This document shows, in pieces, positions 1 through 64,000 of a stretch of 64,000 nt of DNA. The stretch's first letter is position 1, and each line of letters starts with the position of its first letter. Location of the stretch: the NCBI RefSeq assembly GCF_900102965.1, contig NZ_FNGM01000005.1, positions 77,407-141,406 on the forward strand. Reading direction: 5' to 3'. Below the pieces are notes generated by a model. The model had not been told where the DNA came from and searched no databases. It worked only from the letters and a program-made list of their open reading frames with translations. This DNA comes from Paenibacillus jilunlii (GTDB taxonomy: Bacteria > Bacillota > Bacilli > Paenibacillales > Paenibacillaceae). Made by a program: the position numbers and the translations under genes.

Positions 1-402
1 TTCAATCAGATCATCGAGCGGAATGAATGCCCCTGCATCCATGAGCTTGGCCATTTGACCACTGGAATCGATAATGTCAGGGTAATCTCCGCTGGCAATC
101 ATTACTCCTGCCTTCGTGTCGCCATCGCCCACCAGATATTCAATGTTCCAGTCAACGCCGGTTTGTGTCTGCAATTCTTTTCCGATCGTTGTTTCACTGC
201 CCAGAATCTGCTTCTTCGGTGCACCAAAGCTGAAATACTTGAACGTAACAGCTGAGGTATCCTCGCTTCCGGATGCGGAGTTCCCCTTAGCTGCTGGACT
301 GTTCGACGCACTGTCAGACGAGTTGCTGCCATTACCGCAGCCTCCTAAAGCTGCAGCCAAGACAAGTGCCAATCCAGCGGTTAGAATTTTGCCTTTGTAC
401 AT
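1..402 (-). CDS. Extracellular sugar-binding lipoprotein (LplA type), 3' end outside window
   Basis: Substrate-binding lipoprotein of a carbohydrate ABC importer; the first 134 codons are present and the rest lies beyond position 1. The N-terminus is MYKGK followed by a hydrophobic stretch and a lipobox LGGC with the lipidated Cys at residue 22, then a Ser/Asn/Ala-rich linker. The segment MIASGDYPDII closely matches MIAGGDYPDI in the binding protein at 45805-47472, so both belong to the same family. The ATG at 402 is preceded by a GGGGGATG ribosome site. It lies downstream of the YesN/YesM pair on the same strand, but a 138 bp gap with a cre-like palindrome suggests its own promoter. The ligand is unknown; a xylo-oligosaccharide is inferred from the locus. 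Confidence 0.88.
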   Translation of the reverse strand, partial: MYKGKILTAGLALVLAAALGGCGNGSNSSDSASNSPAAKGNSASGSEDTSAVTFKYFSFGAPKKQILGSETTIGKELQTQTGVDWNIEYLVGDGDTKAGVMIASGDYPDIIDSSGQMAKLMDAGAFIPLDDLIE

Positions 403-466
403 TTGGACTTCATCCCCCTTTAGATTCCTTAAATTACCTCCAGTCTTGTAAGCACTTTCAATATAA

Positions 467-484
467 CAAGAAACCGCTTTCTTG
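467..484 (-). promoter_or_regulatory. cre-like palindrome upstream of the binding-protein gene
   Basis: The perfect palindrome CAAGAAACCGCTTTCTTG lies 65 bp upstream of the binding-protein start. It fits the CcpA cre consensus TGNAANCGNTNNCA except at the outer T/A positions. Carbon catabolite control of the transporter is inferred. Confidence 0.45.
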
Positions 485-539
485 ATTACCCAACAAACCA
501 TACCTTGTACTTTGAAAAACATATCCATCCCGCCGGCAT

Positions 540-2261
540 TTAAGTCGCCGCTTCCATTAGCGGGAGGGAAATCTCAATCATCGTTCCTTTCCTTTCCCTG
601 GCATCGATCGCAAACATAAAGCGGTCCTGGAAGCAAAGCTTCAAACGGTAATATGCATTTTTCATGCCGACCCGCTCGCCGATGTCGTCATTCTCTTCCA
701 GATAGACCTTGAGCTCCTCCAGTTCCTCCGGGGACATGCCGATCCCGTTATCCTTGAGTCTGAAGATAAGCTTATCTGCTTGCACAGCGACTGAGATCGC
801 GATAATTCCTTTATCCGGGCTCGATTCGATACCATGGATACTGGCATTCTCCACGAACGGCAGCAGCACCATCTTTGGAATCCGGTGGCCAAGCGCTGCC
901 GGGTCAGCTACGATACTGTATTCCAGCTTGTCACCGAAACGGTATTGCTGAATCGTAAGAAAGCTTTCAATCAGCTCTAATTCCTCGCGGACAGTAACAT
1001 AGTTATCGCTCCAGGAGATCGATTTGCGGAACATTTTCGCCATATGCTGAATGATCTTCGCAGTTTCTTTTTCCCCCTTGATGATGCTTCGCATGCGGAC
1101 CGATTCCAGCGAATTGAACAGGAAATGGGGATTGATCTGGCTGTGCAGAGCATGAAGCTGCGCCTGCTGCTGCTTCAGCTCCAGATTTTTTTTCTGGATA
1201 TCCGCCACATAGACCTCATTAATCAGACTGCTGATCGTCTCGGTCATCCGGTTGAATTCAACGGTCAGCTGGCCGATTTCGTCTCTGGCCTCTTCGTGGG
1301 GAATCGTCTGGAAATTTTGCGCCTTCACCTTTTTCATATGCTTGAGAATCCGCACCAGCCGCACATGGATTGACCTTGACATGGCCGCAATGATGATGGA
1401 GGGCAGCACAAAGTTAATGCAGGCCAGCCAAATGACGAAGGAACGCGACTTCCGCACTTCTTTCAGCACGTTTTCCTCATCCATTACGCCCTCCAGTGTC
1501 CATCCCTCCAGATAATTAATTCCGCTGTACACGTTCTTGAAGGTAAGAGAGTTCTTGGGAAAGCTAATCTCCTTAAAAGGGACACCCTCCGGCAGGTTCG
1601 TCATATCGTTCCCGTACTGTACTCTCCCCTGGGGGTCCACCAAATACACCATGCCATTAAATGCGCTCCCATAAAAAATCTGGTGAATCCGCTCCATGTT
1701 CAAGTCTATTTTGACAAGCTGCTCGATGCCGCTGGTGCCGTAATTGTTTAATTTTTGAATCAGACTGAACTTCTGCCCGGAAAAGATAAAGGTCGGATAA
1801 CGGGAGAAAGAGGCTTTGGACTGTATATACCAGCCGGTTTGGCGGATCTTGTCGGTTAACTGGTCAATATAGCCGGAGGCCAGTACGGTGGGATTATCCG
1901 TATACACCTGATACCAGCGGACCCCCTGCACATTCTGATCGGCAAGAGCCCCCCTCAGGTAGGAATTGAAGGTTTCCACATAGTCCTTCTCGCTGGTAAA
2001 TTTGCGGGTAATTGTTTTGTTGAAAATAGAGTCGGCATACAGGGAGTAAGATAGGCCTACCCCTTGATCGATAGTCACCCGCAGTTCGTTTTTCAGATTG
2101 TGCAGCGCCATGTCCGCATCGCGGATTTTTTGATTTCGCAGATTGGAGGTGGTCACGTTATAAAACACCACATTGGTCAGCACAATGGGAATAAATACCG
2201 ACAGTACGTACATCAGCAGCAGCTTGTCGCGCAGCTTCAAATAATTCAGGAATTTCTTCAT
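540..2261 (-). CDS. YesM-type sensor histidine kinase
   Basis: Membrane histidine kinase of the LytS/YesM class, 573 aa. A first membrane helix lies at about residues 13-33 and a second at about 275-300, enclosing an extracytoplasmic dCache-like sensor region; a HAMP segment follows. The phospho-acceptor His is in QINPHFLFN near residue 375, and the C-terminal ATPase domain shows the N box (ENASIHG) and G box (DNGIGMS). It starts 9 bp after the stop of the YesN-like regulator at 2271-3827, so the order is regulator then kinase and the two are surely co-transcribed. It probably senses an oligosaccharide or its transporter and controls the neighbouring xylan genes; the actual signal is not visible. 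Confidence 0.93.
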   Translation of the reverse strand: MKKFLNYLKLRDKLLLMYVLSVFIPIVLTNVVFYNVTTSNLRNQKIRDADMALHNLKNELRVTIDQGVGLSYSLYADSIFNKTITRKFTSEKDYVETFNSYLRGALADQNVQGVRWYQVYTDNPTVLASGYIDQLTDKIRQTGWYIQSKASFSRYPTFIFSGQKFSLIQKLNNYGTSGIEQLVKIDLNMERIHQIFYGSAFNGMVYLVDPQGRVQYGNDMTNLPEGVPFKEISFPKNSLTFKNVYSGINYLEGWTLEGVMDEENVLKEVRKSRSFVIWLACINFVLPSIIIAAMSRSIHVRLVRILKHMKKVKAQNFQTIPHEEARDEIGQLTVEFNRMTETISSLINEVYVADIQKKNLELKQQQAQLHALHSQINPHFLFNSLESVRMRSIIKGEKETAKIIQHMAKMFRKSISWSDNYVTVREELELIESFLTIQQYRFGDKLEYSIVADPAALGHRIPKMVLLPFVENASIHGIESSPDKGIIAISVAVQADKLIFRLKDNGIGMSPEELEELKVYLEENDDIGERVGMKNAYYRLKLCFQDRFMFAIDARERKGTMIEISLPLMEAAT

Positions 2262-2270
2262 AGGCCCCCG

Positions 2271-3827
2271 CTATTCCTTTGCAATCAGCATGTTCCGGTA
2301 TTCCGACGGCGAGATCTGTTCCAGCTTTTCGAACTGGGTCACGAAATAATCGGCATTCTGAAAACCGACTCTTCCTGCAATCTCATACATTCTTAGATCG
2401 CTTTGCCTAAGCAGCTTTTTGGCTTCCTGTATCCTAAGCTCCAGGAGATAATCGTTGAAATAGACGCCGTAAGTCTTGCGGAACAGCCGCCCCAGATATA
2501 CTGCATTCATATAGAACTCGCCTGCTAGGCTCTTAAGGCTGATATTCTCGCGGTAGTGGGCATCGATGTAGCGTTTGATGGGCTTGATCCCGCCCAGGCA
2601 ATGCTCCTTGCGGAGCCGCGTAATATATTCCGCCGCTTCTTGTATAGCTTGCATGAAATGCTCCTGCAGCATCTGCAGACTCCAATGCCCGTGTCCCCGT
2701 TCAGCCAGCTCCTTAAGCCGCAGGATTTCCTCATCATTGCCGTCCATCTCCTTAATTACGCCAAGGATTCCTGTCATGCACCGGGAGAGGGAACCCGTCA
2801 CGGCTTGCGGGGTGAAACGCTGCTCATGGAACAACCGGAACATGCTGTTCACGGTTTGCCGGTAGTCATTCTTGTTTCCCTCTTCCAGCTGCATGATCAG
2901 CTTGCTTGCGAGAACCGGACTCATATCGAATACATACAGAGGTTTATCTTTGACACCCGAATACATAATGACTCCGGTGTTCTCGGCATATTTGTGCCTG
3001 GCTGCTTCATTAGCCTCCGAATAAGAGTGGTGAACCTGGTCCAGTGTGTCAACGGGATCACCCGCATAGAGGCTCAGCCCCGTATTCAGCCGCTCCGAAA
3101 GGGCAGCACGAAGCCGCTCCAAATGAAGCGAAAGACCACCGCGTCCGCCTGTGATCCGGTCCGTACAGAGCAGTATTCCGAAGGTCCCCGGCTGCTGCTC
3201 AAGCACAGGAATGCCGGCACCTCCCTCTTCATGGAAATGAAGCGCTTCCTGGAATTGCTTCATAGTGGTTGGCTTGTCCCGCTGGCCCGCATGAATCTCG
3301 GTCATGGCGTACAGGAAGCCGCGCTCTCCTTCCAGTCCCAGTGCTGCTGCATAAGGTTCAGCATCCTCCGCCTGAAGATTCTCCTGTACCAGCGCTTCCA
3401 TGATGGCACTGGTTGTGAGATCCTCATTCGTCAGCGTGGCAATCCTCTTCCTGCCCATGGTATAGGACAGCTTCCGCAGCGTTGCGGTCATTTCCTCTTC
3501 ATCTATGGGCTTCAGAATATAGTCGTGAACCCCATAGCGCAATGCCTGCTGAGCGTACTTGAAGTCGTTGAAGCCGCTGATAATGATGAATGTCAAATCC
3601 AATCCTGCATGTTCCTTCACGCTCCGGATCAGATCCAGACCGTCCAGAATAGGCATCCGGATATCTGTAATCACCAGGTCAGGCTCAAGCTGCGTAATCA
3701 TGTCCAGCGCTTCCGCACCATTGTCCGCCTCTCCCGCAATGCTGAGTTTGAGCGATTCCCACGGAATTAATTCCAGCAGCCCTTTGCGGACAAATACCTC
3801 ATCGTCTACCAGCAATACTTTGAACAC
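2271..3827 (-). CDS. YesN-type response regulator with AraC DNA-binding domain
   Basis: Cytoplasmic transcription factor, 518 aa. The N-terminal receiver has the acidic pair DDE at residues 8-10, phospho-acceptor Asp55 (VITDIRMP) and a conserved Lys in ILKPID near residue 107. A middle region of about 270 residues has no clear motif, and the last about 100 residues form two helix-turn-helix units of AraC type (SLKSLAGEFYMNAVYLGRLF; YEIAGRVGFQNADYFVTQF). The start is GTG at 3827 behind AAGGGGGA. The partner kinase is the next gene at 540-2261. The likely targets are GH30 immediately upstream on the same strand and the binding protein downstream. Confidence 0.93.
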   Translation of the reverse strand: MFKVLLVDDEVFVRKGLLELIPWESLKLSIAGEADNGAEALDMITQLEPDLVITDIRMPILDGLDLIRSVKEHAGLDLTFIIISGFNDFKYAQQALRYGVHDYILKPIDEEEMTATLRKLSYTMGRKRIATLTNEDLTTSAIMEALVQENLQAEDAEPYAAALGLEGERGFLYAMTEIHAGQRDKPTTMKQFQEALHFHEEGGAGIPVLEQQPGTFGILLCTDRITGGRGGLSLHLERLRAALSERLNTGLSLYAGDPVDTLDQVHHSYSEANEAARHKYAENTGVIMYSGVKDKPLYVFDMSPVLASKLIMQLEEGNKNDYRQTVNSMFRLFHEQRFTPQAVTGSLSRCMTGILGVIKEMDGNDEEILRLKELAERGHGHWSLQMLQEHFMQAIQEAAEYITRLRKEHCLGGIKPIKRYIDAHYRENISLKSLAGEFYMNAVYLGRLFRKTYGVYFNDYLLELRIQEAKKLLRQSDLRMYEIAGRVGFQNADYFVTQFEKLEQISPSEYRNMLIAKE

Positions 3828-3848
3828 GGCTTAAGTCCCCCTTATGAC

Positions 3849-3885
3849 AAAAAAATATTCCGCCGGTACTTCTCCGCCGGCGGAA
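3849..3885 (-). terminator. Rho-independent terminator after GH30
   Basis: Reading the minus strand, stem TTCCGCCGG / CCGGCGGAA with a 10-base loop is followed by TATTTTTTT. It sits between the GH30 stop (3917) and the regulator start (3827), so the xylanase is mostly a single-gene transcript. Confidence 0.85.
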
Positions 3886-3916
3886 CTTGAATATTCCTAT
3901 TGCACACTACATAACC

Positions 3917-5593
3917 CTACTGGGCCGACACAGTGATACTGTCCATATTCGGTCCTTCCGTTCCGGTAGTCACCACTTTAACCGTATTGATTCCGGCATC
4001 CATGGGGACCTGAACCGTTGTCTCCCCCCAGGTGGACCAGCCGCCGGTGGCGGCAAAGGCCGTATTGCTGATGACCCTGGTTCCGTTCACATACACATCC
4101 AGGTTTCTTGTGCCTGTGTCCAGCGCATAGCGGAATTTCACATTTTTGCTCCCTGCAACCGCACAGTAGACGCTGTTCCACTGAATGGCGGCATCGGTTG
4201 AGCCGTTAAAGTTGACGTATCCGCTGCCGCTGTAGCCCGAATTGGCGGTTTCTGCTGCGGCATTGGTTAATGCTGTGCCTGTTTCGGCTTCATAAGTGGT
4301 GCCAGTGCCTGTACCACTGCCGCTTCCGAGTGAAGCTACAAAGGTTGTCACACTTTGGGCAGGAAGCTGGGCTGTAAAGGAACCGTTCGACACAGGAATG
4401 GACGCTCCGGAGGCAACTTTTCTGCTGGCGTCCGTGATCCATGTGGATACGCCCGATGCCGTACCATTCTGCAGGACAAACTTTTGGCTTACGGCTGAAG
4501 TGCCTTTGTTAATGGCAACAATGACAGCCTTGTTGTCGCCTTTGTAGGCCGAGGTGTAGACGTTGGTGTTGGGATTCTTAGTAGCGTCAACTCTTACATA
4601 TCCAGGACGGATGAATTTGGAGAACTGCGCCATGCTGTCCCCGCGCTTGCTGATTGTACCATCCTCAATCATCGGACCGTATTGTCTGCGGATGTACCAC
4701 CACACATAGGCCTGGAAATCCGCCTCTACCATCGCATTGTGCATATGATAAGCAACATCCAGAGCCTCAGGCCAGCGGTTTGCAGAGTTATTATCACTGT
4801 TGGGATAGTACACTTCTGTCATCCAGAGCTCTTTCCCTGCTCCTTTTTGCTTAAAAAGCGGATACGGAAAGTTGTTAAACGAAGTGCCATAAGTGTGCGC
4901 ACCCAGAATATCCATATTGGCAAGCGCCTGTGAATCATTCAGGATCGGGTCCGACATATTCTTCAAGTAAGAGAACGACTCAGGTGCTATAACCCTGCAG
5001 TTGATAGATCCCGCATTATTTTTCATAAAATTAAGCATTTCTGCAGGAGTCCACCAGGTCCAGGTATGTGCATAATCCGGTTCATTTTGAACAGAAATCG
5101 CATAGAGATCCACACCATTATTCTTCATGTAGGTAACGAAATCGTTCAGATGCTGGGCATATGCAGCGTACTTATCGTATTTGAGGCGTTTGGCCGATGT
5201 ATCGCCGTCGTGGTTAAAGGTCTCTGTCATATCGCTTGGGGGATTCCAGGGCGAAGCAAAGACAATTGCTCCGTGTGCGATTGCAGATTTGGCAGTTTCT
5301 ACTTCCCTGTACCAGTTATTTTTATTCTCGTCCACGTAGATTCGCAGGACAGAAAACCCTAACTGATTCGGTCCATTGCCAAAAGCAGTTTCTCTTTGCG
5401 CTGCGGTCAAATCTCCAATCCAAGCCGGGAGGTTGATGCCCCCAAACCCGCGGATCACTTGTTTCTCTGCTGACAAATTAACGGTCACATCGCTTGCTGC
5501 TGAAGCTTTAGGAGGTGCGGGTACCAGCATTACCGACAGCACAGTTATACATGCCAATAATGTACACAGTGATTTTTTTACCCCTGAAATCAT
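3917..5593 (-). CDS. xynC: Secreted GH30 glucuronoxylanase with C-terminal CBM35-like module
   Basis: Endo-xylanase of GH30 subfamily 8 (XynC type), which cuts the xylan chain at a position set by a methylglucuronic acid branch and releases aldouronates. The chosen ATG at 5593 has GAGGAG 9 bases upstream; the open frame continues to a GTG at 5644 whose ribosome site would overlap it. The product is 558 aa: a signal peptide of about 33 residues ending near ASA, a (beta/alpha)8 domain with acid/base Glu in SVQNEPDY (about residue 170) and nucleophile Glu in WMTEVYYPN (about 260), a side beta domain, a Gly/Ser/Thr linker, and a CBM6/35-type beta-sandwich starting at TYEAETG. It is the only secreted xylanase in the window and probably the entry enzyme of the pathway. 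AraC gene 5829 is divergent. Confidence 0.95.
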   Translation of the reverse strand: MISGVKKSLCTLLACITVLSVMLVPAPPKASAASDVTVNLSAEKQVIRGFGGINLPAWIGDLTAAQRETAFGNGPNQLGFSVLRIYVDENKNNWYREVETAKSAIAHGAIVFASPWNPPSDMTETFNHDGDTSAKRLKYDKYAAYAQHLNDFVTYMKNNGVDLYAISVQNEPDYAHTWTWWTPAEMLNFMKNNAGSINCRVIAPESFSYLKNMSDPILNDSQALANMDILGAHTYGTSFNNFPYPLFKQKGAGKELWMTEVYYPNSDNNSANRWPEALDVAYHMHNAMVEADFQAYVWWYIRRQYGPMIEDGTISKRGDSMAQFSKFIRPGYVRVDATKNPNTNVYTSAYKGDNKAVIVAINKGTSAVSQKFVLQNGTASGVSTWITDASRKVASGASIPVSNGSFTAQLPAQSVTTFVASLGSGSGTGTGTTYEAETGTALTNAAAETANSGYSGSGYVNFNGSTDAAIQWNSVYCAVAGSKNVKFRYALDTGTRNLDVYVNGTRVISNTAFAATGGWSTWGETTVQVPMDAGINTVKVVTTGTEGPNMDSITVSAQ

Positions 5594-5706
5594 TCTTCTC
5601 ATCTCCTCATAAAGTACTTTCCGCCAAAACCCTGCTCTTGTCACCTCCTGTCTGACCGAAGCGGCAGCTGTACCTCAAATAGGCTTGTCTATCCTTCTTG
5701 CAGCAC

Positions 5707-5720
5707 TTGCAAGCGCTTCC
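5707..5720 (-). promoter_or_regulatory. cre-like site in the GH30/AraC divergent region
   Basis: TTGCAAGCGCTTCC matches the cre core TGNAANCG and the GCGC centre. It lies in the 235 bp spacer between GH30 (5593) and the AraC gene (5829), where CcpA could repress the xylanase. Confidence 0.5.
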
Positions 5721-5828
5721 TTTTCCTGTATTATATTAAGTATCTGCTGTATAATCCTTGCAAATAAACGACAATATATTGCGCGGATACTAATAATCCC
5801 AAATATACTATAAAAAGGATTTGATACT

Positions 5829-6695
5829 ATGAATCAGGAGATAAACTATATTTTCACACCTATAAAAAAAGAATTGATTTGCTTTCATAAAACAACCGAT
5901 ACGGAGCTTATCAACCCGGCCTTGCCTTATCACCGCCACGATGCTTACGAAATTTATCTGTTCCTGAGAGGCAATGCTTACATGTATCTTGAGCAGTCCT
6001 GCTACAAATTGGCCCCTGGCGATTTAATCATCATCAGCCCCAGTGAAATGCACCGGTGTATCTGTATCGACAATGAAATGTATGAACGGATAGGGCTGAA
6101 TATCAAGAAGTCAGCCTTGGAGAGGCTTTCAAGCCACCGCTCTAATCTATTATCCTGTTTCGAAGCCCATCCCTTCGGACAGAACAATCTAACCCGGCTC
6201 TCCCCGGACCAGATTGCGTTGTATTGCGGACTCGCAGAGAAATTGATCTCCTGCCTCAGCTCGGAGGAATACGGACAGGATCTGCTGGCGGAATCCTATG
6301 CAACCCAACTGCTTGTGTTCGTCAACACCCTGTATCAGTCTTCTACATACCAGTCGCACAATCTCATGCCGGAGCTGGTCAGCAATACCATGACCTATAT
6401 CAAGGAGCACCTGGCCGAATCTATATCTTCTGAGCAGCTGGAGCAGGAGTTTCATTACAGCGGCAAATATATAAGCCAGCAATTCAGGGAGCATACCGGA
6501 TTGACGATACGCTCCTATATTGTCGACAAGCGCATTTCACTGGCCATGAACCACCTGTCCGCCGGTAAGACCGTTGCCGAAGCCTGTGAGCTTTCCGGGT
6601 TCAGCGACTATGCCAATTTTATAAGGAGCTTCAAAAAAATAGCCGGCATGCCCCCGGGAAAATTCGCCAAAAAAAACGTAAGCCTCCCGGTGTAG
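5829..6695 (+). CDS. AraC-family regulator with cupin sensor domain
   Basis: Stand-alone one-component regulator, 288 aa. The N-terminal half is an AraC-type cupin (YHRHDAYEIYLFLRG near residue 37; a second strand set with APGDLIIISP) that would bind a sugar. The C-terminal 100 residues hold two helix-turn-helix units, the second marked by VAEACELSGFSDYANFIRSF. The ATG is preceded by AAAGGATT. It is divergent from the secreted GH30 xylanase, which makes that gene the first candidate target. Its 3' end overlaps the stem of a terminator that serves the convergent regulator gene at 6782. Confidence 0.9.
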   Translation: MNQEINYIFTPIKKELICFHKTTDTELINPALPYHRHDAYEIYLFLRGNAYMYLEQSCYKLAPGDLIIISPSEMHRCICIDNEMYERIGLNIKKSALERLSSHRSNLLSCFEAHPFGQNNLTRLSPDQIALYCGLAEKLISCLSSEEYGQDLLAESYATQLLVFVNTLYQSSTYQSHNLMPELVSNTMTYIKEHLAESISSEQLEQEFHYSGKYISQQFREHTGLTIRSYIVDKRISLAMNHLSAGKTVAEACELSGFSDYANFIRSFKKIAGMPPGKFAKKNVSLPV

Positions 6696-6705
6696 AAGGC
6701 TTATG
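6669..6705 (-). terminator. Terminator of the 6782-8401 regulator gene
   Basis: On the minus strand CATAAGCCT pairs with AGGCTTACG and is followed by eight T. The hairpin lies inside the 3' end of the convergent AraC gene, covering its stop codon, so the two genes share the element. Confidence 0.75.
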
Positions 6706-6781
6706 TTATATAGGCTTGGAACGGAAAGTGTGCCCGCATATCAATTGGCCCGGCTTAACCGGCTCCGTGAATCCGCGTTGT

Positions 6782-8401
6782 CTAGTTCTTTATAAGCTCT
6801 GTAGGGTTCATGCCGGTTATTTTTTTGAACAATGTGCTGAAGTAGGGAATGTTCTTATAACCGACCCGTTCGGCCACTTCATAGACCAGCATATTCCGCT
6901 CCATGAGCAGCTCGCGCGCTTTCTCGATCCGAACCCGGGTCAGGTAGTTATTGAAGGTTTCACCGGTAATATTCTTGAAAATAATGGACAAATGGTTCCG
7001 CGAAATGTACACCTTATCCGAAAGCTCGGCGAGTGTCAGCTCCTCCGCATAATGCTCATGAATGTAACTGGTCATGAAATCAACAACCTGTCTATGCTTG
7101 CTGCTGCCTTTCCATTGCCTGCTGCTGCAGATCCTGGTGATTTTGTCCATCAGCCATCCTGCCAGCTGGTCCGGTACGAGCAGGCTGCTGATCTCCTTGG
7201 CAATCTGGTCATTGGTGAACAGGTCATCCAGAACCAATCCGGATTCATACAACGAGTAGGTTATAATTCCCCACAGCTCGCTTCCAAGCATTTGTACGTA
7301 TCCTTGTGACAGCCCCTCCTGCTTGTTCATTTCCGTTATATAGTCCAGTACAAGCTGATGGGCTTCGGCTTCCTGAGAGGCCTTCATCGCTGTCGCCAGC
7401 TTATACGAGAACTTGACCGGAAAAAGGGCGACATTTCCCGGTCCGCTGCTGCTGTTCTCCCGGTACATGTACACTTCATGCGCGGAAGCGACCCGCAATT
7501 CCCGTTGATCCATTGCGCGGAAAGCTTCCTCCGTCGAGTCGGAGAGCTTCGTCCATGTATCCTTCACTCCCCCGATCCCTATCCGTGTCACCAGCTTAAG
7601 ATAACCGCCGATACTGTCATTCAGCCTGATCCCCAGCTCCTCCAGCTTACCCTCTAACGGTTCGGGCTGCCCTGGACCCGGATGAATAATCAATAACGCC
7701 CGGGTACTGTGCAGCTCTGTGTATTCCATATCCGAGAACAGCTTGCGCGCCACTTCACAAGCAATATTGCTGACCGCAAACCGGAACAGGTTCCAATCGG
7801 AGACGGATAGACATCTGGCCCGTTCATCACGGATCAGCTCGATGCCAACTGTGACATGCTTTCGTTCCTGCCAGTAATGGTACGGCGGCGGAAGATGTGT
7901 GCTGTCTTTGTATGCATGGTCCAGGGTACCGACAGCTGCGGAGCGAACCCATTCTTTTTCAACAAAAGGCTCATACAGCGTCATTTTAACTTCAAGCTCC
8001 CACTGCCTGATCCGCTTCTCCTCTTCTTCCTCAAGCTCCTGTATGACATTGCTCAGAATCGATTTTAGCGTCGGCAGACTGATTGGCTTGGAGACATAGT
8101 CAGTCACATGAAACCTTAGTGCCGCCCTCGCATGTTCAAAATCCGAATAACCGCTCAGAATAATGATTTTGCCCTGGAAGCCTTCCTTCCTAAGCTGCTC
8201 CATCATATCCAGGCCGCTCATCACGGGCATATACAGATCGGTGATGACAATATCCGGTTGTGTCCGGCGGATTACCTCCAGCCCGTCCTCTCCATTCATA
8301 GCTTCTCCAACCCATTCAGCTTCCAGCTCATCCCAGGGAATCGCCCGTTTCATCCCCTTCAGGACTTGGCGCTCATCATCAATGATGGCGATTTTCCACA
8401 T
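6782..8401 (-). CDS. YesN-type response regulator with AraC DNA-binding domain
   Basis: Response regulator, 539 aa. The receiver has the acidic pair at residues 8-10, phospho-acceptor Asp55 (VITDLYMPV) and Lys in VSKPISL near 105. A long middle region carries no recognised motif. Two C-terminal AraC helix-turn-helix units are seen, the second in VYEVAERVGYKNIPYFSTLF. The ATG at 8401 follows GAGGAGGTAGGG. The cognate kinase is at 8525-10261, upstream on the same strand with a 123 bp gap that holds a GAAAGCGCTTAC cre-like box. With the permeases at 10364-12168 it forms a transport and sensing unit. Confidence 0.93.
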   Translation of the reverse strand: MWKIAIIDDERQVLKGMKRAIPWDELEAEWVGEAMNGEDGLEVIRRTQPDIVITDLYMPVMSGLDMMEQLRKEGFQGKIIILSGYSDFEHARAALRFHVTDYVSKPISLPTLKSILSNVIQELEEEEEKRIRQWELEVKMTLYEPFVEKEWVRSAAVGTLDHAYKDSTHLPPPYHYWQERKHVTVGIELIRDERARCLSVSDWNLFRFAVSNIACEVARKLFSDMEYTELHSTRALLIIHPGPGQPEPLEGKLEELGIRLNDSIGGYLKLVTRIGIGGVKDTWTKLSDSTEEAFRAMDQRELRVASAHEVYMYRENSSSGPGNVALFPVKFSYKLATAMKASQEAEAHQLVLDYITEMNKQEGLSQGYVQMLGSELWGIITYSLYESGLVLDDLFTNDQIAKEISSLLVPDQLAGWLMDKITRICSSRQWKGSSKHRQVVDFMTSYIHEHYAEELTLAELSDKVYISRNHLSIIFKNITGETFNNYLTRVRIEKARELLMERNMLVYEVAERVGYKNIPYFSTLFKKITGMNPTELIKN

Positions 8402-8524
8402 TAGCCCTACCTCCTCAAACTCCGTAAGTACCGAAGCACGGCAATATCTGCTCTATCGTAAGAAAGCGCTTACCGCACACCGTTTCGTAACTTATCTGCA
8501 GCACTGCATCTGAATATATAAGGA

Positions 8525-10261
8525 TCAGTCCTTCCCGGCAGGAGGTTCTGTCAGCAGCGGCAGCATAATTTCCACCCGTGTTCCACCCTCTTCACGTTCT
8601 CTAAGCGTAATCCTATAATTCTCCCCGAAATACCCGGCGACTCTCTCCCGCACATTGCGTATTCCATAGCCGCCTGTATGGCGTTTATGGGGGCTGTGAC
8701 CGGACTGCTTCAATCCGGCTCCGTTATCCTCAATAACAATGTGCAGAGCATCGTCAAGTCTCTCCATAACGATAGACACATAGCCGCTGCGCTGCTTGTT
8801 GAACCCATGAACGATGGAATTCTCCACGAACGGCTGTAGTGTAAGCTTCGGAATGTATAACTCCTGTAGCCCTGACGCTGCTTCAATCCTGTATTCAAGC
8901 CCTTCTCCCCAGCGCAGCTGCTGGATTTCCAGATAACACTCTATGTGCAGCAGTTCATCTGCTATCGTGATAAAGCTGTTGCCGTTGGACAAGCCGATCC
9001 GGAACATACGTCCCATCAGCTCCAGAATACGGCTAAGCTCATCCTGTCCGGCCTCAATCGCCATCCAGTTGAGCTGATCCAGCATATTATATAGAAAATG
9101 CGGATTGATATTGGCCTGAAGCGCCTCAATTTCGGCTTTCCGCTGCTGTTCATAACGGCGTTCGAGCGAGAGATACAGCTCCTCAATCCGTTCGTTCTGC
9201 TTGCGGTAGCCGGAGAATAAATAACCGAATTCATTCTCATAATCCACCGGAAGCTCCACATTATCGCCTCCAACGGAGTACATGCGCATCGCAGTTACAA
9301 GATTTTTGATCGGCTTGGTAAACTGTTTGCTTAAAAAATGGGTCAGGAGCAATACCAGCAGCACTGCGGCGATACCGATCAGGCCGATCCACTCCGCCAG
9401 CTTCAGGCTGCTTGCCGTGATCTGCTTCCAGGAGGTGAATTCGATCAGGGTCCAGATGGAATTATCCATCCTTGAATAGACGAGCAGCGTATCGCGGGAG
9501 CCATCGGTTGCCGGGATATGGACGTAGCCCGATTTATTGCTTTTGAGATCAATCCACCGGGACCAGTCATTCTGGTCCATGGCATCGCCGATTTTCATAA
9601 TCTGCTGTCCTTCGCTGTCCGCCATAATCCGGTTCGATCCGTCGGAATTGCCGGTTAGCAGCTTACGGATTTCGTTGGCCTTGATGTGGACGACAAGGAC
9701 ACCTAAATAGTCATTCTCACTTATTATCTTTCTGGAAAAGCTGAGCACCGGAACCTCACCTTGCGCGCTGGGGAAATTATACTCTCTGGACCAGCAAAAA
9801 TCGCTCTTCTCCAGACATCCGGCCCCTACCTGCTTGTTCAGATCCGCAAGGTTCCGGAACTGGATATAGCTTTGCCGTTCGCTCGGGATAGGGTTATCCA
9901 TATACAGATCAATTCCTTGAATCAGCGGAATCGCATAGGTCAAATTCGCGAGTGCGCTTTCTACACCTCCGCGGCTGCGGTACCGCTCAAATTCATCCTG
10001 CCTGTTCAGGAGAAAATTAGTCAGCTCGCTGTCGCGGGAGCTGGACAGTGAAATCTGCTCAATCATGACCAGCCGGGTCGTAATTTCATTATTCAGCTCA
10101 TCCAGCAGCTGCTGCTGATAATGGGAGGTGGTCTGTACAAGCGCCTTGGATGAATTGCTGTAGCTTGTCCATGCTGTAACAACGATAAGGGCAATAAGGA
10201 CGATGGCAAAGCTATGAAAAAACAGGCGGTCGATTCTATACTTTTTAAAAGGATTGATCAA
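8525..10261 (-). CDS. YesM-type sensor histidine kinase (TTG start)
   Basis: Membrane sensor kinase, 578 aa. A helix at about residues 14-34 and another at about 290-312 bracket an extracytoplasmic sensor domain, followed by HAMP, the phospho-acceptor His in ANINPHFLYN (about residue 388) and an ATPase domain with ENSIVHG and EDNGAGL. The only start that keeps the first basic residues before helix 1 is TTG at 10261, behind GAAGGTAGAG; this may lower its translation. It is followed by its regulator gene and preceded by the MalF/MalG-type permeases, so it probably senses the sugar which that importer carries. Confidence 0.92.
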   Translation of the reverse strand: MINPFKKYRIDRLFFHSFAIVLIALIVVTAWTSYSNSSKALVQTTSHYQQQLLDELNNEITTRLVMIEQISLSSSRDSELTNFLLNRQDEFERYRSRGGVESALANLTYAIPLIQGIDLYMDNPIPSERQSYIQFRNLADLNKQVGAGCLEKSDFCWSREYNFPSAQGEVPVLSFSRKIISENDYLGVLVVHIKANEIRKLLTGNSDGSNRIMADSEGQQIMKIGDAMDQNDWSRWIDLKSNKSGYVHIPATDGSRDTLLVYSRMDNSIWTLIEFTSWKQITASSLKLAEWIGLIGIAAVLLVLLLTHFLSKQFTKPIKNLVTAMRMYSVGGDNVELPVDYENEFGYLFSGYRKQNERIEELYLSLERRYEQQRKAEIEALQANINPHFLYNMLDQLNWMAIEAGQDELSRILELMGRMFRIGLSNGNSFITIADELLHIECYLEIQQLRWGEGLEYRIEAASGLQELYIPKLTLQPFVENSIVHGFNKQRSGYVSIVMERLDDALHIVIEDNGAGLKQSGHSPHKRHTGGYGIRNVRERVAGYFGENYRITLREREEGGTRVEIMLPLLTEPPAGKD

Positions 10262-10300
10262 ACGCTCTACCTTCCTTCGTACTCCCGTTCAGACGCAATA

Positions 10301-10339
10301 AACGGTAAAGCTGCGAAGGGCATTCGACGCTTTACCGTT
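10301..10339 (-). terminator. Hairpin between permease and kinase genes
   Basis: AACGGTAAAGC / GCTTTACCGTT forms an 11 bp stem and the loop can pair further. On the minus strand only TTTATT follows, so it is a weak terminator or attenuator that would reduce read-through from the permeases into the kinase gene. Confidence 0.6.
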
Positions 10340-10363
10340 AACGGACCGATGTTTTTTTACATC

Positions 10364-11209
10364 TTATCCTTTAATTCCTGTTGTGGCAATCCCTTCAACG
10401 AAATACTTCTGAAGGAACATGAAGACGATGGTTGCCGGAAGAATAGATACCAGCGACATGGCAAGTAATTGGCCCCACTCCGCCGCAGATTGCGAGTCAT
10501 TGATCATACGCAGCGCGAGTCCGACCGTATACTTGTCCACGCTGTTGATGTACAGGAGATGACCGAGGAAATCGTCCCAATTCCACAGGAAGCAGAAGAT
10601 CGTCACGGTAACGATTGCCGGAAAAGCAAGCGGCATAACGACTCTCCAGAAGATACCAAACCAGGAGCAGCCGTCGATTTTGGCCGATTCGTCAAGCTCT
10701 CTTGGAACGCCGCGTATAAATTGAATCAGCAGGAAGACGAAGAAGCTGCCGCCTGCCCCGGTAGCAAGCAAATGCGGAACAATGAATGGCAGGTACGTAT
10801 TCACCCAGCCCAGTTGATGGAACAGCGCGTATTGGGGGATGATCAGCACTTGTCCAGGCATCATTAAGGTCAGCATCAGAATGGAGAACCAGAAGTTCTT
10901 GAGCGGAAAATCCAATCTCGCAAAACCAAAGGCTACCAGAGTGCAGGATAGCAGCGTTGCGATGATTACCGCGAACTCCAGCCCGAAGGTATTGAGATAG
11001 AAATCGGTAAACGTGTGTCCGGGAACCGATGTCCAGCCTTTGGTGAAGTTGCTCCATTGCGGGGCAGTCGGGAAAATCGACGGCGAGCCCAGCTCCGTGC
11101 TGTGCTTCAGTGAAGCACCGACCCACCAGAGCACCGGATAAACCATAATGAGGCTGAAGAGAATCATGAACAGATGACGGAACGCCGGCTTCCATTTTAG
11201 AGTGGTCAT
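10364..11209 (-). CDS. Carbohydrate ABC importer permease, MalG type
   Basis: Inner-membrane permease of the CUT1 class, 281 aa, with about six membrane helices. The cytoplasmic EAA loop that contacts the ATPase reads DESAKIDGCSWFGIFWRVVMP near residues 185-205. The start overlaps the stop of the upstream permease by four bases (ATGA), showing translational coupling. The partner binding protein is probably the lipoprotein at 15257-16582, which belongs to the UgpB-like rather than the LplA-like group. No ATPase gene is nearby, so a shared MsmX-type ATPase is expected. Confidence 0.93.
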   Translation of the reverse strand: MTTLKWKPAFRHLFMILFSLIMVYPVLWWVGASLKHSTELGSPSIFPTAPQWSNFTKGWTSVPGHTFTDFYLNTFGLEFAVIIATLLSCTLVAFGFARLDFPLKNFWFSILMLTLMMPGQVLIIPQYALFHQLGWVNTYLPFIVPHLLATGAGGSFFVFLLIQFIRGVPRELDESAKIDGCSWFGIFWRVVMPLAFPAIVTVTIFCFLWNWDDFLGHLLYINSVDKYTVGLALRMINDSQSAAEWGQLLAMSLVSILPATIVFMFLQKYFVEGIATTGIKG

Positions 11210-12168
11210 TTACGTTTTTTCCCTCCAGTGTCTGTTTCATAGAATACCCAATACTTCGAGGTGTAAGAGATCAGAACCGTTGCAGCAATAATGGCGACCA
11301 GCATAATCCAGGCCAGTGCCGAAGCATAACCCAGCTCATAACGGCTGAATGCCCTTTCATACAAGTACATTGCGTACACATAAGTGGAGTTCATCGGCCC
11401 GCCGTTCGTGATCACAAAGGCTGAAGTGAACATCTGGAAGGCGCCGATAACGGCCATAATCAGGTTAAAGTAGAGAATGGGTGAAAGCATCGGCAGTGTG
11501 ATTCGGAAGAATTGTGTGATTTTGTTGGCCCCATCTACCGATGATGCCTCGTACAGGTCGTTTGGAATCTGCTTCAGACCCGCCAGAAAAATAACCATGG
11601 TGGAACCGAATTGCCAGACTGTCAGCAGAATCAGCGTGCTGAGCGCCGTATCGGGACTTGTAATCCAGCCCTTCCCTTCAAAGCCAAAGACGCCGATCAG
11701 CTTGTTAAAAATCCCGTCTACCCCAAAAATGTTGCGCCAGAGCAGCGATACCCCGATACTCCCGCCGATTAGCGACGGAAAATAAATCGCCGTGCGGTAG
11801 AAGCTTATTCCTTTTACCGCCTTGCTGAGAATTATAGCGACGAAGAGAGCGGCTATAAGCTTCAAGGGTACGGAGGCGAGCACATACGTGAAGGTTACCT
11901 TAGCGGATTGGATGAATTTGGGGTCCGCTGTAAAGATACGCTCATAATTGCGGGTCCCGATCCACTTCATCGGCTGCAGCAAAGTGTAGTCGGTGAACGA
12001 ATAGTACAAGGATAAGAATAACGGATACGCCGTAAGCGCCAGAAATCCGATCAGCCAAGGCGAAATAAACAAATAGCCAGCAAGCGGAGCGTTCCATCTG
12101 CTGCGGAAGTAGGAGCTTTTTTTCGTCTTGGCAGCAGATGGGGCTATAGCGGCTGTGGAACGGTTCAT
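11206..12168 (-). CDS. Carbohydrate ABC importer permease, MalF type
   Basis: Membrane permease, 320 aa, six predicted helices after a basic N-terminal tail of about 30 residues. The EAA loop reads YEASSVDGANKITQFFRITL around residue 215. ATG at 12168 is behind GAGGTGACC. It is coupled to the MalG-type gene by an ATGA overlap. The 0.94 kb between this gene and GH67 is filled with repeats, which probably interrupt an ancestral binding protein-GH67-permease operon; the substrate is then likely an aldouronate or other xylo-oligosaccharide. Confidence 0.93.
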   Translation of the reverse strand: MNRSTAAIAPSAAKTKKSSYFRSRWNAPLAGYLFISPWLIGFLALTAYPLFLSLYYSFTDYTLLQPMKWIGTRNYERIFTADPKFIQSAKVTFTYVLASVPLKLIAALFVAIILSKAVKGISFYRTAIYFPSLIGGSIGVSLLWRNIFGVDGIFNKLIGVFGFEGKGWITSPDTALSTLILLTVWQFGSTMVIFLAGLKQIPNDLYEASSVDGANKITQFFRITLPMLSPILYFNLIMAVIGAFQMFTSAFVITNGGPMNSTYVYAMYLYERAFSRYELGYASALAWIMLVAIIAATVLISYTSKYWVFYETDTGGKKRK

Positions 12169-12280
12169 CTGTGGTCACCTCTTGTGGTCAATTTTTATAC
12201 TTTAAGTATAGTATCCGCCCACCGCCCGCTAAAGGAGGGGAATGCTCGAATTCTTTCAAAATATAACGATAAAAAAACTC

Positions 12281-12372
12281 CAAGTGGAACCGGCTTCGCC
12301 GTCCATAAAAGGACGGTATCCGTTTCAGCGGGAAATAGAAGGATAATTTATAGCGTGAAGCATATAAATTCT
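12281..12372. repeat. Intergenic repeat D, copy 1
   Basis: A segment of about 92 bp beginning CAAGTGGAACCGGCTTCGCC recurs at 12961-13054 in the same orientation with about 10-15 differences. It holds nested pairing (GCCGTCC / GGACGGT). The two copies bracket the repeat block between the permeases and GH67. No coding function is visible. Confidence 0.75.
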
Positions 12373-12383
12373 TATATTTGAAC

Positions 12384-12425
12384 AAAACGGCTGCGCCGTC
12401 CTTCACTGGACAACGCAGCCGTTTT
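12384..12425. terminator. Perfect hairpin, bidirectional terminator-like
   Basis: AAAACGGCTGCG and CGCAGCCGTTTT form a perfect 12 bp stem ending in T-runs on both strands. It resembles the last unit of the tandem array at 47782-48000, so it is a mobile or duplicated terminator-like element rather than a gene-specific one. Confidence 0.65.
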
Positions 12426-12482
12426 GGATTTCAGCCTAGCGTTACATGGAGAACGACTCCCCCTGAACCCTACGGCAGCTCC

Positions 12483-12613
12483 AAGTGGAAAAAGGGACAC
12501 TAATTCAGCTCATTTCGCCATTGGACGAGGAATATAGCCCTTTTAAGTATACTTTTTCCATTTAAATCTTATTATTTTTGAATTTCCGGAAAAATAATTT
12601 CCCTTTTTCCAAC
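12483..12613. repeat. Intergenic repeat A, copy at 12.5 kb
   Basis: It starts AAGTGGAAAAAGGGACACTA and contains inverted partners: a degraded CTTTTTCCATTT about 75 bp on, and CCCTTTTTCCAACT at the end. Related copies lie at 24814-24945, 48053-48235 and 59239-59421, with a fragment at 20972-20995. The layout suggests a foldback, MITE-like or structured intergenic element without coding capacity. Confidence 0.8.
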
Positions 12614-12692
12614 TGGCGCTTGCGAAGAAGCCCGGTAAGCAAGTGCTAGTTGAAATTAGGATATCTAGACCGGCTAATCCCTCCGACTGCGC

Positions 12693-12871
12693 TCCAACAA
12701 CGGCATTTCTGCCGTTGTTTCGGTGCAACCCGGCCGACGACGCTTCAACAACGGCATTTCTGCCGTTGTTTCCGGGCAAACCGACCGTCGGCGCTTCAAC
12801 AACGGCATTTCTGCCGTTGTCTCCGGGCAAACCGGCCGTCGGCGCTTCAACAACGGCATTTCTGCCGTTGT
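12693..12871. repeat. Tandem repeat B, four units of 51 bp
   Basis: Four units at a 51 bp spacing, each with the palindrome AACAACGGCATTTCTGCCGT extended to TGTT (10 bp stem, loop of 4) followed by a variable CCGGGCAAACCGGCC segment. The same unit occurs five times at 48342-48587 and once at 25066. Because 51 is divisible by three, several frames stay open, but these are not genes. Confidence 0.85.
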
Positions 12872-12960
12872 TCGTTACATATTCGTCTAAAGGTATTTAT
12901 TTCATAACTTTATGCCTAATTTATCCACAAGCAGAAATCATAGTTTCCTTCCATATAAAT

Positions 12961-13054
12961 CAAGTGGAAACGGCTACGCCGTCCTTATTAGGACGGTACC
13001 CGTTTCAGCGAGAAATAGAAGGATAATGTATGGCGCGAAGCATATAAATTCTAT
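12961..13054. repeat. Intergenic repeat D, copy 2
   Basis: Second direct copy of the 12281-12372 element, starting CAAGTGGAAACGGCTACGCC, just before the GH67 terminator. Confidence 0.75.
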
Positions 13055-13057
13055 GTT

Positions 13058-13091
13058 AAAAAAGAAGCGGTATTCACCGCTTACCGCTTCT
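13058..13091 (-). terminator. Terminator of GH67
   Basis: On the minus strand GAAGCGGTAA pairs with TACCGCTTC and is followed by TTTTTT, 21 bp after the GH67 stop codon. It should end the binding protein-GH67 transcript. Confidence 0.8.
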
Positions 13092-13111
13092 CGCTTCTGC
13101 ATCACAGTGCA

Positions 13112-15184
13112 TTAATAGATGGTTCTTCCCCATTGATCGGCAATGCCGCTCTTCCGGAAGAAGTACGTATTGATTCTGTCCCGCCACTCTTTGGAATGCT
13201 CGGCTTGTTCTGCGAGGCGGTCCGCTACCTGCCGGTACGCCTGTTCACCTACCTGGTCCTTCACCAGCTCCCAGGCGGCGGCCAGCTGGCTTGCCCGCTC
13301 CGCACCGGCAAAATGTGTATCATAAATGTGCTGAATCACGGTTTTGCCGGAATGGAGCACATGGGTATACGGGACATGGTGGAAAAAGAGCAGCAGCTCA
13401 TCCGGACAGCTCTCAAGCGACTCGTACAGTTCCATGTTAACAGGGGCATATTGGGAGGTATACCCGGTTCCGGTTGCCGTGGTACGGTCCACACCAATCC
13501 CATCACAGTCTGCGAAGTGATAAGTCCCCCACATGGAATATTCATATCCATCCACATTAGGGCCGTAGTGATAGTCAGGATTGACCATAAACCCGACGCC
13601 CAGCGGGGCGGTATACGATTCATAAATCTCCCAGGAGTTCATCAGAATGTCCAGTATCGTCTGAACTAGGAGTTCATGGGTGCCAAAGGTGAGCATAATC
13701 CATTCCAGAGCAATTTTCTCGGCAGACATCTCCGGATTCCAGGCCAGACGGCCGTAGCCGAACAGATTCGCCTGGGCCAGCAGATGGCCCGTCCAATTGG
13801 TGTCATTCCCAATATTGGAGACGGCGGCAAAACCGCTGTAGGCATTGCCGTGAACACTTCCATCCACAATGCGTTTGACCGTAGTTCCTTCACCTTGGAG
13901 ATGTGTATCAAAGTTTAGAATTTCCTTCCACTGGGGAACCAGATAACACACATGGCGTTGCTGTCCGGTATACTCCTGGGCAATCTGAAATTCAATGACT
14001 TGATTGGTCTGCGGCATGGCTCCAAGCAGCGGCGAGACGGGCTCCCTGACCTGAAAATCAATCGGCCCGTTCTTCACCTGCAGAATGACATTGTCCATGA
14101 AACGTCCATCCAGCGGCTGGAAATGATCATAGGCCGCCCGCGCCCGGTCTGTGGTGCGGTCGCGCCAGTCCTGCTTGCAGTTATACACGAAGCAGCGCCA
14201 GATGACGATGCCGCCATGCGGCTGCAGCGCTTCGGCCAGCATATTGGCGCCGTCGGCGTGATCTCTGCCGTAGGTGAACGGTCCCGGCCGGTTCTCCGAA
14301 TCGGCCTTGACCAGAAATCCTCCGAAATCAGGAATTGCAGCATACACTTCCGACGCTGCGGCCCTCCACCATTCCCGGACGTCTGAATCCAGCGGATCTG
14401 CCGATGAGAGGCCGCCGATCTCCATCGTGCTGGCATAATTGATGCTCAGGAACAGCTTGATGGCATAGGCGCGGAAGATAGCTGCGAGCTTCGCCACATC
14501 CGGCAGGAATTCCGTCAACAGCCGGCTCTCCACCCGGTGGACATTCACGTTATTGATCGAGATGGCATTGATCCCGCTGGAGGCCAGCAGGCGGGCATAA
14601 TCCTGGATACGCTGAAGATTGCCTGTTATCCGGTTATCTTCATAAAAAATAGATTTCCCGGCGTATCCCCGCTCCACACTCCCGTCCATATTGTCCCACT
14701 GGTTAATCATGCGCAGCTGATTGACGGGATTCTCTACAATACTTAATTGCCGTACAGAGCCGCCTGTTCCCATGATCCGCAGCAGGTGAAATACTCCATA
14801 TAATATACCTGCGGATGTGACTGCTCCGATGGCAATATTGCCGGTAAGGCTGTCGGTTTGAATCGCATAGCCCTCCGCTTTGACAGCACTGCTTACACCG
14901 GCGCTGAACAGTTCATCTATCCCAGTGCCGGTTCCGAAGATTCCTATTATTATACCGGGAGCACTCTCGGTATCACCTGATATGGACACCTTGGTGCCCG
15001 TGATCCCCTCCATGCCTTGAGCCAACTCGTCCACAGCAGAACGAATAACAGCATCCTCCTGCGCATCAACTACAATATGTTTGTACACCGCATATTGATC
15101 AACATTCTCCCCCGCCGTATTCCGGCGGTACTGCTGCCAGGCCAGATATCCGTCTCCAGGGTGATACAACACAGAATTACTCAT
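13112..15184 (-). CDS. aguA: Intracellular GH67 alpha-glucuronidase
   Basis: Removes (methyl)glucuronic acid from the non-reducing-end xylose of aldouronates, the products made by GH30 and GH10. The protein is 690 aa, as usual for the family, and has no signal peptide. Family landmarks include the acid Glu in [24 protein letters not shown], and the two acidic residues of the base machinery in [12 protein letters not shown] and IAQEYTGQ. The ATG at 15184 has GGGAGGACT upstream; an upstream in-frame ATG at 15229 lacks a ribosome site. It lies 72 bp after the binding-protein stop, separated by a strong hairpin, so GH67 is probably expressed by partial read-through from the transporter gene. Confidence 0.97.
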
Positions 15185-15215
15185 CAATAAGTCCTCCCTA
15201 TGCCAAGTCAAATTC

Positions 15216-15245
15216 AAGGCCCGGAACAAGGCTTGTTCCGGGCTT
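15216..15245 (-). terminator. Intercistronic stem-loop after the binding-protein gene
   Basis: AAGGCCCGGAACAAG pairs with CTTGTTCCGGGCTT, a stem of about 14 bp, between the binding-protein stop and the GH67 start. Only TTGAATTT follows on the minus strand. Such hairpins after binding-protein genes usually protect the upstream mRNA and lower downstream expression. Confidence 0.7.
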
Positions 15246-15256
15246 CGTCCCTTGAA

Positions 15257-16582
15257 TTATTTTTCGTAAGATTGTGCTGCTTCTTTCAACTGCTCGTAGG
15301 CTTTCTCCGGTGTGACTTTTCCAAAGCTAAGCTGATCCCGGACAAGCACCCAGTCCTTATCAATAAAGTTCGTCCAGCCTCCTGCTCCAGCGGACCAGGT
15401 CTGACCATCCTTTTCAGTGGCACGGAGGAGTTCTAATCCAACCTTGTCCAGATCGCTCATGCTTGCTTCCAGGGAAGTGGAAATTTCCTTATTAGCCGGC
15501 AGGCCGCGGAACGTCTGCAGAATTTTGCCCGCCTCCTGATCATTCACAAACCAGTTGATGAATTTTTTAGCTTCTTCGGCATGCTTGGAGTTTTTGGAGA
15601 CAGACAGGTACATCGACGGTTTCAACCATCCGCCTGCTTCTTCTGCACGCGGCATGGTTACAAGTGCGTAAGCGCCTGGTTTAATACTGTCCCATGTCCC
15701 CAGGTTGTTAGAGAAGCTGTACCGGAACAGAACTTTGCCCGCTGCCAGCAAGTCCATTTGCGGATCATTTTCCTTGTCAGATGCGTTTACGTCCGCCGGA
15801 GGAACCAGCCCTTCCTTGCGCAGCTCTTCAAATTTCTTGGTCCATTCCAAGTAGGCAGCCTGATCGACGTTGAAGTGACCATCATCCGTGATAACCTGGC
15901 CTTTACCTTTGGCGTATTGGTAGGCCGAATACATGAAGTAGTTGCCTGCATAGTCCAAGGTGAAATATTGTCCGCTTGGCAGCTTGGCTTTGGATTCCTT
16001 CGCTAACGCGAAGAAGTCATCCCAAGTCCAGCCATTGGCCGGATTCGCAATCCCGAGCTTATCCATAGCGGCTTTGTCATACACCATACCGAACGCTACC
16101 GAACCCAGAGGAACAGCATATTGCTTGCCGTCAAGCTGGCCTCCGGCCAGTAATTTGGAGTCGAATTTGCTGACATCCACCTCAGGAGCCAGCTCAGTTA
16201 ATTGCTTACGGGACATCCAGTCCGGCACCCAGCCCGGATCAAGCTGCACGATATCCGGTGCGTTATTAGCCGCAGCTTGAGTCGATAATTTGTCCAAATA
16301 TCCATCCATACCGGAATACTCCGGCTCAAACGTAACATTCGGGTTGTTCTTAGTGTACAAGTCCAGCGCAGCCAGGGTTGCCTCATGGCGCGGCTGGGAA
16401 CCCCACCACATAATGCGCAGCTTAACCGGTTCATTGCTTGGTGCAGCCGTTGCGGCAGTATTATTGCTGGCAGGTTCTGCAGCAGGTTCTGTATTGTTTT
16501 TTGCCCCGCCACCGCATGCCGCCATCGTTCCCAGCAAGGCTGTCATGGCCAGGACTGTAAGAGAACGCTTCCATTTCAACAT
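15257..16582 (-). CDS. Extracellular sugar-binding lipoprotein (UgpB/family-1 type)
   Basis: Substrate-binding lipoprotein, 441 aa. The signal peptide MLKWKRSLTVLAMTALLG ends in a lipobox MAAC (Cys at residue 23), followed by an Asn/Ala/Pro-rich tether and the two-lobed fold (KLRIMWWGSQPRHEAT at its start, with PDIVQLDPGW). ATG follows GGAGGGTTAAAG. It is directly upstream of GH67, and the MalF/MalG-type permeases lie beyond GH67, so this is taken as the aldouronate or xylo-oligosaccharide receptor for that importer. The ligand is inferred from the neighbours. Confidence 0.93.
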   Translation of the reverse strand: MLKWKRSLTVLAMTALLGTMAACGGGAKNNTEPAAEPASNNTAATAAPSNEPVKLRIMWWGSQPRHEATLAALDLYTKNNPNVTFEPEYSGMDGYLDKLSTQAAANNAPDIVQLDPGWVPDWMSRKQLTELAPEVDVSKFDSKLLAGGQLDGKQYAVPLGSVAFGMVYDKAAMDKLGIANPANGWTWDDFFALAKESKAKLPSGQYFTLDYAGNYFMYSAYQYAKGKGQVITDDGHFNVDQAAYLEWTKKFEELRKEGLVPPADVNASDKENDPQMDLLAAGKVLFRYSFSNNLGTWDSIKPGAYALVTMPRAEEAGGWLKPSMYLSVSKNSKHAEEAKKFINWFVNDQEAGKILQTFRGLPANKEISTSLEASMSDLDKVGLELLRATEKDGQTWSAGAGGWTNFIDKDWVLVRDQLSFGKVTPEKAYEQLKEAAQSYEK

Positions 16583-16715
16583 CTTTAACCCTCCAATGTA
16601 ATCTGTATTATCTTGCTACACCGTTATAGTAACAATTATATATAGAAGTTTATATGAGAGCGATGCACGATTTGTTTTAAAATCTCACGGAAATGCGCTG
16701 TTCGGAAAGTAACTG

Positions 16716-16750
16716 CAAAAAGCCGGGGCGGAATTTCTCCATCCCCGGCT
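16716..16750 (-). terminator. Terminator of the GH43 gene at 16799
   Basis: On the minus strand AGCCGGGG pairs with CCCCGGCT and is followed by TTTTTGC. It separates GH43 from the binding-protein gene, whose promoter must lie in 16583-16715. Confidence 0.8.
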
Positions 16751-16798
16751 ATTGCTTTTTCTATAGTATTAGGTTTGAATGTTGTGTAAGAAGGAGCT

Positions 16799-18370
16799 TT
16801 AATAGGCGCCATATTCAAAACAATCAAAATCTGCCGCATTGTCAGAAGCCGTACCGTTACTCGTACAATACATTCCTATGCAGCAGCCCACAAACCCGCC
16901 TGCCGCCTCGGTACTCAAACTACTCGTATCCACATGTTCTGCAGCCAAATGATATTGATCTCCATCGGTGCTGTAATAGAAACTCAACTCCTGACCTCTC
17001 GCAGCCATCTTTAAATACAACCGCTGAGCATCAACATCTGCCTGCGCAACGTTCGCCTCCTGCCCGTTGATGCAGGTCACAACACGCAGGGCTTGCCTGT
17101 CGCCGTGCAATACGCGCTCGAACCGGATATGAAACTTATCATTTTGAATGACAGCAAGCCCTGCCGATTCATGGATGCTGCGCGCTTCAAACTCCATCAC
17201 AGCGGCAGCCGTATAATCAAAATGCTGTTGCCGCAAACAGACAAAGCTGAGATTATCTTGATCCTTGAACGTTTGAGGTTTTAGCTTTAGCCGTAAATAT
17301 CCTTTACGTTCTGTCAATGAATATAAATCCGCCTGCGGATTTCTTAAGAACATCCATTTCAGTGCTAGCTTGTCACTGTCAAAATGGTCGCAGCGCAATT
17401 GCGGCTCCACCGGAACCGGCGTCAATCCTATGACCCCCTGCTCCTCCAGAATTCCCCGGCCCTCATTGACTACAGGCCATCCATCCTCCCAGATCACTGA
17501 AGCAAGGAACGTCTCCCGCCCCAAATTACTATAGCCGCCTCCATAAGGACGTGAAGCAAGCATCACCATAAACCATTGACCGTCTTCAGCCTGAACCAGA
17601 TCGGCATGCCCCACATTTATAATCGGGTAATGCTTGCCCAGATGACGATGTGTTAGGATCGGGTTGTTCGGATTCCCGGCATAGCCTTCTGTCAGCTTCC
17701 GGCTGCGTGCAACGGTCACCGCGTGATTCGGCCCTGTTCCTCCCTCGGCAATCATTAAATAATAGATGCCATCTTTCTTGTACAGATGCGGCCCTTCCGG
17801 CCAAATTACGTCTGTCATGGCGCCTCTCCAAAGGACATAGCTCTCACCTGCAAGCTCCATGGTCTCCATGTTCAGTTCCTGAATCCATACTTCCCAGTTA
17901 CCGTCATAACGCACTCCAGTTGAATTAGGCCTTGTCCCCAAATAATAAGCTCTCCCGTTATCCTCAAAGAAAATCGTGGGGTCAATCCCTACCGCGCCTT
18001 GAATAAAATAGGGCTCCGACCATGGCCCGGCGGGATCGGTTGCTGTAACAACAAAATTCCCCCCATGGGTTACATTAGTCGTAATCATATAGAACTTGCC
18101 CTCATGATAACGTATCGTTGGGGCAAAAATCCCCTGGGAGTGCCCGGCTCCCTGTAAGTTCAATTGTGAAGAGCGGTCCAGCACATTGCCAATCTGTCTC
18201 CAATTCACAAGATCACGGCTATGGAAAATCGGCACACCCGGAAAATAGGCAAAGGTCGATGTCACCAAATAATAGTCTCCCCCGACCCGGCATACGGACG
18301 GGTCCGGATAAAAACCCGGCATAATCGGGTTATTATAGGTGACTGAATCGTGTTTCTTGGCAGTGATCAT
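16799..18370 (-). CDS. Intracellular GH43 beta-xylosidase/arabinofuranosidase with C-terminal beta-sandwich
   Basis: Glycoside hydrolase family 43, 523 aa, with no signal peptide. The five-bladed propeller occupies about residues 12-320, with catalytic base Asp in GFYPDPSVC, pKa-modulating Asp in VGIDPTIFF and acid Glu in WPEGPHLYK. A C-terminal concanavalin-like domain of about 190 residues follows, as in subfamily 11/12 xylosidases. Start ATG 18370 follows GGAGTTAAAGA. It probably trims xylose or arabinose from imported oligosaccharides; exact specificity cannot be read from sequence. It has its own terminator and is divergent from AraC gene 18476. Confidence 0.92.
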   Translation of the reverse strand: MITAKKHDSVTYNNPIMPGFYPDPSVCRVGGDYYLVTSTFAYFPGVPIFHSRDLVNWRQIGNVLDRSSQLNLQGAGHSQGIFAPTIRYHEGKFYMITTNVTHGGNFVVTATDPAGPWSEPYFIQGAVGIDPTIFFEDNGRAYYLGTRPNSTGVRYDGNWEVWIQELNMETMELAGESYVLWRGAMTDVIWPEGPHLYKKDGIYYLMIAEGGTGPNHAVTVARSRKLTEGYAGNPNNPILTHRHLGKHYPIINVGHADLVQAEDGQWFMVMLASRPYGGGYSNLGRETFLASVIWEDGWPVVNEGRGILEEQGVIGLTPVPVEPQLRCDHFDSDKLALKWMFLRNPQADLYSLTERKGYLRLKLKPQTFKDQDNLSFVCLRQQHFDYTAAAVMEFEARSIHESAGLAVIQNDKFHIRFERVLHGDRQALRVVTCINGQEANVAQADVDAQRLYLKMAARGQELSFYYSTDGDQYHLAAEHVDTSSLSTEAAGGFVGCCIGMYCTSNGTASDNAADFDCFEYGAY

Positions 18371-18475
18371 TCTTTAACTCCTCCAATCATATTTCCGATG
18401 TTGATTATTGCAGAATCGCAATTTGCAACAGCGGCTATTTAGCTTTATTTAATAGATGATAGTGTTATAATTGGG

Positions 18476-19366
18476 ATGTTTGCGGCTAGAGAGCGGTTGG
18501 CGCAACTCTGCGTTAAAAATATGAACTTGATGCAAAGGATACAGGTACAGCCTATGAAGTCAATTTGTTATGGTTTCCGTGAGGGTTCAATTTGTAAAGG
18601 CAATGGCTATAAACCGCCAAATTTACATAAATGGGGCCCGGGTGTCCGCGATGTGTATGCCCTGCATTATATTGTAAGCGGAAAGGGCTATTTGAAGACA
18701 TGCCATACAGCCTTTCCTGTGGAAACAGGCGAAAGTTTCATTATTTTTCCGCATAGGGAAGTGTATTATTATCCTGATCCACAAGACCCTTGGGAGTACT
18801 TTTGGATTGAATTTAATAACGGTGCTGAGACCTCACGCCTCTTGTCGATGATTGATTTTGCGCCCGGTTCTCCGGTTGTGAAGGCATGTCCGCAAGATCT
18901 CCGGCCATTGTTTCATATGGTCAAAACCGCCGGAATGGAGCCGTTCGAAAGAGAGCGTTCGGATGCAGGGCTGCATCTTTTATTGTCATACTACATGGAG
19001 CATTACCCGAGTGACAAAGCTTTTCTCAAAAAAGACTACGTATTATCCGCAAGGGAATTTATTGAAAGCAACTTTTGGAAGCCCTCATTATCCGTTCTGG
19101 ACGTAGTGGAATTTGTGAAGATTGAGCGCAGCTACTTGTTCCGGCTGTTTAAAGAAGCAACCGGCACATCCATTTCCGGCTACCTGACCGCATTCAGGAT
19201 ACAGCGTGCCTGCGAATTATTGAAAACTTCCCAGTTGTCTGTGAAATCGTTAGCCTACTCGGTTGGCTACCAGGACCCGATGTATTTTTCAAAAGTATTC
19301 AAAAAAGTAACCTCGTCTACTCCGTCGGATTATAAAAAAGCATTCAACACCGGAAGTACTGAGTAA
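18476..19366 (+). CDS. AraC-family regulator
   Basis: One-component regulator, up to 296 aa, with an N-terminal sugar-sensing cupin (ALHYIVSGKGYL near residue 62, IIFPHREVYYYPDP) and a C-terminal double helix-turn-helix (VKSLAYSVGYQDPMYFSKVF). The exact start is uncertain. A TTATAAT -10-like box at 18465-18471 lies directly upstream of the longest start and none of the first ATGs has a good ribosome site; ATG at 18521 or 18554 may be the true start. It is divergent from GH43 (18370), the likely target. Confidence 0.87.
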   Translation: MFAARERLAQLCVKNMNLMQRIQVQPMKSICYGFREGSICKGNGYKPPNLHKWGPGVRDVYALHYIVSGKGYLKTCHTAFPVETGESFIIFPHREVYYYPDPQDPWEYFWIEFNNGAETSRLLSMIDFAPGSPVVKACPQDLRPLFHMVKTAGMEPFERERSDAGLHLLLSYYMEHYPSDKAFLKKDYVLSAREFIESNFWKPSLSVLDVVEFVKIERSYLFRLFKEATGTSISGYLTAFRIQRACELLKTSQLSVKSLAYSVGYQDPMYFSKVFKKVTSSTPSDYKKAFNTGSTE

Positions 19367-19413
19367 GAATCCCTGAGGCAGGCAATAAGCCAAGCTAATA
19401 TCAGTAGTACGCC

Positions 19414-19611
19414 TTATCGAAACAGCACACAATTCCCGGATTTGCGGAAATATTGAATCAATTGCTCAATGGGCTCGCGTCCGCATTTCAGTTGTTCCCC
19501 AAGACAGTCTATACACAGGAAGTCTTGCGCATTGTGCGTAACAAGCTTCAGGTAAATCGCCACATCATCCGTCATCAGGGGAACTCCGCATGTTCTGCAT
19601 GTTCTATTCAT
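19414..19611 (-). CDS. Small Cys-rich protein, probable zinc ribbon
   Basis: Hypothetical protein of 65 aa starting MNRTCRTCG. It has two CxxC pairs (CRTC at residues 5-8 and CIDC about 30 residues later) able to bind one zinc, followed by a helix-rich tail ending SGNCVLF. Small proteins of this form are common in Firmicutes; their role is not known to me. The ATG at 19611 lies 14 bp after the GH27 stop, so it is in the same transcript. An upstream in-frame start at 19656 would overlap GH27 and is not favoured. Confidence 0.65.
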   Translation of the reverse strand: MNRTCRTCGVPLMTDDVAIYLKLVTHNAQDFLCIDCLGEQLKCGREPIEQLIQYFRKSGNCVLFR

Positions 19612-19625
19612 GTTCACGCTCTGCT

Positions 19626-20786
19626 TTAGACCAGTTTGGCCCGCACAATCAGACAATCGTGAGCCGGAACTACAGGAGCGTATCTTTCTCTGAACACGCC
19701 GATTTCTCTGTGCTCCCAGCAGTCATACAATGACAGCGCTTTGCCGGAAGCATAGGGAAGTCCGAAATCCCAGAATTGGAGCGACATTTCCCTCTGGCCG
19801 TCACTCAGATTGAAGAACCCTATCGCCAGATCTCCGTCCGTTAGCACTTTTACCAGCATAAACACATCATCCGCATGAAACCACTGTGGTTCTGGCTTGA
19901 TGCGATAAGCCCCGCGGCCTTCCACATCCTGATTCATCGCAATCAAGTCCGGGTTCATCAGAATATCCCTGGTGGCCTGGTTGGCTTTGCGGATGTCGCT
20001 GCCAATCATCAGCGGTGACCCCATCATGCTCCATAAAGAAAAATGGGTTTTGTACTCGACATCACTGCAGCCGCCGATTTGGCTTCCGATAAAGTCGCTG
20101 TTGCTGCCTCCATACATCCCGACAACCAGCATGTCCAGATCATTATGGCAGTAGGCTCCTGTATAACACGCTTTATCAAGCTGCGACAAAGCCAGGCTTT
20201 TGATGGAATCCCAGCTATCCTGAATATCCCCTGTGGACCGGTACATATGCGCGCCGGCTTCACGAATCCAATGATACACATTATCCTCGCCCCAATTGCA
20301 TGCTGAGAACAGAATGTCTCTCCCGCAGTTTTTCAGTGCCAGACTCATGCGTTTGTACAGCAGTTCCCCTGACATATGTCTGGGCTTAAAGCAGTAATCA
20401 TACTTTAAAAAATCGACGCCCCATTCCGCCAGTGATGCCGCATCCTGAAATTCATGCTCAAAGCTCCCCGGATATCCTGCGCAGGTATGTGTCCCTACAC
20501 AAGAATACATTCCGAATTTCAATCCTTTGGAGTGAATATAATCTGCAAGCGCCTTCATTCCGCCCGGGAATTTTGTCGGATCGGCGACCAGCTTCCCCTC
20601 CTCGTCCCTGTCCTTCAGGCTCCAGCAGTCATCGATAACAATGTACTCATAACCTGCATCCTTGTACCCCTCTGCAACCAGGGTATCAGCGGCTTCCCGA
20701 ATAAGCTGCTCATTAATATCCCAAGTAAAGGTGTTCCATGAATTCCATCCCATTGGGGGCCTCAAACCAAGTTGTTGTTTGTTCAT
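19626..20786 (-). CDS. GH27 alpha-galactosidase
   Basis: Removes terminal alpha-D-galactose. The protein is 386 aa from the chosen ATG (an in-frame ATG four codons upstream would touch the ribosome site AAAGGATG). It has the N-terminal family signature GLRPPMGWNSWNTF, the nucleophile Asp in FLKYDYC (about residue 128), the acid/base Asp in STGDIQDSW (about 187), and a C-terminal beta-sandwich. There is no signal peptide, so it acts on imported oligosaccharides. In a xylan locus it may remove alpha-D-galactose decorations; an alternative beta-L-arabinopyranosidase activity is known for some GH27 members. Confidence 0.94.
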   Translation of the reverse strand: MNKQQLGLRPPMGWNSWNTFTWDINEQLIREAADTLVAEGYKDAGYEYIVIDDCWSLKDRDEEGKLVADPTKFPGGMKALADYIHSKGLKFGMYSCVGTHTCAGYPGSFEHEFQDAASLAEWGVDFLKYDYCFKPRHMSGELLYKRMSLALKNCGRDILFSACNWGEDNVYHWIREAGAHMYRSTGDIQDSWDSIKSLALSQLDKACYTGAYCHNDLDMLVVGMYGGSNSDFIGSQIGGCSDVEYKTHFSLWSMMGSPLMIGSDIRKANQATRDILMNPDLIAMNQDVEGRGAYRIKPEPQWFHADDVFMLVKVLTDGDLAIGFFNLSDGQREMSLQFWDFGLPYASGKALSLYDCWEHREIGVFRERYAPVVPAHDCLIVRAKLV

Positions 20787-20971
20787 ACCATGATTCATCC
20801 TTTCGTGTTACCCCAAGATTAGATGCAAGAACAAATGCCCGTATTCTTAGTGTATTTAATCATACACGACTCTTTGAATCTATAGCGTGACGTTGCTTTC
20901 ATATCGACATTTGTTGCATTTTGCGTAAAAAAGATCAAATTCCCCCACTGTGCTTCACCGAAACTCACCCT

Positions 20972-20995
20972 AAGTAGAAAATGGGCAACTAATTG
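20972..20995 (+). repeat. Repeat A fragment
   Basis: AAGTAGAAAATGGGCAACTA matches the first arm of repeat A. The rest of the element is missing and the sequence continues directly into the Excalibur remnant. Confidence 0.55.
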
Positions 20996-20996
20996 G

Positions 20997-21055
20997 GGGA
21001 CCTAGCTGCTCCCACAAAAAAGTTGGACCACGATGGTGATGGAGTCGCGTGTGAA
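20997..21055 (+). pseudogene. 3' remnant of an Excalibur-domain gene
   Basis: Only the last codons survive: the frame reads APTKKLDHDGDGVACE then stop TAA at 21053-21055. DxDxDGxxCE is the calcium-binding hallmark of the Excalibur domain, found at the C-terminus of secreted nuclease-like and surface proteins. A TAA stop lies just upstream, there is no start, and a terminator follows. The gene body has been lost, apparently next to a repeat A fragment. Confidence 0.6.
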
Positions 21056-21063
21056 TAAAAAGG

Positions 21064-21088
21064 CCCCAGGATGATCTCCTGGGGTTTT
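21064..21088 (+). terminator. Terminator of the lost Excalibur gene
   Basis: CCCCAGGA / TCCTGGGG with a 5-base loop followed by TTTTGTT, 9 bp after the TAA of the Excalibur remnant. Confidence 0.85.
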
Positions 21089-21089
21089 G

Positions 21090-21700
21090 TTATGTTTATT
21101 GGATCCTTCAACTGACCCAGCTCTCTTTATATGTGGAATAACTTCATGAATTTCGATGCTAATGACGGAATCGATTACAATCAGTGCTAACGATTTACAC
21201 TGGCGTAATTAGCTGCTTATGGTTGTAGCTTGTTCAACCTATGGTTAAATAGATAATCCTGTCGAATACATATGTTATTTCGTGTCGAATAATGGAATAT
21301 TATGAGCATTATACAAAAATACGTTTAGTGACTATGATTCCCATTTATTCCGTGATATTCTTTCATTAATGCAAACGTTTGAACAACCTAATCATTGAAT
21401 CAGAGGAAAGCAGCAGAGTGAAAGGGCTTTAGGTGTTATTTCGTATCCACAGTTTGGGGATTCTCGGACTGAATGGAAATCATGCCATTGCTCTGAGTGA
21501 TCTCGCAATATATTTAGCGGGCGTTTGCAAAGGAAAAAATATGGCCAATTGGTCCCGACAAAGAAGGGGGGCTTTGACAAATAATAAGTTTTTTTGCATC
21601 TATACAAAAAGGAGCATGTCAAGTAGTTGAATATGCGAAATTATCCATAAAATGCACATGGTGAGAGCATAAGCTTACGTCTATTCCAATCAGCATTGGT
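21090..21700. other. AT-rich non-coding stretch
   Basis: No convincing gene is seen. An open frame at 21392-21622 on the minus strand (76 aa) has no ribosome site and no recognisable motif. Confidence 0.4.
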
Positions 21701-22345
21701 GACATAGAATCACCTCCCGTTGTTTAGAGAATCAAGCAAAACTCAGACCTGGGTGCCCGTGGAAACCACCGATTTCAGCCTCGTCATTAGCACTCATCTG
21801 CAAGCGTCCGGCAATTGATGGGATGCTACTCCCCGGAACGTATGCGGCGGCGCAACCAACGGTTAGAACATGAGTGGTGGATCACGGGTAGCAAGCTTTA
21901 ACAGCAGTACCTTTCGGACCGCAAGGAGAGTAAGAAATACCCTGAGAGACGCTTGTTGATCCCATTGTTCCACAGGCAGGTCTGAGAAGATATAGCCGAT
22001 TATTGACGATGGGGACATGGCCCATCTAGCGGCTAACGCTATGAAGTTATTAAAAAGCGCATGACAAAGAAAAACAGTAGTAACAAAGATGGATGATGGA
22101 CCTCAGCTTCCTCATTCGAGGTGGAGCAGTGGAGCAAAGGTGAAACGGGTAAAGCGGAATGAGGAAGCTAAAGCTTTTCTTCAAGCCAAGGTCCCCTGGT
22201 TCCTTTCCTCGCCCCTCGGGCTGCGGTACGGATTCGGTTCCCTCCAGTTAGGGCCCTAACTGGAAATTCAATTCGTTCCTGTTTAGCTGCCCGGATCAGC
22301 TGGAAAAAGAACGAAAAGATCTTACAATTACGATATATACGAGGA
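21701..22345 (+). other. Unexplained non-coding region with strong stem-loops, possible structured RNA
   Basis: About 640 bp without a credible gene, richer in GC than the stretch before it. It holds a perfect 13 bp stem AGCTTCCTCATTC (22105-22117) / GAATGAGGAAGCT (22157-22169), a smaller foldback (ATGGGGACATGGCCCAT) near 22010 and a TTAGGGCCCTAA palindrome near 22250. It may be a structured RNA, a degraded intron or an element remnant; I could not identify a group II intron domain V. Confidence 0.35.
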
Positions 22346-22353
22346 GAGAGATT

Positions 22354-24804
22354 ATGTTGAAAAAGCAAACCATACTGCTGTCCCTGTTTCTATTGACAAT
22401 TGTTTTTTTCGCCAGCTTTTTTTCTATACCTGCTCGCGCTGCGGATACCTCCTATCCGCGTAACTTAGCTCCAATCGGCACTATCACTGTAAGCGATACG
22501 TCGAGTCCTGACGGGGAAACCAAAGAAAATGCGTCGGATCGAAATTATTTCTCAAAATGGCTGGTGTTTTCGCCAACAGCTTGGATTCAGTACGAATTCC
22601 CAGGCCAATCCACATATGCTCTTAATTCCTACAAGATTACATCTGCTAACGATCACCCCGAGCGGGATCCTCAAGGCTGGACATTGGAGGCTTCCATCGA
22701 CGGCGTGATTTGGACCGCTGTTGACAGCCGGCAGAATGAGAACTTTTCCTACCGGTTTCAATCGAAATCCTATTCATTTAGCAACACGACTGCTTACAAG
22801 TATTACCGATTCAATTTCCAATGCCTAAGCGGGACTATTGTGCAGCTGTCGGAAATTGAGTTGTTCGACGGATCGCAGGAAACCTATGCAAAGCCGAATC
22901 CACTCATTTCAGCAAGTGGGGAAACCCTCCCTGATCATGGCAAAGCCAATGCTTTTGACGGTACCAGCAATTCAAGTTGGCTGACTCCGCAAAGCAGCGG
23001 ATGGCTTCAATTTGATTTCGGACAACAGATCGTCATCGACGGTTATGCGTTTAGCGCTGCTAACAGTGCTCCGGACAGCGACCCGAAAATATGGGATTTG
23101 AAAGCTTCTACCGACAATGTGAATTGGATTACGATCGACTCCAGAAACAGCGAAGATTTCCGTTATCGGCACCAGCGCAACCACTATGTGCTGCCGACGA
23201 ATCAAAAGGCGTATCGTTATTACCGCTTTGAATTGTACAATCATTCCGGCGACGCACTTCAAATCGGGGAAGTTGCGTTCAGTCGTCCAGATGACGCATG
23301 GCATACTGTTGCGCCTATTATCGACATGCACAATTTGGATACGACCAACGGCTACTTATTTGATCAAGCCATTCCGGATCCGCAGAGCGATATCCTAGCC
23401 GTCATTCGTCAAGTTTGCAATACGCTATACGCAAGTCCGGCTGATGTACCGATTCGTCCGAGAACTCTGCATGTAACTATCGGTAATTATGATGGTGTAG
23501 CAAGTGTTAGCGGAAGTCCGACAGATGCGGATCTCACGATAAGCTCCCGCTATCTTAAAAGTTATGCAGATTCCGGGAAACCGCTCCGTCAGGAGATTCT
23601 AGGTATCTTATATCATGAACTCACACATGTGTACCAGTTCGATGATCGAGGTACGCCGGATATCGGCTATATGATCGAAGGGATGGCCGATGCGGTACGT
23701 TTTGAGAATGGCTACCATGACCGGTACAGCATGACACCGGGAGGCACCTGGCATGACAGCTACGGAACGAGCGGCAACTTTTTTCGCTGGATCGATGAGA
23801 AGAAGCATACCGGATTTCTGCGTGAGCTGAACGCGAGCTTAAATCCGTTTGACGGCCAAACCTGGACACCGGCTGTGTTCCAGCAAATTACCGGAACTGA
23901 CGTAGACACCTTGTGGAACGAATATCAAGTTTCCCTGGATAAAAGTCAGCCGACGGCACCGGGTGATCTTACAGCCACAAACACTACGGATACCACCGTC
24001 ACATTATCCTGGTCTGCATCAACGGACAATCTAGGGGTTGCCGGATATAATATCTATTCTAATGGCATCAAAATCAGTACTACACAGTCAACCAACTATA
24101 AGGTAAACGGACTTACAACCGGATCTTCATATACCTTTATGGTTAAAGCGGTGGATCATTCCGGAAATGAATCCTCAGCAAGCAACACGATAACCGTTAT
24201 CGCCAAGGCCAGCAATACTGCTACAATTTATTACCGGAAAGGATTTGCTACCCCATACATTCATTATCAGCCTGATGGGGAAAAGTGGACGACCGCTCCA
24301 GGCGTAGCGATGGCGGATTCCGAGTACAACGGCTACAGTAAATCCACCATCACTTTGGGCAGCGCAACCGGGTTGACAGCTGCCTTTAATAACGGTTCAG
24401 GTATGTGGGATAACAACGGAGGCGCTAATTATAAGTTCTTGGCCGGCGTATCAACATTCATTAATGGTACCATTACATCTGGCTTCCCGCATCCTGACGG
24501 TGTTACCATTGTAATCTCAGTTCCTGCTAACACACCGGCAAACGAGGATCTGTATCTCACTTCGAGTCTTACGGGCTGGAATACCGCAGATGCCAATTAT
24601 AAGCTGACTCGAAACGCTGACGGTACCTACAGCATCAAGTTGAACGTTGCCGCCGGCACGAATATTCAATACAAAATCACCAGAGGTTCCTGGGCAACGG
24701 TGGAAGTAAACAGCAACGGAAGCGATATCGCAAACCGTTCATTGACTACAACAGCTGGAGCTTCTACCGTTTCAATCAGCGTTCAGCGCTGGAAAGACAA
24801 ATAA
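22354..24804 (+). CDS. Secreted metallopeptidase-like protein with carbohydrate-binding modules
   Basis: Large exported protein, 816 aa, ATG behind GAGGAGAGAG. In order: signal peptide (about 1-30, ending ARA); two F5/8-type C (CBM32-like) beta-sandwiches at about 35-170 and 180-320; a basic-secretory-protein-type peptidase domain at about 325-530 with zinc motif HELTH near residue 421 and downstream Glu in MIEGMAD; a fibronectin III domain (about 535-620); a CBM25 starch-binding module (ATIYYRKGFATPYIHYQPDG, about 625-715); and a CBM20-like C-terminal domain (LYLTSSLTGWN). It would act outside the cell on glycan-attached protein or be anchored to starch. It has no clear role in xylan use and lies in a repeat-bounded island. 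Confidence 0.85.
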   Translation: MLKKQTILLSLFLLTIVFFASFFSIPARAADTSYPRNLAPIGTITVSDTSSPDGETKENASDRNYFSKWLVFSPTAWIQYEFPGQSTYALNSYKITSANDHPERDPQGWTLEASIDGVIWTAVDSRQNENFSYRFQSKSYSFSNTTAYKYYRFNFQCLSGTIVQLSEIELFDGSQETYAKPNPLISASGETLPDHGKANAFDGTSNSSWLTPQSSGWLQFDFGQQIVIDGYAFSAANSAPDSDPKIWDLKASTDNVNWITIDSRNSEDFRYRHQRNHYVLPTNQKAYRYYRFELYNHSGDALQIGEVAFSRPDDAWHTVAPIIDMHNLDTTNGYLFDQAIPDPQSDILAVIRQVCNTLYASPADVPIRPRTLHVTIGNYDGVASVSGSPTDADLTISSRYLKSYADSGKPLRQEILGILYHELTHVYQFDDRGTPDIGYMIEGMADAVRFENGYHDRYSMTPGGTWHDSYGTSGNFFRWIDEKKHTGFLRELNASLNPFDGQTWTPAVFQQITGTDVDTLWNEYQVSLDKSQPTAPGDLTATNTTDTTVTLSWSASTDNLGVAGYNIYSNGIKISTTQSTNYKVNGLTTGSSYTFMVKAVDHSGNESSASNTITVIAKASNTATIYYRKGFATPYIHYQPDGEKWTTAPGVAMADSEYNGYSKSTITLGSATGLTAAFNNGSGMWDNNGGANYKFLAGVSTFINGTITSGFPHPDGVTIVISVPANTPANEDLYLTSSLTGWNTADANYKLTRNADGTYSIKLNVAAGTNIQYKITRGSWATVEVNSNGSDIANRSLTTTAGASTVSISVQRWKDK

Positions 24805-24813
24805 GAACACCCT

Positions 24814-24945
24814 AAGTGGAAAAAGGGTAACTAATTTAGCGTTTTTCGCTCCTCATGAGGTAATATGACCCAATTAAGCTCCATTTTTCCACTTAAATCT
24901 CATTATTTTCGATTTTCCGCAAAAATAAGTTCCCTTTTTCCAACT
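24814..24945. repeat. Repeat A, full copy at 24.8 kb
   Basis: Begins AAGTGGAAAAAGGGTAACTA, 9 bp after the metallopeptidase stop. It contains the inverted partner TTTTTCCACTTAAATCTCAT and ends in CCCTTTTTCCAACT. The foldback may also act as the terminator of the peptidase gene. A single repeat B unit follows at 25066. Confidence 0.8.
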
Positions 24946-25065
24946 AGCCTTTGCGAAGAAGCGGGTGAGCAGGTGCTTGTTGGAAAAAGGATATTTAGAC
25001 TGACTAATCCTTTAGCTTTATAGTTTCTAAGATATGAATCAACCGAAGCTAAGCAGCCATCCCGC

Positions 25066-25115
25066 TTCAACAACGGCATTTCTGCCGGTGTTTCCGGGCA
25101 ATCCGGCTATGGCGA
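25066..25115. repeat. Single repeat B unit
   Basis: CTTCAACAACGGCATTTCTG then CCGGTGTTTCCGGGCAATCC: one copy of the 51 bp unit found in arrays at 12693 and 48342. The palindrome has one mismatch. Confidence 0.7.
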
Positions 25116-25148
25116 ATGTGCTGAATACGGATTTCAGTATACATTTGC

Positions 25149-25691
25149 ATGCCGATTATACGTCCGATCTTCTCAAGCAATGATTTTGATCTTGCACGTA
25201 AAGCGCTGATGTTACATGTAAGCGATTACTTAAAGGACCCTGTGGAACCGGCAGAACTGGCTAGAAGCCTGGAGGCAGTGAAACGGAAACTGGAATCTCC
25301 GAATAACCCCTTTCCTTCTGCACAAGCCGTACACGAAGCTGTGGCAGGGAGAGTACCCTCCTCCAGCTCAATCATCGAAGAGATCAAGCTCTATGTGGAG
25401 GAGCAATTGCACCGGAATATTACACTTAAGCGGATTTCTGATGTACTGAACTTTAACTGTGCCTATCTCGGACAGAAATTCAAGCAGCATGAAAATATGT
25501 CCTTCAACGAATACCTGCTGCGGCGGCGCATGGAGAAGGCGAAGCGGCTGCTGGAAACCACCGAAATGAAAATCTATGAGATTGCGGACGCCGTCGGTTA
25601 TACGGAAATAGACTGGTTCTACAAAAAATTCAAAGAATACACGGGAACGAGCGCCAACGAATACCGCAAGCAATGCTTCATCACAGCCTGA
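25149..25691 (+). pseudogene. Beheaded YesN-type response regulator
   Basis: 180 codons remain. The reading begins inside the C-terminal part of a receiver domain (SSNDFDLARKALMLHVSDYL, corresponding to the helix 4-strand 5 region), so the acidic pocket and phospho-acceptor Asp are gone. The AraC double helix-turn-helix is intact (YEIADAVGYTEIDWFYKKF). The first codons follow directly on repeat A/B sequence, suggesting a repeat-associated deletion of the 5' half and perhaps of a partner kinase gene. A shortened DNA-binding protein could still be made from an internal start, but no good ribosome site is seen. It sits upstream of the importer at 26098. Confidence 0.75.
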
Positions 25692-25930
25692 ACCCGAGGG
25701 CGGACTCCATCTATTGCAACATGCATTAGAGGATATTTAACGGCTGCGTGTCTTAAGCCGGGCATAGCAGCCGTCCGCCAGAGGTTAATATTTGATAAAT
25801 ATATATAATTATTGAAAATTTGAATTATTTCTGTTATTCGATTGCAGTTTCATCTAATAATAGATCAATAACTGGTGAGGATCGGTCATTGTTTGAATAC
25901 AGACGATAATTTATTATAGTTGCATAGATA

Positions 25931-25944
25931 TGAAAGCGCTAACA
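25931..25944 (+). promoter_or_regulatory. Perfect cre site upstream of the LplB/YtcP/LplA operon
   Basis: TGAAAGCGCTAACA matches the consensus TGNAANCGNTNNCA at every fixed position, 154 bp before the first permease. CcpA repression in the presence of preferred sugars is inferred. Confidence 0.7.
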
Positions 25945-26097
25945 TCAAAGAGGGTTAGGGGGAAATACCGTTCGGCAAAGCCCATCGGGCAAGTTGAAAA
26001 TTGTTTATCTAATGGAAGGAGGATGGCATACCGGACAGTATATTTAAGGGTATAGCGGCTCTGCGAAAGCTTCAATTATACAAAGGGGAGTGAAACG

Positions 26098-27012
26098 ATG
26101 CGCATCCACAGCATGAGAAGCAACTCGATCCGAAAATTTCTTTATATTTCGCCCTTTATGGTTTTACTTGCTATCTTTGCGTACTATCCGCTCTACGGAT
26201 GGGTGTATGCCTTCTTCGACTATATGCCGCCGATTCCGCTGTCACAAGCACCATTTGTCGGTCTCAGATGGTTCCGTTCCCTGGTAGAAAACCAGGTGAA
26301 GGTCGACCAGCTGCTTCAGGTCATCAAAAACACGTTCGGCATGAGCGGGCTGAGTATCCTTTTCTCTTGGCTGCCCATGATTTTTGCGATCTTCCTGACA
26401 GAGATCAAAGCGGTGCGTTTCCGCAAATTTATCCAGACCGTAACCACCCTTCCAAACTTTATCAGTTGGGTACTCGTCTATTCCCTGGCATTTTCCATGT
26501 TCTCCAGTGAAGGTGTGGTCAACGGCTTTTTGAGCCAGATAGGGCTTATCGACTCTCCTGTACTCTTTCTTCAGAACTCGGACCATGTCTGGATTACGAT
26601 GTGGATATGGGCCACATGGAAAACATTGGGCTGGTCGGCTATTTTGTATATCGCGGCGATTATGAGCATCGATGAATCCCTATATGAAGCGGCTTATGTA
26701 GACGGTGCGACTAGAATGCAGGTCATCCGGCATGTGGTTTTGCCAAGCATGCTGCCGACTTATTTTGTGCTGCTGATGCTCCAGATTGCCAGCTTCCTGA
26801 ACAACGGGTTGGAGCAGTATTTTGTTTTCCAGAATGCCTTCAACAAAGACACCATACAGGTATTGGATTTATATGTATACAACCTCGCCATGGGCGGCGG
26901 GAGCTATTCCGTTTCCGTAGCGATCAGTATGCTGAAAAGCCTGATTAGTGTTGTGCTTCTCTTTTCCGTAAACGGGCTGTCTAAAATGTTAAGAGGAGAG
27001 GGCATCGTATGA
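26098..27012 (+). CDS. ABC importer permease, LplB type
   Basis: Membrane permease of the CUT1 class, 304 aa, about six helices; EAA loop YEAAYVDGATRMQVIRHVVL near residue 200. ATG follows AAGGGGAGTG. It overlaps the next permease by four bases (ATGA) and is the first gene of a three-gene importer. LplB/YtcP-type permeases in Paenibacillus commonly carry aldouronates or other hemicellulose fragments; here the substrate is not provable because its regulator is broken. Confidence 0.93.
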   Translation: MRIHSMRSNSIRKFLYISPFMVLLAIFAYYPLYGWVYAFFDYMPPIPLSQAPFVGLRWFRSLVENQVKVDQLLQVIKNTFGMSGLSILFSWLPMIFAIFLTEIKAVRFRKFIQTVTTLPNFISWVLVYSLAFSMFSSEGVVNGFLSQIGLIDSPVLFLQNSDHVWITMWIWATWKTLGWSAILYIAAIMSIDESLYEAAYVDGATRMQVIRHVVLPSMLPTYFVLLMLQIASFLNNGLEQYFVFQNAFNKDTIQVLDLYVYNLAMGGGSYSVSVAISMLKSLISVVLLFSVNGLSKMLRGEGIV

Positions 27013-27977
27013 GTGACAACCAGACAGGACTGGCGCCGAATGCCGCAAATAATAACCGCCGCTTCTCCAAAAAGATTAAAATGCAGGTCAGTACAACTGA
27101 CAAATTAATTTCTGTTGCGATTTATATCGTGTTTTCGCTCTTTGCATTTATCTGCGTATATCCGTTTTATTCGATTATTATCAATACGATCAGCGCCAAT
27201 GATCTCAGCGCCAAAGGCGAGATTGTGTTCTTGCCGAAGGGAATCCATTTTCAGAACTACATTGATGTGTTTAAAATACCGGGACTGTGGAATGCATTTG
27301 TCATTTCCTTGGGGAGAACGGTAATAGGCACCCTTTTGACGGTCGGGGCCTCTGCCTTTTTAGGCTTCATGTTTGCCCAGGAGGATATGTGGGGGAAAAA
27401 ATTCTGGTACCGGTTTACCATTATTACGATGTTTTTTAATGCCGGCATTATCCCCTGGTATCTGACCATGAGATCCCTGCACCTGACCAACAATTTCCTG
27501 GCATACATTCTGCCGTCTATCGTTGCTCCATTTTTCATCATTCTTGTAAAGACGTTTGTGGAATCCACGCCGAAGGAATTGCAGCAGGCGGCCAGCATTG
27601 ACGGCGCCGGAACGTTCACTATCTTTTACAAGGTGATCCTGCCCATCAGCAAACCGATATTGGCTACAGTCGCCATATTCTCGGCAGTGAACCAGTGGAA
27701 CTCCTTTCAGGATACGCTGCTGCTGGTTACGGACAGCAAATTGTACAGTTTGCAGTTTATTCTGTATAACTACATCAATCAGGCCAGTTCCTTGTCCACC
27801 ATGGTCAATCTGCAGAATGCCGGATCAACCGCCATTGCCAGTCTGTCCACCAAGCAGACTACCACATCCATTCGTATGACCGTTACCATCATCGTCGTCG
27901 CACCCATTTTGCTGGTTTATCCCATTTTCCAAAGATTCTTCGTAAAAGGAATTATAATCGGTGCAGTCAAAGGTTAA
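27009..27977 (+). CDS. ABC importer permease, YtcP/LplC type
   Basis: Second membrane permease, 322 aa, with a polar N-terminal tail of about 35 residues, six helices and the EAA loop QQAASIDGAGTFTIFYKVIL. Translationally coupled to the preceding gene through ATGA. It ends in IIIGAVKG, the usual C-terminus of this group, and is followed after 41 bp by the binding-protein gene. Confidence 0.93.
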   Translation: MSDNQTGLAPNAANNNRRFSKKIKMQVSTTDKLISVAIYIVFSLFAFICVYPFYSIIINTISANDLSAKGEIVFLPKGIHFQNYIDVFKIPGLWNAFVISLGRTVIGTLLTVGASAFLGFMFAQEDMWGKKFWYRFTIITMFFNAGIIPWYLTMRSLHLTNNFLAYILPSIVAPFFIILVKTFVESTPKELQQAASIDGAGTFTIFYKVILPISKPILATVAIFSAVNQWNSFQDTLLLVTDSKLYSLQFILYNYINQASSLSTMVNLQNAGSTAIASLSTKQTTTSIRMTVTIIVVAPILLVYPIFQRFFVKGIIIGAVKG

Positions 27978-28018
27978 TTTGCACTATTATGATACATTAC
28001 TCATTTGGGGGGCTGTAA

Positions 28019-29785
28019 ATGAATACACATCGTAAGCTGGCAAGAAAATCTTTGCTGCTCTTTGGCACCACGCTTCTTCTGGGAGCAACGGCACTCAGCG
28101 GATGCACCGGCAATTCCAACAATGCGGCAGGAACAGCAACTGAGTCAGCCGATCCGGGTGCAGGCATCGATCACAGCAAACCGCTGACCATTACCGTGTT
28201 CGACAACGCGGCAAATTACCAGGGAGAGCAGACCGGATGGTACGGAAAGCTGATTAAGGATAAGTTCAACATCACCTTAAACATTCTGTCTCCGCAGGTT
28301 GCCGGCGATCAGCTATACAAGACAAGGTCGGCATCGGGAGATTTAGGAGACCTTCTGATTATTGATAACAGCCAGTTAGAGGAATTAATTCCAGCGGGTA
28401 TGATTATGGATCTCACAGATAAGATCAAGAATACGGAGTACCTGTCCAAATATGTAGACAATCACTTTAAGCCGTTCAATGCCGCCTTCGAAAGCATCAA
28501 TCCGGACGGTAAAATTTATGCGCTGCCGACTTTTGTATCCGACACTTCCCCAACGACCTTCTCGGAAGAAATCCCGTATTCCAGTCCGATTATGCCTTGG
28601 GATTATTACAAGGGGATAGGCTCGCCCAAGCTGAACAATCTGAGTGATCTGATGAATGCCCTGAAGCAGATGCAGGAGAAATACCCCAAGACGCCGGACG
28701 GTAAACCCATTGTTCCGATCACCCTGTGGAAGGACTGGGACAATGGAAGTATGGAGAATGTCCGTTGGTTAAGCAACTGGTACGGCTATGAGCAGCCGGA
28801 CGGAACCTCGACCCTTCAGCTCAATGCCAAAGGGGATATCGTGCCGCTCGTTGACGACAACAGCATGTACAAAAAAATCCTTCAATTCTATTATGACGCC
28901 AATCAGATGGGACTGGTTGACCCTGACTCGCCATCCCAGGATTGGAATAAGGTCTCTGAGAAACTGACCAATAAACAGGTGCTTCTCTTATGGTATTCCT
29001 GGCAAAGAGGCTTCTACAACACCATTGAAAGAGGCACTAAAGGTGACGGCAATGTGGCCATTCCGATCGCTGATACCCACATTATCCAGAACAGCGATGC
29101 CTACTTCGGGAACGGAAGAGTATTTGCTATCGGTTCAAAAGCAAAAAATCCGGATAGAATTATCGAATTCATGGATTGGCTGGCCTCCCCGGAAGGTCTG
29201 CGCTACTACACCAACGGATTCGAAGGCTTTAATTATGAAAAGACAGCGGACGGCAAGTTCAAGCTGACTGAAGTGGGTCAAACCGCTTTCCAAAAGAATA
29301 CCCCCGTTCCTGATGAGTACGGAGGCGGAGGATATCAAGACGGGCAGAGCAAGCTCAACACGATGATTATGAGCGATTTTGTAGTTGACCCGGAAACGAA
29401 TGAATTCTACAACAACAATTACTGGAGCTCAACCATAGAGGCAAACAAGACAACCCTGACTACAGAATGGCAGAAGGCTTATAATGCAGCCACCCCGACT
29501 GAGTATTATCAGAAAAACAATATGATTGATATCGTGCCCAATATCAATACCAGTCTCGGGTCGGATTCATCGGACATTAAGAATAAACGAAGCCAGATCT
29601 CGGATTATGTAAAAAACATCTCCTGGAAAATGATATTCGCCAAAGATCAAGCAGAATTCGATCAGCTCTGGACCAGGCTGAAGAGCGATGTGGTTGGTCT
29701 TGGTTGGAATGATGTCCTTGCCGTGGATACGGAAAGAGCACAAAAAATCGTTAAGCTGCGTGCGGATGCAGTCGCTAATAAATAA
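28019..29785 (+). CDS. Extracellular oligosaccharide-binding lipoprotein, LplA type
   Basis: Large binding lipoprotein, 588 aa, of the LplA group. Signal peptide with lipobox LSGC (Cys about residue 29), then a Ser/Asn/Ala tether. The mature part begins KPLTITVFDNAANYQGEQTG. ATG follows TTGGGGGG. It closes the permease-permease-binding protein operon, an order that differs from the SBP-first order at 45805-47472. A hairpin (29828-29877) follows. Confidence 0.93.
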   Translation: MNTHRKLARKSLLLFGTTLLLGATALSGCTGNSNNAAGTATESADPGAGIDHSKPLTITVFDNAANYQGEQTGWYGKLIKDKFNITLNILSPQVAGDQLYKTRSASGDLGDLLIIDNSQLEELIPAGMIMDLTDKIKNTEYLSKYVDNHFKPFNAAFESINPDGKIYALPTFVSDTSPTTFSEEIPYSSPIMPWDYYKGIGSPKLNNLSDLMNALKQMQEKYPKTPDGKPIVPITLWKDWDNGSMENVRWLSNWYGYEQPDGTSTLQLNAKGDIVPLVDDNSMYKKILQFYYDANQMGLVDPDSPSQDWNKVSEKLTNKQVLLLWYSWQRGFYNTIERGTKGDGNVAIPIADTHIIQNSDAYFGNGRVFAIGSKAKNPDRIIEFMDWLASPEGLRYYTNGFEGFNYEKTADGKFKLTEVGQTAFQKNTPVPDEYGGGGYQDGQSKLNTMIMSDFVVDPETNEFYNNNYWSSTIEANKTTLTTEWQKAYNAATPTEYYQKNNMIDIVPNINTSLGSDSSDIKNKRSQISDYVKNISWKMIFAKDQAEFDQLWTRLKSDVVGLGWNDVLAVDTERAQKIVKLRADAVANK

Positions 29786-29827
29786 ATCATTGTTACACCA
29801 AGCGCTTGCGCATATCCTGACCTAATC

Positions 29828-29877
29828 AAAGGGACGCTCCCAACAGCCATATCAGGTCTGTCGGGAATGTCCCCTTT
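29828..29877 (+). terminator. Hairpin after the LplA-type gene
   Basis: AAAGGGACGCTCCCAACAG pairs with CTGTCGGGAATGTCCCCTTT with a few mismatches. It lies between convergent genes and may stop transcription from both sides, though the T-run is weak. Confidence 0.6.
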
Positions 29878-29922
29878 GGGTCTTATAAGGCTGCAAGCAG
29901 CGGGTAGCCTGTAAGCAGCCAG

Positions 29923-30723
<801 letters not shown>

Positions 30724-30745
30724 TCATTCCTCTCTTGGCAATGAA

Positions 30746-30780
30746 GGAACCCCCGGCCTGAGTGAATGGTCAAGGGTTCC
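30746..30780 (-). terminator. Hairpin between the frameshifted GH43 and the esterase
   Basis: On the minus strand GGAACCC pairs with GGGTTCC and is followed by TTCATT. Weak terminator or attenuator. Confidence 0.45.
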
Positions 30781-30841
30781 AACTGTTATTTTGGTGGCTT
30801 CGATTTGAAGGCTATAGCAGCCAAAGAAGAGTTCCCTCTGC

Positions 30842-31827
30842 TTAATTGGACGGATAGGGATTGATCGGTTGAATGGTGCCGTCCGGGTTATACTTCAGCT
30901 CTGTATATTTGACGCACCGCTTATGGTTAACACCGTCAGACAACGAGCAGTCATGATAGAACAGATACCATTTCTCTTCAAACTGTACAATGGAGTGATG
31001 CGTGGTCCAGCCGATCACGGGTGACAGAATTTCTCCCTTGAAGGTGAACGGGCCCATAGGCTGCTCACTGACGGCATATACCAGCGATGCTTTGTGCCTG
31101 TTGAGTAAGAAAGATAGTACAGCCCGTTATATTTATGGACCCATGGCCCTTCGAAATACCTCCGGTCCTCGTCGCCGGCAAGAATAGGGGTTCCTTCTAT
31201 GTCTACAATGGAAATTTCCTGCGGCTGCTCCGCAAATGAGAGCATATCTTCACTCAGCACCGCCACACGCGGCCCGATCGCGGGCTTATCCAAGGCAGGC
31301 CCTTCTTGTCCGGGATTGAATTCTCCGCTCTGCCATTTCTCCAACTGCCCTCCCCAAAGCCCGCCAAAATACATATAGGCCCGGTTGCCTTCATCGACAA
31401 AGACAGCAGGGTCTATGCTGTAGCTCCCCGGAATATAATCGGGCTGTGCCTGAAACGGACCTGCCGGAGAAGGAGAAGTCGCCACGCCAATACGGAAAAT
31501 GCCTTCCTTGTCACGGGCCGGAAAAAATAAATAATAGGTATTATTCTTGAAAGCCGCATCCGGCGCCCACAATTGCTGCGAGGCCCAGGGAACGTCTCTC
31601 AAATGAAGCGCCTCCCCATGATCCACCACCGGTGAAGCCAGATTCTCCATCGATAAAATATGATAGTCTTCCATAGCATATTGATCCCCGTTGTCATTGC
31701 TCGGTCCGTCATGATCCAGATCGTGGGAAGGATAGATATAAATTTTGCCTTCAAACACATGTGCAGACGGGTCTGCGGTATAGATATGGGTGACGAGCGG
31801 TTGATTGGGCTTTGGAATTGAGTTCAT
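30842..31827 (-). pseudogene. GH43 glycosidase gene with a single-base frameshift
   Basis: Two overlapping frames together encode an otherwise complete GH43 protein of about 328 aa. The first frame (31827 to about 31083) carries the base Asp (YTADPSAH), the modulator Asp (SIDPAVFVDE) and acid Glu (YFEGPWVHK). At about 31079-31085 one base is missing: adding one T to the minus strand near CATCGCTGG restores the run KHRLVYAVSEQPMGPF and joins the second frame, which continues to 30842 (TTHHSIVQF, WYLFYHD). Without correction the product loses its last blade and ends in an unrelated tail. It may be a real mutation or a sequencing error. ATG follows AGGAGCTG; family resemblance is to beta-xylosidase-type subfamily 1. 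Confidence 0.85.
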
Positions 31828-31870
31828 GCTGCAGCTCCTTTTTGTTATCGATATTCATCTATCCCGCGGT

Positions 31871-33685
31871 TTAGCCTACGGTTACTTCTATGGATACATT
31901 CTTCAGCTCCTGGTTCAAATCTTTATCCTCTGTCAGATCCAGGACCGGAGCACCGTCAATGTCAAAATGCACGCGGCGCAGGCCGGAGCTTCTCGGTCCG
32001 TCAATTCCCGGTCTTGCGTGGTAGGTGTTCCATATGACTCCATCCTCGTCTGTCACATAGGAATTATGGCCCGGCCCATATTCCCCCGGCACGCTTCTGG
32101 AGGTCAGCAGCGGATAATTCCCTTTGGTCCAACTGCGGATATCCAGCAAATCCGCGTCCTTGCCGGCTGTTAAGAGACCTACAACATAGGTTGCATCCAC
32201 CGCTGCGCTGGCAAAGGTCAAAAATAATTTATCAGCAGTATAAAGGGCGAATGGCCCTTCATCCACAAAGGTATGATTATTGGCCCAGCCATAATCGGGT
32301 TTGGTCAGAAGCACCGGATCACTGGTCAGCTTCCACGGCTCCTGCGGGTCGATTGTGGCGATATAAATCCAGGCTCCAAGATCGGCAGGCACGAACTGGC
32401 GCTCTGACCAGGCGGCGTAATGCTTACCGTTCCATTGAATTACGGTCATATCGAGGGAAATGGTCTTCCCGGCTTCGCACAAATACGTGCCGTCTTTCTT
32501 CACCACACGCCGGGGCATCGACCAATCGGCAGCGCACATCGGATTACCGCCCCCCTGCAGCTTCATGACATGCGACTCTTCATACAGAAATTCCCCCGGT
32601 GTTGCCGCATGAAAGATATACAGCTCATCCTCAATGATATGAAATTCCGGCGCCCACAGCAGCCCGCCGATCTGCTCATAGGTATTAGAATCCAGAATCA
32701 ATGCTTCTCCGGCATTTACCAGACCGGGGATGGTGTCGGCTTCCCGCATATATAATGTGTGATTTTGGTCCGCATCGTTGGTGGCAATGAAATAATACTT
32801 CCCTTTCCATTTCGCAATGCAAGGGTCGGCACGGTCGGACGCAACCGGAAACGGGTAATGTTCCTGATGGACTTCACCAGAAATTCTGTAGGTTCCCGCC
32901 TTGTCCCAATCGATTTCGTCCGTATTCCAATGGACCCTTTTCAGCGCTTTGGTGCCATCACTGTACAGCGCCGTGGCCCGGATGGCCTTCACATCCTCTT
33001 CTGAAGCTGCTGTTACGCGGTCGGGGACTTCAATCGCAATGTTGGCCGGAACTGTTAGCTTGCAGTAGAGCCTGCGGGCTATTTCCTTGGGTACCGGGAT
33101 GTAGTTACGCGGCAGAATCCCCTCGATATCGGCAAGCACAGGCTCCAATGTAAAAGGCTGGGCCGCTTCCGGTGCCGAAATATCCTTCAAGCTCATAATA
33201 TCGGCAATAAAATTCTGATAACCGTTCCCCAGCTCATCGATCCAGCGGATCAGGTAGCCTCTCCGGCCGGTATCGTACCCGCAGGAGACATCGCTTACAA
33301 TAGTATCTGCCTTAAGCTCCAGCAATCCAACTTCGCTATACTGCAGCAAATCACCGGAAGAGAACAGCAGCACCTTTCCCTTGCTCTCTGCATCGGCTTC
33401 GCCTTCTGCCTCTGTACGAACGGCGATCACTCCGAAATTCCCCTCGCAGGTGCGGAAAAGATACGGATTCTTCAAGCTCTTGGCGCGGAGTGTACCATCC
33501 TCATTCTCTGTCGCCCTGGCGAATAAAACCCCTGAATTATGGTTCAATTCCTGAAATAGAAGCCCGTCATTGCTGTAAGCCAAATGCATACTGTGCGCCA
33601 GCTTCGGAGCATATACCATGTCCTCCTGCGGTAACCGGGTATAACAAAGGATATAATTCCGATCTTCGTTCTTTTGTGGTATCAT
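31871..33685 (-). CDS. Two-module GH43-like enzyme with internal Ig-like domain
   Basis: 604 aa, no signal peptide. Residues 1 to about 190 resemble part of a beta-propeller (HSMHLAYSNDGLLFQELN). About 195-275 form a bacterial Ig-like domain (KAIRATALYSDGTKALKRVH), and about 280-600 are a GH43 catalytic domain with base Asp in DRADPCIAKW, modulator Asp in SLDMTVIQW and acid Glu in VDEGPFALY. It is a clear paralogue of 60966-62807, with the same module order. Probably an arabinofuranosidase or xylosidase; specificity is not readable. ATG follows GGAAGGTCA. It is divergent from AraC gene 33868, and the frameshifted GH43 lies 43 bp downstream. Confidence 0.88.
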   Translation of the reverse strand: MIPQKNEDRNYILCYTRLPQEDMVYAPKLAHSMHLAYSNDGLLFQELNHNSGVLFARATENEDGTLRAKSLKNPYLFRTCEGNFGVIAVRTEAEGEADAESKGKVLLFSSGDLLQYSEVGLLELKADTIVSDVSCGYDTGRRGYLIRWIDELGNGYQNFIADIMSLKDISAPEAAQPFTLEPVLADIEGILPRNYIPVPKEIARRLYCKLTVPANIAIEVPDRVTAASEEDVKAIRATALYSDGTKALKRVHWNTDEIDWDKAGTYRISGEVHQEHYPFPVASDRADPCIAKWKGKYYFIATNDADQNHTLYMREADTIPGLVNAGEALILDSNTYEQIGGLLWAPEFHIIEDELYIFHAATPGEFLYEESHVMKLQGGGNPMCAADWSMPRRVVKKDGTYLCEAGKTISLDMTVIQWNGKHYAAWSERQFVPADLGAWIYIATIDPQEPWKLTSDPVLLTKPDYGWANNHTFVDEGPFALYTADKLFLTFASAAVDATYVVGLLTAGKDADLLDIRSWTKGNYPLLTSRSVPGEYGPGHNSYVTDEDGVIWNTYHARPGIDGPRSSGLRRVHFDIDGAPVLDLTEDKDLNQELKNVSIEVTVG

Positions 33686-33867
33686 GAAACCAATGACCTT
33701 CCTTCATATTGATAATTTCTAATAACCAGAACCCCGTATTTCAGGAATCAGATTCAGAAATCTCCCCAAATGACCTTATTTGACACATAAATTATAGAAA
33801 AATACTGAATTCCAAACAATGATATATCCTGTTCAATAATTGATGTATCCGAAGAAAGGGGAAGCTA

Positions 33868-34629
33868 ATGCCCAAGATCCGCTACGTAGAATTTGACGCT
33901 GCTCATCCTGACGATTTTGTGTACTCTATACCCGATGGCCTGGATGCCTGGCTTCTGGTGCTCACACAGACCGCAGCGCTGTTTGAGGTTGCCGGAGAAT
34001 TGAAGGAGTTTCCGGCACATTCCGCTGTTCTATATCCGCCTAACCATGCCATCCATTACCGTGCCTGCTCCACACAGTACGTTAACGACTGGGTCCGTTT
34101 TGATGCGGACGAGTCCTATATTACGGAGTCGGCCTTGCCTGTTGGTGTTCCATTTTCCCTGCCGGACCCCGGTTACTGCCATCAGTTGTTTCAACTGCTG
34201 ACATTGGAGAACACTTTTCACAATGACTACCGGGAGCTTTCCATTGACTACTTGTTTAGAATCTTGTTTAATAAGCTTCACGAAGCGTCCCAAGACAAGT
34301 TGAGTCCGCAATACTATAAACTTCTGGAATTGCGCAAGGCTCTGTACAATAACCCGGGCCATCCTTGGACCGTTTCATCGATGGCAGAATATCTGCACAT
34401 AAGTGCAGGCTATCTGCAGACGATATATAAATCAACCTTCGGTATTTCCTGCATGGAGGATGTCATTCATTGCCGGATTCGGCTGGCCAAAGAAAAGCTT
34501 GTCTTTGGCCCCCACAAAATTGCCGAGATTGCAGCGCTCTGCGGTTATGCAAATGTGGAGCATTTCTGCAGGCAGTTCCGGCAGCTTACCGGCTGCTCCC
34601 CCCGGGCCTACCGGGATAAGCATGCCTAG
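33868..34629 (+). CDS. AraC-family regulator
   Basis: One-component regulator, 253 aa. The N-terminal cupin is short and unusual in sequence (HSAVLYPPNHAIHYRACS), and the C-terminal double helix-turn-helix is typical (SSMAEYLHISAGYLQTIYKS; IAEIAALCGYANVEHFCRQF). ATG follows GAAAGGGGAAG. It is divergent from the two-module GH43 (33685) and convergent with the GH10/GH43 operon; the former is the more likely target. Confidence 0.9.
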   Translation: MPKIRYVEFDAAHPDDFVYSIPDGLDAWLLVLTQTAALFEVAGELKEFPAHSAVLYPPNHAIHYRACSTQYVNDWVRFDADESYITESALPVGVPFSLPDPGYCHQLFQLLTLENTFHNDYRELSIDYLFRILFNKLHEASQDKLSPQYYKLLELRKALYNNPGHPWTVSSMAEYLHISAGYLQTIYKSTFGISCMEDVIHCRIRLAKEKLVFGPHKIAEIAALCGYANVEHFCRQFRQLTGCSPRAYRDKHA

Positions 34630-34655
34630 ATAATAAAGAGACTGGACGGACAGGC

Positions 34656-36170
34656 CTAATTCTGCCTAATATAATGGAAATAATCGAAATCGGCATAACC
34701 GCCGGACGGTTGGGTCGCATAACTGAACAGGCCAATCCGGTACCCCATAAAATGATCCAGCGTATATCTCATGTGCAGCGTCCGGCCAATCGGCTTCCAG
34801 CCGGTTCCGTCCTCCGAATAGAAGAAACTGGCCTGATCCAGGCTATCCTCATAATTGAAATCTATTCGAAGATACACCCGGTCGCCGGTGAACGCTACAC
34901 TTTCCACTATCTCCTCGCGGCCGTCCCCGCCGTTGACACACATGTCTACGCTGAACCGGCCCTCTTCCCCGGCCGCTATCCCGACAGTGCCAAACCCGTT
35001 TTGCAGGGCTGCCATACCAGCACGGTCGCCGGGCTGCATACCGGAGAGGTCCAACACCGTCTCCGCGCTGCAGGCGGGACCTTCCGTACGCTGTGTCAGC
35101 GTATTGCGCGCCCGCAGGATGCTGTCCGCTGCCTGACCGGTGCGCAGCCGCAGATGGCCCGGCCGCTCAGTGACCGACCATAACCCGTTGTCGGGATTAT
35201 GGTTCCACTGCCAGTTCAGCGCCAGCCGGTTGCTCTCATAGTCGAACTCATCGCTGATGACAAGCGGCTTCGGCTCCGCAGCAGGAAGCTTCGTCGCAAA
35301 AGCTTGAGGCGCTTTGCCGTTCTCCCCGATGACCGGCCAGCCGTTCTCCCAGCTCACAGGAAGCACGCAGGGAATCCGCCCGACAGCATCATGATCCTGG
35401 AACAGCACCGCGTACCAATCGCCACCGGGTGTATCGACAATGCCGCCTTGCGCCACGCCGTTATTATGGTAGCCCAGATCATCGTCGAGAATAATTTTCT
35501 GTTCATAGGGACCCAGAAGCCCGCGCGAACGGTAGCATAACTGGCGTCTGCGCTGATTGCCGGTTCTTGGCCATTCAATAAAGAATAAATAGTAATATCC
35601 GTTCAGCTTGTACGCATGACAGCCTTCGATCCGCAGCATAATGTCTTCCCGTTCTCCCTCAAGCAGCAGTTGAGCGGTTCCACCGGGCTTCACCGCCGTC
35701 AGATCCTCCGTCAGCTCCTTAATCCGGATATCACCATTGCCGTAGATCACATAGCTGCGGCCATCATCATCCAGCAGCAGGCCAGGGTCATGGTGAAGCC
35801 CCGGGATCACCGAACGCTCCCATGTTCCTTGCTCAATATCCTCTGTCCGGTAAATATAGAACTGGTCCATGTCATTGGATGAGAAACAAACGTAGTACAC
35901 CCCGTCCTTGTAACGCAGGGATGCCGCCCAGGAGCCTTTGCCATAAATTCCTTTTCCGTCCAGCAGCCGGTGGGCATCGTTATCCTCCAAGATATCATAG
36001 ACATAATTTACAATTTCCCAATCTTTCAAGTTAACCGATTTCATAATCGGACAGCCCGGCATGGAATGCATACTGGTGCTGACCATATAGAAGACAGGTC
36101 CTACCCGGATTACGTCAACATCCGGAACATCTGCCCACATGATAGGATTGGTTATGGTGGCGGTGTTCAC
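34656..36170 (-). CDS. Intracellular GH43 glycosidase (subfamily 12-like)
   Basis: 504 aa, GTG start at 36170 behind AAGGGGGTAATG. The propeller is at about residues 8-300 with base Asp in WADVPDVDVIRV, modulator Asp in HHDPGLLLDDD and acid Glu in RIEGCHAYK; a C-terminal concanavalin-like sandwich of about 190 residues follows (DFDYFHY near the end). No signal peptide. It is the last gene of the GH10-GH43-GH43 operon with 27 bp to the upstream gene. Likely an arabinofuranosidase or xylosidase acting on oligosaccharides. Confidence 0.9.
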   Translation of the reverse strand: MNTATITNPIMWADVPDVDVIRVGPVFYMVSTSMHSMPGCPIMKSVNLKDWEIVNYVYDILEDNDAHRLLDGKGIYGKGSWAASLRYKDGVYYVCFSSNDMDQFYIYRTEDIEQGTWERSVIPGLHHDPGLLLDDDGRSYVIYGNGDIRIKELTEDLTAVKPGGTAQLLLEGEREDIMLRIEGCHAYKLNGYYYLFFIEWPRTGNQRRRQLCYRSRGLLGPYEQKIILDDDLGYHNNGVAQGGIVDTPGGDWYAVLFQDHDAVGRIPCVLPVSWENGWPVIGENGKAPQAFATKLPAAEPKPLVISDEFDYESNRLALNWQWNHNPDNGLWSVTERPGHLRLRTGQAADSILRARNTLTQRTEGPACSAETVLDLSGMQPGDRAGMAALQNGFGTVGIAAGEEGRFSVDMCVNGGDGREEIVESVAFTGDRVYLRIDFNYEDSLDQASFFYSEDGTGWKPIGRTLHMRYTLDHFMGYRIGLFSYATQPSGGYADFDYFHYIRQN

Positions 36171-36197
36171 TGCATTACCCCCTTAGGATGGATTCCA

Positions 36198-37625
36198 CTA
36201 CTCCAGAAACTGCCATGATTCCAGCTTGAACAATCCGGTACCGGTTGTACCCGTAAACACCAGATACAGGTTGTGAACCCCCTCTGCACCGCTAACCTCC
36301 GTCATTAACTCCAGCCGTTTCTCCGGCCCATTCGCAGCAGGAACGGACAGCTCGCCAACCCATACGCCTGCCGGGTCATCCAGATGCAGTCCGATCGTAC
36401 CGCCGCCTTCAAGGCTTATGACCGAAGCACTGAATGCTCCTGCCCCTGTGCTTCCGAAGTCGACCCCGGATAACCCGATCCAGTCGCCATTGTGAATATC
36501 CGTTACAAGCCATTCTCCCACAGATGCCCCATATTCCGTCTTGACGCCCGCACTCCACCCCATGGTTGCAGCCTGTACGCGGTGATACGGGTTGAAGCAT
36601 CCGATCTGCTGCACACCCTTGTAATCGGCTTCAATATTCTGAATAGAGCCATCCTCATTATGGGAGAGGCGGCCCAGATGCGTCGAACGGTAGCCGTTTG
36701 CAATCCCCTCTGCTTTGGATAAGGTCTGTGCATGATAAGCGATATACCATTCGTCATGAAATTGAAAAATCGCATGATGATTATTGCCTGACACTCCGAA
36801 AAAATGTCCCGGATTCTTCAAAATCGTCTGATGATATGTCCAGGGGCCCATCGGTTTGCTGCTCGTCATATACGCAATCTCTCCCGCAGGAGGACTGCCC
36901 TCCGGACGTTCCCCGTCATAGAAATTAGAACAGTACGTATAATAGTAGACGCCTTTCTGCTTATGTATACCGGCATCCTCAAACATAAATGGTGCTGGAA
37001 TAACCTCAGCAGTACCCTCTACGCTGATCATGTCATCCCCAAGCTTCATGACCCGTGCTGTGCCAGGCTCCGCGAACTGTCCTTCCGGTACACCGCCACC
37101 GAAATAGATGTAGCCCTTGCCGTCATCATCCACCAGAACCGCCGGATCGAACAGCCAGGTTACGTCCTTGACTCCCGGAGTGGAACGCAGAATCAGGGCC
37201 TCACCGATAGGGTCAATCCACGGTCCCACCGGACTGTCCCCCGACAGAACGCCAATGCCGCTGGCATTATTGGCGAAGTACAGGAAGAACTTATCCTTGC
37301 CGCCGATCACCTTATGGACCGCTGCAGGCGCCCAGGACTGGGTAGCCCACTTGGCCGCCCCTTCCTGCCCTGCCACCGCAATCTCGCCATGATCCGTCCA
37401 GTTGACCAAATCGCTGGAGGAAATGACCGCAATCTTATTGATACTGCTGTAGGTGTTCTCTTTGACCACACCGTTTCCGTCATACTCCAGCGCGTCATTG
37501 GTCATGTACAGATAGACCCTGTCCCCGAACACCAGGGCATACGGATCGGCCCCATATCTATGCGCGACCAGCGGATTGCCGTTAGGCGGAACCTTTCCAA
37601 TTGCTTGCTTCAACGGACTTGTCAT
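36198..37625 (-). CDS. Intracellular XynD-type arabinoxylan arabinofuranohydrolase (GH43 + CBM6)
   Basis: 475 aa, very like Bacillus subtilis XynD along its length but lacking the signal peptide. Motifs: NGNPLVAHRYGADPYAL (base Asp), FDPAVLVDDDGKGYIYFGGG, FMFEDAGIHKQ (acid Glu) and NNHHAIFQF; the C-terminal about 130 residues form a CBM6 sandwich ending FKLESWQF. XynD releases arabinose from singly substituted xylose in arabinoxylan. ATG 37625 follows GTGGAGGAAA; the longer frame to 37664 runs into the intergenic region. It is 45 bp downstream of GH10. Confidence 0.93.
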   Translation of the reverse strand: MTSPLKQAIGKVPPNGNPLVAHRYGADPYALVFGDRVYLYMTNDALEYDGNGVVKENTYSSINKIAVISSSDLVNWTDHGEIAVAGQEGAAKWATQSWAPAAVHKVIGGKDKFFLYFANNASGIGVLSGDSPVGPWIDPIGEALILRSTPGVKDVTWLFDPAVLVDDDGKGYIYFGGGVPEGQFAEPGTARVMKLGDDMISVEGTAEVIPAPFMFEDAGIHKQKGVYYYTYCSNFYDGERPEGSPPAGEIAYMTSSKPMGPWTYHQTILKNPGHFFGVSGNNHHAIFQFHDEWYIAYHAQTLSKAEGIANGYRSTHLGRLSHNEDGSIQNIEADYKGVQQIGCFNPYHRVQAATMGWSAGVKTEYGASVGEWLVTDIHNGDWIGLSGVDFGSTGAGAFSASVISLEGGGTIGLHLDDPAGVWVGELSVPAANGPEKRLELMTEVSGAEGVHNLYLVFTGTTGTGLFKLESWQFLE

Positions 37626-37670
37626 TGTATTTCCTCCACTTTTCTTAAGTTTGCCGAACTTCATGACGTG

Positions 37671-38693
37671 TTACCATTTCGAAGCCGCCAGATCGGCAAG
37701 GCGTCCAAACGATGCTTTGGGCTGCCGGTGTTCGTCGAACAGGAACGGCCAATTTTTACGTCCGCGGACCGGGAAACCGTCCAGCCACGTATAGTCGTCA
37801 GCTACACCCCAGAAGGTAACGGAATCAATGGCCTTTCGATATTCCAGGAGCAGGGCAAAAATCTCTGCATAACGCTCCTCCTGCAGCTTCAGCATCTCGT
37901 CTGTTGGCGCTTTCAAATCCGTCCGCTTGTCTTCGAACCGGAACATCGAGAGGTCCAGCTCGGTAATGTGGATTCTAACGCCAAGCGAAGTATACAACTC
38001 AAGCGCACTGCGGATTTCGCCGATTGAAGGACCATAAATATTCCAGTGCGCCTGCATGCCTATCCCGTGTATCGGTGTTTTTTGATCAAGCAGGCTGCGG
38101 ACCAGCCTGTAGATTTTGTCGCGTTTGACAGGATCGGTCTCATTATAGTCGTTGTAGAACAGTAAGGCGTCCGGGTCGGCCTGATGGGCCATTTCAAAAG
38201 CCTCCCGGAGATAATCCTCTCCGAGGATTTCCAGCCATTTCGTATCCCGCAGGTATTGATCGGATTTATCCTCAATGGCTTCATTGACCACATCCCAGGC
38301 ATAGGCCTTCCCCCGGTATCGTCCCACAACCGTATGGATATGGGTTTGCAGGCGGCTGAGCAGCTCTTTTCTGGTGCACGGCCCGCCCGCCGAATTGCGG
38401 AACATCCAATCGCCTGTCTGGTTATGCCAGAGAAGCGTATGGCCCCGGACTCCAATGTGATTGGCCTCCGCGAACTCAAAGATACGGTCGGCGGCAGCAA
38501 AGGTATAGACTCCTTCTTGCGGCTGGACTTCCTCCGGCTTCATTGCATTTTCGGCTGTAATGCTGTTGAAATGCTTGGCAATGAAGGGAGCTTGGGCGGA
38601 TAAAATATCAGTGCTGACCGCAGCGCCAATTTTGAAGGCGTCCCGGAACAATGCATGCAATGCGGGTAATCCGCTGCTTGCCTGTGTCATCAT
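37671..38693 (-). CDS. Intracellular GH10 endo-beta-1,4-xylanase
   Basis: 340 aa, single catalytic domain, no signal peptide and no binding module, like the XynA2 enzymes of Paenibacillus aldouronate clusters. Acid/base Glu lies in WDVVNEAIED (about residue 136) and nucleophile Glu in HITELDLS (about 245); other landmarks are GHTLLWHNQTGDW and the C-terminal FWGVADDYTWLDGF. ATG follows TTAGGAGGTTATAG. First gene of the GH10-GH43-GH43 operon; it would shorten imported xylo-oligosaccharides after GH67 has removed glucuronic acid. Confidence 0.97.
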   Translation of the reverse strand: MMTQASSGLPALHALFRDAFKIGAAVSTDILSAQAPFIAKHFNSITAENAMKPEEVQPQEGVYTFAAADRIFEFAEANHIGVRGHTLLWHNQTGDWMFRNSAGGPCTRKELLSRLQTHIHTVVGRYRGKAYAWDVVNEAIEDKSDQYLRDTKWLEILGEDYLREAFEMAHQADPDALLFYNDYNETDPVKRDKIYRLVRSLLDQKTPIHGIGMQAHWNIYGPSIGEIRSALELYTSLGVRIHITELDLSMFRFEDKRTDLKAPTDEMLKLQEERYAEIFALLLEYRKAIDSVTFWGVADDYTWLDGFPVRGRKNWPFLFDEHRQPKASFGRLADLAASKW

Positions 38694-38748
38694 CTATAAC
38701 CTCCTAATTACAATGTTGTTCAGGCATTTAAGTCAATGATATCGCTTT

Positions 38749-38763
38749 TGTATGCGTTTACCA
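38749..38763 (-). promoter_or_regulatory. Possible cre site upstream of GH10
   Basis: On the minus strand TGGTAAACGCATACA matches the cre pattern with one mismatch at the first fixed T. It lies between the response regulator stop and the GH10 start. Confidence 0.35.
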
Positions 38764-38788
38764 TTACCAAATTAAAGAAACCTGCCCC

Positions 38789-40312
38789 TCATTCTTCAGA
38801 ATGAGCCTGGTTGCGGTAAGCGACCGGTTTCAGCGCGGTCCGCTTCTCAAACTCTCTTAAAAAATGATGATAATGCACATAACCCACACTCTCCGCAATG
38901 CTCCGGACGGTTTCGTTTGTTCCGAGCAGCCGCTTTTTGGCATGTTCGATGCGCAAATTATGAATATATTCGAGAATGCTGATTCCATTCTTCTTGATAA
39001 AAGCCTGCCCAAGATATACCGGATTGAGATAAAAATGCTCCGCAATCTCTTTTACGGTCAACGGCCTGAAATAATTGTCCTTCAAAAAACACTCTACCCG
39101 TATAAGCGGATGCTCGGAGCCGCGTTCCTTAAACTGCCTGATATATTCCATACATGAATACAACAAAACCTCAAGGGTGTCTTCCAGCGCTGCAAGCGAC
39201 TTCGGCTTTGTTTTAAAAAATTCAAAAGAGTCGCTCCACTGCTCAGCCGTCCCTCCGAATTCCTGCACCAGCTCTATGCTTTTCAGCATGATATCAATGC
39301 TCGTCATCTGTACAACTTCGGGCGCAGTCCTATTCCGTTCGAACAACCTGAACATCTCACTCAATTTATCCGAAGCTTTCTGCTCTTGCAATCTCTCCAC
39401 TGCGCTCATCAGTTCCTCGGTCAGCTCTGCGGAAGGAAGAGAATAGTTAAGCTCGCTCCGGGCATCCGTGGAGGTGTCAATGGGCCCGCCCGCCTCCGAA
39501 TAGAAATAGTGGCGGGCGGCAGCCCCTGCCGCCACCATATAGGAGACAGGCAGCTCCCGGAGAGACTGCACACTCGGCCCGATGCTCACAGTCCCCTTCA
39601 CACCGTTCCTTGACAATGACAACCCGGCATATATCCGCCTAGCCAGCTCCGCCGCCCGTGCTGAGCTTTCCACGACAAGCCCCGCCTGATCGCCGGGCAA
39701 ATCAATGAACAAGGCGCCCTCCGGGCCAGCCAATTCCCGGCAGATTTCTGTGATATTGCTTTTGAGGCCATCCACATGGATATAAGTCCATCCCGAAACC
39801 GTCTCGTCCAGACGGTCCATTTGTTCGGCAATCTCCTCTTCAGGCTCCACCCACTGCCCTTCAAGCATACGGGCGATCGCAACGGGAAGAAGCCGGTTCG
39901 CCAGCATGTTCTGCTGCATCTTCTGCTTAACGCGCATGTCCAGCTCGTTCGAAATGGCCGCAAGCGCCTTCTCCCATTCCGCTTCAACGACTGGCTTCAG
40001 CAAATAATGTCTCACACCATAACGGAGTGCTGTCCGTGCGTATTCAAACTCGCCGTAACCGCTGAGGACGATGAAGATGGGCTGCTCCATCTCCAACTGG
40101 CGTACACGCCGGATCAGCTCCAATCCATCGATGCCGGGCATGCGGATATCTGTAATCACAAGGTCCGGCGAGCACTCGGCAACCGCGGTCAGCGCTTCTT
40201 CCCCGTTCTCGCAGGCTCCGCAGATTTCGAAGCCCAGCTCCTCCCAATCGGTCAACGTTCTTAATCCCTCTAATGCAATCGTTTCATCATCAGCCAAAAC
40301 CACTTTATACAT
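38789..40312 (-). CDS. YesN-type response regulator (second of an RR-HK-RR triplet)
   Basis: 507 aa. Receiver with DDE at 8-10, Asp55 (VITDIRMPG) and Lys in LLKPVVE; C-terminal AraC double helix-turn-helix (VKEIAEHFYLNPVYLGQAF; VRSIAESVGYVHYHHFLREF). Its start overlaps the end of the kinase gene by eight bases, with ribosome site GTGGAGGT inside that gene. It differs in sequence from the other regulator of the triplet (42136-43665). It lies immediately upstream of the GH10-GH43-GH43 operon, its likely target. Confidence 0.93.
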   Translation of the reverse strand: MYKVVLADDETIALEGLRTLTDWEELGFEICGACENGEEALTAVAECSPDLVITDIRMPGIDGLELIRRVRQLEMEQPIFIVLSGYGEFEYARTALRYGVRHYLLKPVVEAEWEKALAAISNELDMRVKQKMQQNMLANRLLPVAIARMLEGQWVEPEEEIAEQMDRLDETVSGWTYIHVDGLKSNITEICRELAGPEGALFIDLPGDQAGLVVESSARAAELARRIYAGLSLSRNGVKGTVSIGPSVQSLRELPVSYMVAAGAAARHYFYSEAGGPIDTSTDARSELNYSLPSAELTEELMSAVERLQEQKASDKLSEMFRLFERNRTAPEVVQMTSIDIMLKSIELVQEFGGTAEQWSDSFEFFKTKPKSLAALEDTLEVLLYSCMEYIRQFKERGSEHPLIRVECFLKDNYFRPLTVKEIAEHFYLNPVYLGQAFIKKNGISILEYIHNLRIEHAKKRLLGTNETVRSIAESVGYVHYHHFLREFEKRTALKPVAYRNQAHSEE

Positions 40313-42110
40313 GGGATACCTCCACTCTTGGAGCCATAGCCAAGTCTATGGGGATGTGAATGGTAATAGCCGTCCGTTCATACTCGGTGCTTTCAATGGT
40401 GAATCCGGCTCTGCCGTCGTAATACATCATCAGGCGCTTATAGACATTCCGGAGCCCGATATTTTTACCGGAGTCTTGCTCCGCCTGCAGGTGGGACTCG
40501 ATCCAATCCAGCTTCTCTTTCTCGATTCCCTTTCCGTTGTCAGTCACAACAATCATCAAACCTGCATCGTTCATGGAAGCAGACACGTGAATCTTCCTTG
40601 CACCTTTGACTGATTGCAGGCCATGCTTGCAGGAATTCTCCACCAGTGCCTGGACGCTCATTTTGGGAATGCGGCAGTTCAGCACGGCGGGGTCAATATC
40701 AATGTCGTAGGTGAACCGGCTCTGAAAGCGGAATTTTTCAATCTGCAGATACATTTCAATAAAAGATATTTCTTCCTCGACGGTAATCAGATCGTCCTTC
40801 CAGCTTAGCAGCCTGCGCAGAATAAGGGCCAGATTCCGGATCACATCGGTGACCTCTTCATACTTGTATTTTTTGCAAATGACCAATATGGCGTTCAGCG
40901 TATTAAAGAGGAAATGCGGGTCCACCTGACTCTCCAGATAGTTCAATTCGGCTCTTACCCGCTCAAGCTCAAGGTCCTTTTTCTGAATTTCCAGCTTATA
41001 TACATCATTGATCAAATTGCGGATTTTCTCCGTCATCAGATTGAAGCTGCGGATCAGGCCGCCGATCTCGTCCTTCCCTTCATACATATCAATGTTCTCA
41101 AAATGCTCGTATTTGACAAGCTTCATATGTTTGTAGAGCAGCCTTACCCTCAAATTATAGGATTGTAAAATAAAGATCATTAACAGGGTAGGGATAATGA
41201 TCGTCAGCACAGCAAAAATCAGCGAAACCCGGAGCGCGCGGCTCATCTCATGATTGATCTCCCGGCCTTCCGGAGTTCCGGTCAGTTTCCAGCCTTTCGT
41301 ATATCCTGCACTGCCCAAAGTACGGACAATCTGCTTGGACGACTGGCTGTCCGTGTCAACGTTTAACAGGACATTTTTATCCAGCGAGTAAAAGGAATGA
41401 TCCGATTCCAGCACGACGCGGTTCTGCTCATCCAGGAGCTTGAACCGCAAATAGTCGCGCTCCTTCTGGAACAGCTCCTGCACATTGTTCAACCGCAGAT
41501 CGATGCGCAGATACTTGCTGTAGGGCTGTCCCGTAAAGCTATCCAATTTGCGGATAAGGCTGACAAACACTTCCTGCTGAGGCGGATTCAGCGGGTTGGT
41601 CCCCTGATAAGAGGTTAACAGTACCTTGTCCTCGCTACCGGAAATTTTACGGTACCATTCACTTTCCTTGTCGCTGTCGGACAACACAAAGTAACTGTTG
41701 CCATTCTGGATGGTCGGATTCGTAGTATACACGCCCATCCAATAAATATAGGAATGCAGATTGCTGTATTGCCGCAGCTTATCCCTCAGAACATTGTCAT
41801 AGACTTCATAATAAGCCTCGTTATCCGGATAAGCATAATCCATGATTTCATTAAAAGCACGGTCTGCGGCAACCGTATTGCTTATCGCCACACATTCATT
41901 CACGATTTGCATGAAATCATAAACCACCCGGTCTACAGAGATCTCAAGATTCCCTCTTTCACGGGCATCCACATTACGGCTGATCTGAACATAAAAGAGG
42001 GCGTTAATGCTGAGTATGGGGACAAGAACGCACAGCAAATAGATAAACAGAAATTTGTATTTGAGCGGAATATCATTGACGATGGCAGATGGTTTCCGTT
42101 TACCCTTCAT
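40305..42110 (-). CDS. YesM-type sensor histidine kinase (centre of the RR-HK-RR triplet)
   Basis: 601 aa from ATG 42110, which has GGAGGGGAG upstream; the frame is open to 42170 but that would overlap the preceding regulator. Helix 1 lies at about residues 17-38 (FLFIYLLCVLVPILSINALF), helix 2 near 290-310, with an extracytoplasmic sensor between; then HAMP, His in SQVDPHFLFN (about 397), and ATPase motifs ENSCKHG and DNGKGIE. It follows the regulator at 42136 after 25 bp and overlaps the regulator at 38789. With the importer genes upstream it likely monitors the transported oligosaccharide. Confidence 0.93.
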   Translation of the reverse strand: MKGKRKPSAIVNDIPLKYKFLFIYLLCVLVPILSINALFYVQISRNVDARERGNLEISVDRVVYDFMQIVNECVAISNTVAADRAFNEIMDYAYPDNEAYYEVYDNVLRDKLRQYSNLHSYIYWMGVYTTNPTIQNGNSYFVLSDSDKESEWYRKISGSEDKVLLTSYQGTNPLNPPQQEVFVSLIRKLDSFTGQPYSKYLRIDLRLNNVQELFQKERDYLRFKLLDEQNRVVLESDHSFYSLDKNVLLNVDTDSQSSKQIVRTLGSAGYTKGWKLTGTPEGREINHEMSRALRVSLIFAVLTIIIPTLLMIFILQSYNLRVRLLYKHMKLVKYEHFENIDMYEGKDEIGGLIRSFNLMTEKIRNLINDVYKLEIQKKDLELERVRAELNYLESQVDPHFLFNTLNAILVICKKYKYEEVTDVIRNLALILRRLLSWKDDLITVEEEISFIEMYLQIEKFRFQSRFTYDIDIDPAVLNCRIPKMSVQALVENSCKHGLQSVKGARKIHVSASMNDAGLMIVVTDNGKGIEKEKLDWIESHLQAEQDSGKNIGLRNVYKRLMMYYDGRAGFTIESTEYERTAITIHIPIDLAMAPRVEVSHV

Positions 42111-42135
42111 GCCGCTCCCCTCCTCCCCTGTGAAA

Positions 42136-43665
42136 TTAACCCTTTTTGTATACCGAAGGCGAGACGCCATTCAGCGCTTTGAACTTGGCAGCGAACAAAT
42201 CCGCGTCGGAATAACCGACGCGCCCCGAGATATCCGAAATGCTCATATCCGTCCGGCGCAGCAGCTTCTTGGCTTCTTCAATGCGGTATTCATGGAGAAA
42301 TTCGTTAAAAGAACTGCCACAGTGTTTCTTAATTCGTTGTCCCAGATAGGCGGAATTCACATGTAACACCTTCGCAATGTCCTGCAGCTTCAGCTTCTCC
42401 TGATAATGCGCCCGGACATAGTCCATTGCGGCCGATACGATCTCGTCCTCCCGATTGTTGTCAGCTGCGGCAAACCATTCCGCAGCTTCATGCAGCTCTT
42501 CCTCCGTCTGCTGCTGAAGCAGCGGCAGGCAGCAAGCGGTGACCCGTGGCGGAAACCACTTCTTCGCCCATATTGCCGGGTCCCCGCCTCTGGCACCGAT
42601 TTCGCGGAGAAGCTCAGCTTTGATATTGGCCAGAAAGGCGTCGACCCATGCATTTGAAGCAACATCCGCCGAGAAAATTCTAAATACATCGCTCAATTGG
42701 GAGCTTAACCGGTCACACTCCCCTCCGGTAACGGATTGCAGCAGCGATTTCCTCAGTCCTGCCGGAAGCAGCGCCATTTGATCCTTGTCCTGCTTCCGAA
42801 AGAAACCAATATCGCGGCTGCCCGAATCCGGCCTGCATAATCCAGCCGCCAGCGCTTCATGATAGGCAGTATTCAGAAACTCCGCCCCGTGATGCTCAAG
42901 GCTTGCCGAGAAAAGAACAGGACCGCTGTACTCAGTCCGCACCTCATGGACCCAGCTTGCCAGCATTTCCGGGTCAAGCACCGGGCCTTCCTGCGGGGAA
43001 ACCAGCAGATAGCCATGCTTATGGCTTCCGGCCGTAAAAGGATAAGCGGTGATATTGCGGAACTGCTCCTTGGCGTTCATGGCACAGCCTTGGCTTCTCA
43101 GCTGCATGCTGTCAAGCGAAGCCCCCCGGACCAATACACAGCAGATCCGGGAATCGGGGCGGATATTAAGCGCCTTCAACCCCGCTTCCAATTCTTCTTC
43201 CGGGGGGTTCTCCCGCATCAGAAGACGGGATACGGTTTCCACCTGCATGAAGGCGGAAACCGCTTCGCGCCGTGAAGCCAGCTTGCGCTCAGCGTGTATT
43301 TGCCGGGCTGCGGCCTGCAGTGCCTCGGTCAGTTCTTTTTCATCCAGGGGTTTGGTCAAGTAGTTGGACACACCATACTTAAGTGCCTTCTTGGCATACT
43401 CAAAGTCAGCATATCCGCTAAAGATGATGAACTTAGGCTGGAAATCGCTTTCAGAAAATTTCTCAATGAGTTCAAGGCCGTCGATCACAGGCATGCGTAC
43501 ATCGGTTATGACCACATCAGGCCGGGTGTTATGAATAAGCTGCAGCGCATCTTCGCCATCCAGGGCCTCGCCGCACACTTCGAAGTCCAGTTCCTCCCAG
43601 TCCACCAGGAACCGCAGCCCTTCCAGCATCAGCGGCTCATCATCGGCAAACACTACCTTTAGCAT
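42136..43665 (-). CDS. YesN-type response regulator (first of an RR-HK-RR triplet)
   Basis: 509 aa. Receiver with DDE at 8-10, Asp55 (VITDVRMPV) and Lys in LTKPLDEKE; C-terminal AraC double helix-turn-helix (LQDIAKVLHVNSAYLGQRI; ISDISGRVGYSDADLFAAKF). ATG follows TTGGTGATACA. Upstream, 128 bp with a hairpin separate it from the permease gene 43794. Two regulators sharing one kinase are uncommon for this class. Confidence 0.93.
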   Translation of the reverse strand: MLKVVFADDEPLMLEGLRFLVDWEELDFEVCGEALDGEDALQLIHNTRPDVVITDVRMPVIDGLELIEKFSESDFQPKFIIFSGYADFEYAKKALKYGVSNYLTKPLDEKELTEALQAAARQIHAERKLASRREAVSAFMQVETVSRLLMRENPPEEELEAGLKALNIRPDSRICCVLVRGASLDSMQLRSQGCAMNAKEQFRNITAYPFTAGSHKHGYLLVSPQEGPVLDPEMLASWVHEVRTEYSGPVLFSASLEHHGAEFLNTAYHEALAAGLCRPDSGSRDIGFFRKQDKDQMALLPAGLRKSLLQSVTGGECDRLSSQLSDVFRIFSADVASNAWVDAFLANIKAELLREIGARGGDPAIWAKKWFPPRVTACCLPLLQQQTEEELHEAAEWFAAADNNREDEIVSAAMDYVRAHYQEKLKLQDIAKVLHVNSAYLGQRIKKHCGSSFNEFLHEYRIEEAKKLLRRTDMSISDISGRVGYSDADLFAAKFKALNGVSPSVYKKG

Positions 43666-43727
43666 TGTATCACCAACTTATATCTGAATTTTGATTCCGG
43701 CAAGCTTGACAGTTGTTGAACAGGAGA

Positions 43728-43755
43728 AACCGCTTCGGTCACTGCCGAAACGGTT
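43728..43755 (-). terminator. Hairpin between permease and RR-HK-RR genes
   Basis: AACCGCTTCGG pairs with CCGAAACGGTT with one mismatch; no T-run follows on the minus strand, so an attenuator or mRNA-processing hairpin is more likely than a full terminator. Confidence 0.5.
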
Positions 43756-43793
43756 GTTCTTCACCTATGACCCTTTTAAATAGATAAGTTCAG

Positions 43794-44705
43794 TTATTCT
43801 TTAACACTTCCCAGGTTCAATCCTACCACGAAATATTTCTGCAAGAAAGGGTAGACGAACAAGATTGGCACTGCGGTAACGATGGTGATGGCTGCACGGA
43901 TGGAAGCCGGTGTAACCAATGCCTGCGTCTGATTGTGCTGATTGCCTGCCAGCAAGGAAGGATCGTTGTTCGTGCTCATGGTGGACCCGAGCAGCTTCAT
44001 CATTTCATATTGCAGTGTACTCAGCTTGATATCCGAGGATGCGTACAGGAACGTGTCAAACCAGGCGTTCCATGAGCCTACAGCGATGAACAAGGCTACA
44101 GTTGCCAGGACGGGAGTACACAACGGGAAAATGATTTTCCAGAAGATTCTGAAATCCCCCGCCCCGTCGATCTTCGCCGACTCCGTGAGACTCCCTGGAA
44201 GGCCGCGGATATACGTCCGCATGATAATCAGGTTGAACGCGCTGACCAGGCTTGGCAGGATATAGACCCAAAAGCTATGGAGCAAGCCCAGCTCTTTAAT
44301 AAGGAAGTAGTTCGGAATCAGGCCGGCATTGAAATACATGGTCAGGATGAACAGCATGCTGATTTTTTTACGGAGAATGTATTGCGGCTGCGCCAGTGTA
44401 TACGCCAGCATGGTGGTCAGAAAAACGCCGAATACCGTCGAGAGCACCGTACGGGACACGGAGATAAAAGCGGCATGGTAGATCGTCCCTGAAATAAAGA
44501 CGGCTTTATAGTTCTCCAAGGTCCAGGCACGGGGCCAGAAATAAATTCCGCCGGCAAGAGTGTCACTGCCGTCATTTAAAGAAACAGCCAGCGTGTGGAG
44601 GAATGGATATAGCGTGATGGCCACCACAAAGAGCATAAATATCGTGTTGATCGTATGAAACACAACCGGCTCAATGCGGCTTGAACTTTTCGTCACAGCT
44701 TTCAT
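43794..44705 (-). CDS. ytcP: ABC importer permease, YtcP/LplC type
   Basis: 303 aa membrane permease with about six helices; EAA loop TESAKIDGAGDFRIFWKIIF; C-terminus VVGLNLGSVKE as in the group. ATG follows a GGAGGAAGCCCAT ribosome site 14 bp after the LplB-type stop. Forms the SBP-LplB-YtcP importer with the two genes upstream, an arrangement known from Paenibacillus aldouronate clusters. Confidence 0.93.
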   Translation of the reverse strand: MKAVTKSSSRIEPVVFHTINTIFMLFVVAITLYPFLHTLAVSLNDGSDTLAGGIYFWPRAWTLENYKAVFISGTIYHAAFISVSRTVLSTVFGVFLTTMLAYTLAQPQYILRKKISMLFILTMYFNAGLIPNYFLIKELGLLHSFWVYILPSLVSAFNLIIMRTYIRGLPGSLTESAKIDGAGDFRIFWKIIFPLCTPVLATVALFIAVGSWNAWFDTFLYASSDIKLSTLQYEMMKLLGSTMSTNNDPSLLAGNQHNQTQALVTPASIRAAITIVTAVPILFVYPFLQKYFVVGLNLGSVKE

Positions 44706-44719
44706 ATGGGCTTCCTCCT

Positions 44720-45706
44720 CTATACTAACCGCTCTTCGCCGAGGCGTTTTGCGATATAATTTGCGATGAATACAAGAATGACACTGACGATGGTTTTGAA
44801 GATCCCTGCCGCCGTAGCCAGAGAATAATTCCCCATAGAGATCCCATATTTCAGTACAAAGATATCAATGGTTTGCGACCAGTCTACAGTAAGCCCGTTG
44901 CCAAGCAAATATTGAAGCTCGAAGCCGGCATCCAGAATATGTCCGATGTTCATAATCAGCAAAATAACGAATGTGGCTTTAATCCCCGGAAGAGTGACAT
45001 AGCGCATCTTCTGAAAACGCTTGGCACCATCCATGGACGCTGCCTCATACAGAGAAGGATCGATCGAGGTAATGGCCGCCAGATAAATAATGGTGCCCCA
45101 GCCCACCTCTTTCCACACGTTCGAAGCCCCGACAATGCCCCAGAAATATTTCCCTTCACTGAGCCACATAATCGGTTCCTTAATCAAGTGCAGCTTCATC
45201 AAGATTATATTGACAATCCCGTCGTCAACCGACAGCGAAGTGGCAACGATGCCCGCTGCGATAACCCAGGACAAGAAATGCGGCAAATACGATATCGACT
45301 GAACAATACGCTTGAAAAACTTGACTTTGATCTCATTCAGCAGCAAAGCCAGGCCGATTGCCGTAACAGTACCAAGCACAAGGTTAATAAAGCTCATGGC
45401 GACCGTGTTGCGCAGCACCATCATAAAGGTCTCATCCGAAAATAGAAATTTGAACTGCTGCAGGCCTACCCATTCCTGCTTGCCGAAGGATAGCGCCGGA
45501 CGGTAGTTCTGAAAGGCCATCAGCCAGCCCCAAATGGGCGCATAGTTAAAGATAAGCAGATAAATGGCAATCGGCACTGACATGAAAATAAGCTGCTTCT
45601 GCATTTTTAGCGTTTTCCAGCTAAGGCTCACACCGATTTCCGGATCGACTCTGCGTTTTCGGGTCTTCTGTGTTTTGACCTGTTTGTCCAGTACGGTATC
45701 AGACAT
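44720..45706 (-). CDS. lplB: ABC importer permease, LplB type
   Basis: 328 aa from ATG 45706, which has CAGGAGGGAAA upstream (the longer frame to 45742 lies in the intercistronic hairpin region). A basic N-terminal tail of about 40 residues is followed by six helices and EAA loop YEAASMDGAKRFQKMRYVTL. Partner of YtcP (43794) and of the binding protein (45805). Confidence 0.93.
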   Translation of the reverse strand: MSDTVLDKQVKTQKTRKRRVDPEIGVSLSWKTLKMQKQLIFMSVPIAIYLLIFNYAPIWGWLMAFQNYRPALSFGKQEWVGLQQFKFLFSDETFMMVLRNTVAMSFINLVLGTVTAIGLALLLNEIKVKFFKRIVQSISYLPHFLSWVIAAGIVATSLSVDDGIVNIILMKLHLIKEPIMWLSEGKYFWGIVGASNVWKEVGWGTIIYLAAITSIDPSLYEAASMDGAKRFQKMRYVTLPGIKATFVILLIMNIGHILDAGFELQYLLGNGLTVDWSQTIDIFVLKYGISMGNYSLATAAGIFKTIVSVILVFIANYIAKRLGEERLV

Positions 45707-45757
45707 GTAGTGTTTCCCTCCTGTAAGATCATCTCTCCACACTATCCGGATTAATGA

Positions 45758-45784
45758 AGAGCGGGAAATCGTATTTCCCGCTCT
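45758..45784 (-). terminator. Perfect intercistronic stem-loop after the binding-protein gene
   Basis: AGAGCGGGAAAT / ATTTCCCGCTCT, a perfect 12 bp stem with a 3-base loop, between the binding-protein stop (45805) and the permease start. On the minus strand only TCATTAATCC follows, so it probably stabilises the binding-protein mRNA and lets part of the transcripts through. Confidence 0.75.
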
Positions 45785-45804
45785 GTTCCCGGCTTTGAAT
45801 TACA

Positions 45805-47472
45805 CTACTTCACGCTCCAGTTTTTGATGCGCTGCTGGATTCCTTCATTAATCCGGTCTTCATATGCCTTGATATCCAGCTTATGGATCTGGTTGACATA
45901 ATCCGTCCAGACACTTTCAAATTCATCCGGACTGGCCATAATGGCCTTCGGCAAATATTTGACTTGAAGGTCATTAAGCTTGGACTGTGCCAGCTGGGCA
46001 GGCGAACCATCCTTAAGAACGATGGAGTAGGCAGGGAAGTAGATATTATTTTCTTTGGGTTCCTTGAAGAATTCAGACCATGATTTCTTGTTATACGCCT
46101 TCAGGATCTTCTGATCGTAAGGCTTCAGACTGTCGAAGAATTCCTGCGGCTGAGTTCCGGGATCTGCTGCATTCCCGTCGCTGTAGGTACCTTGAATCTT
46201 AGGCATATATCCATGCATGGTTGTGATTTTGTTAGCCACCTGCCAGCTGGTTTTATCTGCGTTCGCCCGTTGTTCCGGCGTCCGGTAGAATGTGCCGTCT
46301 TCCTTCACTTCATAATCTTCGCCTTTGATTCCCCATTGGATCGTTTTCTGCCATTCTTCTGTGATCATCTGATCCCAGAATTTGATAATCCGGACAGGGT
46401 CCTTGGCGTTGATGGAGATCCCGAAGCCGCGGTTGGTGCCGACCGCTCCGCGGTCGCGATACCATTCCTCAGCGCCCGGATAGAGCAGAGGGAAGCCGAT
46501 ATACGTATTTTCAATTTTGCCCTGGGAGATCAAAGAGGTTTCCCCATCCTGGAAGTTCCAGTGCTGGTCAAACATGCCGATGACCTTGCCGCTGGCGATT
46601 TTGGCCAAGTACTGGTCGTAGTTCTGCACGAAGGCTTCTTTATCCATCAAACCTTGAGCGTTAATTTCATTAAGCTTCTTGTAATAGGTCTTGGAAATGT
46701 CCTTATCGGCAAAAATCTGCGCTTTGTTGTTGTCTACAATAACGGCCCCGTCATTCGGATGTCCCGACAAGTGTTCAGGAGCGTTCTGAAGCGGGAATAC
46801 CCGCCAGTCGAAGTTGAGCGATTCAAATCCAATCATATCCGGGTGCTTTTCTTTATATTTGGCAATGATATCGAAATACTCATCCAGGGTCTTCGGTGAC
46901 GGATAGCCCATTTCCTCAAGTACGGCCTTTTGAAGCCAGAAGCCTGGTCCCTGGTAAGTCGGTTCAGTAATTTTACCTTGATATACACCATAGCTTGGCA
47001 GCACGTAGATGTGGCCGTCGCTCTCATCTTTAATCTGATTCCAGACCGCGGCATAATGCTTCTTCAGGTTGGGAGCATACTTCTCGATCAGATCCTCAAG
47101 CGGAATGTAAGCCTTGGCATTGATTAATTTGTCATCGCCCGACATAATGTCCGGGTAGTCGCCTCCGGCAATCATTACCCCCAGCTTCTGCTGCAGGTCG
47201 CCCACCAGAAACTCCATATTGAAGCTGACGCCGGTTTTGTCTTTCATCAGTTTGAGAATCTTGTTGTCGGCCGTAGGCTGCTGCCCGGGACCGCTCATAA
47301 ATACCGAGAATGTTACCGGAGCATTGTCGTCTCCGTTCGCCGCTGGACTAGCGGTTCCCCCATTAGCAGTGTTGCTGTTCGTGTTGTTCGAGCTGCAGCC
47401 TGCCAGTGCCAGTGTAAGTGCGAATGCACCGGCTGCCAGTGCCCGGGCCGAACGTTTTGCCGTTTTATGCAT
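45805..47472 (-). CDS. lplA: Extracellular oligosaccharide-binding lipoprotein, LplA type
   Basis: 555 aa. Signal peptide with lipobox LAGC (Cys about residue 26), Ser/Asn/Thr-rich tether, then the large LplA-type fold (APVTFSVFMSGPGQQPT; MIAGGDYPDIMSGD). ATG follows AAAGGGGAGGC. First gene of the importer; the following RR-HK-RR genes and the GH10 operon point to xylo-oligosaccharides or aldouronates as ligand. It shares the MIAxGDYPDI segment with the partial binding protein at position 1. Confidence 0.94.
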   Translation of the reverse strand: MHKTAKRSARALAAGAFALTLALAGCSSNNTNSNTANGGTASPAANGDDNAPVTFSVFMSGPGQQPTADNKILKLMKDKTGVSFNMEFLVGDLQQKLGVMIAGGDYPDIMSGDDKLINAKAYIPLEDLIEKYAPNLKKHYAAVWNQIKDESDGHIYVLPSYGVYQGKITEPTYQGPGFWLQKAVLEEMGYPSPKTLDEYFDIIAKYKEKHPDMIGFESLNFDWRVFPLQNAPEHLSGHPNDGAVIVDNNKAQIFADKDISKTYYKKLNEINAQGLMDKEAFVQNYDQYLAKIASGKVIGMFDQHWNFQDGETSLISQGKIENTYIGFPLLYPGAEEWYRDRGAVGTNRGFGISINAKDPVRIIKFWDQMITEEWQKTIQWGIKGEDYEVKEDGTFYRTPEQRANADKTSWQVANKITTMHGYMPKIQGTYSDGNAADPGTQPQEFFDSLKPYDQKILKAYNKKSWSEFFKEPKENNIYFPAYSIVLKDGSPAQLAQSKLNDLQVKYLPKAIMASPDEFESVWTDYVNQIHKLDIKAYEDRINEGIQQRIKNWSVK

Positions 47473-47547
47473 GGTTATGCCTCCCCTTTTTGACTAGTGC
47501 TTGTGTTACTGTCAATTACCTGGTGACAACTATAATTATACCTTTCA

Positions 47548-47562
47548 AGAATGCGCTTCCAA
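47548..47562 (-). promoter_or_regulatory. cre site upstream of the SBP-LplB-YtcP operon
   Basis: On the minus strand TTGGAAGCGCATTCT fits WTGNAANCGNWNNCW at every fixed position, 76 bp before the start codon. Confidence 0.7.
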
Positions 47563-47781
47563 TTCATAAAATATAGTTCTTCCCCCCCAAAAATACGATA
47601 CAATGAAAACGTTTGCTGTTCATGTACTCCGTAGACTTGTTTCTATACAAGGCTTGTCTACACCAGACTACAGAAATGGATTGCCCGGGGCGAAGCCCCT
47701 GTCCCGGCAGAATAGGGCTGGCGTTAATACGCCAACCCCAGCCAGCACTATTCTATTATACAGACAACCCGGCTGCTCCGT

Positions 47782-48000
47782 CCTTCGCTGGACAGGGGCG
47801 CCGGGTTGGATATGGACAAGATGGCCGCGCCTTCGCTGGACAGGGCAGGCGGGTTGGATATACAAGATGGCTGAGCCTTCGCTGGACAGGGCGCCGGGTT
47901 GGATATACAAGACGGCGACGCCTTCGCTGGGCAGGGGCACCGGGTTGGATACTCAAGACGGCTGCGCCATCCTTCATTGGACGGTGCAACCGTCTTGGAT
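47782..48000. repeat. Tandem repeat C, about five units of 45-50 bp
   Basis: Units begin at about 47782, 47830, 47876, 47921 and 47970 with CCTTCGCTGGACAGGGCGCC and continue GGGTTGGATATACAAGA. The last unit contains the hairpin 47955-47996 and matches the single element at 12387-12425. Several frames stay open, but they do not look like genes. Confidence 0.8.
47955..47996. terminator. Terminator-like hairpin at the end of repeat C
   Basis: AAGACGGCTGCGCC pairs with GGTGCAACCGTCTT with two mismatches. Same design as 12384-12425. Confidence 0.5.
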
Positions 48001-48052
48001 TTCAGTCTGGCGTCACCTGGAGCACAACTCCCCATAATCCTAAGGCAACTCC

Positions 48053-48235
48053 AAGTGGAAAAAGTATAACTAATTTGCTCGCGCACCCTATCTCCACAGA
48101 GCTAGGTGGAAAAAGGTACACTAATTTAGCTCATTTCGATCCTACTGAGGGAATATGGCCCAATTAAGTTTCCTTTTTCCACTTAAATCTCATAATTCTT
48201 GATTTTGGGGAGAAATAAGCTCCCTTTTTCCAACT
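48053..48235. repeat. Repeat A, copy with a doubled first arm
   Basis: Two arms (48053 and 48103) of the AAGTGGAAAAAGG type are separated by about 50 bp, then CCTTTTTCCACTTAAATCTC as the inverted partner and CCCTTTTTCCAACT as the end. The copy at 59239-59421 has the same doubled form, including a shared TCTCCACAG spacer. Confidence 0.8.
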
Positions 48236-48341
48236 AACGCTTGCGAAGAAGCCGGTTTGCAGGCGCTCGTTGGAATAAGGAGCTATAGACCGGCAGATCC
48301 CCCAGCTTTATATCTTCCAAAATACAAGCCAATGGGCAAGC

Positions 48342-48587
48342 GGCGCTTCAACAACGGCATTTCTACCGTTGTTTCCGGGCAAAACCGCCAGCGGCGCTTC
48401 AACAACGGCATTTCTACCGTTGTTTCCGGGCAAAACCGCCGGCGGCGCTTCAACAACGGCATTTCTGCCTTTGTTTCCGGGCAAAACCGCCGACGGCGCT
48501 TTTAACAACGGCATTTCTGCCTTTGTTTCCGGGCAAGACCGCCGGTGGCGCTTAAACAACGGCACTTTTGCCGTTGTTTACGGGCCA
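48342..48587. repeat. Tandem repeat B, five units of 51 bp
   Basis: Units start near 48347, 48398, 48449, 48500 and 48551, each with AACAACGGCATTTCTACCGT or a variant, then CCGGGCAAAACCGCCGGCGG. The palindromic centre is degraded in some units (CTACCG, CTGCCT). Related to 12693-12871. Confidence 0.85.
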
Positions 48588-48761
48588 ATCGGCCTTCGCC
48601 ACTCTCGCCCGCATCGCGTGGGTAGAACATCGGTTGTTGACTATGCGATTTCATCATGTGCGTGTGAGTGCCTCTGCGGCACGATCAGCTCCCTTCACGA
48701 TCGATCCGGGGCTGATGCAGACAGGAAATCCGTTATTTGACAGGGGTTTGTCCATTCAGCC

Positions 48762-48930
48762 GGGCATCCGGACTGAATTCTAGTTCCAGAGTTTCCGTTA
48801 TTTGTCCTTTTCCCCCTTATTCCAGGCTCAATCGAACAATATAACGTCGCCTGAGTCCTTATCCGCTCGAAAGTCGGACTTTTTCACAAAATAAGAGCTT
48901 CTCTGTCCGCTTCTTTATCCCCTTCTCTGC
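48762..48930. repeat. Repeat E, degraded copy
   Basis: Contains AACAATATAACGTCGCCTGA and AAAATAAGAGCTTCTCTGTC, which align with parts of the foldback element at 58797-58975. The remaining sequence to 49060 is pyrimidine-rich and shows no gene. Confidence 0.5.
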
Positions 48931-49060
48931 CCCCTTCTCTATCCGCTTCACTCCGCAAATAGATCCCAATCCTGCTCCCCCGCCTATATCATCTCAGGCT
49001 GCCAAGTTATATTACATAACTTCCTAAACGATGACAGCACAGGCTTCTTCCTATTAACAC

Positions 49061-51310
49061 TTACCGGATGAACGTATAAGAGCTTCCGGCTTCCCCGGTG
49101 AACACAACGGGATCAAGACCGGGACCTTCCAGCCGGCAAGGACCGGATACCGTGCAAGTCACAACTGCTTCCATAACCAGCCCCTCCGCCCAGGTAAAAT
49201 CGAGGGTATACCCGCCTCTCGCCCGCAGGCCCTTGACGCTGCCCTCACTCCAGCTTGTCGGCAGCGCAGGCAGCAGCTTGAGTCCCCCGGCGTGGCTCTG
49301 GAGCAGCATCTCGGCAATCCCCGCCGTTCCTCCAAAATTCCCGTCAATCTGGAACGGAGGATGGTTGTCGAACAGGTTGGGCAGCGTAGAATGATCCAGC
49401 AGAGCGCGGACATTCGCATAGGCCTTGCCCCCATCCATCAATCTGGCCCAAAAGTTAATGATCCAGGCCCGGCTCCAGCCGGTGTGGCCGCCGCCGCCGG
49501 CCAGCCTGCGTTCCAGCGTCGTCCGGGCGGCTTTGGCCAGTTCCGGCGTATGCTCCACGGTGAAGGCATCGCCGGGGTACAGCGCAAACAGATGGGAGAT
49601 GTGGCGGTGCCCCGGCTCCGCCTCTTCATAATCCTCCATCCATTCCTGAATCTGCCCGTATTTTCCGATTTGCGCTTTGGGCAGCCGGGCCAGTGCGGCG
49701 GCGAGTTCTTCGCGGAACGCCTCGTCCCTGCCGATGATCTCCGCACTGCGGATGCAGGCCCCAAACAGCGCTTCAATGATCTGAAAATCCATCGAAGCCC
49801 CGGCGCAGAGCACCCCCGACTCGCCGCCCGGCAGCTTATAGGTGTTCTCAGGGGAGACGGACGGGCAGGTAATCAGCCGGCCTTCGGCGTCTTCCACCAG
49901 ATAATCAAGCAGGAATCTGGCCGCCTCCTTCATCGTCTCATACGCCTGCTCCAGAAAATAACGGTCCTGGCTGAACCGGTAATGCTCCCATAGATGCAGG
50001 CACAGCCAGGCAGCGCCCAGCGGCCAGAAGGACGCCGGCAGGTAGGTATCCTGCGGAGCCGTATCTGCCCAGATATCCGTATTGTGATGCGCCGTAAATC
50101 CTCCGCAGCCATACATGACCCTGGCCGTGACCCGCCCCGGCTCCCGCATCCGTTCGATCAAATCGAACAGCGGCTCATGGCATTCGGCCAGATTGCAGAT
50201 TTCGGCAGGCCAGTAGTTCATTTGCGCATTGATATTGATCGTGAATTTGCTGTCCCAGGCCGGGCTGAAGCTGTCATTCCAAATGCCCTGCAGATTCGCG
50301 GGCAAGGAGCCCGGGCGGCTGGAAGAGATAAGCAAATAGCGGCCGTACTGGAAATAGGTCGCGATCAGGCCATTGTCCTCCTCTCCCTTCTGAAACCGCT
50401 TCAGCCGCTCGTCCGTCGGCAGCTCGTTCAGATGCGGGTTCTCCGGCAGCGTAAGCGTAACCCGCCCATATAGTCCGCGGTAATCTGCGGTATGCCGGGC
50501 CAGCAGCTCTTCGTAGGGAACCCGGCTCAGCTCTTCCAGCTGTCTTTTGGCGTAAAGCCCGGGATCGGGATGGCGGAATGTCGTTCCGGCAGCAAGCAGC
50601 AGCGTAACTGAGCTTGCCCCATCCACAAGCAAATACTCGCCGACGGTCCGGCAGAGGCCGTCTTCTGCAACTGCCTTCAAGACAGCGGCAAAGGAGCTGC
50701 CCCCATGGCCGCCGCAATCACCGCTCATAGCCAGTCCGCTGTTCTGCCATTTCTCCGTCTTCTCCAGGTATCTCCAGTTGTGGCGGTTAAACCGCGCTTT
50801 AAGAGAAATTCCGTTCTTATGGTCGGAGGAAAACCGGAGGACCATAACCTGATCCGGGCAGCTCGCAAACAGCTCGCGGGTATACCGGACCCCGCCAGTC
50901 ACATAGCTGATCCGGGAAACGCCGCGCTCCAAATCAAGCTCTCTCCTGTAGTCCACGGCAGGCTGCCCGTGGCCGCCAAACGATAGCAGCAGTTCGCCCA
51001 GCGGCAAATAATGCCGCTGCGCTTCGGGCAGTCCCGCCATCGACATGGCAGCCAGCTCCTCAGCCTCCCCCAGCTTTCCCTCCAGAATCAGCCTGCGGAT
51101 CTCGGGCAAATGCGGCAGCGCGTCTTCGTTGTTGCGGTCACGGGGACCGCCGTACCATACGGAATCCTCATTGAGCTGCAGCTTCTCCTCGGCTATGCCG
51201 CCAAAAATCATAGCACCGAGCCGCCCGTTTCCAATGGGCAGAGCCTCGTTCCATTCCCGCGCCGGTTGGCTGTACCACAACTGCTGCTTATGTTCCATGC
51301 TTGTCATCAT
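49061..51310 (-). CDS. Intracellular GH95 glycosidase (alpha-L-fucosidase or alpha-L-galactosidase)
   Basis: 749 aa, no signal peptide, full family length. N-terminal beta domain ([20 protein letters not shown]), helical linker and (alpha/alpha)6 barrel. Family landmarks: YWPAEICNL, the acid Glu in [10 protein letters not shown] (about residue 557), [26 protein letters not shown] and [14 protein letters not shown]95 contains alpha-1,2-L-fucosidases and also alpha-L-galactosidases. Because the next three genes encode L-galactose rather than L-fucose type oxidation enzymes, I favour removal of L-galactose from xylan side chains. It is 38 bp downstream of the zinc dehydrogenase gene, ATG behind GAAGGAGCGG, so it belongs to the same operon. 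Confidence 0.93.
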
Positions 51311-51348
51311 TGATCCGCTCCTTCAATCCGCATAATACGGCCTCGTGA

Positions 51349-52368
51349 TTAGTCCAACTCTACCAGCGCCTTAATCACCTTCGATTCAGGCTTGAGCCAG
51401 TTCTCGAACTGTTCGATCATGTCCTCGAACCTGCTACGATGGGTAATGTAATTGCTGACATCGATGTAACCGTCCCTGATGGCTTGAAGCACACGCTCAA
51501 AGTCCTCCCGGGTGGCATTTCTGCTGCCCTGCACCGTCATTTCGCGCGCATGAAAATCGGGATCATTGAAGGTAATCATACCTTTCACCAAGCCAACATA
51601 GGTCAAAGTTCCTCCATGGCCGACAAGCCCAAAGGCACTTTCCATCGAGGAGATGCTGCCGGTGGAATCGATCACATAGGGCAGGAAGCTGCCTTCTGTA
51701 AGCTTGGACAACTGTTCCTTCGGCTCCCGCAGTGCGCTCACCGTATGCTCCGCCTGCGCCCATTTCCTGCAAAAGTCCAGACGTTCATCGTTTACATCCA
51801 TGGCGGTCACCTTGGCACCGGCATATCTGGCCATCGCCATGACGCCCAGCCCGATCGGGCCTGCACCGATAACCAGGACTTGATCGCCGGCGCCAAGACC
51901 CGACCGCCGGACGGCGTGCGCGCCGATCGCCAGCGGCTCCAGCATCGCCGCCTGATCCAGCGTCAGCCCATCTGTTTTTAATAGATTGTGTACAGGCAAG
52001 GACACCCGCTCCCGCATTCCGCCGTCCAAATGAACGCCGAATACCCTCATCTGCTGACAGCAGTTGGTTTTGCCGCTCAGGCAGGCCCGGCACTCGCCGC
52101 AATGAAGATAGGGAATGACACTGACCTGGTCACCGACCCGCAGCCCTTCCGGGTTGTCGCCGATGTGCTCAATCGTTCCGGACAGCTCATGCCCAAGCAC
52201 GCGCGGGTAGGTGAAATAAGGCTGGTTGCCCCGGAACGCATGGAGATCGGTACCGCAAATGCCGATCCGGCGAATCCTGACAATCGCTTCGCCGGCCTGT
52301 GGCTGCGGCTCCGGCAGATCCTCCCTGTACACGAATTTCCCGATTTCCCCGCAGATAATTCCTTTCAT
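51349..52368 (-). CDS. Zinc-dependent sugar-acid dehydrogenase, LgoD (L-galactonate 5-dehydrogenase) like
   Basis: 339 aa medium-chain dehydrogenase, the length of E. coli LgoD (YjjN), which oxidises L-galactonate to D-tagaturonate. Catalytic-zinc residues are in GICGTDLHAF and LGHELSG, the structural zinc in CGECRACLSGKTNCC, and the NAD Rossmann motif is GAGPIGLG. Stretches shared from memory with LgoD include GNQP(Y/F)F(T/S)YPRVLGHE, VIPY, KTNCC-like, GVHLDGG and GSRNAT. The ATG at 52368 has GGGGAGCG upstream and overlaps nothing; the frame open to 52506 overlaps the reductase gene. It lies 2 bp after the reductase stop. A generic alcohol or L-threonine-type dehydrogenase is the alternative. 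Confidence 0.85.
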   Translation of the reverse strand: MKGIICGEIGKFVYREDLPEPQPQAGEAIVRIRRIGICGTDLHAFRGNQPYFTYPRVLGHELSGTIEHIGDNPEGLRVGDQVSVIPYLHCGECRACLSGKTNCCQQMRVFGVHLDGGMRERVSLPVHNLLKTDGLTLDQAAMLEPLAIGAHAVRRSGLGAGDQVLVIGAGPIGLGVMAMARYAGAKVTAMDVNDERLDFCRKWAQAEHTVSALREPKEQLSKLTEGSFLPYVIDSTGSISSMESAFGLVGHGGTLTYVGLVKGMITFNDPDFHAREMTVQGSRNATREDFERVLQAIRDGYIDVSNYITHRSRFEDMIEQFENWLKPESKVIKALVELD

Positions 52369-52370
52369 TA

Positions 52371-53330
52371 TTATATTCGCTCCCCGTTCTGATTTCGCTC
52401 TTCGTTCCACTCCGCCCGGCCGCTCGGCCATGTTGCACCGTCGACCGGCTTCAGAATGTCCAGCACTTCCTCCAGCAATTGTTCGTTCATCGGCTCTTCT
52501 GTCCACAATATATTGTTGCGGATATTTGCCGGTGTCGCCGTGCTTACCAATGTTGTCGGGATCTGTTCATTCGCTGTGGAGAACTGGACCGCCAGCTTCG
52601 CAATATCCTCTCCCTTGTCCCGGCAATATTCGGCGGCGCGCTTGCACGCAGCCTGGATGTCCCCGCCCGCCGGATGCCAGTCAGGCACCTTGCGGCTGCT
52701 CAGCAGGCCCATGGAAATGGGCGACGCATTCATCAGTCCGGTTCCCTGCCGCTCCAGCAGCGGAAGGAGGCGAAGCAGCGTCGTATCGTTCAGGGAATAA
52801 TGGCAATACGACAGGACAACATCCAGAGTCGTACGGGATAATACCGTTTCGAAGATGTTCAAGGGCAGGCCGGTCACCCCGTAGAAACGGATCTTCCCGG
52901 ATTGCTTCAATTCCTTAAGAGCCGGAATCCCTTCTTCCATCACCTGCCCGATCCGGCCGAATTCGATGTCGTGCAGCAGCAAAATATCCAGATAGTCTGT
53001 TCCCAGCCGGGTCATGCTTTCTTCCGCGCTGCGGATGACCCTTTCCTTGGAGAAATCAAATTCATCCTGGCCGTAACGTCCCGCCTTCGTGCTTAGAATA
53101 TACCGGTCCCGCGGAACCGTCCGCAGTGCCTCTCCCAGCACCATCTCTGCCTTCGTCAACCCGTAATACGGGGATACATCAATCAGATTAATTCCCATGT
53201 CGATGGCGGTATGGACCGTACGGATTCCCTCTTCCTTCGGAACATCCCGGAATACGCTTCCCAGCGAAGACGCCCCGTAACTAAGCACAGAGACGTCCAG
53301 GCCCGTATTTCCCAGCTTTCTGTATTTCAT
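52371..53330 (-). CDS. Aldo/keto reductase, plant L-galactose dehydrogenase-like
   Basis: 319 aa, the same length as plant L-galactose dehydrogenase, and similar to it from end to end: ILSYCHYS near residue 185, NASPISMGLLS, PDWHPA, and the C-terminal PVDGATWPSG. The aldo/keto reductase tetrad is visible as Asp and Tyr in DVSPYYG, Lys in STKAGRYG and His in LLHDIEFG. It would oxidise L-galactose (or L-fucose, as bacterial relatives do) at C1 to the lactone with NAD(P). ATG follows AATGGAGGTTC, 18 bp after the lactonase stop, within the operon. Confidence 0.88.
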   Translation of the reverse strand: MKYRKLGNTGLDVSVLSYGASSLGSVFRDVPKEEGIRTVHTAIDMGINLIDVSPYYGLTKAEMVLGEALRTVPRDRYILSTKAGRYGQDEFDFSKERVIRSAEESMTRLGTDYLDILLLHDIEFGRIGQVMEEGIPALKELKQSGKIRFYGVTGLPLNIFETVLSRTTLDVVLSYCHYSLNDTTLLRLLPLLERQGTGLMNASPISMGLLSSRKVPDWHPAGGDIQAACKRAAEYCRDKGEDIAKLAVQFSTANEQIPTTLVSTATPANIRNNILWTEEPMNEQLLEEVLDILKPVDGATWPSGRAEWNEERNQNGERI

Positions 53331-53348
53331 CGCGTTGAACCTCCATTG

Positions 53349-54188
53349 TTATGATAATTTTAACTTGTAGAACCTCGCCGCATTTGCTCCGAAGATGGGC
53401 TCCATCTCTTGCGGCGACAGCCGCTCCTGCAGTACTTGCCGCAATGCCTCAACAACCTCATCATAGGTTGCAGCCATGAGGCACACGGGCCAATCGCTGC
53501 CGAACATCAGCCTCTCGGGTCCAAACAGGTCCAGCACTCCATGCACGTAAGCAGTGAAATCCTCTTGCTTCCAGCCCTGGGGATCAGCCTCCGTCACCAT
53601 CCCGGACAACTTGCAGTAAATGCCAGGGTGCTGCGCAATTTCCGCCATATGGCTTCGCCACGGCTCCAAGCTGCCCGAAGCAATCGGCGGCTTCGCCAGA
53701 TGGTCGATAACCCCCCTGAGTCCGGGAACCCGATCCAGCAATTGAATCAGCTGCGGAAGCTGATCCGCCAGGACAAGCAGGTCAACGGGAAGATCCTTTT
53801 CCGCAAAATATGAAAGCGCTTCTACATAAGGGGTTGATAAAAGAATGCCGGGATCGTCCATCTCCTGTATCATCACGCGGATTCCCATGAATTTCGGATG
53901 CCCGCAGAACCGCCGGTATTGCGCTTTGTATGACGGGTTCTCAAGGTCCAGCCAACCGACCACCCCGGCTATGAAATCGGCTTGACCGCTTAATCCAAGA
54001 ATATATTCGGTTTCCTCCACCGTGGGTGCAGCCTGTACCACAATCGTGCGGCTGATCCCGTGTTTCTGCAAATGCGGTTCAAGGTCGGAGGGCAGATAAT
54101 CCCGGAACAGCACCGGAATTTCAGGTGTAATCCAGCCGTAGTCGTTTCGGTCAATCCTCCAAAAATGCTGATGAGCGTCAATACGCAT
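53349..54188 (-). CDS. COG3618 sugar lactonase (L-fucono/L-galactono-lactonase like)
   Basis: Amidohydrolase-superfamily lactonase, 279 aa from the second of two adjacent ATGs, which has the best spacing to GGAGGTGGG; the frame runs to 54251 but lacks a ribosome site there. The metal motif is DAHQHFW at residues 4-10, with VIDHLAKPP, KLSGMVTEAD and FGSDWPVC further on. COG3618 members hydrolyse L-fucono-, L-rhamnono- and L-galactono-lactones. First gene of the lactonase-reductase-dehydrogenase-GH95 operon and divergent from AraC gene 54320. Confidence 0.9.
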   Translation of the reverse strand: MRIDAHQHFWRIDRNDYGWITPEIPVLFRDYLPSDLEPHLQKHGISRTIVVQAAPTVEETEYILGLSGQADFIAGVVGWLDLENPSYKAQYRRFCGHPKFMGIRVMIQEMDDPGILLSTPYVEALSYFAEKDLPVDLLVLADQLPQLIQLLDRVPGLRGVIDHLAKPPIASGSLEPWRSHMAEIAQHPGIYCKLSGMVTEADPQGWKQEDFTAYVHGVLDLFGPERLMFGSDWPVCLMAATYDEVVEALRQVLQERLSPQEMEPIFGANAARFYKLKLS

Positions 54189-54319
54189 CATCCCACCTCC
54201 ATTCCATCTTATTTTAAACATCCGATAAAAGAATAAAAATAGCTTAAACAAACAAATTTATACCTTATTTTGATATGATGACTGTAAGAAACTATAGGTT
54301 TAACTAAGGAGGCAGGGCC

Positions 54320-55189
54320 ATGAAACCGATCCGCAAGGTTTTTGACAACGAGCTGCCGTTTTCTCTGCTTTTGGATTACAAGGAAACGAAAAGCCCGCAG
54401 CGCGAGCTTCCAGACCATCAGCATCACTGGTATGAGTTCGTATACGTCTACCGGGGAAAAGGGACTTTTTTTATCGATCAGACGTTTTACGAGATGCGCC
54501 AGGGCGATGTCATCGTCGTTCCCGGAAACACGGTGCACCGGGGATTTCCCGACAAAGAGGAGCCGGTGACGTCCTCCGCCGTTTTTTTCAGCCCGGATCT
54601 TATTCATAACCACGCATTCAGTGAGGCATACGCCTATCTGAAGCTGTTTGACGCAGCCAAGAAGAATAAGCAGTACAAATATTCCCTGCCTCCCGAACAC
54701 GCCCAAATCGTAGAAAGCGATATCGGGGCCATCCACGTTGAATGGGAGCAGAGACGCCCGGACGGCGGGCAGGCCATGGCGCTGCTGCTCCATCTCGCGC
54801 TGCTTCATTTGAACCGGTACTGCTTGCCGCAGGCGGCCGAGCCGGGCGCACCGAACGCCTTGGTCCCGGATTGGTTCCGGGAAGCGCTCGCCTATATCAA
54901 CGACCATCTGGACCGGCCGCTGGAGCTGGGGGCGCTGGCAAAACGGGCGGCCGTATCCCCGGCCCATTTCAGCCGCGTCTTCAAGCAGCGGTTAGGTATG
55001 AACGCGACCGATTATATTTCGACCAAACGGATTTTTGCGGCCAAGGACGGCTTGCTCCAGTCCAACGACAAAATTGAGCACATTGCCATGGCCTGCGGCT
55101 TTGAGAGCATGCCCCATTTTTACCGCACGTTTAAAAAATATACGGACATGACTCCCGCTGCTTACCGGAAGGGCAACCGGCCACACTGA
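54320..55189 (+). CDS. AraC-family regulator of the L-galactose-type operon
   Basis: 289 aa. N-terminal cupin (LPDHQHHWYEFVYVYRG; MRQGDVIVVPGNTVHRG) that probably senses a released sugar; C-terminal double helix-turn-helix (LGALAKRAAVSPAHFSRVFK; IEHIAMACGFESMPHFYRTF). ATG follows AAGGAGGCAGG. It shares a 131 bp promoter region with the lactonase gene and is the obvious regulator of that operon. Confidence 0.92.
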   Translation: MKPIRKVFDNELPFSLLLDYKETKSPQRELPDHQHHWYEFVYVYRGKGTFFIDQTFYEMRQGDVIVVPGNTVHRGFPDKEEPVTSSAVFFSPDLIHNHAFSEAYAYLKLFDAAKKNKQYKYSLPPEHAQIVESDIGAIHVEWEQRRPDGGQAMALLLHLALLHLNRYCLPQAAEPGAPNALVPDWFREALAYINDHLDRPLELGALAKRAAVSPAHFSRVFKQRLGMNATDYISTKRIFAAKDGLLQSNDKIEHIAMACGFESMPHFYRTFKKYTDMTPAAYRKGNRPH

Positions 55190-55302
55190 GGCATTCATTG
55201 TTCTTTACGCCCGCTGCCAACCTGCGCATAAGAGAACGCGCTTCCTTCTGCTGCATGAAGCTCTCTCGTCCAACACATTACTGTGAACCCTGCGGACCCG
55301 TG

Positions 55303-57729
55303 CTAGCTCTTCAAGTCTTTTTCCCTGACAGCTACAGGTTCGCCTTGATAAGACACAATGCACCTTCCGGCAATTCCGGTGATCTCTACTGCAAATTGTC
55401 TTTCCGCCGGCATACCGGTGTAGCTCCCGCTGCGCTTCCCGATCGTCAGGGTACGGTCCGCTTCGCTCCACTTCATCTCAATCGTGGTGTACGAACCGTT
55501 CTCGTAATTATAGTTATCCCCTTCATCTTCATACAGTGTGTATGAAGCATCCTTGCCGGAATATACCTTCAAGACAATCATGGCTTCCGGCTGTTCATCC
55601 GCATATTGAACATCCGGACCAAGCGGAACAATCGATCCGGCACGGACAAAGAGAGGAAGCGTCTCCAAATCAGCTTTGGCTTCAATCGTCAAGCCGCCCT
55701 GAGTCCGTTCATCGCTCCAGTAATCGTACCATTCACCGGCCGGAAGGTAGACACTCCGCAGCTTGCCGATCCCCTGAAGCTCCCGCGAGCCGGGGCCATA
55801 ATACATCGCAGTTGTGACAGGCGCAACCAGGAAGGCCGGTCCGAACATAAACTGATCGTCAATATTATGGACGCGCACATCTTCCCGGTAATCAAAAGCC
55901 AGCGCACGAAGCATCGTATATTTGCGATGTGCGACGGCCCCTGCCATAGAATAGATATAAGGCATCAGCTTGTAGCGGAGCTTCAGATACTTCACCAGCG
56001 TATCGTACATCAGCTCGCCCTCTTCGCCAAACCGCCACAGCTCTCTTGGCGTATCTGTTCCATGGGAACGGAACATCGGCAAAAAGGCCCCTAGCTGGAA
56101 CCAGCGGACATACAGCTCACGATATCCGAGATCGGCGACACCTTCGTCGTAATCCCCGTTCCAGAACCATTGCTCCTTGAGATTGCGTACGAAGAAGGCA
56201 CCGATATCCAGTGTCCAGTAAGGGGAACCTGTGACGCAAAAATTAAGGCCGTCTGCAATCTGCTTCCGCAGCGTCCCCCAATTGGCTGCTATATCTCCCG
56301 ACCATGTAATCGTGCCGTAGCGGTGCTGCCCGGCAAAAGCGGAACGCGTCAGATTCACAACCCGTTTGACTGTGTCCGCCGCTCGCTGGCCTTCATAGAT
56401 GCCCTTGGAATGCAGCAGCGAATAGGCATTGATAAGACCCGGATCAAGATAACGCTTGGATTCTGCCGTGTTAATCAGCATGCGCTGCTCCGGTTCCGGC
56501 TTCACCGCCCCATTCCAGTCGGCCTCGAACGGCTCGGTGCAGTCGCACCACCAGGCGTCAATTCCATGGGAGAACAGTCCGGTATTGGCCTGCTTCCAGT
56601 ACAGCTCACGCGCTTCCTCCCGGAAGGCATCATATGTGGCCTGATTGCCGAGCAGGAAGCCGCGCCCGCTCATTTCTTGGTGATTATCACCGCCGGCTGC
56701 CATAATCGGCCATATAGATACCATTAGCTTTGCATTCATGGCATGCAGGCTGTGCATCATTTGCGGAGGGTCCGGGAAACGTCCAGGATCAAACGTCTTT
56801 TGTCCCCACAAATTGCCCGGCCACGACTGCCAATCCAGAACGATGCAATCGAGGGGAAGCGAACGGTCACGGTACTCCTGCACGGTGGCAATCAGTTCCT
56901 CCTGGGAAATGTAACGTTCCTTGGATTGCACATAACCGAAAGACCATTTCGGAAGCATCGGCGCGTCCCCCGTCAGGTGCCGGATTCCGGCTATAATCTG
57001 ATCGAACTCCGGGCCGTAAATCACATAATAATCCATTTCTTCATCCACATCCGTCCAGAGATAGGAACCGAATGCATCATCATGAAAAGTCATGTACGAA
57101 CAGGAGTCTATCAAAATCCCGTAGCCGCGCGTAGATACAAGCACCGGGACAACCGCTTTCATATTTTGCTGGTACAAATATTGATGCCGGCCGCGAAGAT
57201 TCATCATCCCCTCTTCATGTGAGCCAAGTCCATAGAGAGCCTCATCCTCCTGCCATTCGAATTCCAGCTTCGTATGATAGGCTTGCCTGTCAAGCCTGCG
57301 GTTGATCCCTTCCGCTCTTGCGCGCAGGCCATCCGCACCCTGACCGGTTTCAACCTTATCCGCCGCAGCATCGAAAACCGTACGGTATACCTCTGTCCGC
57401 TCCAGCGTTTTGCCGCCCCTGGACGGTTCCTTTGTCAACAGCTTGCCATTGGCATCCCAATAACTGAAGGCGCAGGTCAACTTGTCCACCTGAATCGTAA
57501 GGAGCGCAGTCGAAATTTCCAGATGGCCCGGGTGGTCCGCAACCGTCCATTGAATGCCCCCCGCCTCCGGATGGCTCACCACCACAAGGCTCTCTTTCCT
57601 GCTGAGCTCCGAATCCAGGGTATAACGAATTCTGGCAATTCCCGGCGTGCTAAAAGCAATATGCATGATCCCTTCTGTAGTCTCCAGCCTGACGCCACCC
57701 GAACCGGAGTGCACATCCTTCAGTTTCAC
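55303..57729 (-). CDS. Intracellular GH31 alpha-xylosidase
   Basis: 808 aa, GTG start at 57729 behind GGGTAGGGAT. GH31 enzyme of the YicI/alpha-xylosidase branch: nucleophile Asp in WWCDCTEPF (about residue 397), acid/base Asp in TWSGDIAANW (about 475), with GYVQSKERY, VLDWQSW and MFRSHGTDTPREL. No signal peptide. It releases alpha-D-xylose, either from xyloglucan-type fragments or from alpha-xylosyl side chains of complex xylan; the absence of xyloglucan endo-enzymes here favours the latter. It stands alone with AraC gene 57853 divergent; the 55190-55302 spacer holds no gene. Confidence 0.94.
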   Translation of the reverse strand: MKLKDVHSGSGGVRLETTEGIMHIAFSTPGIARIRYTLDSELSRKESLVVVSHPEAGGIQWTVADHPGHLEISTALLTIQVDKLTCAFSYWDANGKLLTKEPSRGGKTLERTEVYRTVFDAAADKVETGQGADGLRARAEGINRRLDRQAYHTKLEFEWQEDEALYGLGSHEEGMMNLRGRHQYLYQQNMKAVVPVLVSTRGYGILIDSCSYMTFHDDAFGSYLWTDVDEEMDYYVIYGPEFDQIIAGIRHLTGDAPMLPKWSFGYVQSKERYISQEELIATVQEYRDRSLPLDCIVLDWQSWPGNLWGQKTFDPGRFPDPPQMMHSLHAMNAKLMVSIWPIMAAGGDNHQEMSGRGFLLGNQATYDAFREEARELYWKQANTGLFSHGIDAWWCDCTEPFEADWNGAVKPEPEQRMLINTAESKRYLDPGLINAYSLLHSKGIYEGQRAADTVKRVVNLTRSAFAGQHRYGTITWSGDIAANWGTLRKQIADGLNFCVTGSPYWTLDIGAFFVRNLKEQWFWNGDYDEGVADLGYRELYVRWFQLGAFLPMFRSHGTDTPRELWRFGEEGELMYDTLVKYLKLRYKLMPYIYSMAGAVAHRKYTMLRALAFDYREDVRVHNIDDQFMFGPAFLVAPVTTAMYYGPGSRELQGIGKLRSVYLPAGEWYDYWSDERTQGGLTIEAKADLETLPLFVRAGSIVPLGPDVQYADEQPEAMIVLKVYSGKDASYTLYEDEGDNYNYENGSYTTIEMKWSEADRTLTIGKRSGSYTGMPAERQFAVEITGIAGRCIVSYQGEPVAVREKDLKS

Positions 57730-57852
57730 GGCTTATCCCTACCCTTTTTCAAGTTCAGCTTATATAATATAATGATATTATTGTTGGTATCGGGATATCT
57801 AACATATATTTCTGCATTATCAACACAATATTACGATTTGTGGGAGGGCATG

Positions 57853-58746
57853 ATGTACGAGCACCGTTACCGGGAGGTCAAGCTGCACGGCCAGCCCGAA
57901 TTTCCGCTTCATATCTATCAAGTAGAGCATCCGGCCAGCGTTCATTCCATCCTTCCCGTGCATTGGCATAATGAAATGGAAATTATCTATCTTGCCAGAG
58001 GGACTGCCGCCTTCACGATCGAAAACCGTGAGTCCGCCATTCAGGCAGGGGAAGCATTGATCGTTCATCCCGGAGAACTCCACTCGGGGATTGGCACTGC
58101 CTGTGACGGAACTTGCTATTACTCCATCGTGTTCAAGTTATCCTGGCTGTCTTCGCCGCAATCGGACCGGATTCAGGAATTATTCTTTGAACCCATCCTG
58201 CAGGGGACTGCCAGGCTGCCTGCCCTGTTATCGGCTGCAGACGAAGTCCACTCCAAATTGCTTCATTGCGTACGGGAACTGCTGGACCGCTATGAGCGCC
58301 AATCCACCGCTTATGAAATGAGCATGAAGGGCCTCCTGCTGCAGTTCATTGCGGATATTTACCAGTACGGGCTGATGGAGAGCAGCAATGTACCGGGAAG
58401 CCGACACGGGCGGGAATACAACCGGCAAATCAAGCAAGTGCTGGCATATATGGAGGCGCATTCAAGCGAGAAGCTGGAGCTGGATCAGCTGGCTTCCGTG
58501 GTGTCGCTTAGCCGCTCCCATTTCTGTACATTTTTCAAAACCCTGACAGGAATGCGGCCGATGGAATATTTGAACTATATCCGCATCAACAAAGCGGCCA
58601 GCCTGCTCCGCAGCGGATCGTACAATGTATTGGAAGCCGCGCTGGAGTCAGGCTATCAGCATGTCAGCTACTTTTCCAAATGGTTCAAATTTTATATGAA
58701 TATGACGCCTTCAGACTACAAGGCCCGTTATTCTACCGGTCTTTAG
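57853..58746 (+). CDS. AraC-family regulator of GH31
   Basis: 297 aa from the second of two adjacent ATGs, with GGGAGGG seven bases upstream (57850 is the alternative). The same frame is open back to 57274, but that part is antisense to GH31 and is not coding. N-terminal cupin (LPVHWHNEMEIIYLARG; IQAGEALIVHPGELHSG) and C-terminal double helix-turn-helix (LDQLASVVSLSRSHFCTFFK; LEAALESGYQHVSYFSKWF). The spacer to GH31 holds an AT-rich promoter-like stretch around 57755-57780. Confidence 0.92.
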   Translation: MYEHRYREVKLHGQPEFPLHIYQVEHPASVHSILPVHWHNEMEIIYLARGTAAFTIENRESAIQAGEALIVHPGELHSGIGTACDGTCYYSIVFKLSWLSSPQSDRIQELFFEPILQGTARLPALLSAADEVHSKLLHCVRELLDRYERQSTAYEMSMKGLLLQFIADIYQYGLMESSNVPGSRHGREYNRQIKQVLAYMEAHSSEKLELDQLASVVSLSRSHFCTFFKTLTGMRPMEYLNYIRINKAASLLRSGSYNVLEAALESGYQHVSYFSKWFKFYMNMTPSDYKARYSTGL

Positions 58747-58796
58747 CCGTCGGCCCCCTCATGTTCTACATTTAACCTGCGCCATTCCACCAAATG

Positions 58797-58975
58797 TTAC
58801 GGACTCAGATGACCCTATTTACCTGTAAAACGAAGAAATGGGCTGCTTTCGGACTCAGATGCCGTTATTTGGCCGTTTCCCTCTCCTTTTGCCTCCAAAC
58901 CTGCAATATAAGGTCATCTGAGCCCGCATCCCTGGATAAGCACGCATTTCGGCAAAATAACGGCTTCTCAGTCCG
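58797..58975. repeat. Repeat E, nested foldback element
   Basis: CGGACTCAGATGACCCTATT pairs with AATATAAGGTCATCTGAGCC about 105 bp on, and CGGACTCAGATGCCGTTATT pairs with AAAATAACGGCTTCTCAGTC. The interleaved order gives two alternative long hairpins. A degraded relative is at 48762-48930. No coding capacity. Confidence 0.7.
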
Positions 58976-59049
58976 CATTGCTCTACATGCTGAAACTAAA
59001 CATTCCAGCAGCGGACTGGCAGCCAACAAGGTTGGCAGCTAATGGCACC

Positions 59050-59113
59050 GGTAGCCATGAGAATTGGTAACCATGAGAATTGGTAACCATGAGAGCTGGT
59101 AGCCATGAGAATT
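59050..59113. repeat. Four 16 bp tandem repeats
   Basis: Unit GGTARCCATGAGAATT repeated four times, with AGCT at the end of the third unit; half-units occur on both sides. Located in the 775 bp gene-free region between the AraC gene and GH43. Recent slippage array; no function seen. Confidence 0.85.
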
Positions 59114-59238
59114 GGTCGCCAACTCCATTTTCCCCCTTTAGTTCTCCTCGTTTCCCCCTTCTCTCCTTTTTAGCGCTACACCGTACTTGACTCGATAGAT
59201 TTGCCTGGAGCACCCTTTATGAGCCCTGCGGCAATTAC

Positions 59239-59421
59239 AAGTGGAAAAAGGGTAACTAATTTGCCCGATTCCCCTGTTCTCCACAGGTTAAGTGGAAAAA
59301 GGATAACTAATTCAGCTCATTTCGCTCCCTTCAGAGAAATATTGCCCAATTAAGTTTCCTATTTCCACTTCAATCTCACAATTGTGGATTTGTGAGGGAA
59401 ATAAGTTCCCTTTTTCCAACT
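59239..59421. repeat. Repeat A, copy with a doubled first arm
   Basis: Arms at 59239 and 59290 (AAGTGGAAAAAGG), inverted partner CCTATTTCCACTTCAATCTC and terminal CCCTTTTTCCAACT. Same architecture as 48053-48235. Confidence 0.8.
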
Positions 59422-59453
59422 AACATTTCTCACCTGCTTCTTCGTAAGCACAA

Positions 59454-59489
59454 GAAAGCAGCACCAGAGAATCCCTGGATGCTGCTTTC
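59454..59489 (-). terminator. Terminator of the GH43 pair
   Basis: GAAAGCAGCA pairs with TGCTGCTTTC with an inner CCAGAGAATCCCTGG foldback. It lies 33 bp after the stop of the gene at 59522; T-rich sequence is present on either side. Confidence 0.65.
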
Positions 59490-59521
59490 CTTTTCCAAGC
59501 GAATTCAGATTCTCCTGCCGG

Positions 59522-60952
59522 TTATTCCAAAGTAAACGAAGCCAGACTGGCGCCGCCGTGGCCGGTATACGTCAAATACAGTGCTTGTATACCATCTGGA
59601 ATGGCTACTTCCGTAGTGTATTCCTTCCAGACATTCGTAAAACCTACCGGTATCCGTCCCAGTGCCGGTCCGTCCCATGACGTTTTGACTTCAAACGCGC
59701 CCTGGCAATATCCGCGCACCTTGATTTTGATCCGGGTGACTCCCCCGCAGGCGAAATATTTAAAACCGGCGGTAGCCGAATCCGTCATATTGGCAATATA
59801 GCCGGTTTCCTCGTCGCCGTCCCTGCCGTCCTGGGTAATCTTCGGAAACCGGCTGTCCATCCATGCTCCCATAGGGCCAAAGCCTCCGGTGTACATTTCC
59901 TGATCTTTGCAGAACAAATGACAGGCCAGGTATGCCGGATATTCCCCCCGGCCTTCGAGCGGCCCCCCGTTCGGACCGCAGGATGTGATCTCCACCTGGG
60001 GAATAGTGCCATCCCCGCGGAATTCAATTCTCTCGATGCAGCCCTGCCGGCAGAACGCCGTCCCATTGGTATGGCGGTGATAAAAAATATACCATTCACC
60101 GTTGATTTGGGTGATGCTGCCATGGTTATTGCCGCCGTAATACATGGGCTGATCCCCCGGCTTGTACGTATTGATATGAAGATCGCAATTGCTGACAATG
60201 ACTCCCTGGTAGGTAAACCCCCTGGTCGGATGCTTGCTGGTCGCATAGCACAGCTCGTGCATGGAGATCGAGGAATAGATAAGGTAGTAGGTATCTCCCC
60301 TTTTGCGGATGGAAGGCGCTTCAAAAAACTCGTAACCTTCGAATCCGCTCCCCTTGCTGTATGGCTGGCTTGGCGCAACAAATACAGGCTCTTCGGCAAT
60401 GGTGAGCATATCCGGGCCAAGCACCGTTGCCATTGCCCCGTGTCTGGATTGATCTCCATACGCGCAGAATCCGGTGTACAGGTAGGTGTTCTCTCCTTCG
60501 GTCAGCACGCCGGGGTCAAACTGCGGTTCGTCGCCTTCCCGCTCACCAAGGCGTGTTCCATCGGCATATTTGACATAACCGTAGAACTCATACTTGCCGC
60601 CCGGCTTGTCGCAGACCGCCACCGAAACGACAGGAACCTTATCAAGCACATAGTAGAGATAATACCGCCCGTCCGGTCCCACGGTGACATCGGGAGCATA
60701 CAGGCACATGCTGCCATCAGGATTCAACGGGTCATCCGTAGTCTGGTAGATTACACCTTCATACCGCCAATCGGCCAGATTGTCCTCCGGTGCCGACCAG
60801 CAGACATAGTCATTCAAGCAAAAAGCGTGTCCGTTAAAACGGTCATGCGAGCCATACACATACACTCTGCCTTCAAAAACATACGGCTCGCCGTCAGGGA
60901 TATATTCCCAGGACGGGAGATACGGATTGAATCCTTGTTTTTTTGCCATTGC
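59522..60952 (-). CDS. Intracellular GH43 glycosidase with CBM6-like C-terminal domain
   Basis: 476 aa from ATG 60952, which has AAGGGTGA upstream and lies 13 bp after the stop of the preceding gene. Propeller at about residues 8-320: base Asp in YIPDGEPYVF, modulator Asp in FDPGVLTEG and acid Glu in FFEAPSIRK, with NNHGSITQI and WYIFYHRHTNG. The last about 140 residues form a beta-sandwich (FKYFACGGVTRIKIKVRGY) of the CBM6 type. No signal peptide. Probable arabinofuranosidase or xylosidase, co-transcribed with its upstream neighbour. Confidence 0.9.
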   Translation of the reverse strand, partial: AMAKKQGFNPYLPSWEYIPDGEPYVFEGRVYVYGSHDRFNGHAFCLNDYVCWSAPEDNLADWRYEGVIYQTTDDPLNPDGSMCLYAPDVTVGPDGRYYLYYVLDKVPVVSVAVCDKPGGKYEFYGYVKYADGTRLGEREGDEPQFDPGVLTEGENTYLYTGFCAYGDQSRHGAMATVLGPDMLTIAEEPVFVAPSQPYSKGSGFEGYEFFEAPSIRKRGDTYYLIYSSISMHELCYATSKHPTRGFTYQGVIVSNCDLHINTYKPGDQPMYYGGNNHGSITQINGEWYIFYHRHTNGTAFCRQGCIERIEFRGDGTIPQVEITSCGPNGGPLEGRGEYPAYLACHLFCKDQEMYTGGFGPMGAWMDSRFPKITQDGRDGDEETGYIANMTDSATAGFKYFACGGVTRIKIKVRGYCQGAFEVKTSWDGPALGRIPVGFTNVWKEYTTEVAIPDGIQALYLTYTGHGGASLASFTLE

Positions 60953-60965
60953 AATTTCACCCTTG

Positions 60966-62807
60966 TCATTTATTAATTTTGTCTGTTTCTGCGTGCACAA
61001 TCACTTGCATGGAGCAATCGGCATAATCCGGGTGCACATCTCTTTCTTTAGCCACATCCAATACAGGTACGCCCTGGCGGTTGAAATGGACTCTGTGCAT
61101 GGCCGAGCATCTTGTTCCGTGCTTCACCAGCTGCTCTTCCCCGTGATACAGCATCAGCACATTGCCGTCATAATCCCTGAAAAATGAATTGTGCCCGGCC
61201 CCATAGATCCCTTCGATTGAATAATAAGACATTACAGGCGTGCTCACCTTGCTCCATGCGTTGTTGTCCAAATAATCGCTTCCCCGCGGGATGCTTAACA
61301 GTCCCAGCGCATAGGTGTAACCCGTCGCGGCACCGCCGGAGTAGGCGATATATACCCTATCCTCCGTAATGAGAGGATAGGGGCCTTCATTGTTGATGGT
61401 GCCCTGTGCATTCTCCCAGCCGAACAGCGGCCGCGAGAGCAGTACTGGTTCACTGGTCAATACCGCAGGATTATCTTCATGTACCGTTGCGATATACAGC
61501 ATGGAGCCGGTATCAAGCGGCGTGCCGATTCCCTTGCGGTAGGACCAGACCACACATGATGTACCGTCTGCCTTGTAATAAGTCATATCCAGCGTGATGC
61601 CGTCTTCTGCCAAATAAGCACCGTCCGCCCGCTTCACACGGACCGGCATATCCCAATCCGCCGCATTCATAATGCCGCCGCCCTTGTTCAGCTTCATGAG
61701 ATGGCACTGCGGCCCCCATTCTCTGCCGCCTACGGCGAACAGAATATATAAATCCTCGCCAATGACATGAAATTCGGGTGCCCAAAATGTCTGGAAGAAG
61801 TTGTGTTCCTCATTCAGATCAAGAATGACAGCTTCCTGGTAACCGGGAGCGAATAAACCGTTCAATGTGTCCGCCTCACGGACGTAGATGCCGATATCAT
61901 TAGCGTTGTCATTGGTGGCCAAGAAATAATATTTGCTGTGCCATAGAAGGATTACCGGATCGGCATAGCCGCTTGCCAAGGGGAACGGAAACTCATGCGT
62001 GACCACCTTGCCTGGTACGGTATACGTTCCGGGTGCGGTAAAATCAATGCCTTGGGCATCCCATGCTACCTGTTTGTCTGCGGTGGAGCCGTCGGAGTAT
62101 ACCGCAGTGGCTTTAACCGCTTTCAAATCTTCTGCAGAGGTGACGCTGACGCTCTCCGGCACGCAGATCTCAGTGTTGTGCAGCGGTGTCCAGGAAGCCT
62201 GCACCGAGCGGCCGGTCCGGCTGTCCACCGATATCACATTTCCGGGATTAATTCCAGGCAGCGTTTCATCAGGCCGTTCTACCGCAAAGGCTTCAGCCGG
62301 TTCCGGCGGTGAAATCCGTTCCGGCTTCATAAGATCGGACAAACGGTTCAAATAATAATTCCCCTCGTTGTCCCGCCAGCGTATCTCATATTCTTCGCCA
62401 GTGCTGTTAAGGTGACATATGGCCTCTTTGACATAAAGCTCCTGGTGCAGCTGAACCAGACCCTGATTATGAAAGGTAACCAGATCCGGGGATGTCCACA
62501 GAAGAATATGCCCTCTGCTGTCTTCGTCATCATTTCCGAGCGCATCAACTCTTACCGCGACAATGCCAAAAGAGCCGTCAGCCGTACGGAACAAATACGG
62601 GTTTTTGAGTCCTTTTTCATGAATCACGTTGTTCTCATCGACGGTTGCCGAAGCGAATAGTATGCCATAGTTCCGGTTCAATGCTTGAAATTCGTTATGA
62701 TCATCCGTACAGGCTAAATGAACACTGTTGCTGAGAGAATCGGTGTAATCCTGATCCGATTTGCGCGTATAGACGGCAAGCTTCATATGATTTTGCACCC
62801 TAGTCAT
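60966..62807 (-). CDS. Two-module GH43-like enzyme with internal Ig-like domain
   Basis: 613 aa from ATG 62807, eight bases after AAGGG; earlier GTG/ATG codons at 62816-62813 are too close to that site. Module order equals that of 31871-33685: N-terminal propeller-like half (HLACTDDHNEFQALNRNYG), bacterial Ig-like domain (KAVKATAVYSDGSTADKQVA), then the GH43 catalytic domain with Asp in SGYADPVILL, Asp in GITLDMTYYK and Glu in INNEGPYPLI. No signal peptide. Operon with 59522-60952 and divergent from GH8. Confidence 0.88.
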   Translation of the reverse strand: MTRVQNHMKLAVYTRKSDQDYTDSLSNSVHLACTDDHNEFQALNRNYGILFASATVDENNVIHEKGLKNPYLFRTADGSFGIVAVRVDALGNDDEDSRGHILLWTSPDLVTFHNQGLVQLHQELYVKEAICHLNSTGEEYEIRWRDNEGNYYLNRLSDLMKPERISPPEPAEAFAVERPDETLPGINPGNVISVDSRTGRSVQASWTPLHNTEICVPESVSVTSAEDLKAVKATAVYSDGSTADKQVAWDAQGIDFTAPGTYTVPGKVVTHEFPFPLASGYADPVILLWHSKYYFLATNDNANDIGIYVREADTLNGLFAPGYQEAVILDLNEEHNFFQTFWAPEFHVIGEDLYILFAVGGREWGPQCHLMKLNKGGGIMNAADWDMPVRVKRADGAYLAEDGITLDMTYYKADGTSCVVWSYRKGIGTPLDTGSMLYIATVHEDNPAVLTSEPVLLSRPLFGWENAQGTINNEGPYPLITEDRVYIAYSGGAATGYTYALGLLSIPRGSDYLDNNAWSKVSTPVMSYYSIEGIYGAGHNSFFRDYDGNVLMLYHGEEQLVKHGTRCSAMHRVHFNRQGVPVLDVAKERDVHPDYADCSMQVIVHAETDKINK

Positions 62808-63028
62808 AACCATCACCCTTACATTTTTTTGGCTTCACGGTTTGTCCCTTACAGTATAGTGATGCGCCTTGACTGAAGTCCATGACTTATAGCCACTTAA
62901 CATTGATCTATACTAAGATTATAGGCCCAACCCGAATCACCTATAAATTCTAAGGAAAACGCTTTAATTTCTATAGTTCCGGTTATGTTATACTTTGGGC
63001 AAAACCCTATCCATTGGAGGATTGTGTT

Positions 63029-64000
63029 ATGAATAGCTTCACAGAAGGCTCCTTCTATACGCGAGAATACAGAAACCTGTTTCTGGAAAACGGGATGTCG
63101 GAAGAGGCAATCCGGCACAGGCTTGACGACACCTGGAACGAATTGTTCTACGGTGCGCCCGATGTCCGAATCTACCATCCCATGGGTGACGATAAGGGCT
63201 ATATCGTGGATACCGGCAATACCGATGTGCGGACAGAGGGCATGTCCTACGGGATGATGATGGCTGTTCAAATGGACAAGCAGGAAGAATTCGACCGTCT
63301 CTGGAAGTTCGCCAAGGTATATATGCAGCATACGGAAGGCCGTTACAAGGATTATTTTGCCTGGCACTGCAAGCTGGACGGAACACGGCTGTCGCCCGGT
63401 CCGGCGCCGGACGGGGAAGAATTTTTCGCAATGGCGCTGTTCTTTGCCTCCAAGCGCTGGGGCGACGGCGCCGAACCGTTCAACTATTCCGAGCAGGCCC
63501 GAATCATCCTCCGCGCCTGTGTGCATAAAGGGGAAGACGGAGAGGGCGATCCGATGTGGGACCCGGCGACCAGGCTGATAAAATTCGTTCCTGAGACCCC
63601 TTTCAGCGACCCCTCCTACCATCTGCCCCATTTCTATGAATTATTTGCCCTGCAGGCGGATGAACAGGACAGAGCTTTCTGGAAAGAGGCTGCAGCCAGA
63701 AGCAGAGCTTATCTGCATAAGGCTTGCCATCCGGTAACCGGTCTTTCCCCCGAATATGCCAACTATGACGGAACCCCGGCTGAACCCCAGCCGCATGGAG
63801 ACTACCGCCACTTCTTCAGTGATGCTTACCGGGTCGCGGCCAACATCGGGCTGGACTATGAATGGTTCGGCTGTGACCCTTGGCAGGTGGAGCAGTCTAA
63901 CCGGATTCAGGCCTTTTTCCGGGATATTGATGTCGCCGATTACCGGCGCTACACGATTGACGGCCAGCCTTTTGAGGAGCCGTCCCTGCATCCAGTCGGC
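63029..64000 (+). CDS. GH8 reducing-end xylose-releasing exo-oligoxylanase (Rex), 3' end outside window
   Basis: 324 codons are present, and the family enzyme is about 380-390 aa, so only the last part is missing. It removes xylose from the reducing end of xylo-oligosaccharides inside the cell. Acid Glu in RTEGMSYGMM (about residue 70), base Asp in FFSDAYRVAANI (about 264), and SPEYANYDG are seen; these positions agree with those of the Bacillus halodurans Rex enzyme. ATG follows TTGGAGGATT. No signal peptide. Divergent from the GH43 pair with a 221 bp shared promoter region. Confidence 0.95.
   Translation, partial: MNSFTEGSFYTREYRNLFLENGMSEEAIRHRLDDTWNELFYGAPDVRIYHPMGDDKGYIVDTGNTDVRTEGMSYGMMMAVQMDKQEEFDRLWKFAKVYMQHTEGRYKDYFAWHCKLDGTRLSPGPAPDGEEFFAMALFFASKRWGDGAEPFNYSEQARIILRACVHKGEDGEGDPMWDPATRLIKFVPETPFSDPSYHLPHFYELFALQADEQDRAFWKEAAARSRAYLHKACHPVTGLSPEYANYDGTPAEPQPHGDYRHFFSDAYRVAANIGLDYEWFGCDPWQVEQSNRIQAFFRDIDVADYRRYTIDGQPFEEPSLHPVG

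Follow-up and report, generated by a model that had tools for sequence, protein, structure and literature searches.

To ask which sugar is consumed by an AraC-linked gene group lying within a xylan locus of Paenibacillus jilunlii, we followed up a sequence-only reading of a 64,000-nt stretch of the genome (hereafter, the window; contig NZ_FNGM01000005.1, positions 77,407 to 141,406), which had proposed that these genes release and oxidize L-galactose. We computed gene identities, family placement, the conserved cassette, the presence of uxaB and uxaA in the cassettes of relatives, and downstream genes in the genome; from there, we infer what each enzyme does, that the substrate is imported, what induces the operon and which glycan is the natural source. 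The proposed pathway is supported by the placement of its aldo/keto reductase (AKR), by the grouping of its zinc dehydrogenase (ZDH) with LgoD and by uxaB and uxaA within the operons of relatives, and we put at roughly 0.86 the probability that this is an AraC-controlled operon for using plant-glycan L-galactose, which would be oxidized to D-tagaturonate and enter the galacturonate pathway. Briefly, oligosaccharides with terminal alpha-L-galactose, most likely L-Gal-capped glucuronoarabinoxylan side chains, would be imported, and GH95 would cut off L-galactose in the cytoplasm. The AKR would convert L-galactose to L-galactono-lactone, the COG3618 lactonase would open this to L-galactonate, and the LgoD-like ZDH would yield D-tagaturonate, which enzymes encoded elsewhere in the genome would carry to altronate (UxaB) and KDG (UxaA) and on to KDPG aldolase.

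The divergent AraC gene and four-gene operon described earlier were recovered among the window's open reading frames, with all five genes at the positions given and Pfam domains matching each assigned family (Table 1). The operon occupies the minus strand, transcribed in the order lactonase, AKR, ZDH, GH95, and the AraC gene lies opposite. While the gene positions held, two start codons did not. For the lactonase, the listed TTG start (54251) lies too far upstream; a GGAGG precedes the ATG codons 54191/54188, moving the start to ~54191. The ZDH frame as listed from GTG 52506 overlaps the reductase; since several of its homologies begin at Met47, its start is best placed at ~52368, directly after the reductase stop.

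Table 1 Features of the proposed L-galactose operon and its immediate context (window coordinates)
Feature	Position	Strand	Evidence
ABC sugar importer, binding protein and two permeases (context)	43794..47472	-	window ORFs
GH95, proposed cytoplasmic alpha-L-galactosidase	49061..51310	-	Glyco_hydro_95_cat 4.6e-187
ZDH, proposed L-galactonate 5-dehydrogenase, LgoD-like	51349..52368	-	ADH_N 6.1e-27, ADH_zinc_N 1.8e-25
AKR, proposed L-galactose dehydrogenase	52371..53330	-	Pfam 3.3e-48; 319 aa
COG3618-type lactonase, proposed L-galactono-lactonase	53349..54191	-	Amidohydro_2 1.8e-52
Intergenic block, probable operator/promoter region	54219..54280	.	kept in alignment, window and 14 chosen loci
AraC-type regulator, divergent, probable activator	54320..55189	+	HTH_18 2.1e-24, AraC_binding 1.4e-13
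GH31, probable alpha-xylosidase (context)	55303..57729	-	4/4 PDB matches at E <= 1e-60 are alpha-xylosidases

By sequence placement, the AKR belongs with AKR-type L-galactose dehydrogenases, as had been suspected from its length: its top five PDB matches all carry that name (E 6.5e-108 to 1.9e-90), the next match falls to 2.4e-32, and the tetrad Asp51-Tyr56-Lys82-His120 is present. In one named Paenibacillus record, this AKR is annotated merely as "aldo/keto reductase". The ZDH shares 43% identity with E. coli LgoD, compared to 31% with RspB and 21–28% with six other E. coli enzymes, and a 35-row tree groups it with LgoD at support 98/96 (the E. coli rows being long-branched and row own_L007, probably a wrong-strand translation, disregarded). 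The phylogenetic check proposed at the outset thus leaves the LgoD-like identity standing, and the ZDH classes on sequence as an L-galactonate 5-dehydrogenase in preference to other MDR enzymes. No NCBIfam model scored above its cut-off for the ZDH, and even E. coli LgoD itself reached just 206 bits against 376 for PRK10083, so NCBIfam names were set aside for this protein. The lactonase within the operon is COG3618-type, and matches the solved structure 4dlf at E 6.2e-53.

The strongest evidence for the L-galactose reading comes from comparative loci. Sixty loci carrying this AKR were chosen, non-randomly, from the window's order (25 close orthologous and 35 others), and lactonase, AKR and ZDH occur together in 54 of them. 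All four genes, GH95 included, are found together in 25/25 close orthologous loci, and the AraC–lactonase intergenic block proves conserved when the window is aligned with 14 chosen loci, indicating that the arrangement is more than chance. An AraC-type homologue is divergent in 19 of the 25 close orthologous loci and 25 of the 35 others. Furthermore, a uxaB (tagaturonate reductase) homologue sits between lactonase and AKR in 12/60 loci, accompanied in 10/60 by uxaA (altronate dehydratase); the UxaB of one such locus, L079, scores 572 bits against a 359-bit cut-off for tagaturonate reductase. Taken with the retention of the cassette in 54 loci, these genes make D-tagaturonate its likely product. 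Neither gene lies inside the operon in any of the 25 close orthologous loci, and two of the 60 (L072 and L095) carry a galactonate-dehydratase-type gene in place of uxaBA. Lactonase or ZDH is missing nearby in 6 of the 35 non-orthologous loci, one of which (L068) lies at a contig end. The trio is also present in Paenibacillus cellulositrophicus and in the marine Catenovulum adriaticum, where a UxaA homologue (49%) and a gene of the mannitol-dehydrogenase family accompany it. The suggested check for downstream genes was likewise positive in the host itself, whose genome holds a uxaB-uxaA-uxaC cluster, supplying both tagaturonate reductase and altronate dehydratase, and a KDPG-aldolase-like gene.

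These loci also bear on an oxidative L-fucose operon, in which GH95 would free L-fucose, the AKR would act as an L-fucose dehydrogenase, the lactonase would open L-fuconolactone and the ZDH would act later. This reading, which we judge very unlikely, draws on the nearest curated name of the lactonase (L-fucono-1,5-lactonase, NF052480, at 255 bits below a cut-off of 400), on a FucU-type mutarotase adjoining the cassette in L070 and L095, and on the many GH95 enzymes that are fucosidases according to the available text of PMC7176698. Against it stand uxaB and uxaA within the cassettes of relatives, set beside no fucI match in any of the 60 loci, the LgoD grouping of the ZDH, and a separate, complete fucI-K-A-U L-fucose cluster elsewhere in the genome. 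The earlier remark that the operon holds no fuconate dehydratase could moreover be extended genome-wide: in a search for enolase-type dehydratases, no protein exceeded the Pfam cut-off for PF13378, the enolase-superfamily family to which FucD (fuconate dehydratase) presumably belongs, compared with 13 of 14 controls, which weakens the L-fucose route. A cassette serving another sugar of similar stereochemistry, whether L-glucose (which the dual Luteolibacter pathway also handles), D-arabinose or L-gulose, appears less probable still, as products from D-arabinose would not feed UxaB/UxaA, the context is xylan, and LguA is described in the available part of PMC12632266 as preferring L-galactose (kcat/Km 2.74 x 10^2 against 7.11).

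With L-galactose as the likely substrate of the cassette, the specificity of GH95 was considered separately. The protein has three GH95 Pfam domains and an N-terminus without a strong hydrophobic stretch; its identity is 43% with the galactosidase 4ufc and 46% with the fucosidase XacAfc95. In the tree, GH95s from such operons make up a separate group of 11 rows, and 4ufc's group lies closer to XacAfc95 than to them; the protein thus falls outside the sequence clade of characterized alpha-L-galactosidases, and we class it as working like these enzymes instead of as a clade member. The tree was accordingly rejected as proof of galactosidase activity. Thr370/His419 was also rejected as a specificity marker, since the -1-subsite Thr occurs in 32 of 33 GH95 rows, among them XacAfc95, which is fucose-specific and whose T395H mutant retained its preference (available text of PMC8245568). 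Of the original assignment as alpha-L-galactosidase, what stands is the gene context, with GH95 adjoining the cassette in all 25 orthologous loci, while sequence fails to decide; on that context we propose a cytoplasmic alpha-L-galactosidase. The cassette could instead oxidize L-galactose while GH95 serves as an alpha-L-fucosidase or attacks some other glycan (xyloglucan, pectin or mucilage), its product not being the main substrate of the cassette. Such a split, in keeping with the indecisive phylogeny and Thr and with the three-gene cassette lacking a GH95 of at least 38% identity within the fetched stretch in 28 of 35 non-orthologous loci, seems to us unlikely, as GH95 closes the operon in every close orthologous locus, linkage to such cassettes is seen for GH95s from two subclades, and fucose has its own operon elsewhere in the genome. 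Among 80 Bacteroidota GH95 neighborhoods, five had a match to the reference set besides GH95 or AraC (E <= 1e-12).

The surroundings also argue against a separate role for GH95, being those of xylan, not xyloglucan, though GH31 best matches xyloglucan-type or general alpha-xylosidases. The xylan locus itself is borne out by GH10, several GH43, GH67, Melibiase_2, GH30-like, esterase and sugar-binding proteins. The L-galactose caps invoked for grass glucuronoarabinoxylan (GAX) are likewise documented, as side chains of corn-fibre GAX bear terminal alpha-L-Galp and alpha-D-Xylp (available text of PMC7176698), a pair of termini matching the GH95 and GH31 pair. Most of the 25 close orthologous loci have the ABC importer next to the operon; its binding protein has weak profile matches and a lipoprotein-like N-terminus.

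L-galactose is a rare sugar whose caps help to make corn-fibre xylan recalcitrant, and to our knowledge few alpha-L-galactosidases have been described. The operon supplies candidates for another group of GH95 alpha-L-galactosidases, could serve as a genomic marker of L-galactose use, and points to a likely role for an AKR that 195 of the 392 genomes sampled from the order (Paenibacillales) carry. On balance, we think it probable that Paenibacillales are a major lineage of L-galactose consumers, with around half of the sampled genomes carrying a lactonase–L-galactose dehydrogenase–LgoD-type cassette assembled unlike that of Bacteroides, and that one lineage added a separately evolved cytoplasmic GH95 alpha-L-galactosidase. 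The operon of that lineage would then cover the whole route from glycan to tagaturonate, de-capping imported glucuronoarabinoxylan fragments in the cell. The pathway itself is already known from the gut bacterium Phocaeicola vulgatus and from Luteolibacter (available text of PMC12632266), which qualifies the initial claim of novelty. What sets this operon apart, judging from the sequence comparison, is that it lies in a Gram-positive genome, includes its own GH95, and encodes a lactonase and a dehydrogenase distant from their presumed P. vulgatus counterparts; a literature search short on subscription papers found no description of this gene set from any Gram-positive bacterium.

Hobbs et al. 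(2014) reportedly described the P. vulgatus pathway (BVU_0219-0222), which likewise pairs an AKR L-galactose dehydrogenase with an amidohydrolase-type lactonase, a zinc dehydrogenase and an AraC regulator, and yields D-tagaturonate. The Bacteroides-type operon compared here, which we take to be BVU_0219-0222, shares 47% identity with the window in the AKR, 32% in the ZDH (presumed BVU_0222) and 24% in the lactonase (presumed BVU_0220); it has a FucP-like permease where the window has an ABC importer, and no GH95 was detected in the 19.5 kb fetched, whereas the window operon includes one. The Luteolibacter lgu cluster, compared by description, resembles the pathway proposed here in its L-galactose/L-glucose dehydrogenase, L-galactonate dehydrogenase, tagaturonate reductase and altronate dehydratase, but the available text of PMC12632266 names no lactonase (0 occurrences) and its cluster legend no GH95. 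E. coli LgoD (yjjN) shares a tree group with the ZDH, yet its system starts from external L-galactonate via the symporter LgoT, and neither an L-galactose dehydrogenase nor a GH95 adjoins LgoD. The predicted lgoD-uxaA-uxaB loci of Halomonas also unite LgoD with UxaA/UxaB, but take up L-galactonate by a TRAP transporter and mix in L-fuconate genes, with no glycan-releasing enzyme named in the available text of PMC5507952. For GH95, the alpha-L-galactosidase BACOVA_03438 (4ufc; PMC4491172) and, by description, the Herbinix LL1355 GH95 alpha-L-galactosidases (available text of PMC7176698) share the family, xylan setting and active-site Thr; BACOVA_03438 is periplasmic and of another subclade, and the Herbinix enzymes are without secretion signals.

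The overall L-galactose interpretation of the operon was upheld and strengthened by database comparison. All five genes of the sequence-only reading were recovered as ORFs in the window and proved real and correctly positioned, and two of their starts were moved: that of the zinc dehydrogenase to about 52368, because alignments to several homologues start only at Met47 of the longer reading frame, and that of the lactonase to 54191/54188, a proposed start preceded by GGAGG. Between the binding-protein gene and GH95 (window 47603-48740), the only ORFs have short, near-repeated words in their translations, and this stretch probably consists of non-coding repeats.

Genes of the operon and its divergent regulator (window positions)
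Feature	Position	Strand	Basis
COG3618/Amidohydro_2 lactonase	ORF 54251-53349	-	domain/profile matches
Aldo/keto reductase, 319 aa	53330-52371	-	domain/profile matches
Zinc dehydrogenase	ORF 52506-51349	-	domain/profile matches
GH95	51310-49061	-	domain/profile matches
AraC-type regulator	54320-55189	divergent from operon	domain/profile matches

For the first step, each of the five best solved-structure matches of the reductase bears the name L-galactose dehydrogenase (E 6.5e-108 to 1.9e-90), with the sixth dropping to E 2.4e-32. The reductase shares 56% identity with 9w6y, 51% with 7smi, 47% with the presumed BVU_0219 of Phocaeicola vulgatus and 28% with E. coli YdjG, and these comparisons favour the proposed L-galactose dehydrogenase type. 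The Asp-Tyr-Lys-His tetrad is complete, as is general to such reductases, YdjG included; the best of 18 paralogue matches in its own genome reaches 40% identity across query residues 1-212. For the second step, the nearest curated model of the lactonase is L-fucono-1,5-lactonase (255 bits, below the cut-off of 400) and its nearest solved structure is 4dlf (E 6.2e-53); since L-galactonate and L-fuconate differ solely at C6, a match to a fuconolactonase suits either sugar. For the third, the zinc dehydrogenase is 43% identical to E. coli LgoD, compared with 31% to RspB, 32% to the presumed BVU_0222 and 21-28% to Tdh, IdnD, Ahr, GatD, YdjJ and YdjL; its next best own-genome match has 31% identity. 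In a tree of 35 rows, one group (98/96), separate from the P. vulgatus type, unites LgoD with a Pontibacter enzyme and every one of the 21 rows of the window's order (window included), and the identity contrast weighs as much as this support because the E. coli rows lie on long branches. Phylogeny thus appears to place the enzyme in the LgoD clade, as had been proposed. In Pontibacter ummariensis (L176:8736-12379), GH95 immediately follows an LgoD-group zinc dehydrogenase, 50% identical to the window's; no reductase was found in that genome at E <= 1e-40.

At E <= 1e-60, 195 of the 392 genomes sampled from the window's order have the reductase, as do 6 of 398 in a sample of the phylum, and those six all belong to the window's own family. 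We compared 60 reductase loci. Of these, 25 (L042-L066) rank directly behind the window in the match list, with reductases of 78-92% identity; the other 35 (L067-L101) were hand-picked from lower ranks and include L092, the second copy of genome G050. The counts do not describe a random sample. Lactonase, reductase and zinc enzyme lie together at 25/25 close loci and 29/35 others, and a divergent AraC homologue is found at 19/25 and 25/35, respectively. A GH95 encoded by the same strand lies no more than 2 kb away at every close locus and at 4/35 others; anywhere in the fetched stretch, one of at least 38% identity occurs at 7/35 others. At 12 of the 35 hand-picked loci and none of the close ones, a homologue of E. 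coli UxaB (36-40% identical) sits between lactonase and reductase, and 10 of those 12 loci also have a UxaA homologue (48-53%). The only UxaB scanned, that of L079, scored 572 bits against a tagaturonate reductase cut-off of 359; the L079 UxaA fell below every NCBIfam cut-off, galactarate dehydratase being nearest (296 of 731 bits). Because such cassettes carry a tagaturonate reductase and an altronate dehydratase, they point to D-tagaturonate as the likely product, and hence to L-galactonate and L-galactose as substrates. At L093, the neighbour of lactonase-uxaB-uxaA-reductase-zinc enzyme is a GH95 that shares 79% identity with that of the window. Two findings count against uniformity: six hand-picked loci have the lactonase or zinc enzyme missing nearby, and a galactonate-dehydratase-type gene above its NCBIfam cut-off stands beside the cassette at L072:6841-7923 and L095:12486-13616. 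A FucU-type mutarotase adjoins it at L070:7748-8167 and L095:10855-11274. The cassettes of L072, L095 and L070 may feed another branch.

The reductase matched 21 plasmid records, of which only that of Paenibacillus cellulositrophicus (66.7%) reaches 60% identity, with AraC, amidohydrolase, reductase and zinc dehydrogenase ordered as in the window; on this match the window was taken to belong to the Paenibacillaceae. Catenovulum adriaticum, a marine bacterium of another phylum, has counterparts of the zinc enzyme (52% identical), the lactonase (44%) and the reductase (55%); a UxaA homologue (49%) lies close by, and there is also a mannitol-dehydrogenase-family gene closer to UxuB (40%) than to UxaB (28%). 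In this alga-derived bacterium the cassette genes, on a plasmid (L259), adjoin arylsulfatases, GH2 and altronate dehydratase, and L-galactose could possibly come from red-algal galactans. Two cassettes are present in genome G050: that of L046 includes GH95 and lies in a xylan setting, and that of L092 has uxaB-uxaA. Reductase and zinc enzyme in Phocaeicola sartorii (L215), and GH95, lactonase and AraC at L052 (G372), are split across frames, reflecting decay or sequencing errors.

A search of the window's own genome for tagaturonate-pathway genes recovered contiguous UxaB, UxaA and UxaC homologues (49%, 57% and 51% to E. coli) and a KDPG-aldolase-like gene (36%). Separate L-fucose genes encode FucI (62%), FucK-like, FucA-like and FucU (47%) proteins. 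The usual fuconate dehydratase, which we take to be of the enolase type covered by the MR_MLE_C domain, appears to be absent, because no protein in the 7.0-Mb genome passes the Pfam cut-off for that domain (single match, 21.6 of 29.4 bits); a protein that does was found in 13 of the 14 controls.

The operon's surroundings (GH10, GH67, several GH43, Melibiase_2, a GH30-like enzyme, an esterase and sugar-binding proteins) constitute a xylan locus, and all four solved-structure matches of the neighbouring GH31 at E <= 1e-60 are alpha-xylosidases. According to PMC7176698, the terminal sugar in corn-fibre glucuronoarabinoxylan (GAX) is alpha-L-Galp, borne on beta-D-Xylp, for side chain 2 and alpha-D-Xylp for side chain 3. 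GH95 activity is the weakest link of the L-galactose reading. The genome has three GH95 genes. The operon's enzyme shares 43% identity with the alpha-L-galactosidase 4ufc and 46% with the fucosidase XacAfc95, and in a tree the operon GH95s form their own 11-row group, XacAfc95 joining the 4ufc group (100/99). The operon's enzyme has the Thr put forward as a specificity residue in PMC4491172, a determinant rejected in PMC8245568. A second GH95 subclade (L076, L080, L099, near BH0842) is also linked to such cassettes. From this second subclade, the 25/25 linkage, the separate fucose operon and neighbours suiting corn-fibre GAX, we infer that the operon GH95 is a candidate alpha-L-galactosidase by genomic context. 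A simple scan for hydropathy showed a strong hydrophobic stretch at the N-terminus of both scanned binding proteins and the GH30-like enzyme, and none in GH95, GH31, GH67, GH10 or the GH43s, a pattern that suggests, without proving, import of oligosaccharides followed by de-capping in the cytoplasm.

Elsewhere, in Rufibacter hautae (L173:3733-12391), a GH95 (54% to 4ufc) comes after UxaB and UxaC homologues, a sugar-kinase-like ORF, and homologues of Eda and ExuT. The reductase is missing there, and this is a further GH95 with a tie to tagaturonate metabolism. In the 5.98-Mb genome of Bacteroides xylanisolvens XB1A (L126, L214), an orthologue (98%) of BACOVA_03438, the enzyme of 4ufc, lies about 41 kb from an L-galactose dehydrogenase operon.

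No account of such a gene set in a Gram-positive bacterium turned up in the literature searched. The pathway itself is known, a route from L-galactose to D-tagaturonate having reportedly been described in P. vulgatus by Hobbs et al. in 2014, and the operon is a variant of it. The presumed P. vulgatus operon comprises AraC, reductase, amidohydrolase, a FucP-like permease and zinc dehydrogenase, and we take it to be of the BVU_0219-0222 type. As cited in PMC12632266, BVU_0219 is an L-galactose dehydrogenase and BVU_0222 an L-galactonate dehydrogenase; the lgu genes of Luteolibacter (same source) and predicted lgoD-uxaA-uxaB loci of Halomonas (PMC5507952) are further relatives. Judged by sequence comparison, the operon's reductase is of the type common to Bacteroidota and plants, its zinc dehydrogenase belongs with E. 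coli LgoD rather than with the P. vulgatus type, its lactonase is remote from the presumed BVU_0220 (24% identity), and a GH95 is built in; this combination appears to be new.
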